From contig QZJL01000052.1 of assembly GCA_003599745.1 (NCBI GenBank), positions 1 through 41,241 on the forward strand: a stretch of DNA of 41,241 nucleotides, in the 5' to 3' direction. Positions within the stretch are counted from its first letter, which is position 1. Each line of letters starts with the position of its first letter. The notes under the pieces were generated by a model. That model saw only the letters and a program-made list of their open reading frames with translations, was not told the DNA's origin and searched no databases. Shown piece after piece: positions 1 through 41,241 of this stretch. A program made the translations under genes and the position numbers. This DNA is from Dehalococcoidia bacterium (GTDB lineage: Bacteria; Chloroflexota; Dehalococcoidia; Dehalococcoidales; SURF-40).

Positions 1-1
1 C

Positions 2-256
2 AGCGCCGCCGTCCGCCACGACCTGCTCTGGCTGGTCATCATCGCCGTCATCAACAGCGTCATCTCCGCCTACTACTATCTGCGCGTCGTCAAGGTCATG
101 TGGCTCAGCGAGCCGGCTTCCGGTGAAAAAGTGCCTTCTTCCGGGGCGCTGCGCCTGGCGCTTATCGTAGCCTCGCTGGGCGTCCTGGTGCTGGGCGTCA
201 TCCCCGGCGCGGCGATGAAGCTGGCGCAGCTTGCCTCCCAAATGTTCCAGTTTTAG
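2..256 (+). CDS. nuoN: NADH-quinone oxidoreductase subunit N, C-terminal fragment
   Basis: The gene runs in from the left edge, so only the last 84 residues are visible, ending at TAG 254-256. The fragment has a hydrophobic helix, the short motif SAYYYLRVVKVMW, a polar loop and a final helix. The SxYYYLRVVK pattern after a transmembrane helix is typical of the C-terminus of NuoN, an antiporter-like membrane subunit of complex I that takes part in proton pumping. The related subunits NuoM and NuoL end differently, but the fragment is short, so assignment to NuoN rather than a related Mrp/Fpo subunit is likely and not certain. The rest of a nuo operon would be expected to the left. Confidence 0.8.
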   Translation, partial: SAAVRHDLLWLVIIAVINSVISAYYYLRVVKVMWLSEPASGEKVPSSGALRLALIVASLGVLVLGVIPGAAMKLAQLASQMFQF

Positions 257-343
257 CACTGGAATTCTCGGTTCTAGAACGGATTCATCTGTCCGGCGGA
301 GAATGTCCGTTTGATATGCTCACTGTATTTGTCTTGCTAGGCT

Positions 344-352
344 TGCTATAAT
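344..352 (+). promoter_or_regulatory. Extended -10 promoter for the DUF5652-like gene
   Basis: The sequence TGCTATAAT is a full extended -10 element (TGn plus TATAAT at 347-352). No good -35 hexamer lies 16-18 bases upstream, which is tolerated with an extended -10. A GGAGGTG ribosome-binding site (374-380) and the ATG at 386 follow. Confidence 0.6.
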
Positions 353-385
353 GATGGTTGTCATAATCAGACTGGAGGTGTCTCG

Positions 386-619
386 ATGGAAGAACTGGGA
401 CTTGGTATCGCCGGCATCATCTGGTTTTTCATCGTCCTGGCGTGGATATGGTCAATGGTCTGGAAGGGAATCGCCCTCTGGCGGGCGGGCCGGAACGGCC
501 ATCTCGCCTGGTTCATCATCATGTTCATCATTAACACCCTGGGCATCCTGGAAATAATCTATATTTTCGGTTTCAGCAGGAAGAAAGTCACACCCGCGCA
601 ACCGACACAACCTGCTTAA
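386..619 (+). CDS. Small two-helix membrane protein, DUF5652-like
   Basis: This 77-residue protein has two hydrophobic stretches (about residues 7-25 and 40-62). A basic, tryptophan-rich loop (WKGIALWRAGRNGH) separates them, and the tail is KK-rich. The pattern WxGIALWxAxRN...WFI...NTLGILEIIYIF matches my memory of the DUF5652 family of small bacterial and archaeal membrane proteins, whose function is unknown. The ATG at 386 is chosen because GGAGGTG lies 5 bases upstream. A longer reading frame over the same bases (351-557) is in another frame and lacks such a site. It has its own extended -10 promoter and stands just before the nadK run. Confidence 0.75.
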   Translation: MEELGLGIAGIIWFFIVLAWIWSMVWKGIALWRAGRNGHLAWFIIMFIINTLGILEIIYIFGFSRKKVTPAQPTQPA

Positions 620-648
620 ATTCAGGAGCGTTTTGACTTAAAGTAGCA

Positions 649-1476
649 ATGAAAATAAAAGAAGTCGGCATCGTTTTTAACCCGCTGGTCGAGGCGGCAA
701 AGATAAAGGCCGGAGAGCTTAAGAGCTATCTCGACGGGGTCAGTGTGGCGAACTGGTTACGCTCGTCGTGGGAGCTTGGCGGGTCTCCCCCGGAGATGGG
801 CGGTACTGACCTGGTGCTCAGCGTCGGTGGCGACGGCACCATATTGCGGGTGGTGCAGACGCTGGCAAATACCGGCACACCGGTCCTGGGTATCAACCTG
901 GGCAGGCTTGGTTTTATGACCGAGCTTACCGCAGACGAAGCTCTGGCAAAGTTGCCTGAGGTTCTTGATGGCAGGGGCTGGCTCGACGAGCGGGTGATGC
1001 TTGAAGCTCAGGCTGCCGGTGATAAAAAGACCTATTATGCCTTGAATGATATCGTGGCGGCGCGCGGCGCGGTTGCCCGGATGGTCAACATTGAGGTGGG
1101 TATTGATGATGAGCCGTTTGCGACTTACCGGGCGGACGGGGTGATTTTAGCTACCGCCACCGGCTCGACCGGCTATGCGCTGGCCGCGGGTGGGCCAGTA
1201 CTTAACCCGCAGGCGACTGACCTGGTGCTTATACCTATCCTGCCGCATCTTTCGCTGTCTTACCCGCTGGTGCTGCCCGGTGATGCCGCTGTCAGCCTGC
1301 GGGTATTTGCCCCGCATACCGCGACACTGAGCATTGATGGCAACATCAATCTCGCTGTAGAAAACGGGACGAAAATCACCGCCAGGCGCAGCAAGGTGGT
1401 TGCCCGTTTCTGGCGTGTCCATCCCAGGGAGTCCTTTTACCGCACGCTGGAACAGAAACTGAGAGGGGAAAAATAA
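649..1476 (+). CDS. nadK: NAD kinase
   Basis: This is a 275-residue ATP- or polyphosphate-NAD kinase, which phosphorylates NAD to NADP in the cytoplasm. The diagnostic GGDGT motif lies in LSVGGDGTILR (about residues 58-68). It is followed by LGxLGFMTE, by ALNDIV (the NE/D motif that contacts the nicotinamide ribose), and by the DGVILATATGSTGYALAAGGP block that forms the NAD site. The length is normal for the family. The ATG at 649 has no strong ribosome-binding site (a CAGGAG lies 20 bases upstream), so the start is slightly uncertain. The next gene starts one base after the stop, so nadK, the acetyltransferase and the Nudix gene are probably cotranscribed. Confidence 0.95.
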   Translation: MKIKEVGIVFNPLVEAAKIKAGELKSYLDGVSVANWLRSSWELGGSPPEMGGTDLVLSVGGDGTILRVVQTLANTGTPVLGINLGRLGFMTELTADEALAKLPEVLDGRGWLDERVMLEAQAAGDKKTYYALNDIVAARGAVARMVNIEVGIDDEPFATYRADGVILATATGSTGYALAAGGPVLNPQATDLVLIPILPHLSLSYPLVLPGDAAVSLRVFAPHTATLSIDGNINLAVENGTKITARRSKVVARFWRVHPRESFYRTLEQKLRGEK

Positions 1477-1477
1477 G

Positions 1478-1945
1478 GTGCCCAGTGTAGAAAAGGCCAG
1501 AATATCGGACGTCACACAGATTCATCAGATTATTAACGCCTTTGCCGCTAAGGGTGTGATGCTGCCCCGTCCTTTGAGCGAGTTGTACGAAAACATCCGT
1601 GATTACGTCGTGGTGCGCGCGGGGGAGCAGGTGACGGGCTGCGCTGCCCTTCACGTCAGCTGGGACGATACCGCCGAAGTGCGGTCGGTGGCGGTCGTTG
1701 ATGAAAAGCAGCGTCAGGGCGTTGGCTCGGTTCTCGTCAAAGCCTGTCTCGACGAGGCGAAGGAGCTTGGCATCGCCACCGTCTTTTGCCTGACATACCA
1801 GCCGGAGTTTTTCGAACGTTTCCGTTTTTCCCAGGTGGATAAGATGGAGCTGCCACGGAAGGTGTGGACCGAGTGCTACCACTGCCCCAAGTTCCCCAAC
1901 TGCGATGAGGTGGCGATGGTGTGCCGTCTGGAAAAGGAAGGTTAG
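1478..1945 (+). CDS. GNAT N-acetyltransferase, short ArgA-like type
   Basis: This 155-residue protein has a single acetyltransferase fold. The acetyl-CoA-binding segment VDEKQRQGVGSVLVKACLDEA (about residues 74-94) contains the Q/RxxGxG/A signature. The C-terminal motif KVWTECYHCPKFPNCDE has a CxxC...C arrangement. That cysteine-containing tail is what I associate with stand-alone ArgA-like N-acetyltransferases (N-acetylglutamate synthase type), but the substrate is not proven. Translation starts at GTG 1478, one base after the nadK stop, with AGAGGGG upstream inside nadK. Its position between nadK and a Nudix hydrolase does not fix a pathway. Confidence 0.8.
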   Translation: MPSVEKARISDVTQIHQIINAFAAKGVMLPRPLSELYENIRDYVVVRAGEQVTGCAALHVSWDDTAEVRSVAVVDEKQRQGVGSVLVKACLDEAKELGIATVFCLTYQPEFFERFRFSQVDKMELPRKVWTECYHCPKFPNCDEVAMVCRLEKEG

Positions 1946-1946
1946 A

Positions 1947-2486
1947 TTGGACGAAGAGAAGGTGCTTGCTACCGAGGCCATTTTCGAAGGCCGGGTAGTA
2001 AAGGTAAGGGTTGATAATGTCGAGATGCCTGGCGGCCGCCAGACCACCCGCGAAGTCGTCGAACACGGCGAAGTGGTGGCGGTGGTGGTGATTGACGAGC
2101 AGGGGCAGGTTCTCCTGGAGGAACAGTACCGGGGGGCGGTGGGGAAGAAGCTTCTTGAGATACCGGCTGGCGGTATCGAACCCGGTGAAGACCCCGAGGA
2201 CGCCGTGTGCCGCGAGCTTCGCGAAGAGATTGGGTATCTGCCGCAAAAAATAGAAAAGCTCGGGGGTTTTTACGCCGCGCCGGGCTACTGTACCGAGTAC
2301 ATGCACCTCTACCTGGCGACCGACCTTACTCCCAGCAGGCTCTTTGCCGAGGACTCGGAAGGCATCAGAGTGGTGAAAGTGTCCCTGGAACACGCCGTGG
2401 CCATGGTGATTTCCGGGGAAATCCACGACGGCAAGAGCGTGGCCGGATTACTGCTTTACCTGGCGAAGAAACCTGTCAAGCGATGA
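1947..2486 (+). CDS. Nudix hydrolase, ADP-ribose pyrophosphatase type
   Basis: A complete Nudix box is present: AGGIEPGEDPEDAVCRELRE then EIGY, matching Gx5Ex7REUxEExGU. N-terminal strands (EGRVVKVRVDNVEMPGG) and the EHGEVVAVVVID segment are typical of the NudF/YqiE ADP-ribose pyrophosphatase group, which splits ADP-ribose to AMP and ribose 5-phosphate. I place the start at TTG 1947, two bases after the preceding stop and just behind GGAAAAGGAAGG. The only upstream ATG (1905) would overlap the acetyltransferase by 41 bases and add residues that do not look like the family. The 3' end overlaps the convergent mazF-like gene by 11 bases. Confidence 0.88.
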   Translation: MDEEKVLATEAIFEGRVVKVRVDNVEMPGGRQTTREVVEHGEVVAVVVIDEQGQVLLEEQYRGAVGKKLLEIPAGGIEPGEDPEDAVCRELREEIGYLPQKIEKLGGFYAAPGYCTEYMHLYLATDLTPSRLFAEDSEGIRVVKVSLEHAVAMVISGEIHDGKSVAGLLLYLAKKPVKR

Positions 2487-2811
2487 TTTCATTTAACCCT
2501 TCGACAACCCCAGCCAGTTCTTCCTGAGACAGCCTGCCAATCAGCTTGCCTATTCGCTCGGTGGATAGAGTGCGTATTTGGCTGATTTTAGCCCACGAGC
2601 GCCTGGGTAAATTTCCGGTCTTTAACTCCAGCGTCAGGGGAAAACCAGCCTTTTGCGGCTGGCTGGTGATGGCAATTGCGATGACCGTCCCGGAACGCTC
2701 ATTGAAGACATCGTGACTCAAAACCAGTACGGGACGCAAGCCGGTTTGTTCCCGTCCGATGCCCGGATTCAAGTTAGCCCAGCGCGTCTCGCCTCTTAGT
2801 ATTCCGGCCAT
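2476..2811 (-). CDS. mazF: MazF/PemK-family endoribonuclease toxin
   Basis: This 111-residue protein has the MazF/PemK/Kid plan. It has an N-terminal RGExRWANLNPGIG strand-loop, then GLRPVLVLSHDVFNE (the RPVLVLS core), AIAITSQ, a middle LTLE strand and SWAKISQIRTLSTERIGKLIG near the end. Family members are ribosome-independent mRNA interferases that cut single-stranded RNA at short motifs. The arginine and Ser/Thr around RPVLVLS and AITSQ form the active site in the family. It overlaps its antitoxin gene by 16 bases, indicating translational coupling. The 3' end overlaps the Nudix gene by 11 bases. Confidence 0.9.
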   Translation of the reverse strand: MAGILRGETRWANLNPGIGREQTGLRPVLVLSHDVFNERSGTVIAIAITSQPQKAGFPLTLELKTGNLPRRSWAKISQIRTLSTERIGKLIGRLSQEELAGVVEGLNEIIA

Positions 2812-3038
2812 GCGTTTGCGTCCTCGGCCAGCCCTTCTTCGGCCAGTTTTCTCTCGAAAGCTGGATTAAGTTTGGCGCTCTCGGTTAACAACCGGGTCTT
2901 TTTCAGCCGCTGCAGTTTTTCACTTACCGCTTGCTGAATCGCCTGGCTGCGGTTGGGGAAAATGTTTTCGCTAACCAGCCTGTCCAGTTCGCCGATTGAC
3001 CGTTTATCTAATGTAATCGCAATCTTTTCTTTACCCAT
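2796..3038 (-). CDS. mazE: Ribbon-helix-helix antitoxin, MazE/CopG type
   Basis: This is an 80-residue protein. The N-terminus KIAITLDKRSIGELDRLVSE then NRSQAIQQAVSEKL is the classic ribbon-helix-helix DNA-binding fold: a beta strand followed by two helices with a conserved NRSxAI turn. The C-terminal half, rich in charged residues (KLNPAFERKLAEEGLAEDANAWPEY), would wrap the toxin. ATG 3038 is preferred over the in-frame GTG at 3041 because GGAGGG (3044-3049) then sits 5 bases upstream. It is the first gene of a two-gene operon with the MazF-like toxin and would repress its own promoter, as is usual for the family. Confidence 0.88.
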   Translation of the reverse strand: MGKEKIAITLDKRSIGELDRLVSENIFPNRSQAIQQAVSEKLQRLKKTRLLTESAKLNPAFERKLAEEGLAEDANAWPEY

Positions 3039-3062
3039 CACAACCCTCCATTGGTATTACAT

Positions 3063-3090
3063 ATTATCATACTAATAACTGGTGAATCAA
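3063..3090 (-). promoter_or_regulatory. Promoter of the mazEF-like pair
   Basis: On the minus strand a TTGATT -35 (3085-3090) and a GATAAT -10 (3063-3068) are separated by 16 bases. The -10 lies 25 bases before the antitoxin ATG. The AT-rich repeats around it (ATATTATCATACTAATAACT) could serve as an operator for the ribbon-helix-helix antitoxin. Confidence 0.5.
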
Positions 3091-3153
3091 TATCTGCTCA
3101 GATACATGGAAAAGAACCCACAGGGGATACAAACACTCCTGTTTAAGTTGAGG

Positions 3154-3159
3154 TATAAT
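3154..3159 (+). promoter_or_regulatory. Consensus -10 element for the AT-rich HEPN-like gene
   Basis: A perfect TATAAT lies only 14 bases before the ATG at 3174. The predicted transcript would start about 8 bases before the start codon, leaving no room for a normal ribosome-binding site, and none is seen. The -35 position (around 3131-3136) is not a good match. Confidence 0.45.
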
Positions 3160-3173
3160 TACATCGATATACG

Positions 3174-4343
3174 ATGAAATCCTTTAATACGTTTAGAGTT
3201 GAACTCTCACGCTTGAGGCAGTTGTACTTCTCGGCAAAGTTTGCAACTGATGAAGCAGATTTGTCTATTTCAAGAAAGCTAACGAGTAAGGAACTTAATG
3301 GTAATTCAAAGCTTTACTTTAATGATATAGAAGAAGATGTTTATTTAATTTCTAGCTCTATTTTTGCTTTAAGACACCGGTTAAAAAATCAACTTATCAG
3401 GTATTTGAGAGAACTAATTTTTATTAGGGCTATCTCGGCGTTGGAAGTATTCTTGGTAAGCTCTGTTGAAGAAATATTCCTAATTACAAAAGAACCGTTC
3501 AAAACTAATTCCAACATTGAATTTTTGCAGGCAGAATTGCTATCTGCCGAATCTCTCTCTGATTTGTTCACTAAAATTATCTCAAGAGATTGTAGAAACT
3601 TGCATAGCGGTGGTTTCTACGAGACAAAGAAGTACTATATGAAAACTTTCGGCATCAATTTAGCCGATTGTGTACCTAATTTGGCTCAATTTGAGGAATA
3701 CCATGACCGCCGCCATCTTCTGGTTCATCGACTAGGGGCAACTGACTATGTCTACAGAAAGAAACATAACACCAATATGAAAAAGATTACTATTGAGGAA
3801 GATTATCTTCTATCATCTTTCGAGACCTTGATGGCGTTTGGCAACAAATTAAATGATAAAATATCTTCGACATACACTGTTTCTTCAAAGCGAGAGCAAA
3901 ACCAAGATTGCGCTCATCTTAAGGTTTCGCTGGTTTTTGAGACAGATAATTCAAAGACAACGGTCGTTCCTCAGTTCCAATTTTTGGTTGATGACAAACT
4001 CGTTTTCTTGCGTGACATAATACAATCATGCTCCTACCTAGACGAGCATTCACTTGAATTGGATTTAAAAGGAGCTTCTGCAATCATACGGGCTTACAAG
4101 AGGATCTTAAAGAAGTCTCAGAAAAAGGGCGAACTAACAATTGTTGCGTCGGAATTTAGAGGACCAAGTAAAGTAAAACCTTGCAGCTTGTCTAATAAAG
4201 AAGTGGAGCAAATAATTGCATCTTTGCCTCCAAAACCTTGGCCTAAAGACGTACATAAGGTTATAGCCGCTAAATTAGGTTTTAAAAAGGGGGAAGTCTA
4301 TTCAGCTATACATCAAACTAGTGGCGTTGCAGAGTCTGAATAG
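3174..4343 (+). CDS. AT-rich orphan gene, HEPN-like protein
   Basis: I do not recognise the full protein of 389 residues. The N-terminal half is helical and charged, and contains RRHLLVHR with R180-x4-H185. That is the catalytic R-x4-6-H motif of HEPN domains, which are often RNases in toxin-antitoxin and abortive-infection systems. Hydrophobic helices at residues 79-100 (ELIFIRAISALEVFLVSS) fit a HEPN four-helix bundle preceding that motif. The C-terminal third is different and ends in LSNKEVEQIIASLPP...VHKVIAAKLG, which could be a small helix-turn-helix. Base composition is plainly AT-rich, with AAA, ATT and TTT codons, unlike the flanking GC-rich genes. This suggests recent transfer. It lies divergently beside the mazEF-like pair. 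A defence or toxin role is inference. Confidence 0.7.
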   Translation: MKSFNTFRVELSRLRQLYFSAKFATDEADLSISRKLTSKELNGNSKLYFNDIEEDVYLISSSIFALRHRLKNQLIRYLRELIFIRAISALEVFLVSSVEEIFLITKEPFKTNSNIEFLQAELLSAESLSDLFTKIISRDCRNLHSGGFYETKKYYMKTFGINLADCVPNLAQFEEYHDRRHLLVHRLGATDYVYRKKHNTNMKKITIEEDYLLSSFETLMAFGNKLNDKISSTYTVSSKREQNQDCAHLKVSLVFETDNSKTTVVPQFQFLVDDKLVFLRDIIQSCSYLDEHSLELDLKGASAIIRAYKRILKKSQKKGELTIVASEFRGPSKVKPCSLSNKEVEQIIASLPPKPWPKDVHKVIAAKLGFKKGEVYSAIHQTSGVAESE

Positions 4344-4375
4344 GAACTGCAGCGGACTTGAACCAGTGCTGACTT

Positions 4376-4717
4376 TTATCCCAACATCCCGCTAAGCTGT
4401 CTGCCACCCAGCAGGTGCAGGTGAATGTGGGGGACGCCCTGAGTTCCTTCGGGGCCGCAGTTGATAGCTACCCGGTAGCCCCTTTCGGCGATACCCTCAC
4501 TCTTGGCGAGTTTGTTGGCGACGGCGACCAGGTGACCGAGCAGCCCCGATTTTGATTCGGGGACTTCGGCGAGCGAGGCGATGTGTTCCCGGGGGATTAT
4601 CAGGATGTGCACCGGCGCTTGTGGCTCGATGTCACGGAAGGCGATGACCTCTTTATCCTGATAGACGAACTTGGTCGGTATAGCACCGGCAATAATCTTG
4701 CAGAAAATGCAGTCCAT
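4376..4717 (-). CDS. HIT-family nucleotide hydrolase/transferase
   Basis: This 113-residue protein begins CIFCKIIAGAIPTKFVYQD, the typical HINT-type N-terminus with a CxxC. It ends with the histidine triad VPHIHLHLLGG (HxHxH) followed by a short hydrophobic tail. HinT proteins are small purine-nucleoside phosphoramidases that use the second histidine of the triad as the nucleophile. The length is normal. It is the last gene of the minus-strand carbon operon, 36 bases after isocitrate dehydrogenase, and is convergent with the AT-rich orphan gene, so it marks the right side of the accessory insert. Confidence 0.93.
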   Translation of the reverse strand: MDCIFCKIIAGAIPTKFVYQDKEVIAFRDIEPQAPVHILIIPREHIASLAEVPESKSGLLGHLVAVANKLAKSEGIAERGYRVAINCGPEGTQGVPHIHLHLLGGRQLSGMLG

Positions 4718-4753
4718 TTCGTGCCTCCTTAATTCCCCACCCGGATTTGGTTT

Positions 4754-5821
4754 CTAGCCCAGTTTTTCAATCACGGCGTCGGCTACGCGGGAGGTGCTTG
4801 CCGGGCTGCCGGTGGGACAGAGGTCGTAGGTGAGGTCTTTGCCATCGGCGATAACGGCGGCGATGGCCTTCTCCAGCCGGTCGGCGGCACCGGTCTCCCC
4901 CAGGTGGCGGAGCATCAGCACCCCGGAAAGCATCTCGGCCATGGGGTTGGTTTTGTTCTGGCCGGTGTACTTGGGCGCGCTGCCATGGGTAGGTTCGAAA
5001 ACGGCGATGCCGTCGCCGATGTTCGCGCCCGGGGCCAGCCCCAGGCCGCCCACCAGGCCGGCGCAGAGGTCGGAGATGATGTCGCCATAAAGGTTGGGGG
5101 CTACCAGCACGTCGAACTGGTCGGGCCTTCTCACCAGCTGCATGCTTAAATTATCAACGATGCGGTCCTCGAACTCGATTTCTGGGAAACGGCGGGCAAT
5201 ATCCCGGGCGAGTTCGAGAAAGATGCCGTCGGAAAATTTCATGATGTTGGCCTTGTGCACCGCCGTCACCTTTTTACGCCGGTTGTCGCGAGCATACTGG
5301 AAGGCAAAGTTGATGATGCGGCGGCTGGCGGACTCGGAAATCATCTTGACGCTGTAGCCGGCGTCGTCGCGAGCTTTTTCCCCGCGCTTGCGCAGCAGCT
5401 TTACCAGTTCAGCGGTTTGGGGTTTGCCGCGCTCGAACTCGATGCCGGCGTACAGGTCTTCGGTGTTTTCCCGCACGATAACGATGTCCACGTTACGGTA
5501 AGGGGCAGGTATGCCGGGATAGCTCTTGCAGGGGCGCAGGCAGGCGTAAAGCTCCAGCTGCTGGCGCAGCGCCACGTTGACGCTGCGGAAACCGGTGCCC
5601 ACCGGCGTCGTCACCGGGCCTTTCAGTGCTACCTGGTTTTTGCGTATGGAATCCAGCACTTCTGGCGGCAGGGGCGTGCCCTGGGCGGCGATGGCCGCTG
5701 CCCCGGCTTGGACGACATCCCATTTAAATTCAACGCCGGTGGCTTCCAGCACCCGCCGGGCGGCTTCGATAACTTCGGGACCGATGCCGTCACCCGGAAT
5801 GAGAGTGACCCGGTGTGTCAT
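4754..5821 (-). CDS. Isocitrate dehydrogenase, NAD-type
   Basis: This 355-residue member of the isocitrate/isopropylmalate dehydrogenase family oxidatively decarboxylates its 2-hydroxy acid substrate. It starts with LIPGDGIGPEV. RSVNVALRQQLELYACLRP carries the S-x-N-x3-R arrangement used for the gamma-carboxylate of isocitrate, rather than the hydrophobic pattern of isopropylmalate dehydrogenase. ENTEDLYAGIE and the metal-binding DIISDLCAGLVGG are also present. Length and motifs fit the short, mitochondrial-like NAD enzymes. Its ATG overlaps the stop of the LeuD-like gene by four bases (ATGA), so the two are translationally coupled. Together with the aconitase-family pair upstream it would make 2-oxoglutarate for glutamate synthesis. 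Confidence 0.88.
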   Translation of the reverse strand: MTHRVTLIPGDGIGPEVIEAARRVLEATGVEFKWDVVQAGAAAIAAQGTPLPPEVLDSIRKNQVALKGPVTTPVGTGFRSVNVALRQQLELYACLRPCKSYPGIPAPYRNVDIVIVRENTEDLYAGIEFERGKPQTAELVKLLRKRGEKARDDAGYSVKMISESASRRIINFAFQYARDNRRKKVTAVHKANIMKFSDGIFLELARDIARRFPEIEFEDRIVDNLSMQLVRRPDQFDVLVAPNLYGDIISDLCAGLVGGLGLAPGANIGDGIAVFEPTHGSAPKYTGQNKTNPMAEMLSGVLMLRHLGETGAADRLEKAIAAVIADGKDLTYDLCPTGSPASTSRVADAVIEKLG

Positions 5822-6336
5822 TGCCTTTCCTCTGCCCCGGACTCGAACTTCAGGTCGCCGTGTTTCTGAATATAGGGGATGAGGCCACCCTCATCCAGTA
5901 TTTTGAGCATTACGCCGGGGATAGGGTTAAAGCTGAGCTCTTGACGGCTGGTCTTGTCGATAATTAGCCCTTCCTTGAGGTCAACCGCGAGCTCGTCGCC
6001 GTCGGCGATGCGGCTGGTGTCGCAGATGAGCACCGGCAGCCCCTGGTTGATGGCGTTGCGGAAAAAGATGCGGGCTACCGAGCGGGCTAAGATGGCGCTG
6101 ACACCAGCCATCTTGATGACCAGGGGGGCATGCTCGCGGCTCGAACCTTGCCCGAAGTTTTTGCCGGCCACGATGAAGTCTTTCGGCTTCACCCGGGCGG
6201 CGAAGGTCGGGTCGGCGTCTTCGAGCACGTGCTTCGCCAGTTCCGGCAGGTTGCTGCGCAGGTGGGCGAGACGCCCCGGCACGATGTGGTCGGTTGAAAT
6301 ATCGTCGCCGAATTTGAAAGCGCGGCCTTTCAGCAT
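5818..6336 (-). CDS. Aconitase-family small subunit (LeuD/HacB-like)
   Basis: This 172-residue swivel-domain subunit begins FKFGDDISTDHIVPGR and has GKNFGQGSSREHAP, the conserved GSSREHA substrate-binding loop of the LeuD/aconitase swivel domain. The start is the ATG at 6336, which overlaps the TGA of the LeuC-like gene by one base (TGATG). The longer open frame to 6513 runs back into that gene and is not real. The specificity loop after PGR reads LAHLRSN. It lacks the YLxT/YLxY type sequence I know from archaeal isopropylmalate isomerase and homoaconitase small subunits, so the substrate is open. Adjacency to isocitrate dehydrogenase favours citrate/isocitrate (aconitase) over leucine synthesis. 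Confidence 0.87.
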   Translation of the reverse strand: MLKGRAFKFGDDISTDHIVPGRLAHLRSNLPELAKHVLEDADPTFAARVKPKDFIVAGKNFGQGSSREHAPLVIKMAGVSAILARSVARIFFRNAINQGLPVLICDTSRIADGDELAVDLKEGLIIDKTSRQELSFNPIPGVMLKILDEGGLIPYIQKHGDLKFESGAEERQ

Positions 6337-7589
6337 CACATTACCTCTCTGGGGTCGGTGATTTCGCCCCGGATGGCGGTGGCCGCTGCCGTGGCCGGGC
6401 TGGCAAGGTAAACGAATGCTTCGGGATTGCCCATGCGCCCCTTGAAGTTGCGGTTGGCGGTGGAAAGGCATGCCTCGCCGCGCCCCAGCGCCCCCTGGTG
6501 GAGACCCAGGCATGGCCCGCAGCCGGGCGGCAGGATGAGTCCCCCCGCTTGTAAAAATATCTGGATGTAACCGGCTTCCATCGCCGCCAGCATGATTTCC
6601 CTTGAGGCCGGAGTGATGATTAAGCGGGTGTGCGGGTGGCGTTTGCGACCGCGGAGCAGGCTCGCGGCTATCGCCAGGTCTTCGAGCCGGCCGTTGGTGC
6701 AGGTGCCGATGAAGACCTGCCGGACCTGCGTGCCTTTTAGCTCTTTTGCCAAGGCGGTGTTGTCCACGGTGTGAGGCTGGGAAACTGTCGGTTCGAGGCG
6801 GGAAGCGTCAATGGTGATGGTTTCCTGGTAGGCGGCGTCCGGGTCGGGGGAAAGAGCGCGGTAATCGTTTTCCCGTCCCCGTGATTTCAGAAAGGCTTCG
6901 GTGGTCCTGTCCGAGGGGAAAAGGCCGACTTTAGCGCCGGCTTCCACCGCCATGTTAGCGACGGTGAGCCGCCCGCCGATTGACATGCCGGCGACGGTTT
7001 CACCGCCGAATTCCAGGGCGCGGTAGGATGCCCCCTCGGCGCCGATTTTACCAATCAAATGCAGGATGAGGTCTTTGGCATAAACGCCGGGGGAGAACTG
7101 GCCGTTGGCGATTACCCTGATGGTTTCCGGCACCCGGAACCATGTCTTGCCCAGTCCCATTGCTACGGCGATGTCGGTCGAACCCATGCCGGTGGCGAAG
7201 GACCCCACGCCTCCGGCGGTTACGGTATGGGAGTCGGCCCCGACGATGACATCACCCGGCCGTGCCAGCGTTTCGTTCACCAGCTGGTGGCAGACGCCGT
7301 CACCGACTTCGGTAATTATAGCGCCGGTCTTTTGGGCGAACTGGCGCAGGAACTGGTGGTCGTCAGCCATCTCCGAGTTTGGGCTGGGAGCAGCGTGGTC
7401 AATAAAGAGCACCGTTTTCTGGGGGTCAGCCAGTTTTTTGAAACCGGCGGCTTCGAATTGCCGCACGGTGAGCGGCCCGGTGGTGTCCTGGAGGAAGACC
7501 AGGTTAACCTGTGAGACAACCAGCTTTCCGGCACTGGCATCCGTCCCGGAATGTTCACTCAATATTTTTTCAGCTAGCGTCTTGCCCAT
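6336..7589 (-). CDS. Aconitase-family large subunit (LeuC/HacA-like)
   Basis: This 417-residue subunit is of the prokaryotic two-subunit dehydratase type. It contains VIVGADSHTVTAGGVGSFATGMGS and the three [4Fe-4S] ligands C297 (FIGTCTNGR), C357 and C360 (PPGCGPCLG). Length and motifs fit the HacA/LeuC2 group, which is used for isopropylmalate, homoaconitate, 2,3-dimethylmalate or plain aconitate. The enzyme would pair with the small subunit directly downstream. No leuA or leuB lies nearby. The neighbours are pyruvate carboxylase B upstream and isocitrate dehydrogenase downstream, so I infer an aconitase role. An annotation of leuC from homology alone would be unsafe. Confidence 0.88.
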   Translation of the reverse strand: MGKTLAEKILSEHSGTDASAGKLVVSQVNLVFLQDTTGPLTVRQFEAAGFKKLADPQKTVLFIDHAAPSPNSEMADDHQFLRQFAQKTGAIITEVGDGVCHQLVNETLARPGDVIVGADSHTVTAGGVGSFATGMGSTDIAVAMGLGKTWFRVPETIRVIANGQFSPGVYAKDLILHLIGKIGAEGASYRALEFGGETVAGMSIGGRLTVANMAVEAGAKVGLFPSDRTTEAFLKSRGRENDYRALSPDPDAAYQETITIDASRLEPTVSQPHTVDNTALAKELKGTQVRQVFIGTCTNGRLEDLAIAASLLRGRKRHPHTRLIITPASREIMLAAMEAGYIQIFLQAGGLILPPGCGPCLGLHQGALGRGEACLSTANRNFKGRMGNPEAFVYLASPATAAATAIRGEITDPREVM

Positions 7590-7639
7590 AAGATATCAAT
7601 CACTTGTTTGCGGCTATAATTCAACAACCAGCTCCGGCG

Positions 7640-9514
7640 TTAAGCGCCGATGACTGCCAGGAGGTCATTGCGGTTGACGTGGTCGCCGGCTTTAAAATAC
7701 AGGGCTTTCACCCGGCCGGAGGTTGGTGCCGGAATGGTGTTGTCCATTTTCATCGCTTCCAGAATAACGACCGAATCACCGGCTTTCACGTCGTCACCGA
7801 CCTTGACGTCGCAGCGTATGATGACCCCCGGCATGGGTGCGGTGATTTGTTCGTCGCCGGTAACTAATTCCCGGGGATTGGCTTTGGCCTGAGCCGGTGT
7901 TGGGCGGATAGCGGTTGGGGTGACGTTTGCCACGCTGGTTGGTACCTGGTAACCATCCACTTCCTCGACGCCAACACTGTAGACCTGGTCTTCCATATAG
8001 ACCTTGAAGGCCCGTATACCGGCCTTCTTCTCCCCGGAAATAAGCTCACTGATTTTTCCAGCTTTGACCTTTGCTATCATCTCGTCTTCGCGTTTGATGT
8101 CTTCCATGGTTTTTAGCTTCTCGGTGCCGGGCGGCGGCGGCGCCTGCCCGTACTTGGCCTTGAGGAAGGCGAGTCCGGTGGTGGGGTAAAGGGCGTAGGT
8201 CAGCACATCGCCTGCGTCTTTAGCCAGGCCTTTGGTTGCTTCCCGGGCTTTTTCCATCTCCGGCTCGATGGCGTCGGCGGCGCGGCTGGTGATTGGCGTT
8301 TCGCCGCGCTCATAGCCTTTCAGCACGATTTTCTGCACGTCGGGGTCAACCGGCACCGGTGGTTTGCCGTAAAGTCCGTAAACGTAGTCTTTGACCTGGG
8401 AAGAAATCATCTTGTAGCGGCCAAAAAGGACGTTCTGCACCGCCTGGATACCGACAATCTGGCTGGTCGGGGTGACGAGGGGCGGATAGCCCAGCTCTTT
8501 GCGGACGCGCGGCAACTCTTCGTAGACTTCGTTGATGCGGTCGAGTGCGCCGGCCTCGCGCAGTTGCGACACCAGGTTGCTTATCATGCCTCCGGGAATC
8601 TGGTGCTCAAGGACGCCGGTGTCAATCACTGCCGTCCGGGTGCTGTCCATGAAGTCGCGGTACTTCGGCGCGATTTTCTCGAAGTATTCGCCCAGTTTGA
8701 AAAGGTGGTGCAGGTCAAGCCCGGTATCCCGGGGAGTCCCCTGGAGTGCCACTACCAGGGGTTCCACCGCCGGGTGTGACGAGCGCAGGGCGAAGGGCGC
8801 CAGTGTGGTGTCAACGATGTCCACGCCGGCTTCGACCGCTTTGAGCAGTGTCATCGAGCCCATGCCGCTGGTGTAGTGGGAATGGAGGCAGATGGGCACC
8901 TTGATGACCTTCTTCAGTGCCTTGATGAGGTCAGAGGCGTCTTCGGGCGCCATCAGCCCCGCCATGTCTTTGATGCAGACGCTGTCCGCCCCCATCTTCT
9001 GCAGTATGGTCGCTTTTTTCACGAAGTAATCAATGTTGTAGACCGGACCGCCCAGCCTGGGCTCGGTCAGCGAGTAGCTGATGGCGAGCTGGGCGTGCTT
9101 GCTGCATTCCTTGATGGCGGCGAGGCAGGTCTCGAAGTTCCGCTCGTCATTGACGGCGTCGAACACCCGGAAAACGTCAATGCCGACCTCCGCCGAGTGT
9201 CTGACGAAAGCAGTGACCACGTCATCGGCGTAGTTGCGGTAGCCGACCAGGTTCTGGCCGCGGAGCAGCATCTGGAGGGGGGTGTCCGGCATCAGCTTTT
9301 TCAGAATACGCGGCCGGTCCCAGGGGTCTTCGTTAAGGAATCTGGTAGCCACGTCGAAGGTGGCGCCGCCCCAGATCTCCATCGAGTCGAATCCCACCCG
9401 GTTCATTTCCGGAGCGACAGGCTCCATGTCGGAGGTGCGCATGCGGGTGGCGAAGAGCGACTGGTGACCGTCGCGCAGGGTCAGGTCGCAGATTCTGAGC
9501 CGGTTTTTTATCAT
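7640..9514 (-). CDS. Pyruvate carboxylase subunit B / oxaloacetate decarboxylase alpha
   Basis: This 624-residue biotin enzyme has three parts. An N-terminal carboxyltransferase TIM barrel covers residues 1-290, with CDLTLRDGHQS, a CIKDMAGL lysine motif and the metal ligands in LHSHYTSGMG. A conserved PYC_OADA domain runs to about 460. The C-terminal biotinyl domain carries the target lysine in EAMKMDN (about residues 588-594). A PTPAQAKAN linker precedes the biotin domain. It transfers carboxyl between biotin and pyruvate/oxaloacetate. The biotin carboxylase partner and the membrane subunits OadB/G are absent from the window. Given the downstream aconitase-family and isocitrate dehydrogenase genes, the two-subunit anaplerotic pyruvate carboxylase is more likely than a sodium pump. 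It is the first gene of the operon. Confidence 0.9.
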   Translation of the reverse strand: MIKNRLRICDLTLRDGHQSLFATRMRTSDMEPVAPEMNRVGFDSMEIWGGATFDVATRFLNEDPWDRPRILKKLMPDTPLQMLLRGQNLVGYRNYADDVVTAFVRHSAEVGIDVFRVFDAVNDERNFETCLAAIKECSKHAQLAISYSLTEPRLGGPVYNIDYFVKKATILQKMGADSVCIKDMAGLMAPEDASDLIKALKKVIKVPICLHSHYTSGMGSMTLLKAVEAGVDIVDTTLAPFALRSSHPAVEPLVVALQGTPRDTGLDLHHLFKLGEYFEKIAPKYRDFMDSTRTAVIDTGVLEHQIPGGMISNLVSQLREAGALDRINEVYEELPRVRKELGYPPLVTPTSQIVGIQAVQNVLFGRYKMISSQVKDYVYGLYGKPPVPVDPDVQKIVLKGYERGETPITSRAADAIEPEMEKAREATKGLAKDAGDVLTYALYPTTGLAFLKAKYGQAPPPPGTEKLKTMEDIKREDEMIAKVKAGKISELISGEKKAGIRAFKVYMEDQVYSVGVEEVDGYQVPTSVANVTPTAIRPTPAQAKANPRELVTGDEQITAPMPGVIIRCDVKVGDDVKAGDSVVILEAMKMDNTIPAPTSGRVKALYFKAGDHVNRNDLLAVIGA

Positions 9515-9726
9515 TACAGCACTACCACTCTCTTAAAAATCGGGTGTCTGAGCCAGAAAGTCTCCGTCAGATGGCGTACTGGCAAGGAAAATGTTATCAC
9601 AATCAGAGCGCCTCAGGCAAGTCAAGTGGCTTCGCAGCGGGGGAGCGCGGGGCAAGGCGGTATTTGGTTTGCCACCGCCGCCTTCCAGGTGGTAAACTGG
9701 GCTTGCCGGAGCCGGGGAGATAATCT

Positions 9727-12567
9727 GTGCATCTTGTCGAAGTGAGCTTGAAAGGGCATCTGCCGGATGCCCGGGGGCTGGCTTTAGCCAGAGACATCGC
9801 TGACCTTGGTATCAGCAGTGTTCGCGGTGTCCGGGTGGTGGAAATCTACCGCCTCGACGGTAACCTGAAATCACCGGATTTGGAACGGATTTGCCGCCGG
9901 CTGCTCTGCGACCCGGTGACCGGGGAATATCGTTATGACCCGCCAGCCGCAAAAATTACGGATGGTGCCGTCGCGGTTGAGGTGGCCTACAATCCCGGCG
10001 TGGTTGACCCGGTTGAAGCCACTATTCTGAAGTCCATCCTTGACCTGGGGATAAAAGGCGTGCGCGGGGTGAGGACGGCAAAACGCTATCTCCTCGAAGG
10101 GAACCCCGGTGGCTCCGAGGTTGGCGAAATCTCTAGCAAGCTGCTGGTGAACCCCATCATCCAGCACGTGGTAAGAGTTGAAGACGGCGTTGTCCACCCT
10201 GCCCCCCAATATCATTTCAAGCTCGAAGGGATTGACCTGGCAAAGTCCCCTGAGGCGCTTGCCCGGCGCTTCGGCTTCAGCCAGGAAGAATTTGCGGAAA
10301 TCAGGGCGCATTTTGGCCGCCTGGGGCGTAATCCTACCGACGCCGAGATGGAGACGCTGGCGCAGACCTGGTCGGAACACTGCGTTCACAAGACCTTCCG
10401 CGGCAAGATTCACTTCGGCGACATCACGATTGATAATCTTCTGAAAAACACCATTATGAAGGCGACCCGCGAGCTGGATAAGCCCTGGTGTATCTCGGTC
10501 TTCGAGGATAACGCCGGGGTGATTGATTTTGATGGCCGGTGGGCGCTCTGTTTCAAGGTAGAAACGCATAACCACCCCTCGGCGGTCGAGCCTTACGGCG
10601 GCGCCGCTACCGGCATCGGCGGCGTCATCCGCGACATACTGGGCACCGGGCTTAGTTCCCGGCCGATTTTAAACACCGATGTGTTCTGCTTTGCCGAACC
10701 TGATTTCCCCTATCAAGAACTGCCTAAGGGGGTATTACACCCCCGGCGCATACTGAAAGGCGTGCGGGCGGGTGTGGCCGACTACGGTAACCGCCTGGGG
10801 ATCCCGACTTTGAACGGCGCATTATGCTTCGACCGCCGTTACCTGGCAAACCCTCTGGTCTATTGCGGCACAGTCGGCATTATGCCGGTGGAGACGGCGC
10901 GGCAGGGCAGGCAGCAGCCTGGCGACCTGGTGCTGCTGGTCGGCGGCAAGACGGGACGCGACGGCATACACGGGGTCACTTTTGCCTCCGAGCAGCTTAC
11001 TGACCAGTCGAGCACGCTTTCTTTCACCTCGGTGCAGATTGGCAACCCTATCGTGGAAAAGAAGGTGATCGATGTCCTTATGCCGGCCAGCGAGCGCCGC
11101 CTTTTCCGACGTATCACCGATTGCGGCGGCGGCGGCCTTTCCTCGGCGGTCGGGGAGATGGGGAAAGACACCGGTGTCGAGGTCTATCTCGACCGGGTGC
11201 CGCTGAAATACGCCGGTCTCTCTTATTCTGAAATCTGGGTTTCGGAGTCTCAGGAGCGCATGCTGCTCGCGGTACCGCCGGAAAATGAAAAGGAAATCAT
11301 CGAACTCTTTGCCGCGGAGAATGTCGAGGCGACCATCATTGGTAAATTCACTGATGACAGCATGCTCCGTCTCTTTTACCGGGGCAACAAAGTGGCCGAG
11401 TTGGAAATGGAGTTCCTGCACGAAGGGCGCCCACAGTTCGAGGCGGAAGCGGACTGGCAGCCGGCGGCGCATCCCGAGCCGGGCGATGGCGATCTTGCCC
11501 CACCGGAGGAAGCCCTGCTCAAAGTGCTTGGTTCGTGGAACGTCTGCAGCAAGGAGTGGGTCATCCGCCAGTACGACCATGAGGTGCAGGGTGCCAGTGT
11601 TCTGAAACCTCTGGTCGGCAAAGAAAATGACGGCCCGGGAGACGCTGCCATCATCCGGCCATTGCTCGATTCCGATAAGGGAATGATTATCTCAAACGGT
11701 ATCAACACCCGGTATGGCGATATTGACCCCTACTGGATGGCAGCCTCGGTGGTTGATGAGGCGCTGCGCCAGATTATCGCCGTCGGTGGCAGCCTCGAAA
11801 GGGTCGCCCTGCTCGATAACTTCTGCTGGGGCGATACCCGCCGCGCCGAGACGCTGGGGGCGCTGGTGCGCGCCTGCCAGGCCTGCTACGACATGGCAAA
11901 GGTCTTCGGCACGCCTTTTATCTCCGGCAAGGACAGCCTGAATAACGAGTTTGAATACGAAGGCCAGCGTATCATCATTCCCCACACTCTGCTCATTTCC
12001 GCTATCGGCGTCATCGAAGACGTTCGCCAGGTGGTATCAATGGATTTCAAAAAGGCTGGCAGCCTGATTTACCTGGTCGGCGCTACCCGCGCGGAGATGG
12101 GCGGTTCCGAATATTACCGCGCCTATGGCTATACCGGTAACCGCGTGCCCACCGTTGACGTTAAGGCGGCCAAGGTCGCGATGGATAACTTGAGCCGTGT
12201 CACCGCCGCCGGTCTCGTTAGCGCCTGCCATGATTTAAGTGACGGTGGCCTGGCGATAGCCCTCGCCGAGATGGCCTTTGCCGGCGGACTCGGCGCCGAA
12301 GTCCGTCTGTCTGAAGTGCCGCTCGCCGAGAAAATCGAGCGTGACGATTTTATCCTGTTCTCGGAGGCGAACTCCCGTTTCCTGGTCGAGGTGACGCCGG
12401 AACACCGCGAGGTATTTGAGCAGGTAATGGCCGGTGCGGTGTTTGCTCCAATCGGCGAGGTGACCGGTTCGGGAACGCTTAACGTTTACGGGCTGTCCGG
12501 TAGACGGCTCATAAGTAAGCCGGTTTCGGAACTGAAAGAGGCCTGGCAGCGGCCAATGAAATGGTGA
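9727..12567 (+). CDS. purL: PurS-PurS-PurL fusion, FGAM synthase
   Basis: The protein has 946 residues. Residues about 165-946 are a complete small-type PurL: TWSEHCVHKTFRG, KVETHNHPSAVEPYGGAATG, DCGGGGLSSAVGEMG and SACHDLSDGGL are all present. Residues 1-155 are extra. They contain two consecutive PurS-like ferredoxin folds with matching internal motifs: ARDIADLGISSVRGVR at 21-36, and ILKSILDLGIKGVRGVR roughly 80 residues later. PurS is normally a separate 80-residue protein whose dimer bridges PurL and PurQ, so this fusion supplies a covalent dimer. The enzyme makes formylglycinamidine ribonucleotide amidine in purine synthesis. Translation starts at GTG 9727 behind GGGGAG. purQ follows 6 bases downstream. 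Confidence 0.93.
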   Translation: MHLVEVSLKGHLPDARGLALARDIADLGISSVRGVRVVEIYRLDGNLKSPDLERICRRLLCDPVTGEYRYDPPAAKITDGAVAVEVAYNPGVVDPVEATILKSILDLGIKGVRGVRTAKRYLLEGNPGGSEVGEISSKLLVNPIIQHVVRVEDGVVHPAPQYHFKLEGIDLAKSPEALARRFGFSQEEFAEIRAHFGRLGRNPTDAEMETLAQTWSEHCVHKTFRGKIHFGDITIDNLLKNTIMKATRELDKPWCISVFEDNAGVIDFDGRWALCFKVETHNHPSAVEPYGGAATGIGGVIRDILGTGLSSRPILNTDVFCFAEPDFPYQELPKGVLHPRRILKGVRAGVADYGNRLGIPTLNGALCFDRRYLANPLVYCGTVGIMPVETARQGRQQPGDLVLLVGGKTGRDGIHGVTFASEQLTDQSSTLSFTSVQIGNPIVEKKVIDVLMPASERRLFRRITDCGGGGLSSAVGEMGKDTGVEVYLDRVPLKYAGLSYSEIWVSESQERMLLAVPPENEKEIIELFAAENVEATIIGKFTDDSMLRLFYRGNKVAELEMEFLHEGRPQFEAEADWQPAAHPEPGDGDLAPPEEALLKVLGSWNVCSKEWVIRQYDHEVQGASVLKPLVGKENDGPGDAAIIRPLLDSDKGMIISNGINTRYGDIDPYWMAASVVDEALRQIIAVGGSLERVALLDNFCWGDTRRAETLGALVRACQACYDMAKVFGTPFISGKDSLNNEFEYEGQRIIIPHTLLISAIGVIEDVRQVVSMDFKKAGSLIYLVGATRAEMGGSEYYRAYGYTGNRVPTVDVKAAKVAMDNLSRVTAAGLVSACHDLSDGGLAIALAEMAFAGGLGAEVRLSEVPLAEKIERDDFILFSEANSRFLVEVTPEHREVFEQVMAGAVFAPIGEVTGSGTLNVYGLSGRRLISKPVSELKEAWQRPMKW

Positions 12568-12573
12568 AGATGA

Positions 12574-13338
12574 ATGGCTAATCCCAGGGTACTGATACTG
12601 CGGGGGCCGGGCACCAACTGTGACCGCGAGACGGCTTTCGCCTTTGAGCAGGCCGGTGCGGCCGCGGCGCCAGTGCACATTAACCGCCTTATCAGCGGCG
12701 ACGAGCGTCTGGGCGACTATGATATCTTGGTGATACCCGGCGGCTTCACCTACGGCGATGATATCGCCGCCGGCAAGGTACTTGCCAATGAACTGATGCT
12801 GCGCCTGGGCGAGCAGGTTCACCGCTTTATCAGCGACGGGAGGCTGGTACTCGGCATCTGCAACGGTTTTCAGGTGATGGTGAAGGCAGGGATTTTGCCG
12901 GGCGCTAAGAGCCGCGAAGAATATGATATAACTCTCACCAATAACGATTCCAACCGCTTCGAGTGCCGCTGGGTGCACCTGAACGTGGTACCCGGCAGCC
13001 CCTGTGTTTTCACCAGGGGTATCGAGAGAATGTACCTGCCGGTGGCCCATGCCGAGGGTAAACTGGTAACCAGCCCCCAGGTGCTGCCTTCGCTGCCGGT
13101 AGCGCTGCGCTATGACAGTCCTGATGGCGGGACGGCGACCTATCCTCTTAACCCCAACGGTTCGGTGGCCGATATCGCCGGTATCTGTGACGCTACCGGG
13201 CGGGTCTTTGCCCTGATGCCGCATCCCGAGCGCTACATCCGGCAGATGCAGCACCCGCGCTGGACAAGGGGCGAGGGTGGCGAGCCGGGTGACGGTTTTG
13301 GGATTTTCACTAACGCGGTGGCTTTTGCCAGAGGCTAG
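12574..13338 (+). CDS. purQ: FGAM synthase glutaminase subunit PurQ
   Basis: This is a 254-residue class I glutamine amidotransferase that hydrolyses glutamine and channels ammonia to PurL. It starts with VLILRGPGTNCDRET. VIPGGFTYGDDIAAG is the oxyanion strand, the nucleophile C96 lies in GICNGFQ, and the catalytic pair is in MPHPERY. The length is that of the longer archaeal/Chloroflexota-type PurQ, with an extension of the active-site flank around HPRWTRGEGGEPGDG. The gene begins six bases after purL, so the two are cotranscribed and form the PurL/PurQ complex with the PurS function already fused to PurL. A palindromic repeat follows the stop. Confidence 0.95.
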   Translation: MANPRVLILRGPGTNCDRETAFAFEQAGAAAAPVHINRLISGDERLGDYDILVIPGGFTYGDDIAAGKVLANELMLRLGEQVHRFISDGRLVLGICNGFQVMVKAGILPGAKSREEYDITLTNNDSNRFECRWVHLNVVPGSPCVFTRGIERMYLPVAHAEGKLVTSPQVLPSLPVALRYDSPDGGTATYPLNPNGSVADIAGICDATGRVFALMPHPERYIRQMQHPRWTRGEGGEPGDGFGIFTNAVAFARG

Positions 13339-13340
13339 CA

Positions 13341-13503
13341 CTTAATTGCGAAAATAGCGTCACAAATAATGCCGTTCGCCCTGAGCTTGTCGAAGGGGAG
13401 CTTGTCAAAGGGCGTGCCGGTGGTTCTTTTCGGTTTCGCTCAGGGCAGGCTAACGGCTCACCACGAACGGCGCGCGTACGTCTTAGCCAATTACGCAATT
13501 AGG
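13341..13503. repeat. REP/MITE-like palindromic intergenic element
   Basis: The whole 167-base gap between purQ and pdxT looks like one mobile-type element. Outer arms are TTAATTGCG (13342-13350) and CGCAATTA (13494-13501), an inverted repeat of about 8 bases. Inside, GCCGTTCGCCCTGAGC (13371-13386) pairs imperfectly (13 of 16) with GCTCACCACGAACGGC (13456-13471). A direct repeat of CTTGTCGAAGGG / CTTGTCAAAGGG lies at 13386-13397 and 13401-13412. The sequence around CCCTGAGCTTGTCGAAGG is a widely dispersed repeat in environmental genomes. It has no coding capacity of its own. Confidence 0.7.
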
Positions 13504-13505
13504 TA

Positions 13506-14096
13506 CTAGCGCATCTTGGCTTTAGCGCCTCCGACGATGTCCAGGAAGTAGCGGTGGAAGCGGGTGTCGCCGGCAAGTTCCGGGTGGAAAGCGGTGACAA
13601 CCACTTTACCCTGCCGGGCGGCCACGATGGTGTCGTTTTCAAGTTTTGCCAGCACCTCGACGCCGGGTGCGACTTTTTCGATGATGGGGGCGCGGATAAA
13701 AACTGCCCGGAAGGGTGCTTTGCCAAGTGCCGGCACCTCAATTTCGGCTTCGAAACTTTCCACCTGGCGGCCAAAGGCATTGCGCGCTACGGTTATATCC
13801 ATAAGGCCGAGTGTCTCGAAGTTATTGGTGACCAGGTGTTTTGCCAGGACAATCAGTCCGGCGCAGGTGCCGAGGATGGGTGTACCTTTGCGTGCCAGCT
13901 CCCGCAGCGGTTCGACCAGGCGGTAGTGCTGCATCAGCTTCGAAATAGTGGTGCTCTCGCCGCCTGGAATGACCAGGCCGCTTAAGTCCGCCAGCTGCTC
14001 GGGCAGGCGCACTTCGATGGCTTCGGTTCCCAGTCCTTTGAGCACCGCAATGTGTTCCCGGAAAGCACCCTGGAGCGCCAAAACGCCAATTTTCAT
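13506..14096 (-). CDS. pdxT: Pyridoxal 5'-phosphate synthase glutaminase subunit
   Basis: This 196-residue PdxT begins MKIGVLALQGAFREHI, has LVIPGGESTTI, the nucleophile cysteine in LGTCAGLIVL and the catalytic His/Glu in TAFHPELAGD. It supplies ammonia to PdxS for vitamin B6 synthesis. ATG 14096 is chosen over the upstream in-frame start at 14126 because the MKIGVLALQG start is the family start, with GGAAATGAAG upstream. The pdxS partner is not in the window, so the usual pdxST pair is split. Confidence 0.95.
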   Translation of the reverse strand: MKIGVLALQGAFREHIAVLKGLGTEAIEVRLPEQLADLSGLVIPGGESTTISKLMQHYRLVEPLRELARKGTPILGTCAGLIVLAKHLVTNNFETLGLMDITVARNAFGRQVESFEAEIEVPALGKAPFRAVFIRAPIIEKVAPGVEVLAKLENDTIVAARQGKVVVTAFHPELAGDTRFHRYFLDIVGGAKAKMR

Positions 14097-14294
14097 CGCT
14101 TCATTTCCGTGTGATGGCGAAGACACAAGTCTATTTTATCAGAATTAGGCACGACGGTCGAACTGAACTCGCTGTTTTATCTTTTTGTAACCTCATCCCC
14201 TGTATATTCTCCTGTGATTTCAGGAGGAGAGCGAACTAAAGCCTCGTGGTATGTTGGCGGGCGATATGATATATTCAAATTAGAAGCACCCCAA

Positions 14295-14300
14295 AAGGAG
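14295..14300 (+). promoter_or_regulatory. Ribosome-binding site of the duplicated ferritin-like gene
   Basis: AAGGAG lies four bases before the ATG at 14305. Upstream, TATGATATATTC (14265-14276) offers -10-like hexamers without a convincing -35. CTCCTG...CAGGAG (around 14211-14226) forms a short hairpin without a T-run. Confidence 0.5.
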
Positions 14301-14304
14301 CGAG

Positions 14305-15147
14305 ATGGAAAAGACCGAAGTTATCAAATTGCTGAACCGTGACCTCGAAGATGAGCATGCCGCCATCATACAGTACCTGGCTCACGCCTATGCTATGGGC
14401 GAAGGTGAGGTAGCCTGTGAAATCGAGGCCATTTCCCGTGACGAGATGCGCCACCTCGACTGGCTGGCTGAGACCATTGTCGGGTTGGGGGGGACGCCCG
14501 GCCTGGAAAGGGGTAAGGAGCTTCCCGGTGGGAAAACCGTCCCCGACTGGATGAAAAATGATGTTCTGTTGGAAGAGGGCGCGGCCAAGCAGTACCGGCA
14601 GCATATCGCTCTGATTGACGACGCGAAAATCAAGCGGCTTCTGGAGCGCATTCTGTCCGATGAAATTGCCCACCGTTTGAAGTTCGAGCACTTTATCGAG
14701 AAGGCAAAGAAAGAAGGACTGGTTGACGTCCGCGGCGAGCGCCGCGACGAGACTGCCCGGGCGCTTAACTGGGGTATCGAGCACGAGTACACCGTTGTCT
14801 TGCAATACCTCTGGCATGGCTATCTGTCCCGGAATGCGGCCATGAAAGAGCAGATGGAAGACCAAGCAATCAACGAGATGCAGCACCTGGGCTGGTTGGC
14901 TGAGGAACTGGCTTCGGGCGGCGGCAAACCCGTACTGGAGCACACCGGGGTTGAGCGTCCGTTGAAAAAACGTGATATGCTCGAAGCCGACATCAAGATT
15001 GAAAAGACGGTGGCCGCCGAGTATGACCGCGCTGCCCGCAAGACGGCTGACCCGGATATTAAACGTCTTTTGAGGCGCATCCGGGATAACGAGCTTTACC
15101 ACGTTGAGGTATTTCAGGACTTGGTGAAGAAACTCGGGAGTAGCTGA
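14305..15147 (+). CDS. Tandem-duplicated ferritin-like diiron protein
   Basis: The 280-residue protein consists of two homologous ferritin-like halves. The first has EDEHAAIIQY (E17), a DEMRH motif (E47, H50) and a second ExxH pair in SDEIAH (E120, H123). The second repeats the same order: EHEYTVVLQY (E161), NEMQH (E191, H194) and DNELYH (E263, H266). Each half therefore carries the ligands for a di-iron site inside a four-helix bundle. Function is likely iron storage, peroxide reduction or oxygen protection. It is followed 27 bases later by another ferritin-like gene, so the two form an iron or oxidative-stress pair. No signal peptide is visible. Confidence 0.85.
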   Translation: MEKTEVIKLLNRDLEDEHAAIIQYLAHAYAMGEGEVACEIEAISRDEMRHLDWLAETIVGLGGTPGLERGKELPGGKTVPDWMKNDVLLEEGAAKQYRQHIALIDDAKIKRLLERILSDEIAHRLKFEHFIEKAKKEGLVDVRGERRDETARALNWGIEHEYTVVLQYLWHGYLSRNAAMKEQMEDQAINEMQHLGWLAEELASGGGKPVLEHTGVERPLKKRDMLEADIKIEKTVAAEYDRAARKTADPDIKRLLRRIRDNELYHVEVFQDLVKKLGSS

Positions 15148-15174
15148 CATAATGATATACCCGGAGGCGATTTA

Positions 15175-15630
15175 ATGGCAGACGAGCTCGGCGAACTTTT
15201 TGACGTTGCGATTTACCGGGAAATCGCCTCTCAAGCGCTCTACCACGCTGCCCGGGAAAAGACCGATGACGCCGGGGCAAAAGTCTTGCTCGAGGAGCTG
15301 GAGAAAGGCGAGCTAAAGCACGAGCGTCAGCTCAAGGCGCTCAGAGAAAAAGGTTTTCGCAGAACGCCGGTCCGCCGCGAAAGCGTGGCTGATTTGAAAA
15401 TGAGTGACTATCTGCAAGCCCCGATGACCATCGAAGGCGCCGGTCTTCAGGACACGCTTACCTTTGCCATAATCCACGAACAGCAGGCGGTTGATTTCTA
15501 TACCGGCCTGATGGCTATCCTGGAAAGCCCCGAGGCGCAAAGCGTTTGCCAGTCTCTTATGCAGAGCGAACTAAGTCACAAGGCAAAGCTGGAGCGCCTC
15601 TTCGACGACCTGTTCTATAAAGAAGATTAA
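15175..15630 (+). CDS. Rubrerythrin-like ferritin-family protein
   Basis: This 151-residue four-helix protein has the rubrerythrin ligand pattern: YREIASQALYHAA, EKGELKHERQL (ExxH), IIHEQQAVDFY and QSELSHKAKLERL (ExxH). There is no C-terminal rubredoxin domain, so this is the erythrin-only type. Such proteins reduce hydrogen peroxide or sense/hold iron in anaerobes. The start ATG 15175 follows CCGGAGGCG at 15161-15169. It lies 27 bases after the duplicated ferritin-like gene and is probably cotranscribed with it. Confidence 0.85.
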   Translation: MADELGELFDVAIYREIASQALYHAAREKTDDAGAKVLLEELEKGELKHERQLKALREKGFRRTPVRRESVADLKMSDYLQAPMTIEGAGLQDTLTFAIIHEQQAVDFYTGLMAILESPEAQSVCQSLMQSELSHKAKLERLFDDLFYKED

Positions 15631-15647
15631 CCCCGGGAGGGTCACCG

Positions 15648-16049
15648 ATGTCGGGGCTATCTTTGCCTTTCGAGAGCCGGTACTTCCCGGTAAAACGCTA
15701 CTTCGATTTTTATCGGCGCTCACTGTAAGATAGTGAAGCGTTCTGGGCGGAGCAGGCGCGCGTACTGGACTGGTTTCATACCTGGCACAAAGTGCTCGAC
15801 TGGCAACTTCCCTACGCCCGCTGGTTTAAGGGCGATAGGCTGAACGCCTGCTACAACTGCGTTGACCGCCACACCGTCACCTGGCGGCGTAGCAAGGTGG
15901 CGATTTACTGGGAGGGTGAGCCGGGCGACGTGCGGGTGCTCTGCTACTCAACCCGAGACCTCGGTGGCCGAGGTGGTCAGGGCTTACCAGGAGCTGAAAG
16001 GGGCGGCTGGCGGGTCAGACCGGCGTAGGTTTTAGGCAACGATTCTCTC
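15648..16049 (+). pseudogene. Decayed 5' fragment of an acetyl-CoA synthetase gene
   Basis: From ATG 15648 the frame reads SRYFPVKRYFDFYRRSL and then hits TAA at 15726-15728. In the same frame it continues DSEAFWAEQARVLDWFHTWHKVLDW, with YNCVDRH and KVAIYWEGEPGDVR further on. These are the N-terminal landmarks of AMP-forming acetyl-CoA/propionyl-CoA synthetases (Acs). Around 15955-15965 the homology shifts frame into SVAEVVRAYQELKG and then stops at TAG 16047-16049. Only about 130 of roughly 650 residues remain, without the AMP-binding core. GGGAGGGTC (15635-15643) still looks like a ribosome-binding site. The stretch between 15631 and 16139 holds nothing else apart from the promoter of the next gene. 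Confidence 0.8.
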
Positions 16050-16059
16050 TTATTTTCAC

Positions 16060-16089
16060 TTGACAACCCGCCTTTCGGGCAAGTAGCAT
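16060..16089 (+). promoter_or_regulatory. Promoter of the CbiK-like gene
   Basis: A perfect TTGACA (16060-16065) is followed after 18 bases by TAGCAT (16084-16089). The spacer contains CCCGCCTTTCGGGC, which can form a small CCCG/CGGG hairpin. The open reading frame begins 50 bases downstream with a GAGGGAAGG ribosome-binding site (16123-16131). Confidence 0.55.
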
Positions 16090-16139
16090 GACGACGGAAT
16101 TACGCCTTTGTAAAGGCGACATAATGAGGGAAGGTATAA

Positions 16140-16934
16140 ATGGCAAGCGATTTGGCAAAACCGGTCATCGTCATCACCACTTTCGGCACCAGCATCCCTG
16201 ACGGCCTGAAAGACTTGGAGAACGTTGACACGCTGGTCACCTCGACCTACCCCGGCTACGACGTGCGCTGGGTGTTCGGCGGCATATCGGTGCGCGAGGG
16301 ACTTGCCCGGAAAGGGCAGACCACCATCTTCCAGCGCAAAGTCCCGGTCCGCAGCCTTTTGGAGCTTTACGGCGACCTTAAAAAAGAGGGCAAACGAAAT
16401 ATCGCCGTGCAGTATCTTTTCCTGCTGCCCGGTTCGAAAGGCACCGACCCGCATATGGAAGCTGGCGACACCGCCGGTCTTAACGTGGAGTTCGGCTACC
16501 CGCTGCTGGCGCCGCCCGATAACGTCGCCCGAGTGGCCGATGCCCTTGCACCTCATTTCGGCGGCCAGGACACGGTGACGCTTATCGCCGCCCATGGCAA
16601 CGGCGAGGTGCCCACCCTCAATGTCCCGCTTCTCCAGATGGATAGCTACGTGCGCAAGCACTATAGAAACACTTTCCTAGCGACCGTAGTCGGCCCGCCG
16701 GGTACCGAAATCGCCTTCGCCGACGCCCGGGAGACCGGCCTCAAGAAGGTCAAGTTCTTCCCGATGCTTTTCGTGGCTGGTGACCGCCTCACCCAGGCGG
16801 TTATGAGCGATGACCCGAAGTCGTTCAAAAATCAACTGGGGCTGGAGGCCACTACCGAGGCAGGGCTGGGCAGTAATAAGGAAGTAATGAAAATCTGGAT
16901 GGAAAGCATAGACTGGACGCTGGCGCGGTTCTAA
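16140..16934 (+). CDS. CbiK-like sirohydrochlorin cobalt/nickel chelatase
   Basis: This 264-residue protein starts VIVITTFGTSIPDGLKDLENV, typical of the CbiK family. Its members insert Co2+ into sirohydrochlorin (cobalamin route) or act in haem or F430 routes. The first catalytic histidine is plausibly H152 in AAHGNGEV. In the second signature, the family sequence VAGDH is here VAGDR (R216), although the surrounding FFPMLFVAGD and SDDPKSFKNQLG are conserved. The loss of this metal ligand is unusual. The gene may encode a variant chelatase, or a protein acting on another tetrapyrrole. It has its own promoter and is followed by an intrinsic terminator. There is no signal peptide. Confidence 0.82.
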   Translation: MASDLAKPVIVITTFGTSIPDGLKDLENVDTLVTSTYPGYDVRWVFGGISVREGLARKGQTTIFQRKVPVRSLLELYGDLKKEGKRNIAVQYLFLLPGSKGTDPHMEAGDTAGLNVEFGYPLLAPPDNVARVADALAPHFGGQDTVTLIAAHGNGEVPTLNVPLLQMDSYVRKHYRNTFLATVVGPPGTEIAFADARETGLKKVKFFPMLFVAGDRLTQAVMSDDPKSFKNQLGLEATTEAGLGSNKEVMKIWMESIDWTLARF

Positions 16935-16959
16935 CATTCCAGTATTGGCTGAAAACCGG

Positions 16960-17000
16960 GGTGCGCCGTGGTTTGTCGCAAACGGCGCACCTTTCTTTTT
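16960..17000. terminator. Intrinsic terminator between convergent genes
   Basis: GGTGCGCC (16960-16967) pairs with GGCGCACC (16984-16991). Inside it GTTTG pairs with CAAAC around a TCG loop. TTTCTTTTT follows on the plus strand (16992-17000). It ends the CbiK-like transcript and lies just before the convergent 3' end of the cytochrome gene at 17014. Confidence 0.85.
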
Positions 17001-17013
17001 CCCTGGTACGGCG

Positions 17014-18081
17014 CTATGCCGGGTGAGAAAGCGGGCTGGTGATGAGCATCAGCACCAGCATTGCGCCAAGCAGGGCGATGATTATCAGGCCGATTAGCGG
17101 CACCCGCCGGGTGTCGGTGCCGGCGCCGCTCCGGGCCAGCGGTATGCGGTAGACCTGGTAGAGATTATAGAAATAGACGACCCAGATAATCATCGCCACC
17201 AGCAGGATTGGCGCCAGCCAGAATAGCGTGCCGGAGGGCAGGCGGAAGACGGTCGGCGGGGCGAATCCTTCTTCTTCAAGCTTGAGGCGTTCCGGGCCGA
17301 TAAACCGTGCTTCGCCGAGCGTGGGGACTTTGATACCCACCTCGGTACGGTAGAAGATACGGTCGGTGTCCGGCATTTCCATGGTTGTCTGGGCTTCCGA
17401 TGCCCCAAAGGATGCTCCGACGGTCATATCGCCGAAATGCCGGGGAATATACTCCAGCGTGGCGATTCCATCGCGGTCGGTGATTGCCTCTCCGATCTTC
17501 ATCGGGGCACTCGTGAAAAAATCTTTCAGGACGTAAAAATTGACCGTTTCTCCCCGAACCGGATTTCCCTGCAAATCCCTGAGCGAAGCTCTAAGGGTGA
17601 GGGGTTCTCCGGCTTCAGCCATGGCCGGGGCGGCAAGCTGCAAAGTTGTCGGAAAGACCGCGCCCGATTCGGACAGGGGCGCTGCCGGTACTGCCTCACC
17701 CAGCAACCAGAGATAAGTCAGCACCTGCCAATGCTGTTCTTCCGAAAGGGAGGACTTAAAGGGCGGCATACCCTGGCTGATGAGGCCATCGGCAAGACGC
17801 CAGAGAGAATAGTCAGGCTTCTGTTCCAGCTGTTTTTGCCAGGCGGCGGCGCTGAAGTCGGCGCTGGTAACCCCGGCCCCGGTTGTACCGTGGCAGCCGA
17901 TACAGGAACGCTGGTAGATTTCTTTGCCCGCCTGCTGGGCCTGGGCATCGTCCCAGGGGAAGGGGTTGGTCCTGCCGGCATAGGGCGGCGGCACTTCGGT
18001 GTCCTGGGCTAAAACACCGGCTGTCAGAATCATCATCAGAATGGCTGCGGCGATGACCCCGAGGAGCAAACGTATTTTCAT
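17014..18081 (-). CDS. Membrane-anchored monohaem cytochrome c with Ig-like domain
   Basis: This 355-residue protein has a signal peptide (residues 1-25, cleaved near LAQD). A cytochrome c domain carries haem motif CIGCH (C60, C63, H64) and a likely Met ligand in GMPPF (M105). Residues 145-240 resemble an immunoglobulin/carboxypeptidase-regulatory beta sandwich (GNPVRGETVNFYV, TDRDGIATLEYIP). Two C-terminal transmembrane helices lie near 286-307 and 328-347. It would sit on the outer face of the membrane. The gene's 5' end overlaps the NrfD-like gene by four bases. It probably passes electrons to or from the FeS/NrfD module upstream. Confidence 0.88.
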   Translation of the reverse strand: MKIRLLLGVIAAAILMMILTAGVLAQDTEVPPPYAGRTNPFPWDDAQAQQAGKEIYQRSCIGCHGTTGAGVTSADFSAAAWQKQLEQKPDYSLWRLADGLISQGMPPFKSSLSEEQHWQVLTYLWLLGEAVPAAPLSESGAVFPTTLQLAAPAMAEAGEPLTLRASLRDLQGNPVRGETVNFYVLKDFFTSAPMKIGEAITDRDGIATLEYIPRHFGDMTVGASFGASEAQTTMEMPDTDRIFYRTEVGIKVPTLGEARFIGPERLKLEEEGFAPPTVFRLPSGTLFWLAPILLVAMIIWVVYFYNLYQVYRIPLARSGAGTDTRRVPLIGLIIIALLGAMLVLMLITSPLSHPA

Positions 18082-19439
18082 CTTAAGCTCCTCACTTTTT
18101 CCCTGGCTTCAGCTTCCGGCAGTGCCGGTCTCGTCTCTTTCTTTTCGGATTCTTCGGCGACCTCCCAGATGGAGATTAGCGGCAGGACTTTAGCTAAAAT
18201 CACGAAAATCAGGATGAAGGCGGCAAAAGACCCAGCGGTAATTGACCACTCTACCCAGGTCGGCTGGTAAGCCCCGAACTCAAAGGGCATCAGTGGTACC
18301 TGGAGTGAGGGGATGATGATGACAAACCGCTTGAGCCACATCCCGATATTCACCAGCACGCCGGCGACCACCAGCCTGGGGATGGTCGGCCACTGGCGGA
18401 AGACGATGAGAAAGGCCGGGATGAGCATACCGCCCACCACGAACGCCCAGAACCAGGGGGCATTCGAACCGAAAAGCAGGATTTCCAGGAGGTGTTTATC
18501 CTCGACCATCAGCTTGTAGCCGGTCGTCAGGTACTCACTTACGGTCAGATAAAGGTAAAGGGCGAGCGCGGTCAGCAACAGATAGCCCAGATTTTTGAAA
18601 TGTTTTTCGGTGAGGTATTCTTCGAAATGGAAGAACCTGCGGAAGATAGCCATCACGATGATGATAGAAGCTATCCCCGAAAAAATTGCCCCGATGACGA
18701 AGTAAATACCGAAGACGGTCGAGTCCCAGCCGGGGCGCATCAGCATGGAAAAGACGAAGGAAACCACGGTGTGGACTGATATAGCGATGGGGATAATCAG
18801 GATTGCCTGGATGCTGATTGCTCGCTCCAGCCGTTTTCGCTGCCGGGGGGTGTTTTGCCAGCCGACTGCCAGTAGCGTGTAGGCCGTCCGCTTGAGGGAT
18901 GAAGCTCCCCGGCCCAGCCGGTCACGCATCAGGGCGAAGTCGGGGATGAGCGGCAGGTAAAGATAAATCAGACTGCCGGTGAGGTAGGAGGTGATGGAGA
19001 CGATGTCCCAGAGCAGGGGTGACTGGAAGCGCCCGAAGACCACGATGTGCCATACCCGGTCGGGGCGTCCCAGGTCTATAATGGGCATAAGCGCACCCAC
19101 CGATATGGCGACTACCGTAATCATCTCGGCCATGCGGGTTACCGGCGTGCGCCAGCCGGCGTGGGTGACGCGCAAAATTGCCGAGATGAGCGTTCCGGCG
19201 TGGCTGATGCCGATGAAAAAGACGAAATTCACCAGGTAGAGTCCCCACAGCACCTGGTCACGCATGCCGGTTGATACCAGGCCGTAGCGGAGCTGGACGA
19301 CAAAGGCGTAAAGCCCCCACAGGACAACCGCCAGTAGGGAAAAGACAAAAACGCGGTAGGCTGGGCTGGTACCGGCGAGTGGCCTCAGCACCGTTCGTTC
19401 CAGGCGCTCGGTATAGCTTTCGGTGCCGCCGAATCTCAT
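18078..19439 (-). CDS. NrfD/PsrC-type quinone-interacting membrane subunit
   Basis: This 453-residue protein has about ten hydrophobic segments, including LLAVVLWGLYAFVV, LWGLYLVNFVFFIGISHAGTL and VVAISVGALMPIIDLGRPDR. The GxSHAGTLISAxLR segment and the DLGRPDRVWHI loop are characteristic of the NrfD/PsrC/ActC superfamily, which exchanges electrons with menaquinol on one side of the membrane. It lies between the FeS protein (4-base overlap upstream) and the cytochrome c (4-base overlap downstream). The three genes are therefore tightly coupled in one operon. In this form the module resembles parts of alternative complex III and of polysulfide or tetrathionate reductases, without a catalytic Mo subunit in the window. 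Confidence 0.9.
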   Translation of the reverse strand: MRFGGTESYTERLERTVLRPLAGTSPAYRVFVFSLLAVVLWGLYAFVVQLRYGLVSTGMRDQVLWGLYLVNFVFFIGISHAGTLISAILRVTHAGWRTPVTRMAEMITVVAISVGALMPIIDLGRPDRVWHIVVFGRFQSPLLWDIVSITSYLTGSLIYLYLPLIPDFALMRDRLGRGASSLKRTAYTLLAVGWQNTPRQRKRLERAISIQAILIIPIAISVHTVVSFVFSMLMRPGWDSTVFGIYFVIGAIFSGIASIIIVMAIFRRFFHFEEYLTEKHFKNLGYLLLTALALYLYLTVSEYLTTGYKLMVEDKHLLEILLFGSNAPWFWAFVVGGMLIPAFLIVFRQWPTIPRLVVAGVLVNIGMWLKRFVIIIPSLQVPLMPFEFGAYQPTWVEWSITAGSFAAFILIFVILAKVLPLISIWEVAEESEKKETRPALPEAEAREKVRSLR

Positions 19440-20356
19440 TTAGTCGTCTCCCCCCAGGGCCATACACCGGGATGGTAGTCATACCCGGTGCCGCCGTAGC
19501 TCCACACCGGTTTAAGAAACGGGCGGGGGTCGTCGGCATGTCGGCGGAAATTCTCGCCATGACCTGGTAAATACCAGACCCGGGGCTGGGTGCCCAGCTC
19601 GTCCTTGTAGCGGTAGGCGTTGTTGGCGTCAAGGAACTTAGACAGCTGCACCACCTCCATCCCATTCGAGGCGACGTCTTCGTTAAGGTCGCCCATGTAG
19701 AGGGCTTTCATCGGGCAGCCGGATACGCAGAACGGTAGCTTGCCGTCACGCAGCATATGGGCGCAGAACATGCACTTGATGACGGTGCCCTTTACCGCCG
19801 GCACGGGGTAAAGTGGCGAATACCTGGCAAGGGCAGCCTCGGGAGGAAGCTCCGGTTCGGCCCAGTTGAAAAAGCGCCGGTGGTAGGGGCAGGCCCCCAT
19901 GCACATGCGGCAGCCGATACAACGCCGGTGGTCAATGAGGACGATACCCTCGTCGTCACGGTAAGTTGCCGCCACCGGGCAAACGTTGACGCAGGGCGGG
20001 TTCTCGCACTGGAAGCAGGGGGTGGGCATGAAGTAGCTGCCACCGCCGGACATACCCACCTCATAGACCTGAATCCACTGCTGTCCTTTAGGGACAAAAT
20101 GCCCGGCAATGCAGGCCTGGGTGCACTGCGGCGGCGCGTCAATCGTGACGCAGCCCTCGCATTTCTTTAAGTCAATCACCATGCACCAGGCACGGGTTCT
20201 GGCCTGAGCCGCATCGCCGGCAGCCCTCGGCTCTGAGGCTTGTGTCTGGCCGAACAGTCTCGGCAGGGCATACGATGAGGCGGCAATCAGTCCAACCGTA
20301 CTACCCACTCCCTTGATAAAATCACGCCTCGATAGCCCTTTTTCTTTACGCTGCAC
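19436..20356 (-). CDS. Tat-exported four-cluster ferredoxin-type subunit
   Basis: The 306-residue protein starts with a Tat signal (SRRDFIKG at residues 9-16, then a hydrophobic stretch) and is thus exported folded. Four cysteine groups follow: C66, C69, C78, C82 (CEGC...CTQAC); C114-C126 (CFQCENPPCVNVC); C146-C156 (CIGCRMCMGAC); and a fourth beginning CMFCAHM and ending FCVSGC. This is the DmsB/NrfC/PsrB-type arrangement for four iron-sulfur clusters. Translation begins at GTG 20354-20356 behind GGAAGGAC. It would relay electrons between the NrfD-type subunit and the cytochrome, or to an unseen catalytic subunit. Confidence 0.9.
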   Translation of the reverse strand: MQRKEKGLSRRDFIKGVGSTVGLIAASSYALPRLFGQTQASEPRAAGDAAQARTRAWCMVIDLKKCEGCVTIDAPPQCTQACIAGHFVPKGQQWIQVYEVGMSGGGSYFMPTPCFQCENPPCVNVCPVAATYRDDEGIVLIDHRRCIGCRMCMGACPYHRRFFNWAEPELPPEAALARYSPLYPVPAVKGTVIKCMFCAHMLRDGKLPFCVSGCPMKALYMGDLNEDVASNGMEVVQLSKFLDANNAYRYKDELGTQPRVWYLPGHGENFRRHADDPRPFLKPVWSYGGTGYDYHPGVWPWGETTK

Positions 20357-20397
20357 TTGACTGTCCTTCCACTGAAACTGCTTTTGCCCTGTATAGC

Positions 20398-21150
20398 TTA
20401 CTTCGTTTTGTCGCCACGCAGGGCGTTTAGAATGTCCATAGTGAGCGGGATGATGGTGCTGTTCCTTTCACCGGCCATCTCCACCAGGGTCTGCAGGTAG
20501 CGGAGCTGCAGCGCCACCGGTTGTTTTGAGATGATGGATGCCGCCTCGGCCAGGGTATCCGCCGCCTGGCGCTCGCCATGGGCGTGGATTATCTTGGCGC
20601 GTTTTTCGCGCTCGGCTTCAGCCTGCCGGGCCATTGCCCGCTGCATGGCGTCGGGTAGAAGCACGTCCTTGACCTCCACCAGTGTCGCCCGCACGCCCCA
20701 CGGCTCCTCGCTCTGCTCGTCAATTATCTGCCGCAGCCGGAGGTTTATCTGGTCGCGGTGCGCCAGAAGCTCGTCCATCTCCGACTGGCCGAGGACGCTT
20801 CGCAGGGTGGTGAGCGCCAGCTGGATGATAGCCTCACGGTACTGCTCGACGTTGATGACCGCTTTCGCCGGGTCAATCGCCTGGAAATAGACGACGGCGT
20901 CCACCTTAACCGTCACGTTGTCCCGGGTGATGACCTCTTGCGGCTCCAGGACGGTGGTTACGATGCGCAGGGAAACCTTGGTCATGCGGTCAATGATGGG
21001 GATAATCAGATTGAAGCCGGGGTTTCTCACGCCGGCAAGGCGGCCAAAACGGAGCACCACGCCGCGTTCATACTGCTTGACGATTCTGATAGAAGCCGCA
21101 AGCAATGCCAGTACCACGACCACGATAAGAGTAATAAGCCAGGGATTCAT
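20398..21150 (-). CDS. SPFH/stomatin-like (slipin) membrane protein
   Basis: This 250-residue protein has an N-terminal membrane anchor (residues 4-22) followed by IVKQYERGVVLRFGRL, an SPFH domain opening. GFNLIIPIIDRM, VITRDNVTVKVDAVVYF and ALTTLRSVLGQSEMDELL complete the domain. A helical region with AEAEREKRAKIIHAHGERQAA closes the protein. Stomatin/slipin proteins form ring-like oligomers that scaffold membrane proteins, often with an NfeD partner. No nfeD gene is visible here. It sits 41 bases upstream of the FeS/NrfD/cytochrome operon on the same strand and may be transcribed with it. Confidence 0.92.
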   Translation of the reverse strand: MNPWLITLIVVVVLALLAASIRIVKQYERGVVLRFGRLAGVRNPGFNLIIPIIDRMTKVSLRIVTTVLEPQEVITRDNVTVKVDAVVYFQAIDPAKAVINVEQYREAIIQLALTTLRSVLGQSEMDELLAHRDQINLRLRQIIDEQSEEPWGVRATLVEVKDVLLPDAMQRAMARQAEAEREKRAKIIHAHGERQAADTLAEAASIISKQPVALQLRYLQTLVEMAGERNSTIIPLTMDILNALRGDKTK

Positions 21151-21241
21151 CAGTAAGCCTCCTTTTCAGGTTAGGGTCGCTTTTTCTAACTGTTTCCGTC
21201 CCGATTTTCGCCGATGGACACCGTGAGCACTGAATGTTTGG

Positions 21242-21727
21242 TTATCCCTTTAGCTCAGACGCAAAAGCACGTTCGCTCACCAGCACCTGGAAAGCGTCGT
21301 GCAGTCTGGAGTTTATGACCCGGATAAGCCCGCTGAGTATTTCGTAGCCCAGGTGGCTGTCTTCCTTCATAAGAGCCTGGAGCCGGTTGCTGTTGATGGC
21401 CAGTCCCCGGGTATTCTGCAGACAGACCGCCGTAAGAACATATGCTCCGGGCTCAATAAAAGCTGACCAGCCCGCCACTTCGTTTTTGCCCACGACATCA
21501 ACCGTTATCTTCCTAGGTGACTGCGGCGACGCGGCTGGCATCGCTATCTGTAGGGCCACCCTGCCCTCTTCAATCACCAGGAGTTCTTCCGCTCTGGCCT
21601 GCTCTTTGAAAATGGTCGTACCGGCCTCGTACAGACGGCTTTCCGCCAGGCTGGCGATTTTTCCCAACTCGGTGTTATTCAACGCAGCAAATACCGGGCA
21701 CTGTTTAAGAACATTCTTCGCGGTCAT
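21242..21727 (-). CDS. Cyclic-nucleotide-binding-domain protein without HTH
   Basis: The protein is 161 residues long. It has LKQCPVFAALNNTELGKIASLAE and LYEAGTTIFKEQARAEELLVIEEGRVAL, typical of the CAP-type cNMP-binding beta barrel, with an ending helix but no winged-helix DNA-binding domain. The phosphate-binding cassette of true cAMP binders (FGExAL) is not seen; NEVAGWSAFI takes its place, so the ligand may be something else. I place the start at ATG 21727 behind GGAGG (21732-21736), rather than at in-frame GTG 21754. The gene overlaps the upstream receiver-membrane gene by 23 bases, so the two are coupled. It probably serves as an effector or scaffold for a membrane partner. Confidence 0.78.
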   Translation of the reverse strand: MTAKNVLKQCPVFAALNNTELGKIASLAESRLYEAGTTIFKEQARAEELLVIEEGRVALQIAMPAASPQSPRKITVDVVGKNEVAGWSAFIEPGAYVLTAVCLQNTRGLAINSNRLQALMKEDSHLGYEILSGLIRVINSRLHDAFQVLVSERAFASELKG

Positions 21728-22403
21728 CAATCCTCCGGACATATCCTTTGTCACCCAAACCGTACCAGAGCCGGTTCAAAATTTTGGCGGCGGACCCTAA
21801 GACCAACAACACGGCACCGGCGATGGCGATAAAGAAGCCGGGTAATGCCAGGAACAGGGTTACGATGAATATCAGGCCGAGCAGGACGGCGATGATTCCG
21901 GCCAGCATCGCTTTATCGCACAGGACGAAAATCAGGTTTTTAAGGTTCTGGCCGGGGCTTAACTGGATGCTGGCAAAGACGGGTGAATCGTAAGTTCTGG
22001 CTTTGCTGACCAGTTCCTGCAGGGTGAAGGGGATGCGTTTGCCGCCGGTTTCCCGGAAGAATAGCGGTACGAAGTCTGAACTCATGACGCCCTCACCGGG
22101 TATGGTGTCGGTATTGACCAGGACGACGCGGGTGTTGGGTATTTCCTGTGTTGCCGTTTGGGCGGTATCCAGACCGCCGATTTGCGTGAGCGGGACAGCC
22201 GCCAGCGCTACGGTGTGCGGCAGGTGGCTGTCAATGATGACCACGTCAGGGCGCAGGCTTCTGGCTAAGGCGATGGTGCCGGGGGCGTTTTCCGCCTGGC
22301 CGATAACGACTGCCTGCGGCTGTTCTTCAACCATTGCCCGCAGAAAGCGCCGGTGTTTGGCATGTCCCGATGCGAGAATTACCCGTATATTCCGTCGGCT
22401 CAC
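21705..22403 (-). CDS. Receiver-like domain fused to two membrane helices
   Basis: This 232-residue protein begins RRNIRVILASGHAKHRRFLRAMVEE, which aligns with a response-regulator receiver. RPDVVIIDSHLP places a phosphoacceptor-type aspartate at D58. The acidic pair that normally binds Mg2+ after strand 1 is replaced (ASGHA), so canonical phosphorylation is doubtful. Residues about 165-185 and 188-206 are strongly hydrophobic helices, leaving a short basic C-terminal tail. A receiver ending in membrane helices rather than an output domain is unusual. Translation starts at GTG 22403 with GGAAGGATC upstream. The downstream gene for the cNMP-domain protein overlaps it. Confidence 0.72.
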   Translation of the reverse strand: MSRRNIRVILASGHAKHRRFLRAMVEEQPQAVVIGQAENAPGTIALARSLRPDVVIIDSHLPHTVALAAVPLTQIGGLDTAQTATQEIPNTRVVLVNTDTIPGEGVMSSDFVPLFFRETGGKRIPFTLQELVSKARTYDSPVFASIQLSPGQNLKNLIFVLCDKAMLAGIIAVLLGLIFIVTLFLALPGFFIAIAGAVLLVLGSAAKILNRLWYGLGDKGYVRRIDDREECS

Positions 22404-22608
22404 GATCCTTCCAAATCAGGAACAGTCCTGTCCTAAGTGTGAGGATAACACGCCGGCTGGAGAGGTGAAATCGTGGGAACAATTGAACTTTGGTACTTGC
22501 GCAGTAAGTATTTCGCGCGCCGCTACCTGTAGGAAACCCGGTATGACCTACACGGAACTGGGTAGTCGTTTATGATGAGGAGTAGCCTGGACGCCAGCCC
22601 TAAGATGG

Positions 22609-23304
22609 TTAAGCATCCAGAGTTATGAAACCCCGCTTGATGGCGTACTTTACCAGATCGGCGCGGCGGTGCAGTCCCAGCTTGGCGATGATGTGGGCGC
22701 GGTGTGTCTGGACAGTCGCCACGCTGAGCACGAGCAGGTCGGCTATCTCCTGGTTGGTATTGCCCTGGGCGATGAGCCTCAGGATTTCCCTTTCGCGAGG
22801 GGTGAGACCGTCGTAGGTATCTCTCTCGGCGCCGGTATTGATGCGACGCACGTAGTCACTGAGCAGCTTCTTGGTCATGCTGGGATAGATGAAAACGTCG
22901 CCGTTCCAGACGGTGTAAAGGGCGTTGACCAGTTCCTGGGAAGAGCCCCCCTTGATAAAATACCCCGAGGCGCCGGCTTCGAGACTCTTGAAAAAGTAGT
23001 CGTCGCTTTCGTGCATAGTCAGTACCAGGATTTTTACATCGGGGTTCTGTCGCCTTATCTGGCCGATTGCCTCAAGACCGCTGAGGCGGGGCATGGTGAT
23101 GTCCATCAGGATGATGTCGGGCAGGAGTTGTGAGGTTATTTTAACCGCTTGTTCGCCATCAGTGGCCTCGCCTGCTACCTCAATGTCCGGTTGCCCGTCG
23201 AGCAGGGCGCGTAGCCCCTCCCGCACGATGGCGTGGTCGTCGGCTATCAAAACGCGAATCCTTCGCTTCTTTGGCGTCGGTGCCTGAAGTCTTGGTTTAC
23301 TCAT
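22609..23304 (-). CDS. NarL/FixJ-type response regulator
   Basis: This 231-residue regulator has a receiver with DDHAIVREGLRALL (acidic pair), the phosphorylation site in DIILMDITMPRLSG (Asp near residue 72), and LVLTMHE and FIKGG (the conserved Thr and Lys). It ends in a LuxR-type helix-turn-helix, LTPREREILRLIAQGNTNQEIADLL...TVQTHRAHIIAKLG. A basic N-terminal extension of about 15 residues precedes the receiver. Its start is 14 bases after the stop of the histidine kinase, so the pair forms one two-component system. Its target genes may include the neighbouring respiratory module, but no binding site has been identified. Confidence 0.95.
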   Translation of the reverse strand: MSKPRLQAPTPKKRRIRVLIADDHAIVREGLRALLDGQPDIEVAGEATDGEQAVKITSQLLPDIILMDITMPRLSGLEAIGQIRRQNPDVKILVLTMHESDDYFFKSLEAGASGYFIKGGSSQELVNALYTVWNGDVFIYPSMTKKLLSDYVRRINTGAERDTYDGLTPREREILRLIAQGNTNQEIADLLVLSVATVQTHRAHIIAKLGLHRRADLVKYAIKRGFITLDA

Positions 23305-23318
23305 TATCTCGCTCCTTG

Positions 23319-25631
23319 TTAAATTGCCCCGATGCCAGCCCGGGGCATAGTGGCGGCAGGAATTTCGACTTTGAGGCGTGTCTTTTCCCCCGGCCTAGAT
23401 TTGATGCTGAAAGTCCCTCCCAGCAGAGTCGTTCTTTCTTGAATGCCCACCAGCCCCAGCGACTCGCTTCCTGACCGGGAGCGCAGGGCGGCGCCGCCAT
23501 CGAATCCCTTGCCGTCATCTTCTATGGTGACGGTGACTCTACCTTCGCCGGCGGTCAGTTTTATGTGAACGTTTTTCGCCCCGGCATGCTTAACGATATT
23601 GTTGATGGCCTCCTGGACGATGCGGAACAGCGACGTTTCTACGACCGGGTTCAGGCGTTCGGAAAAACCCTTGCTCTCGAATTTGACCTTAATCCCGAGG
23701 TTTTCCAGATGGGTGCTGGCGTAGGTCCTGATGGCGATAACCAGTCCCAGGTCATCGAGCGCCGAGGGACGCAGGTTGAGGGTGAGGCGGCGGATTTCTT
23801 CCAGCGCCCGGACGACCAGCGACTTGGCGCTTTCCATCTTGCTCTTGAGTTTGGCCTGTTCGGGTGTGACCATATCCGCCATTGACTCGATGCTCATAAT
23901 CAGCCCGGTGAGGGTCTGGCCGAACTCGTCGTGCAGTTCCCGGGAGATGCGCTTGCGCTCATCCTCCTGAGCGGTGATAGCGCCGGACAGGAGTTGCCCC
24001 CGTAATTGTTCTTTCTGTTTTGCCTCTTCGTACAGGATAGCGTTTTCAATCGCCAGACCGATATGATAGCCAATCGAGTCTAGAAGGCGGAAGTCGTGCT
24101 CGGTAAAATAGTTGTCGCCGGAGCAGGTAACATTCATGATGCCCAGCGTGCGGTTCTTGGTCTTCAGAGGCACGGAGACGAAGCCGCTGATGTTTTGCAG
24201 TATCTCTTCGCTCAGTCTCGGGCACTGTGAGGTGTGGTTCACCATCAGCGTTTGCCGCGCTTGCCACACCTGATGGCAGGCACACCTGACGGTGGTAAGT
24301 CCCAGGTTCTGGCACCTGAAGATGTCGGTGGGGCCGGTGCAGAACATTAGTTTCATCCGGTTTTCCCCAGTGTCCCTCAGGAAAACGCAGCCGGCGGTAG
24401 CCCTGGTAACCTCCAGGACTTTGCCGAAAGCCTTTTCCAGCACATCGGTGAGGTTGAGAGACTCACTTACCGAAGCGGCAATAGTATTGAGCGCCGAAAG
24501 TTCCTCGTTGCGCGACATAAGCTCGTCCCGGGAGTAGGACAGGTCCCTTGTCATTTCATAGAAAGCGTTACCGAGCTGTCCGATTTCATCACGCCGCGCC
24601 GTCGGCCTGGCGGCGTTGAAGTCGCCGGCGGCTACTTTGGTGGCCGCCGAGGTCAGCACTTTGATTGGCCTCACGATGCTCCTGATTATCGCCCAGGCCA
24701 GGAGCAGCGTCCCCATCAGCACGATAATGCCCAGGAGGATGAGCTGTCTCTCGAGCTGACGGGTGGGAGCCAGTGCCTCCTCTTCCGATTGCCGGATGGC
24801 TATGCCCCAGGAGGCGAATGAGAGTGGGGCGAAGGCAAGCACGTCTTGGCGGCGCTGGATTTCAGACTGGGTGGTTTCGTGGCAGCGGTGGCATGTTCTT
24901 ACCGCCGCCTTGCCTTCCTTTATGAGGTCGGCGAAGCGGCCGGGGTGGTCGCTCAACTCCGAAGCCACCGGGGGCGAACCCGGCTGTGTCCTGGCGACGA
25001 CCAGCCCGTTCCCATCCACGATTTCAAGATAGCCGGTGCTGCCTACCTCGATGTCTTCGCTGAAAATGTCGGGGCTTGACTGCTCAATGTCAATCGAGCT
25101 GGCCAGCAGCCCGACGACGTTGCCGTTCTCATCGGTGATGGCAGCGGTGGCCAGCACCACCCTTTGCCCGAGCACGGGACTATTTATCAGGTTAGATATG
25201 GTGGTGGCGCCAGTCTGCAGGGTGCGGTTAGGTTCGGGGTAAGAAGCGATGTCGGTGCCGAGAATCTGGCTGTCAGATGGCTGGACACTAACCACCCGGC
25301 CACTGGCGTCGGTCAGCATAATATCGGGTACGGAAATCCGCAGGCCGGCAAACAGCCGGTGCAGTGACTCGGTCATTTCAGCAAACTCGCTCCCGGCAGG
25401 GAATTCGCGGTACTGGTTAGCCGCATTCTCGAGTTGTGAGGCCGTTTGCGTCAGCCTCTCGTCCAGGTGGTTGGCCATAATCCGGGCTATGGTAAGCCGC
25501 TGGTCAAGGGTGCGCTGGGTGCTTTCCCTCAAAGACTCCAGCCCGAGCCAGCTGAACAGACCGAGGCCGATTAACAGCCCGGCGGCAACGAGCAGGCTGA
25601 TTCTCTTTTGCAGTGACAGGTTGGTGAACAA
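23319..25631 (-). CDS. Sensor histidine kinase with periplasmic CxxCH and Cys-rich GAF
   Basis: The 770-residue kinase starts with a transmembrane helix (13-32) and a Cache-like periplasmic sensor (about 35-290) containing CHRCH (C247, C250, H251), a c-type haem attachment motif. A second membrane helix (299-318), HAMP (319-370) and a GAF domain (388-535) follow. The GAF has cysteines at 415, 431, 440, 450, 452, 470 and 503, including a C-x-C-H. The transmitter is NarX/DesK-type HisKA_3 with the phosphorylated H567 in ISRELHDEFGQ, an N box (EAINNIVKH), DDGKGFD and GLVGIQER. Its partner regulator is directly downstream. The likely signal is redox or a haem ligand such as oxygen or NO; that part is inference. 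Confidence 0.9.
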   Translation of the reverse strand: MFTNLSLQKRISLLVAAGLLIGLGLFSWLGLESLRESTQRTLDQRLTIARIMANHLDERLTQTASQLENAANQYREFPAGSEFAEMTESLHRLFAGLRISVPDIMLTDASGRVVSVQPSDSQILGTDIASYPEPNRTLQTGATTISNLINSPVLGQRVVLATAAITDENGNVVGLLASSIDIEQSSPDIFSEDIEVGSTGYLEIVDGNGLVVARTQPGSPPVASELSDHPGRFADLIKEGKAAVRTCHRCHETTQSEIQRRQDVLAFAPLSFASWGIAIRQSEEEALAPTRQLERQLILLGIIVLMGTLLLAWAIIRSIVRPIKVLTSAATKVAAGDFNAARPTARRDEIGQLGNAFYEMTRDLSYSRDELMSRNEELSALNTIAASVSESLNLTDVLEKAFGKVLEVTRATAGCVFLRDTGENRMKLMFCTGPTDIFRCQNLGLTTVRCACHQVWQARQTLMVNHTSQCPRLSEEILQNISGFVSVPLKTKNRTLGIMNVTCSGDNYFTEHDFRLLDSIGYHIGLAIENAILYEEAKQKEQLRGQLLSGAITAQEDERKRISRELHDEFGQTLTGLIMSIESMADMVTPEQAKLKSKMESAKSLVVRALEEIRRLTLNLRPSALDDLGLVIAIRTYASTHLENLGIKVKFESKGFSERLNPVVETSLFRIVQEAINNIVKHAGAKNVHIKLTAGEGRVTVTIEDDGKGFDGGAALRSRSGSESLGLVGIQERTTLLGGTFSIKSRPGEKTRLKVEIPAATMPRAGIGAI

Positions 25632-25653
25632 ATCAGTTATTACTACCTTAAAG

Positions 25654-26670
25654 CTAAATATCCCTGCCGACCGCCCGGGCGATGGTTCTGAGTTCTCCCA
25701 TCAGCCTGACGAAGTCCGAAGGTGTCAGCGATTGCAGCCCGTCAACCAAGGCTTCCTTGGGGTTTGGGTGGACTTCGATGAGCAGGCCATCGGCGCCGGC
25801 GGCGATGGCGGCCCTGGCGATGGCGGGCACCAGCGAGTAGTGGCCGGCGGCGTGGCTGGGGTCAACAATCACCGGCAGGTGGCTTGCCCTCTTGATGACC
25901 GGGATAGAAGAAATGTCCATTGAGAAGCGAGTTGAGGTTTCGAAGGTGCGGATGCCCCTTTCGCAGAGGATGACCCGCTGGTTGCCTTCGGCCAGAAGGT
26001 AGTCGGCGGCGGTGAGCCATTCGGTGACAGTGCAGGCGAAGCCGCGCTTCAAGATGACCGGGGACTGGCTCTTGCCCACCTCGGTCAGCAGGGTGAAGTT
26101 CTGCATATTACGCGCCCCGACTTGGAGAATATCGGCTGACCCGGCAACCAGGGCGACTTCGTGGTTATCCACCACCTCGGTGACCACCGGCATCGCGAAT
26201 TGTTTTCGGACCCTGGCCAGGAGCTTAAGACCTTCTTCTTCCAGTCCTTGGAAGCTGAATGGCGAAGTGCGCGGCTTGAAGGCGCCGCCGCGCAGGACTC
26301 TGGCCCCGGCTTTCTTCACGATTTCTGCGGCGGCCATCATCTGTTCTTCGCTCTCGACGGCGCAGGGGCCGGCCATGACCACGATTTGCTTGCCGCCGAT
26401 GGCAACGTCGCCCACTTCGACCTTGCTGTCTTCGCTCTTGAATTCCCTTGAAGCCAGCTTGTAGGGTTTCATGATACGGGTGACGCTTTCCACGCCGGGG
26501 AGCACCGCGAAAACGTCGGTGGGCAAACTGCCGGTATTGTTGCCCAGGATAGCCACCACCGCTTTGCTGGTGCCCAGATTAAGCTGAACGCTCAGGCCGA
26601 GCGATTTCGCCCGCTGCACCACGCCGTCTATCTCTTCGACGGTGGTGCCCGCCCTCATCTCAACAATCAC
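25654..26670 (-). CDS. aroF: 3-deoxy-7-phosphoheptulonate (DAHP) synthase
   Basis: This 338-residue type I-beta DAHP synthase condenses phosphoenolpyruvate and erythrose 4-phosphate as the first step of aromatic amino acid synthesis. It has an N-terminal ferredoxin-like regulatory domain of about 70 residues ([14 protein letters not shown]...PGVESVTRI). The catalytic barrel follows, with [49 protein letters not shown] and [12 protein letters not shown] 26668-26670 is the start, behind AGGAGG with a spacer of about eight bases. The gene precedes the sensor kinase by 22 bases on the same strand, a pairing with no obvious metabolic link. It has its own promoter. Confidence 0.95.
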
Positions 26671-26699
26671 TTAAAGCGCCTCCTTGCTGGTTGCCTAAG

Positions 26700-26729
26700 A
26701 TGATAGCGGTAAACGGCCACTTCGGTCAA
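26700..26729 (-). promoter_or_regulatory. Promoter of the DAHP synthase/kinase transcription unit
   Basis: On the minus strand TTGACC (26724-26729) and TATCAT (26700-26705) are 18 bases apart. They lie just upstream of the AGGAGG and GTG start of aroF. In the remaining intergenic bases up to 26906 I see no further feature. Confidence 0.6.
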
Positions 26730-26906
26730 GGGACTTCCAAAAAGCCTGCGAGATTTACAATTGAAAGGCAGCAGAGTCTGGCTGCGGTATGGACTTGCCA
26801 GGAAACAATAGGAGACAAGGGGTGTATACTATCAAGGGCTGCAGCGCTGACGACGCTGACTACAAACCGACGGTGCGGTCAGTCGGATACGTAAACCTAT
26901 CTTGTT

Positions 26907-27884
26907 TTACTGGTAAAGGTGGCAGGCAACGAAATGGCCGCTCCTATCTTGGTATTTCGGCACATCTTTGGAGCAGATTTCCAGACGCTCGGGGCAGCGC
27001 GGGTGGAAGCGGCAACCGGCAGGCGGGTTCAAAGGGCTGGGGATTTCGCCGGGGAGCAGCATACGTTTGCGATTGCGTTCGACAGCGGGGTCGGGGATGG
27101 GCACGGCGGATATCAGCGCCCGCGTGTAAGGGTGGAGGGGGTCGTTGTAGAGGTCGTTGCTGGAAGCCAGCTCCACCAGTTTGCCCAGGTACATTACAGC
27201 GATGCGGTCGCTGATATGCCTGACCAGGGAAAGATCGTGTGAGATGAAGAGCATAGTGAGGTTCATGCTTTCCTGCAGGTTATCCAGAAGGTTTACAATC
27301 TGAGCCTGAATGGAAACGTCGAGCGCGGATACCGGCTCGTCGCATACCAGGAATGAGGGGTTGGTCGCCAGTGACCGGGCGATGCCGATGCGCTGGCGCT
27401 GGCCGCCGCTAAACATGTGCGGGTAGCGCTGCGCCATTTCCGGCTCCAGTTCCACCATGGTCAACAGCTCGGCGACCCTGTCCTTCAGTTGCTTGCCTTT
27501 GGCGATACCATGCACGACTAGTGGCTCGCCGACGATGGACTCCACGGTGTGGCGTGGGTCCAGCGAACTATAAGGGTCCTGAAATATCGGTTGGAATTTG
27601 GGACGCATCGCCCGCAGCTGCCCCCTAGGAATATGGGCGAGGTCAACGCCGTCGAATACTACCTGCCCGTAGGTAACGTCGTGTAGCCGCAGGATGCACT
27701 TGCCGACGGTGGTTTTGCCGGAGCCGGACTCCCCCACCAGTCCCAGGGTTTCCCCCCGGCGGATGAAAAAGCTCACGTTGTCAACCGCCTTGATATCGGC
27801 AATCTTGCGCTGTATGAGGATACCCCGGGTAATCGGGAAGTATTTATAGAGGTTTTTGACCTCGACCAAGATGTTGTTCTCCAA
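26907..27884 (-). CDS. oppF: Oligopeptide/dipeptide ABC transporter ATPase, OppF type
   Basis: This 325-residue ATPase has Walker A GESGSGKT, the signature [15 protein letters not shown], Walker [13 protein letters not shown] and the switch His in FISHDLS. The C-terminal oligopeptide extension ([15 protein letters not shown], with the conserved cysteines of the OppD/F Fe-S-like tail) marks the OppF/DppF group. It energises uptake of peptides or similar solutes with OppD and a permease. Its ATG follows the OppD stop after four bases. No substrate-binding protein or permease gene lies in the window, so the partners must be elsewhere. Confidence 0.93.
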
Positions 27885-27888
27885 CTAC

Positions 27889-28863
27889 TTAACCTCCATC
27901 GCAGTAAGGGCAAGCTACCGTGTGGCCTTTGGAAACTTCGACCAGAGGAGGCCATTCGTCGGTGCAGACATCCTTGGTGCAGTAGCAACGCGGGTGGAAG
28001 GGACATCCCGGTGGCCGTCTGACGAGGTCTGGCGGCTGCCCCTGGATGGGAATGAGCTTGGTCTGGCGGTCGCGGTCGAGCCTCGGGCTGCAGTTGAGGA
28101 GCATCCTGGTATAAGGGTGAAGCGGGTTGGCGAAGATCTCTTCGCAGGTGGCCTGTTCAACAATGCGGCCGGCATACATCACGTTGACCCGTTCGGCGTA
28201 CTTGGCGACCATGCCCAGATTATGGGTGATGAGCAGGATGGCGGCATTGAAACGCTGCACTACCGAATCGAGTAGTTCGAGAAGCTGCGCCTGAATCGTG
28301 ACGTCAACCGCGGTGGTGGGTTCGTCAGCGATGATAAGTCTGGGGTTACAGGAGAGCGCCATGGCAATCATCACCCTCTGGCGCATACCGCCGCTGAATT
28401 GCATGGGATATTGCTTGAGCCTTTCCGCATCGGGGATGCCCACCAGCTCCAGCAGACGGGAGGCTTCGGCATAGGCCTTTTCCTTTTCGACCACCTTGTG
28501 CTCTACCATGGTCTCGGTTATCTGTCGGCCGATGGTGAAAACCGGGTTCAGGCTGGTCATCGGTTCCTGGAAAATGACCGAGATTTTATTGCCCCGGATT
28601 TGACGTATTTCCTCCTTATTCAGTTTCAGGAGGTCTTTGCCTTCGAACATCGCTTCGCCGGCCCAGACTTTGCCGGGTGGCTCGGGGATGAGTCGCAGCA
28701 GGGACAGGGCGCTCACCGTCTTGCCGCAGCCGGACTCGCCCACCAGGGCAACGATTTCGCCGGGCATCACGTTGTAGCTGATGCCGTCAACTGCTTTTAC
28801 CGGCCCCCGCCGCGTGTCGAAGTAGGTCTTCAGGTCGCGGACTTCAAGCAGAGGTTCCGCCAT
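27889..28863 (-). CDS. oppD: Oligopeptide/dipeptide ABC transporter ATPase, OppD type
   Basis: This 324-residue ATPase has Walker A GESGCGKT, the signature [15 protein letters not shown], Walker [14 protein letters not shown], a switch His in LLITHNLG, and the C-terminal [14 protein letters not shown] stretch of the oligopeptide ATPase family. It works with OppF as the heterodimeric motor of a peptide importer. The ATG at 28863 has GGAGG upstream (TTTTGGAGGCGTGCTAA). It is the first gene of this two-gene operon and has its own promoter. Separation of the ATPases from the membrane subunits is odd but not unknown. Confidence 0.93.
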
Positions 28864-28934
28864 TTAGCACGCCTCCAAAACCTGGTTAAATTCAGGGCTA
28901 GCCTTGAACGCAAGGGGTATGAGGGCTAGTTGAT

Positions 28935-28962
28935 TTTATACTACACCGATAAGCGGTGTCAA
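28935..28962 (-). promoter_or_regulatory. Promoter with spacer dyad for oppD-oppF
   Basis: On the minus strand TTGACA (28957-28962) and TATAAA (28935-28940) are separated by 16 bases. ACACCG (28943-28948) and CGGTGT (28954-28959) form an inverted repeat mostly in the spacer. A regulator could bind there and block polymerase. Confidence 0.6.
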
Positions 28963-29000
28963 CCTTTCTAGAGAACCGGCCAAATCAAGATGTATTACCC

Positions 29001-30518
29001 TTATCCCCCGATATCCGCCAAGAAACGGGCATAGTCCGATTGCATCGTCCTGATGGCGGCAATTTCCTCTTGTGTGAGCCATTTGCTTACGTCAACCGTG
29101 TCCGAGGGATAGTGCGCCCGCTGGAAGCTTGGTCTCGCGGCGTAGGGAGCGGTGGCGTCAATCGCGATGCCCTCGCCGCCGCCGGCGCCGGTGCGGGCGG
29201 CATACTCGTTGAGAACATAGCCCACAGCAGCGGAGCCGGGCGGCGCCTTGTTAAACCCGGTCTGGGTGTTAGCCCGGGTAGCGATTGCCCAGAGGATGTC
29301 ATCGGCACTGTAAATATTAACGTCGTCGTCAACCGCCAGAATTAGCCGGCTCATCGAGACCCCGAGCGCGCCGGAAAGGATGTTCTTCACGAAGCTGTCG
29401 TCGCCGGAAAAGCGCTTTTTTACCTGGTAGACCGCACCGCTGTTCGCCCTGATGCCGTAAGGGATGTTCACATCGGTGACCAGTCCTGGCGCAATGCCCT
29501 CGGCAATATCGTAAAAGCATGCTTCACGGAATGATCTGGACAGGTTCTCGGTCTCGAAGGAAGCGGCGAGGGGAGTGTAAAAAATTGGCCGGTCCTGACG
29601 ATGGGTGATAGCGGTGACCTGGAACTTGGGAGGTTTCAGCGCTTTAGCGAGGTAACCCGCCCACTCCGGGGCAAACGGCGACGCCTGGGCTTTGCCGAGC
29701 TTTTCCGCTTCATCGGTCTCGAATATTTTCTCCGGCAGGGCATAGCCTTCAATCACCCATTCGCTGTCGGCGATGGCGTAGGCGTCAACCGTTTTGGCTT
29801 TGCAGATTTCCACCGGCGCTTCCTGAAGCGCCCCGGCAATCGCCAGCTCGTCAGTGCCGTCGGGGACAACGGTGTGGATGGCGTAGGCCGCAGCCATCAT
29901 CATCACCGCCGGGGACACGCCGATGTTGATGGTCAAGGGCACGCGGCTGCCTTTAGTAAATTCGCCTGCCGCGATTTTGCCCAGGTGGGTGGCCGGGATG
30001 ATGTTAATGCTGCCCCAGTCCTTGCCCCGGAAATACATGCGCTTGAAGGAAATTTCCCAGGTTTCCTCTGCTGGATATTTTACCAGAGCTACGCCACCGC
30101 CGAGCATCGGGCCGGCATCATCCGGGGAGTGTTTGATGAGCGGGAGAGTGGTGCTGATATCAATGTTGGCGGTAATGACGATTTCCTGGGATGGCGCTTT
30201 AGAGACGATTTTAGGAGGAAGCGGAGTTTTAATAGCCCGGTGGCACTTGAACTTCAGTTTGCGGTGGTCGTCCAGGCCGAACATGGCAGCAGTGTCCTCG
30301 ATGCGGGCGAAGAGGTTACCGGCGTCCCTTACGCCCGGGTAGCCTTTGATGTTCTCGAAGAAGAAAGCCGGGCCGTTGTCCAGCTTTTTCTCGATGGCGC
30401 TGATTTCATAGACGGTGTCCACCTCATCCTTGATTTGCTTTAGCTCGCCGCGTGCCGCGAGAAAATCAATCGCCTCGCGGAAACTCCCCGGGATATGCTT
30501 AAGGCTCTCAGCACCCAT
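29001..30518 (-). CDS. UbiD-family decarboxylase/carboxylase
   Basis: This 505-residue protein has FRGKDWGSINIIPATHLGKIAAGE and VPLTINIGVSPAVMMMAA. The acidic segment SEWVIEGYALPEKIFETDEAEK near residues 255-275 corresponds to the E-x-P/Glu catalytic region of UbiD. These enzymes use prenylated FMN to interconvert aromatic or alpha,beta-unsaturated acids with their decarboxylated forms. Family members act in ubiquinone synthesis, phenol carboxylation and gallate or protocatechuate decarboxylation. The substrate cannot be told. No ubiX-like prenyltransferase is nearby. The neighbouring zinc alcohol dehydrogenase and Mo/W enzymes make an anaerobic aromatic or carboxylic acid pathway possible. 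Confidence 0.88.
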   Translation of the reverse strand: MGAESLKHIPGSFREAIDFLAARGELKQIKDEVDTVYEISAIEKKLDNGPAFFFENIKGYPGVRDAGNLFARIEDTAAMFGLDDHRKLKFKCHRAIKTPLPPKIVSKAPSQEIVITANIDISTTLPLIKHSPDDAGPMLGGGVALVKYPAEETWEISFKRMYFRGKDWGSINIIPATHLGKIAAGEFTKGSRVPLTINIGVSPAVMMMAAAYAIHTVVPDGTDELAIAGALQEAPVEICKAKTVDAYAIADSEWVIEGYALPEKIFETDEAEKLGKAQASPFAPEWAGYLAKALKPPKFQVTAITHRQDRPIFYTPLAASFETENLSRSFREACFYDIAEGIAPGLVTDVNIPYGIRANSGAVYQVKKRFSGDDSFVKNILSGALGVSMSRLILAVDDDVNIYSADDILWAIATRANTQTGFNKAPPGSAAVGYVLNEYAARTGAGGGEGIAIDATAPYAARPSFQRAHYPSDTVDVSKWLTQEEIAAIRTMQSDYARFLADIGG

Positions 30519-30722
30519 CGGCCACCTCGAAAGAATGAATCGGGTAAGACGGTTGTCGAAGCACCAGAATATTTCTCGCCACTTGCCTAAATATAGCCAA
30601 ACCGGACTCTAAAGTCAACCTGCGTAGCTTTGGGTGTTAAGTCGGTCTTCGCAAAAAATGAATAAAATCGTAACCTCTGCCCCCGGCTTGTAATATGGAA
30701 GGAATGCCAATGGCATACCTGA

Positions 30723-30728
30723 TATAAT
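30723..30728 (+). promoter_or_regulatory. Consensus -10 of the 35-residue CxxC protein gene
   Basis: A perfect TATAAT lies at 30723-30728. An AGAGGAGG ribosome-binding site (30746-30753) precedes the ATG at 30761. No clear -35 lies at the proper distance. The strength of these signals supports the reality of the tiny gene. Confidence 0.5.
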
Positions 30729-30760
30729 CTCGGTAGAGAAGTTCCAGAGGAGGCAAGGCT

Positions 30761-30868
30761 ATGTGTCAGACGTGCCGTCGTCACCATCCTGAGCTTTACG
30801 CTGACAAACCCACCGTCAAGGTCGCGAAGGCAGATAAAGGGAAGAAAACGTCCGCCAAAAAGAAATAG
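30761..30868 (+). CDS. 35-residue CxxC protein with lysine-rich tail
   Basis: The sequence begins MCQTCRRHHPELY, a CxxC with two following histidines, and ends in a strongly basic tail (KVAKADKGKKTSAKKK). I do not recognise the family. Expression signals are unusually good for so short a frame: TATAAT at 30723, AGAGGAGG ending seven bases before the ATG, and a clean TAG at 30866-30868. It lies between the UbiD gene and the zinc alcohol dehydrogenase, both on the opposite strand. The Cys/His pair could bind zinc, and the tail could bind nucleic acid or acidic partners. Both are guesses. Confidence 0.6.
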   Translation: MCQTCRRHHPELYADKPTVKVAKADKGKKTSAKKK

Positions 30869-30879
30869 CAAGAAGGTTC

Positions 30880-31950
30880 TTAAGTTCCTATTCTCAGGAC
30901 TTTCGAGCCGCGGATTTGGCCGCTTTTAAGCTCGACCAGGGCTTTATTCGCCTCTGCCAGTCCGTACTCTTGAACCTCGGGTTCAAGGCGCATTTTTGCC
31001 GCTAAACCGAGGAACTCCTGGCCGTCCTGCCTCGTCACGTTGGCCACGGACTTGATTTCCTTTTCCCACCACAGGTGCTCGGGGTAGTCCAGCCCGAATA
31101 GTAAGTCTTTGTCCGCGGGCTCTTTACGGATAAGGTTGATGACAAGTCTGCCGCCCTTTTGCAGGTTTTCCAGGGCGAATAACACCGGTTTCCAGGCGGG
31201 CGTGGTGTCAATCGCACAGTCCAGTTTTTTCGGTGTCCTGTCACTGATGTCGCCGGCCCAGTCCGCGCCCAGTTGCCGGGCTAGTTCTCTTTCGGCAGGG
31301 TTGCGGCTGACGACGAAATTTTCCGAGTTGGGATACAGGAAATTCGCCATCTGGATTACCAGATGGTTGGCGGAGCCGAAACCGTAGAGGCCGAGGGTCT
31401 TGCCGTCGGCCATGCCGGTTAATTTTAACGAGCGGTAGCCAACTACTCCGGCGCACATCAGGGGGGCAACCTTGACCGGGTCACGCAGGTTTTCAGGAAG
31501 CTTCTGGGCGTAGTTTTCATTCAGCACCATATACTCGGCATAACCGCCGTCGGCGTGGCAGCCGGTGCCCTGAAATTCCTCGCACAGGTTTTCTTCCGAG
31601 TTACGGCAGAAGCGGCATTGACCGCAGCTTGAGTATAGCCAGGTGCCGCCGACTCTGTCCCCGGGTTTAAATCTGGTAGCTTTGGTCCCGACTTCAGCGA
31701 CAGTCCCCACCGGCTGGTGCCCCGGAATTACCGGCAGCTTCGGCGGTGATATTCTGCCCTCTATCTGGTCAAGTTCGGTGCGGCAGACGCCGCAGGCGGA
31801 GACCCTGATGAGAATGTCTTTCGGGCCAGGTTTCGGGATGGGCAACTCGACCAGCTCAAGCGGTTCGGTTTTCAGGGGCAGGTCTTCTATTTGCCGTTTT
31901 TTCCCCGCCACTTCGATTTCGCAGTTCTCTTTAAGGACAAGGGCTTTCAT
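30880..31950 (-). CDS. Zinc-dependent alcohol dehydrogenase (MDR family)
   Basis: This 356-residue medium-chain dehydrogenase has the catalytic zinc ligands in SACGVCRTELD and VIPGHQPVG. The structural zinc site is in SCGQCRFCRNSEENLC (four cysteines), and the Rossmann segment is LGLYGFGSANHLVIQMAN. That last glycine pattern is GxGxxN rather than GxGGLG. It oxidises or reduces an alcohol/aldehyde pair with NAD(P). The N-terminus is longer than average (about 35 residues before the beta strand IPKPGPKDILI). It is the third gene of an operon with the Mo enzyme and the ferredoxin (9-base gap). Confidence 0.92.
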   Translation of the reverse strand: MKALVLKENCEIEVAGKKRQIEDLPLKTEPLELVELPIPKPGPKDILIRVSACGVCRTELDQIEGRISPPKLPVIPGHQPVGTVAEVGTKATRFKPGDRVGGTWLYSSCGQCRFCRNSEENLCEEFQGTGCHADGGYAEYMVLNENYAQKLPENLRDPVKVAPLMCAGVVGYRSLKLTGMADGKTLGLYGFGSANHLVIQMANFLYPNSENFVVSRNPAERELARQLGADWAGDISDRTPKKLDCAIDTTPAWKPVLFALENLQKGGRLVINLIRKEPADKDLLFGLDYPEHLWWEKEIKSVANVTRQDGQEFLGLAAKMRLEPEVQEYGLAEANKALVELKSGQIRGSKVLRIGT

Positions 31951-31959
31951 TCCAGTTCT

Positions 31960-32568
31960 CTAGCCGGGCATTTCTCTGTCCGGTGTGACGATAATACGCC
32001 GGAGTGGTAAGTGTCCGGTGTCTTTGCGGGGTTTGAAGATGATTGATGGCCGCAGCTCTTCGGAGTACGTAAAGCCTTCGGCATCCCTCGCCTCGCCATA
32101 CTTTACTTTCAAATCATCCAGATGGCCGGCGTCTAAAGCCTGCGTCGGGCAACTGTCAACACACACCGGCTTCTGCCTCTCTGCCCACCTTTCCCGGCAC
32201 AGGTCGCACTTCTGCACGCTGGCGTCTTCTTCCGGCCCGAACTGCGGCGCGCCGTAGGGGCAGGCTTCGAAGCATAACTGGCAGCCGTCTTTGCCCAGGC
32301 ACTTCTGGCTGTCTATGGTTACGATGCCGTCTTCCCGCTTGGTGATTGCCCCCTGCGGGCAGGCAGCAACACAGGCGGGGTTCTGGCAGTGATAGCAGGT
32401 CATCGGGAGAAAAGTAACGAATAAGTCCGGGTATCTGCCCTTCTCAACGGTCTTGACCCTCAGCCAGCAGGCCGGCCCGGCGGGCACGTCATGCCAGTCC
32501 CGGCAGGCTACCACGCAGGCGAAGCAGCCGGTACAGCGGTTCTGGTCGAAATAAAATCCGTATTGCAT
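31960..32568 (-). CDS. DmsB-like ferredoxin subunit
   Basis: The 202-residue protein has no signal peptide and begins MQYGFYFDQNRCTGCFACVVAC. Four cysteine groups follow the DmsB/HycB pattern: CTGCFACVVAC; CYHCQNPACVAAC; CLGKDGCQLCFEAC; and CDLCRERWAE...CVDSC. Each binds a [4Fe-4S] cluster. It starts two bases after the Mo subunit's stop and is its natural electron-transfer partner. There is no membrane-anchor gene, so the pair is likely soluble and cytoplasmic, unlike membrane-bound DMSO reductase. Confidence 0.93.
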   Translation of the reverse strand: MQYGFYFDQNRCTGCFACVVACRDWHDVPAGPACWLRVKTVEKGRYPDLFVTFLPMTCYHCQNPACVAACPQGAITKREDGIVTIDSQKCLGKDGCQLCFEACPYGAPQFGPEEDASVQKCDLCRERWAERQKPVCVDSCPTQALDAGHLDDLKVKYGEARDAEGFTYSEELRPSIIFKPRKDTGHLPLRRIIVTPDREMPG

Positions 32569-32570
32569 GG

Positions 32571-34727
32571 TTACTTTTTAGCCTTCTCCACCTGCACCAG
32601 GGCGGTGTTGCTGACGAATGCGCCCGCCGGTGACGTTACGTTTTTAGTGAGCACGTTGGCGCAGCCGCCGTGGTCGGCGCCGGTTTCATCGGGGTCGTAC
32701 CACGCGCCCTGGGGAACGGCGACCACCCCGGGCATTACCCTTTCCGTCACGCGGGCAGGGATTATCATTTCTCCCCGGTCATTGAATACTCTCACTATAG
32801 CTCCGTCGCCGATGCCCCTTTTTTCGGCGTCAGCGGTGTTGATGTCAACTGCCTGGGCCTGCAGCTCGCGGAGCCAGGGCAGGTTATCGAACTGGCTGTG
32901 GGCGCGCCGCCGCAGGTGCGGCGTGATTAATTGCAGCGGGTAATTTTTGGTCAGAGGGTCGTTGCGGCTTTCCCATGTTTCCAGGTATTCAGGAACAGGC
33001 GGTATCCCGGGATGGTTCATTTTGGCGGCTACCCCGGAGAAAATTTCAATCTTTCCCGAAGGGGTGGGAAATGGGTTCTTTGCAGGGGCTCCATCGGACT
33101 TGATGCGGTAGAAGCCCCGTTCTTTGAGGGTATCGAAGTACGGTAGCCCGGCTTCCTGAGATAGTCTTGCCACCATTGACCTTACCAACTCTTCGTCCGA
33201 TTTATCGTTGTAATCGCTGATGCCGAGCTTCGCCGCTAGCGCCTGGCAGATTTGTAGCTGGGACTTCGACTCCCCCAGCGGCTCGATGGCCTTATTCACC
33301 AGAGCGTAGATGCCACCGCCCGGTGGCGCGTAAAGGTCATTCCTCTCCAAGAAAGTGCAAACCGGTAATATAATATCGGCGAATCTGGCCGAGGCGGTCA
33401 TAAATTGCTCTGTCACCAGAATGAACTCCAGTTTCTGGAAAGCCCCGGCTGCCTTATTGACCTCGGCGAGTTGGTTAAGGTAATTGGTATTTGACAGCCA
33501 GAGGAGCTTGTAGTCAGCGGGATAGCCTCCGGCTTTGCCCTTGAGAATGGCATCGGCAAACAGGCTCACGTTGACCCGGGCGCTGGAGTTCACGCTGGCG
33601 CTACGGTAGGGGAGGGCGTTCCAACGCGGCGGAGCTCCGGCTTCCACCTGGTTCGGTGGACCCGGGAGCTGGGTGATAGCGGCCACTGACTTTGTTATGG
33701 GCGCTCCCCCACTCGCAGTGGCTGCGTTGCCGGTGATGGCTTCCAGGGCAAACGCCATCCGGTGGAACTGCTCACCGAAGGCGGTACGTCCGGCGGCATA
33801 ACCGGTGACAATCGCCGCCGGGCTGGTGCCGGCATACATCCGGGCTAATTCGGCGATGGTCGCCGCCGGGACGCCGCTAATATTTTCGGCCCAGGCTGGT
33901 GTTTTTTCGACACCGTCTTCGCCGCCGAGTATATATTTTTGGAACCGGTCGAAGCCAAAAGTATAAGTATCAATAAAGTGCTGGTTGGTCCGGTTTTCCT
34001 TAATTAGCACGTAGGCTATCGCGCCGAGGACGGCGGTATCGGTTCCCGGCCTTATGGGAATCCACCGGTCGGCGAGGACTGCCGCCGAGTCGGTGAACTG
34101 GGGGTCCAGGCAGATGAATTTCGTGCCGTTCTCTTTGGCTCGGCAAAGTGCCGGGGGGATTGGCGTGCCCTGCTGGGTTACCAATGGGTTCCAGCCCCAC
34201 ATAATAATGAGACGGGACTTCGGGTATTGCTCAGGGGTGTATCCCGCCGGTCTGGCACCATAAGTGATACCGCTGGCAAAGGCGAGGCCTTCGTTCGAGA
34301 TGAAGCCCCAGGGTGCGGTGTAACCGCCGAACTGGCAAAGCAGCCGGTGAAAAGCCTGCGTGTGATGGACGGCGTGAGCATCGGCCATGGAGCAGAAGTG
34401 GAGGATCGAGGCGTTGCCGTAGCTGTCCTTGACCCGCTTAAGCTCCTGTGCCACGGTTTCCAGCGCCTCGTCCCAGGATACCCTGGCAAATTCGCCGGAG
34501 CCTCTGCGCCCCGTCCTCTTGAGAGGATACAGGAGGCGGTCGGGAGCATAAACACGCTGGCGGTAGGCGCGGCCCCGGAGGCACATACGGTGGGACGTTT
34601 CGCCGTCGCCGCCGCTCTCGATGCGCACTATCCGGCCGCTGCGGACGTGCACCTTCATCTCGCAGGTACCGCCGCAGTGGCTGTTGCAGATGGTGCGGAC
34701 TATCTTTTCCTCGTGGTTTGCTTTCAC
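32571..34727 (-). CDS. Cytoplasmic molybdopterin oxidoreductase, DMSO reductase family
   Basis: The 718-residue protein opens with C14-x3-C18-x3-C22...C49, the [4Fe-4S] cluster site. Molybdopterin-binding blocks follow: GRAYRQRVYAPDRLLYPLKR, WGWNPLVTQQGTP, DPQFTDSAAVLADRWIPIRPGTD and FADIILPVCTFLERNDLY. The C-terminal domain ends in LQLITPHLRRR and PQGAWYDPD. In the block that normally carries the Mo side-chain ligand (GFISNEG), S144 would be the ligand, as in DMSO reductase-type enzymes. No Tat signal is visible, so it stays in the cytoplasm. The start is GTG 34725-34727 with only a weak ribosome-binding site. The substrate is unknown. Confidence 0.88.
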   Translation of the reverse strand: MKANHEEKIVRTICNSHCGGTCEMKVHVRSGRIVRIESGGDGETSHRMCLRGRAYRQRVYAPDRLLYPLKRTGRRGSGEFARVSWDEALETVAQELKRVKDSYGNASILHFCSMADAHAVHHTQAFHRLLCQFGGYTAPWGFISNEGLAFASGITYGARPAGYTPEQYPKSRLIIMWGWNPLVTQQGTPIPPALCRAKENGTKFICLDPQFTDSAAVLADRWIPIRPGTDTAVLGAIAYVLIKENRTNQHFIDTYTFGFDRFQKYILGGEDGVEKTPAWAENISGVPAATIAELARMYAGTSPAAIVTGYAAGRTAFGEQFHRMAFALEAITGNAATASGGAPITKSVAAITQLPGPPNQVEAGAPPRWNALPYRSASVNSSARVNVSLFADAILKGKAGGYPADYKLLWLSNTNYLNQLAEVNKAAGAFQKLEFILVTEQFMTASARFADIILPVCTFLERNDLYAPPGGGIYALVNKAIEPLGESKSQLQICQALAAKLGISDYNDKSDEELVRSMVARLSQEAGLPYFDTLKERGFYRIKSDGAPAKNPFPTPSGKIEIFSGVAAKMNHPGIPPVPEYLETWESRNDPLTKNYPLQLITPHLRRRAHSQFDNLPWLRELQAQAVDINTADAEKRGIGDGAIVRVFNDRGEMIIPARVTERVMPGVVAVPQGAWYDPDETGADHGGCANVLTKNVTSPAGAFVSNTALVQVEKAKK

Positions 34728-34781
34728 TTTTGTCTCGCCATGATGAGTGGCTGGCTTTCTTGATAAAGTAGTGCCTCGAAC

Positions 34782-34810
34782 ATCATAAAGCCCGATTAAA
34801 AGCTTGTCAA
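34782..34810 (-). promoter_or_regulatory. Near-consensus promoter of the Mo oxidoreductase operon
   Basis: On the minus strand a perfect TTGACA (34805-34810) and TATGAT (34782-34787) are 17 bases apart, the same spacing and -10 as the rpoB promoter. It would drive the Mo enzyme, ferredoxin and alcohol dehydrogenase. Leader length to the GTG is about 45 bases. Confidence 0.75.
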
Positions 34811-34891
34811 ATGACCGGAAGCTATGCTTATTATCACGGCCGCTTGAAAAGGTGGTATTATTTACGTTACATCATTAGTGAGAGGTTGAAA

Positions 34892-36847
34892 ATGCAGTCG
34901 TACGGCTGGGCGGGAAAGATGCTGGGCATTGACCTGTCGTTTGGTACGGTCAGTGAAATACCCACCATGAGTTATGCCGAGAGGTTTGTCGGCGGTAAGG
35001 GCGTCGCCAGCCGCCTCTACTGGGAGCTTATAAGCAAAGACACTGCCGCCTTAAGCCCCGATAACCACCTTTTCGTAATGAACGGCCCACTGGGTGGCGT
35101 CAGAGCGGTGGCTTCTTCCCGGTGCGTTATCGCCAGCAGGTCACCGCTTACTTATCCCGAGCAGTACTGCTGCGGTAACTTGGGCGGCTATTTCGCAGCG
35201 GCTCTGAAATGGGCCGGCCTCGACGGGCTTGATATTTACGGGATGGGAAACAAGCCGGTGGTACTGCTAATTGAGCCTGGTGGCCGTTGCACTCTTGAAG
35301 ACGCCGCCGGCTTATGGGGCAGAGATGCCTTTGAAACAATCGCAACTCTCCAGGGAAAGTACGGGGCGGACGCGCCGGTGCTTGCCATCGGTGAGGCCGG
35401 TGAGCGCCGTGTCCGCTTCGCGAATATCATCGGCTCCGGCGGCGTTTCCGCGAGCAAGGGGTTTGGTGCGGTGATGGGTTCAAAAAACTTAAAGGCCATC
35501 GTTGTTAAAGCGCCGAAGGTCAATGTTCCGGTGGCGAGGCCGGATGAGTTTGAGCGTGTTGTCGCCGAGGTCAACGGGCTTACGCTCGGTGAAAGTTCGG
35601 GGCGTTATCACAACGAGGTCAAGCTCGGCGGCGTGAAGAAGGTCGCAAACGCCTATTGCTATGGTTGTCCCGGGACGTGTCGGCGAGGCTTATACCGTTC
35701 CGGTGATGGCGAAGAAGGCTACCGTATCAACTGCGCTTCGGCATTTTTCTACCGTACCTGGGAGAAGGCCAGGACTGGCGCGGGCGGGAGCGCCACTTTT
35801 CACGCAACCCAGATAGCAAATAAGCACGGTCTCTGCGCCCTTCAGTTGACCCTCCTCTGCAAGTGGTTGCCGAAAGCGGTCCGCGCCGGTGCGGTCAATC
35901 TGGCCGACCCTGCCCTAGACTATGACCGGATGGGTACCGGGGAGTGGTTTGAAGCGCTGGCGAATTTGATTGTCAGCCGCCAGGGCATTGGCGATGTGCT
36001 AGCCGAGGGGAGCCGGCGCGCGGCGCAGACCTGGGGTATCTCAGATATGCTTGAAGGCATCGTCAGTAACACCGGGGTGCTGCCCGGCGCCGGCCACGAC
36101 CCGCGCCTTTTCCTGTCGCTCGTGCCGATCTATGCCACCGAACCCAACTTCGTTACCGCTCAGGTTCACGAAGTCTCCAAGCCACTAAGGCAGTGGATGG
36201 CCTGGGCTAACAGCGATGGCAAGCGGGGGTTTTTTACCACCGAGAAACTGCGTCATATGGCAAGGTTGTTCTGGGGCGGTGAGAAAGCGGTTGAGTTCGA
36301 CTCGCCCGATGCGATGGGCGCCGCCGCCGTACATATTCAAAATCGGGCATATGCCAAAGAGAGTCTGGTTGCCTGCGACTGGTTCTGGCCGATAAACTTT
36401 TCCGGCAATGCCGAATCGGGGACCGGCGACCCGGCTCTTGAAGCTAGGCTACTCTCGGCGGTAACTGGCGAAGAAACCGGTGAAGGGGAGTATATGCGTA
36501 TCGGGGCAAGGTGTTTCAACCAGAACCGGGCAATCTATTTGCGCGAGGGACGGCGGGGCCGCCGGGACGATGTTCTTGAAGAGCGCTTCCACGATCGTCC
36601 CTTCCAGCACGCCTCCAACATTGTTTCAGCGGTCAACCCTGATTTCAGGATGCCCGGAAGCGAGGGTAAGCTGATAAGTTGCCAGGGGGCCAGGGTTGAC
36701 CGCGGGGTGTTCAGGCGTATCATGGACGATTATTATCGGGCGCGTGGTTGGGATGTTGAGACGGGGTTGCTGAGGAAGGAAGGTCTTGAAAATCTTGGCC
36801 TTACCGACCTGATACCGGAACTGGAGAAGAGTAACCTGGTGAGTTAG
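34892..36847 (+). CDS. Aldehyde:ferredoxin oxidoreductase family protein
   Basis: The protein has 651 residues from ATG 34892, chosen because AGAGG lies upstream and GWAGKMLGIDLSFGTV is the family N-terminus. The frame is open for 27 more codons upstream (to 34811), but these residues do not fit. RFVGGKGVASRLYWELI and NGPLGG are pterin-binding motifs of AOR-type tungsten/molybdenum enzymes. C-x2-C-x3-C in YCYGCPGTCRRG plus a distal Cys in LVACDW gives the [4Fe-4S] cluster. The family oxidises aldehydes to acids, or reduces acids, with ferredoxin. It is divergent from the Mo oxidoreductase operon, 164 bases away, and could share its alcohol/aldehyde substrate with the zinc dehydrogenase. Confidence 0.9.
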   Translation: MQSYGWAGKMLGIDLSFGTVSEIPTMSYAERFVGGKGVASRLYWELISKDTAALSPDNHLFVMNGPLGGVRAVASSRCVIASRSPLTYPEQYCCGNLGGYFAAALKWAGLDGLDIYGMGNKPVVLLIEPGGRCTLEDAAGLWGRDAFETIATLQGKYGADAPVLAIGEAGERRVRFANIIGSGGVSASKGFGAVMGSKNLKAIVVKAPKVNVPVARPDEFERVVAEVNGLTLGESSGRYHNEVKLGGVKKVANAYCYGCPGTCRRGLYRSGDGEEGYRINCASAFFYRTWEKARTGAGGSATFHATQIANKHGLCALQLTLLCKWLPKAVRAGAVNLADPALDYDRMGTGEWFEALANLIVSRQGIGDVLAEGSRRAAQTWGISDMLEGIVSNTGVLPGAGHDPRLFLSLVPIYATEPNFVTAQVHEVSKPLRQWMAWANSDGKRGFFTTEKLRHMARLFWGGEKAVEFDSPDAMGAAAVHIQNRAYAKESLVACDWFWPINFSGNAESGTGDPALEARLLSAVTGEETGEGEYMRIGARCFNQNRAIYLREGRRGRRDDVLEERFHDRPFQHASNIVSAVNPDFRMPGSEGKLISCQGARVDRGVFRRIMDDYYRARGWDVETGLLRKEGLENLGLTDLIPELEKSNLVS

Positions 36848-36968
36848 CCCCCTTGCTTACCGGCAAGGAATGGGGTGCTTCCAGCGCTACAGCAAGGCTA
36901 TCAGGTGCTTCATTGGCGAAAAATAGTGCCCCGCCGCAGCCGGCGTAAAATTTCCGGTACTAACCCTC

Positions 36969-36997
36969 TTGACAATTTTTTATATATGTAATATGAT
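36969..36997 (+). promoter_or_regulatory. Near-consensus promoter of rpoB
   Basis: A perfect TTGACA (36969-36974), a spacer of 17 AT-rich bases and TATGAT (36992-36997) lie 123 bases before the rpoB ATG. The leader of about 115 bases has AGGAG at 37110-37114 as ribosome-binding site. The gap from the AOR stop (36848) to here otherwise holds only a small CCTTGC/GCAAGG hairpin without a T-run. Confidence 0.85.
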
Positions 36998-37120
36998 TAA
37001 CCATTGTACCATGCCTCTTGATAGAATAACACAGGTGTGTCCTTTTTTATATCACAGCCCAAGTCCATCTATTTCGCCTCAGTAGTACCCTAATTCAGCG
37101 TGAGTTTTAGGAGTGATGTT

Positions 37121-40100
37121 ATGGCGTCTGTGTCCTCGTCATCCACTGTCCGCGTGTCTATCCCCAGGAAAACCTTCGCTCGTCTCCCCGAGGTGCTCGA
37201 AGTCCCAAATCTCATCGCTATCCAGCTGGACTCTTTCCGCTGGTTCCAGGAAAAAGGGCTTCTGGAGCTGTTCCGGGAGATATCGCCCATACACGACCTG
37301 GTGGGCAGCCGCCTTGAGTTAGTGCTGGTAGAGAACCCCAGCGTTTCGTCCCTGCTGAGCATCGGTCAGGTAAGATGTGACGGCTGCGGCGCCGCCATAA
37401 GGCACGGTGAGAGGTACTGTTATACCTCTGACACCCAGAAGCGGTATTGCACCGACTGCAGTCTTGAAACCGGTTATTTCAAAGTGGTGCGTGACCGGAA
37501 ATCGGGCGAGGTCTATCCCGCTATGTTTGTCTTAAAGGACGAGGATCTGGTGAGCGAGAAGGCCGCCAAAACCCACGGTTATTACGAGTGCTGCGAGTTT
37601 CGCAGACCTCGCCACTCGGAGCAGGAGTGTCGCCAGCGTGACCTCACCCACGCCGTGCCGCTCTACGTCAAGACCCGCCTGCTGGTCAAGGTCACCGGAG
37701 AAATCAAGGAAGAGTCCATCTTTTTCGGCGACATCCCGATGATGACGTCCAAAGGGACTTTCATCACCAGCGGTGCCGAGCGGGTGGTGGTGAGCCAGCT
37801 GCTGCGTTCGCCCGGGGTCTATTTCACCAGCGAGGAAGACGTCGCCAGCGGCCGCAGGCTATGTTTTGCCAAGCTAATACCGACGCGAGGCGCCTGGCTT
37901 GAGTTTGAAACTTCGAACCGCGACGTTGTTTCAGTGAAGATTAACGGCAAGCGGAAAATTCCTATCACGACCCTGCTGCGTGCCATCGGCTATGGTAAAG
38001 ACGAGGAGTTGCTGGGTCTTTTTCCTGAAGAGGACGATAACCCCGACCACCGCTACATCGAAACAACGATGTCCCGTGAGCCGGGCATCACCAACCGGGC
38101 GGATGCCCTGATAGATATTTATAAGAAGCTGCGTCCTGGCGACCCGCCCAGCATAGAAAACGCCCGTAAGCTGGTTGATAACCTCTTTTTTAATTCCGCT
38201 CGCTACGATCTTGGCCGCGTGGGCCGCTACAAGCTGAATAAGCGGCTGAATATCGAGGTGCCCGAAGAGAACAAAGCGCTCACTAACGAAGACATCGTGG
38301 CTATCTGCCGCCACATTCTCTTGGTCAACAACGGTCTCGATGCCTCCGATGAGATTGACCACCTGGGTAACCGCCGGGTGCGCACCGTGGGCGAGCTGGT
38401 ACAGAACCAGTTCCGCATCGGACTGCTGCGTCTCGAGCGGGTTGTAAAAGAGCGCATGAGCATCACCACCGCCGATGTCATCACCGCCTCTTCCCTGATT
38501 AATATCCGTCCGGTCATCGCCGCCATCAGGGAGTTTTTCGGTGGCTCCCAGCTTTCGCAGTTTATGGACCAAACAAATCCGCTGGCCGAATTGACCCACA
38601 AGCGACGTCTTTCGGCGATGGGCCCGGGCGGTCTCTCCCGCGAGCGCGCCGGCTTTGATGTGCGCGACGTTCACTTCTCGCATTACGGCCGTATCTGCCC
38701 CATTGAGACGCCAGAAGGCCCCAACATCGGTCTGATTGGCTCTCCGGCGACCTACAGCCTCATCAACGAGTATGGTTTCATTGAGACACCTTACCGCGAG
38801 GTTATCAAAGAACTCGACAGCCACGACAGCCGTTTGAAAGGCCAGAAGGCAAGGGAAGCGGTGGCGGATGATGACGGCAAGCCGATGGTCAAAAAGGGCG
38901 GCGTAATCACGCCGAAGGTCTTTGCCGAGCTAGCCAAGATGAGGTCCCGCCAGGTCAAGATTGAGCCTTTTGTTTCCGATGATGTGCTGTATCTTACCGC
39001 CGATAGAGAAGATAATTGCACCATTGCCCAGGCCGATGTACGCCTGGATAAGAACCGCCGTTTTGTTGACGACCGGGTCGAAGCCCGAAAGTCTGACAAC
39101 TACCTGCTTGCCGTACCCTTTGAGATTGACTACGTTGATGTCTCCCCGAAGCAGATTGTCAGCGTGGCGACGGCGCTCATTCCGTTTCTGGAGCATGATG
39201 ACGCTAACCGGGCGCTTATGGGTGCTAATATGCAGCGTCAGGGAGTGCCTCTGATTCGTGCCGAGGCGCCGCTGGTAGCTACCGGTATGGAATTCGAAGC
39301 CGCGCGCCACAGCGGACAGCTTCTCTTTGCCGAAAACGATGGTATCGTCAGCTCGGTCAACAGCTCCCGAATCATGGTTTCCCGTGATGACGGAGAGACC
39401 GATATTTATCATCTCCAGAAGTTTGTGCGCACCAATCAGGGTACGTGCATTAACCAGCGGGCGGTGGTGAGCCGCGGCGAACATGTCGAAAGGGGCGACC
39501 TGCTGGCCGACAGCTCCGCCACGGAGCAGGGCGAGCTTGCCCTGGGACAGAACGTGCTCTGCGCATTCATGGGCTGGGAAGGTTATAACTACGAAGACGC
39601 AATCATTATTTCCAACCGCCTGGTGGAAGCGGATAAATTCGCTTCGGTTCACATCTCCAAGTACGAGGTGGAAGCGCGGGAGACTAAGCTCGGACCGGAG
39701 GAAATAACCCGAGATATTCCCAATGTCGGCGAAGAAAGCCTGCGGGAACTCGATGAGGAAGGTATTATCCGTATTGGGGCTGAGGTTGGCCCCAATGACA
39801 TCCTGGTAGGTAAAATAACTCCCAAGGGCGAAACGGAACTGTCGGCGGAAGAAAAGCTCCTGCGTGCCATCTTCGGGGAGAAAGCGCGGGAGGTGAAGGA
39901 TACTTCACTTCGCATGCCTCACGGTGAGTGGGGCAAGGTCATCAACGTGCGCGAGTTTTCCCGTGCAAATAACGACGAGCTGATGGCCGGGGTGAACCGC
40001 TGGGTGCAGGTTTGGGTGGCGCAGAAGCGGCGTGTCTCCGTGGGTGATAAGCTTTCCGGACGTCACGGCAACAAGGGTGTTATCGCCCTCATCGCTCCGG

Positions 40101-41074
40101 TTGAGGATATGCCTTTCTTGCCTGACGGGCGGCCAGTGGATATTATTCTGAACCCCATCGGGGTCCCCTCGCGAATGAACCTGGGGCAGGTGCTGGAGAC
40201 GCATCTGGGCTGGGCGGCTGAGGTACTGGGCATGAGGGTTGAAACGCCGGTCTTCGACGGCGCCCGGGACTCCGACATCGAGGATGCCCTGGGCCGGGCC
40301 TGGATTATCAAGCAGGCCGGGGCCGCGAGCATGGGGTCGGGTGAAGAGTCGCCCGATGTGTGCCTGGGGCGGGCGAAAGCCTGGTTGAAGGATCGTGGCT
40401 ACGACCCTGAGGGGGTCTTTAATGATGATGGTCCCGGGGAAGCGGCGATGGTTTCGACTCGTCTGTGGCTTGAAGGACTCGGGGTACCGGCGGCAAAGCT
40501 CAAACCGGAGGAAATCGCCAGAGCGGTCGAGCGGGTGATGCAGGAGAAGCGAGAAACGCCGCCTATCCTGGGTAAGATGCTACTGCGTGACGGGCGCACC
40601 GGCCAGCCTTTTGATCAGCCGGTGACGGTGGGTAACATCTATATGATGAAACTTATCCACCTGGTCGAGGATAAGGTGCATGCCCGCTCGACCGGCCCTT
40701 ACTCCCTGATTACCCAGCAGCCGCTGGGAGGTAAAGCCCAGTTCGGCGGCCAGCGGTTCGGTGAAATGGAAGTCTGGGCGCTCGAGGCTTATGGCGCCGC
40801 TCACAATCTCCAGGAGTTTTTGACTATCAAGTCGGACGACGTCACCGGCCGCGCTAAGTCTTATGAGGCTATCGTCAAGAACGAGGAGATTCTGCAACCG
40901 GGTATCCCGGAGTCTTTCAAAGTGCTTGTGAAGGAATTGCAGAGCCTGGGGCTCGCGGTTGAGGTCATCAACGAAGAAGAAAGCGGCCCGGCACTGGCCG
41001 TCCTAATTACTGGACCGCGCCGGCCGCGTCAACGGAAAACAGGTGTGAAACGACCTCAATGTGTGGGACCCTGA
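37121..41074 (+). CDS. rpoB: RNA polymerase beta subunit with Cys-rich N-terminal insertion
   Basis: The start is ATG 37121 behind TAGGAG with a 7-base spacer; the in-frame GTG at 37100 is not used. All core blocks are present, from [18 protein letters not shown] through the rifampicin region [50 protein letters not shown] and the C-terminal [20 protein letters not shown]. The rifampicin-contact residues look like the sensitive type (FMDQ, THKRRLS). Residues about 73-165 are an insertion between LELVLVENP and [13 protein letters not shown] with C86, C89, C110, C113 as two CxxC pairs. A 29-residue basic tail ([20 protein letters not shown] end) is also unusual. rpoC is not adjacent within the visible sequence. 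Confidence 0.96.
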
Positions 41075-41103
41075 TGAGTTCTGACGAGCAGGCTCGGTAA
41101 CAT

Positions 41104-41170
41104 GTAGGGTGGGGCTTGCCCCACCGCTTTCCGTGGGTCCAGGTTCATGGTGGGGCAAGCCCCACCCTAC
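41104..41170. repeat. Perfect 22-bp inverted repeat with self-palindromic arms
   Basis: GTAGGGTGGGGCTTGCCCCACC (41104-41125) and its exact reverse complement (41149-41170) flank a 23-base loop. Each arm alone also contains a GGTGGGGC/GCCCCACC dyad, so it can form either one long hairpin or two short ones. It lies 30 bases after rpoB. No T-run follows, so it is not a clear intrinsic terminator. The structure resembles REP/BIME or MITE-type dispersed elements. The rest up to 41241 shows a weak GATCGTA/TACGATC pair and no gene. Confidence 0.85.
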
Positions 41171-41241
41171 AACTGCCAAACAAGATCGTAGCAAAACCGG
41201 GCCGACCTGTCAAAGCGCTACTCGTGTACGATCGCGATCAG

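Follow-up and report, generated by a model that had tools for sequence, protein, structure and literature searches.

The window analyzed here is a contig of 41,241 nucleotides, one of those that make up the 1.56-Mb draft genome of a Dehalococcoidia bacterium. It contains an island of 1,889 bp (positions 2487 to 4375) between the stop codons of two convergent genes, a NUDIX hydrolase gene on the left (1905 to 2486, plus strand), recognized from its sequence and a conserved neighbor at this position, and a HIT-family gene on the right (4376 to 4717, minus strand), present in 34 of 41 genomes. Both belong to housekeeping runs, NADK-GNAT-NUDIX reading rightward and HIT-IDH-LeuD reading leftward. 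Among 29 loci of relatives with an orthologous HIT gene, the two genes converge as in the window at 24, and there the median gap from one stop codon to the other is -2 bp, with 24 bp or less in 18 of the 24 and often a 4-bp overlap. In the window the same gap measures 1,889 bp and is filled by the MazF/RHH pair and the HEPN gene described below. This is a genuine island of two parts, set into a junction that is ancestral, in agreement with the earlier note, which had placed a small island between two housekeeping operons. More than 100 bp are inserted at 6 of the 24 loci, and because the contents differ from one to the next, accessory genes may have landed here repeatedly. The junction offers a clean example of accessory genes captured between converging housekeeping operons. 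In other genomes, the junction harbors genes for a 128-aa membrane-like protein (L038, 1927 to 2313), a 147-aa protein with a subthreshold match to DUF6998 (L052, 1881 to 2324) and a PdxA-like protein (L054, 1892 to 2908), as well as another insert (L064, 1827 to 2171).

The second half of the inserted island consists of a MazF/PemK-like toxin gene (2476 to 2811, minus strand; PF02452, E value of 4.6e-28) that overlaps the upstream open reading frame of its antitoxin (2796 to 3041, minus strand; RHH_8, E value of 1.5e-4, and RHH_1, E value of 1.1e-3, both just under the cutoff). The antitoxin is of the RHH type, not the AbrB type, and the two genes (2476 to 3041) are, judging by these matches, a type II toxin-antitoxin system. 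Divergent to them, 132 bp away, lies the gene under study (3174 to 4343, plus strand), hereafter the HEPN gene, which is found in a single copy in the draft genome and encodes a protein of 389 aa with an exact R180-x4-H185 motif, as originally described. Its GC content is 0.37 and its GC3 is 0.36, compared to about 0.58 and about 0.70 in its neighbors; GC3 amounts to 0.66 to 0.77 in the NADK, GNAT, NUDIX, HIT, IDH, and LeuC genes and to 0.57 to 0.59 in the MazF/RHH pair. The foreign composition that had been noticed here is thus a strong feature of the HEPN gene only and not of the pair, and the difference suggests that the two parts came by two separate arrivals. The HEPN gene itself is real and horizontally acquired. 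Its flanks contained no meaningful repeats.

The same gene had been called an orphan, which turned out to be wrong. A motif-guided scan covered 84,980 species, and full-length relatives with 31 to 54% identity are found in Chloroflexota, Desulfobacterota, and Bacteroidota. They comprise an identical sequence in two Chloroflexi MAGs (L018 and L019, 54%), a Desulfobacteraceae copy (L020, 34%) and, in Bacteroidota, copies from Leeuwenhoekiella (L021), Flavobacterium (L022 to L024, L026, and L027), another Flavobacteriaceae MAG (L025), and Daejeonella (L028). Profile searches added L031 as well as L032, which has no helix-turn-helix (HTH) part. Divergent relatives spanning about residues 72 to 213 (L002, L003, and L007 to L017) were collected from the same class and phylum without any motif pattern. 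The family is rare, with matches in 3 of 351 Flavobacteriaceae genomes, and in its own order only the window's genome, 1 of 151, has the full-length gene; over the three phyla its distribution is patchy. It was absent from the phages, plasmids, and viral contigs scanned (the latter with five query designs), and an exact 8-mer scan of the genome contigs for relatives returned nothing. Ratios of dN/dS between sister copies are 0.05 to 0.16, and the relatives are under purifying selection. The Daejeonella copy (L028, 4968 to 5984) is broken at about residue 308, possibly by an insertion element or an assembly break, and the rest of its C terminus is located on another contig (G767:C23:12074-12337).

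By itself, an R-x4-H motif is weak evidence, since by our own estimate it would occur about 0.3 times by chance in a protein of 389 aa, and it is conservation in relatives that makes it significant. The scan pattern demanded R180 and H181 and stopped before V184 and H185; H185, outside the pattern, is invariant in 11 of 11 full-length relatives. In an alignment of 10 divergent proteins, R180 and H185 are the sole invariant columns of 617. Full-length relatives also have in common H181, the polar residue after the arginine (part of the scan pattern), and an acidic residue, E91 (3444 to 3446), invariant in two family alignments (A9 and A11), while the acidic motif in its E-x3-[KR] form is absent. 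Comparison with hhalign of the family profile to that of nine divergent relatives gave a probability of 98.8% (E value of 1.3e-16) over residues 81 to 234. PF18735 (HEPN_RiboL-PSP) is matched by six of these nine, and L002 and L003 score 22.5 and 25.0, just under its gathering cutoff of 28.4; neither the window protein nor any full-length member of alignment A9 matches it.

AlphaFold models made from 11 to 12 sequences (pLDDT of 77 for the full length and 82 for residues 1 to 243) predict helices at residues 2 to 37, 63 to 105, 128 to 159, 170 to 185, and 209 to 240. The first of them (3177 to 3284) would be helix 1 of a HEPN bundle, whose core, residues 63 to 240 (3360 to 3893), includes helix 2 (63 to 105), an insert (106 to 169), helix 3 (170 to 185), and helix 4 (209 to 240), and so covers the region of residues 80 to 190 where a helical bundle had been anticipated. 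Published HEPN domains have R-x4-6-H at the end of helix 3, usually a polar residue after the arginine, an acidic residue in helix 2 and inserts between helices 2 and 3 (PMC3710099). The predicted model fits these four traits: the motif R180-H-L-L-V-H185 (3711 to 3728) closes helix 3, with H185 as its final residue, H181 is polar, E91 is in helix 2, and the insert is at 106 to 169. Foldseek searches of the PDB with the full-length and HEPN-only models returned no solved HEPN and no significant match at all. Among viral proteins, the best Foldseek match (A0A8S5NVI2) had a TM score of 0.38, 13% identity and an E value of 1.4e-3. PDB sequence profiles likewise gave noise (TPR and Cdc53), with no solved chain matched by the family. 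The assignment of the fold is therefore based on sequence and anatomy and not on a structural match. Of the remote searches proposed in the earlier note, the one for homology reached RiboL-PSP-HEPN-like relatives and the one for structure found no solved HEPN. Altogether, the motif, the profile match, and the predicted helix order support well the initial HEPN reading: residues 81 to 234 appear to be a HEPN-type domain, tied to the RiboL-PSP-type HEPN, for which RNA cutting is probable.

The HEPN domain is followed by two more predicted domains. Residues 246 to 329 (3909 to 4160), the least conserved part of the protein, are modeled as a beta-alpha-beta-beta-alpha-beta fold with weak Foldseek matches (E values of 0.03 to 0.3) to S6, carboxysome CcmK, NikR, and Lrp/AsnC domains, and the label ferredoxin-like is reasonable but not firm. 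Outside Chloroflexota, identity is 14 to 27% in this domain versus 41 to 46% in the HEPN domain, the pattern that one would predict for a sensor whose selection pressures change. The tail, residues 341 to 383 (4194 to 4322), falls within a block common to the relatives, roughly LPxQPWxxxxHKxxAxxLGxSNKxVSxAI, which in them weakly matches HTH_24, HTH_36, and HTH_Crp_2. These matches and the AlphaFold model lend support to the possible C-terminal HTH recorded previously, in the form of a winged HTH (wHTH)-like tail. It is modular, since L032 keeps the HEPN domain without it. A search with the C-terminal half gave only a chance match to FtsH (L005). The NikR and Lrp/AsnC matches, together with the HTH matches of the relatives, would also suit a transcription regulator whose ferredoxin-like and HTH half binds a ligand in the manner of Lrp or NikR, with HEPN as a noncatalytic dimerization domain. 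We regard this as quite unlikely, because, among distant relatives, no other feature is as well conserved as the catalytic pair, the HTH-less L032 has retained its HEPN domain, and the upstream regions of the family have no palindrome in common. The window copy has a shorter wing than the Bacteroidota copies and no clear promoter (site counts were the same as in shuffles), as if it were a decaying remnant without function. This is very improbable: the reading frame is open over its full length, none of the conserved HEPN residues is missing, and the tail is about as short in the closest relative (L018, 54%), whose frame is intact.

Libraries of domains and defense systems do not recognize the window protein: it has no match in Pfam, NCBIfam, PADLOC, or PHROGs beyond subthreshold noise (E1_UFD and RtcB and, in PADLOC, CARF/CasR HTH-like models with E values of 0.009 or worse). 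No study of a HEPN plus ferredoxin-like plus wHTH family was found in the literature searched, and the combination is not among the architectures found in the 2013 HEPN survey (PMC3710099). Within these sources, the unfamiliar domain combination pointed out before is confirmed as a previously unlisted architecture, belonging to an unnamed small family in three phyla. Its nearest HEPN family is HEPN_RiboL-PSP (PF18735; Ribo L-PSP-HEPN of PMC3710099), with which it has R-x4-H in common, but it lacks the L-PSP fusion and the ParB operon and adds the ferredoxin-like and wHTH parts. HEPN and wHTH coexist in one polypeptide in EC042_2821 and MTES_1575, although these have other HEPN families, REase or helicase/Vsr domains and restriction-modification contexts (PMC3710099). 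Tha-1 and Tha-2 of Staphylococcus aureus prophages are also single HEPN proteins, with an R-x4-H needed for antiphage activity, but their HEPN is C-terminal, the N terminus is undefined, and they are prophage borne and activated by tail proteins (PMC11087260). DS-11 is a one-protein HEPN defense with a separate ligand-sensing domain, which is CBS instead of the predicted ferredoxin-like and wHTH parts seen here (PMC13092281).

The loci of L018 to L028 have no neighbor gene common to copies in different contexts, and most relatives are outside any evident defense island. Toxin-antitoxin genes are found near some copies, with Phd-PIN and Phd-ParE pairs flanking L020 and a MazE-PIN pair about 2 kb from L019, and an HTH_3 gene lies about 0.3 kb from L028. 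Added to the divergent MazF/RHH pair 132 bp away in the window, and to HEPN toxins with antitoxins already known (HEPN-MNT, PMC4621449), these neighbors raise the alternative of a selfish addiction gene, a toxic HEPN RNase neutralized by something nearby, be it an unannotated RNA or the neighboring antitoxin, which would turn the window's island into a composite toxin-antitoxin island. We find this rather unlikely: no partner gene is conserved among L018 to L028, the GC3 values suggest separate arrivals, and there is no Rfam match or any other upstream element common to the copies. Since no full-length relative has a MazF/RHH pair beside it, we rejected this pair as a conserved partner of the HEPN gene; the toxin-antitoxin pair that had been reported as mazEF-like is present, but its link to the HEPN gene is not conserved. 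Four copies (L018 and L024 to L026) are found among ordinary metabolic genes, and cassette genes are functionally diverse, which would fit an accessory RNase of RNA processing or stress response that is merely spread by cassettes and has no role in defense or killing. This too is unlikely, as a rare and patchy gene associated with mobile loci is more readily understood as a conflict gene than as one with a core RNA function. In two Flavobacterium genomes, a gene for a 514-aa protein with no Pfam match is located directly 5' of the HEPN gene (L022, 3278 to 4822, and L023, 3273 to 4817), with HTH_3 regulators farther upstream; on the 3' side there are AAA ATPase and NERD-like genes in L022 and DUF6602 and NA37 genes in L023.

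To evaluate cassette-like mobility, we searched for a GTT core upstream of each copy and a complementary AAC core downstream, with 1,000 random window pairs as the null. L024, L025, L027, and L031 have flanking cores of 9 to 10 nt that are exact complements (0 to 1 of 1,000 in the null), and L020 has one of 6 nt (10 of 1,000). The flanks of these five copies appear from their sequence to be the marks of integron-type gene cassettes, while in L018, L021, L022, L023, and L026 cassette cores were not clearly present. In the window, the core match is only 4 nt long (95 of 1,000 in the null), and we rejected the idea that this copy is a present-day integron cassette. In L027 the gene lies between two repeats of 132 nt that are 95% identical, and repeats related to them occur again in the same genomes. 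A HEPN gene as an integron cassette has a precedent in PDB entry 3jrt (PMC3710099), although the present family has no sequence match to any solved chain. The genome that carries L020 (G759) encodes an integron integrase that is genuine (TIGR02249, E value of 9e-133), whereas in the Flavobacteriaceae genomes the matches to TIGR02249 are below the cutoff, split and missing model positions of about 180 to 238. These two-piece matches come from a tyrosine recombinase of about 350 to 395 aa (L079, 6491 to 7534; L080, 8036 to 9220; L081, 4103 to 5146, with L082 and L083), near arrays of small same-strand open reading frames separated by attC-like repeats of 120 to 190 nt. Recombinase and arrays may together make up a cassette platform that resembles integrons but uses another recombinase; in Bacteroidetes, IntegronFinder 2.0 reported hardly any integrons that were complete (PMC9024848).

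Computation recovers a HEPN-type domain with a conserved catalytic pair and two extra predicted domains, in a gene that is mobile and solitary. We give a little better than an even chance to the reading as a stand-alone, horizontally transferred HEPN ribonuclease effector, probably for abortive defense. The toxin-antitoxin neighbors and cassette-like flanks favor it, as integron cassettes are rich in antiphage genes, reported at about 20% of functionless cassettes from the large integrons of Vibrio cholerae (PMC12444791), and so does the existence of single-protein HEPN defenses such as Tha (PMC11087260) and DS-11 (PMC13092281). It is weakened by the lack of a PADLOC match, of a solved HEPN among the Foldseek matches, and of copies in the phages, plasmids, and viral contigs scanned, and by locations mostly outside evident defense islands. 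In such an effector, dimerization would bring two R-x4-H motifs together into a metal-independent RNase site, and the protein would stay inactive until a signal that stems from phage or stress, be it a nucleic acid, a nucleotide, or a protein, is sensed by the variable middle domain and/or the wHTH tail. Once activated, it would cleave host or phage RNA, and growth would halt (abortive defense or dormancy). Because no antitoxin gene travels with the HEPN gene, the switch is probably within the protein itself. We would put somewhat short of an even chance on a broader proposal, in which these proteins form a novel family of immune effectors encoded by one gene each. The HEPN RNase would be governed by a ferredoxin-like sensor and a wHTH reader in the same protein, and the genes would travel as integron-like cassettes, in part through an undescribed flavobacterial cassette platform, and end up in tight gene junctions across phyla. 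If true, an architecture contained in a single gene has been missed by present annotation and defense libraries, and the use of integron-like cassettes as phage defense libraries extends to Bacteroidota and Desulfobacterota.

The divergent relatives contain other arrangements of the HEPN domain. Two Chloroflexota proteins (L014, 1417 to 2463, and L017, 1486 to 2475) combine the HEPN motif KRHLLAHK with an N-terminal part that has several CxxC pairs, probably zinc ribbons. L002/L029, L007, L008, L012, and L015 have in common a helical C-terminal part of another kind, which closes with a motif like W-x-L-x3-LR-x-DP; from its sequence, we take this arrangement as a second undescribed HEPN architecture.
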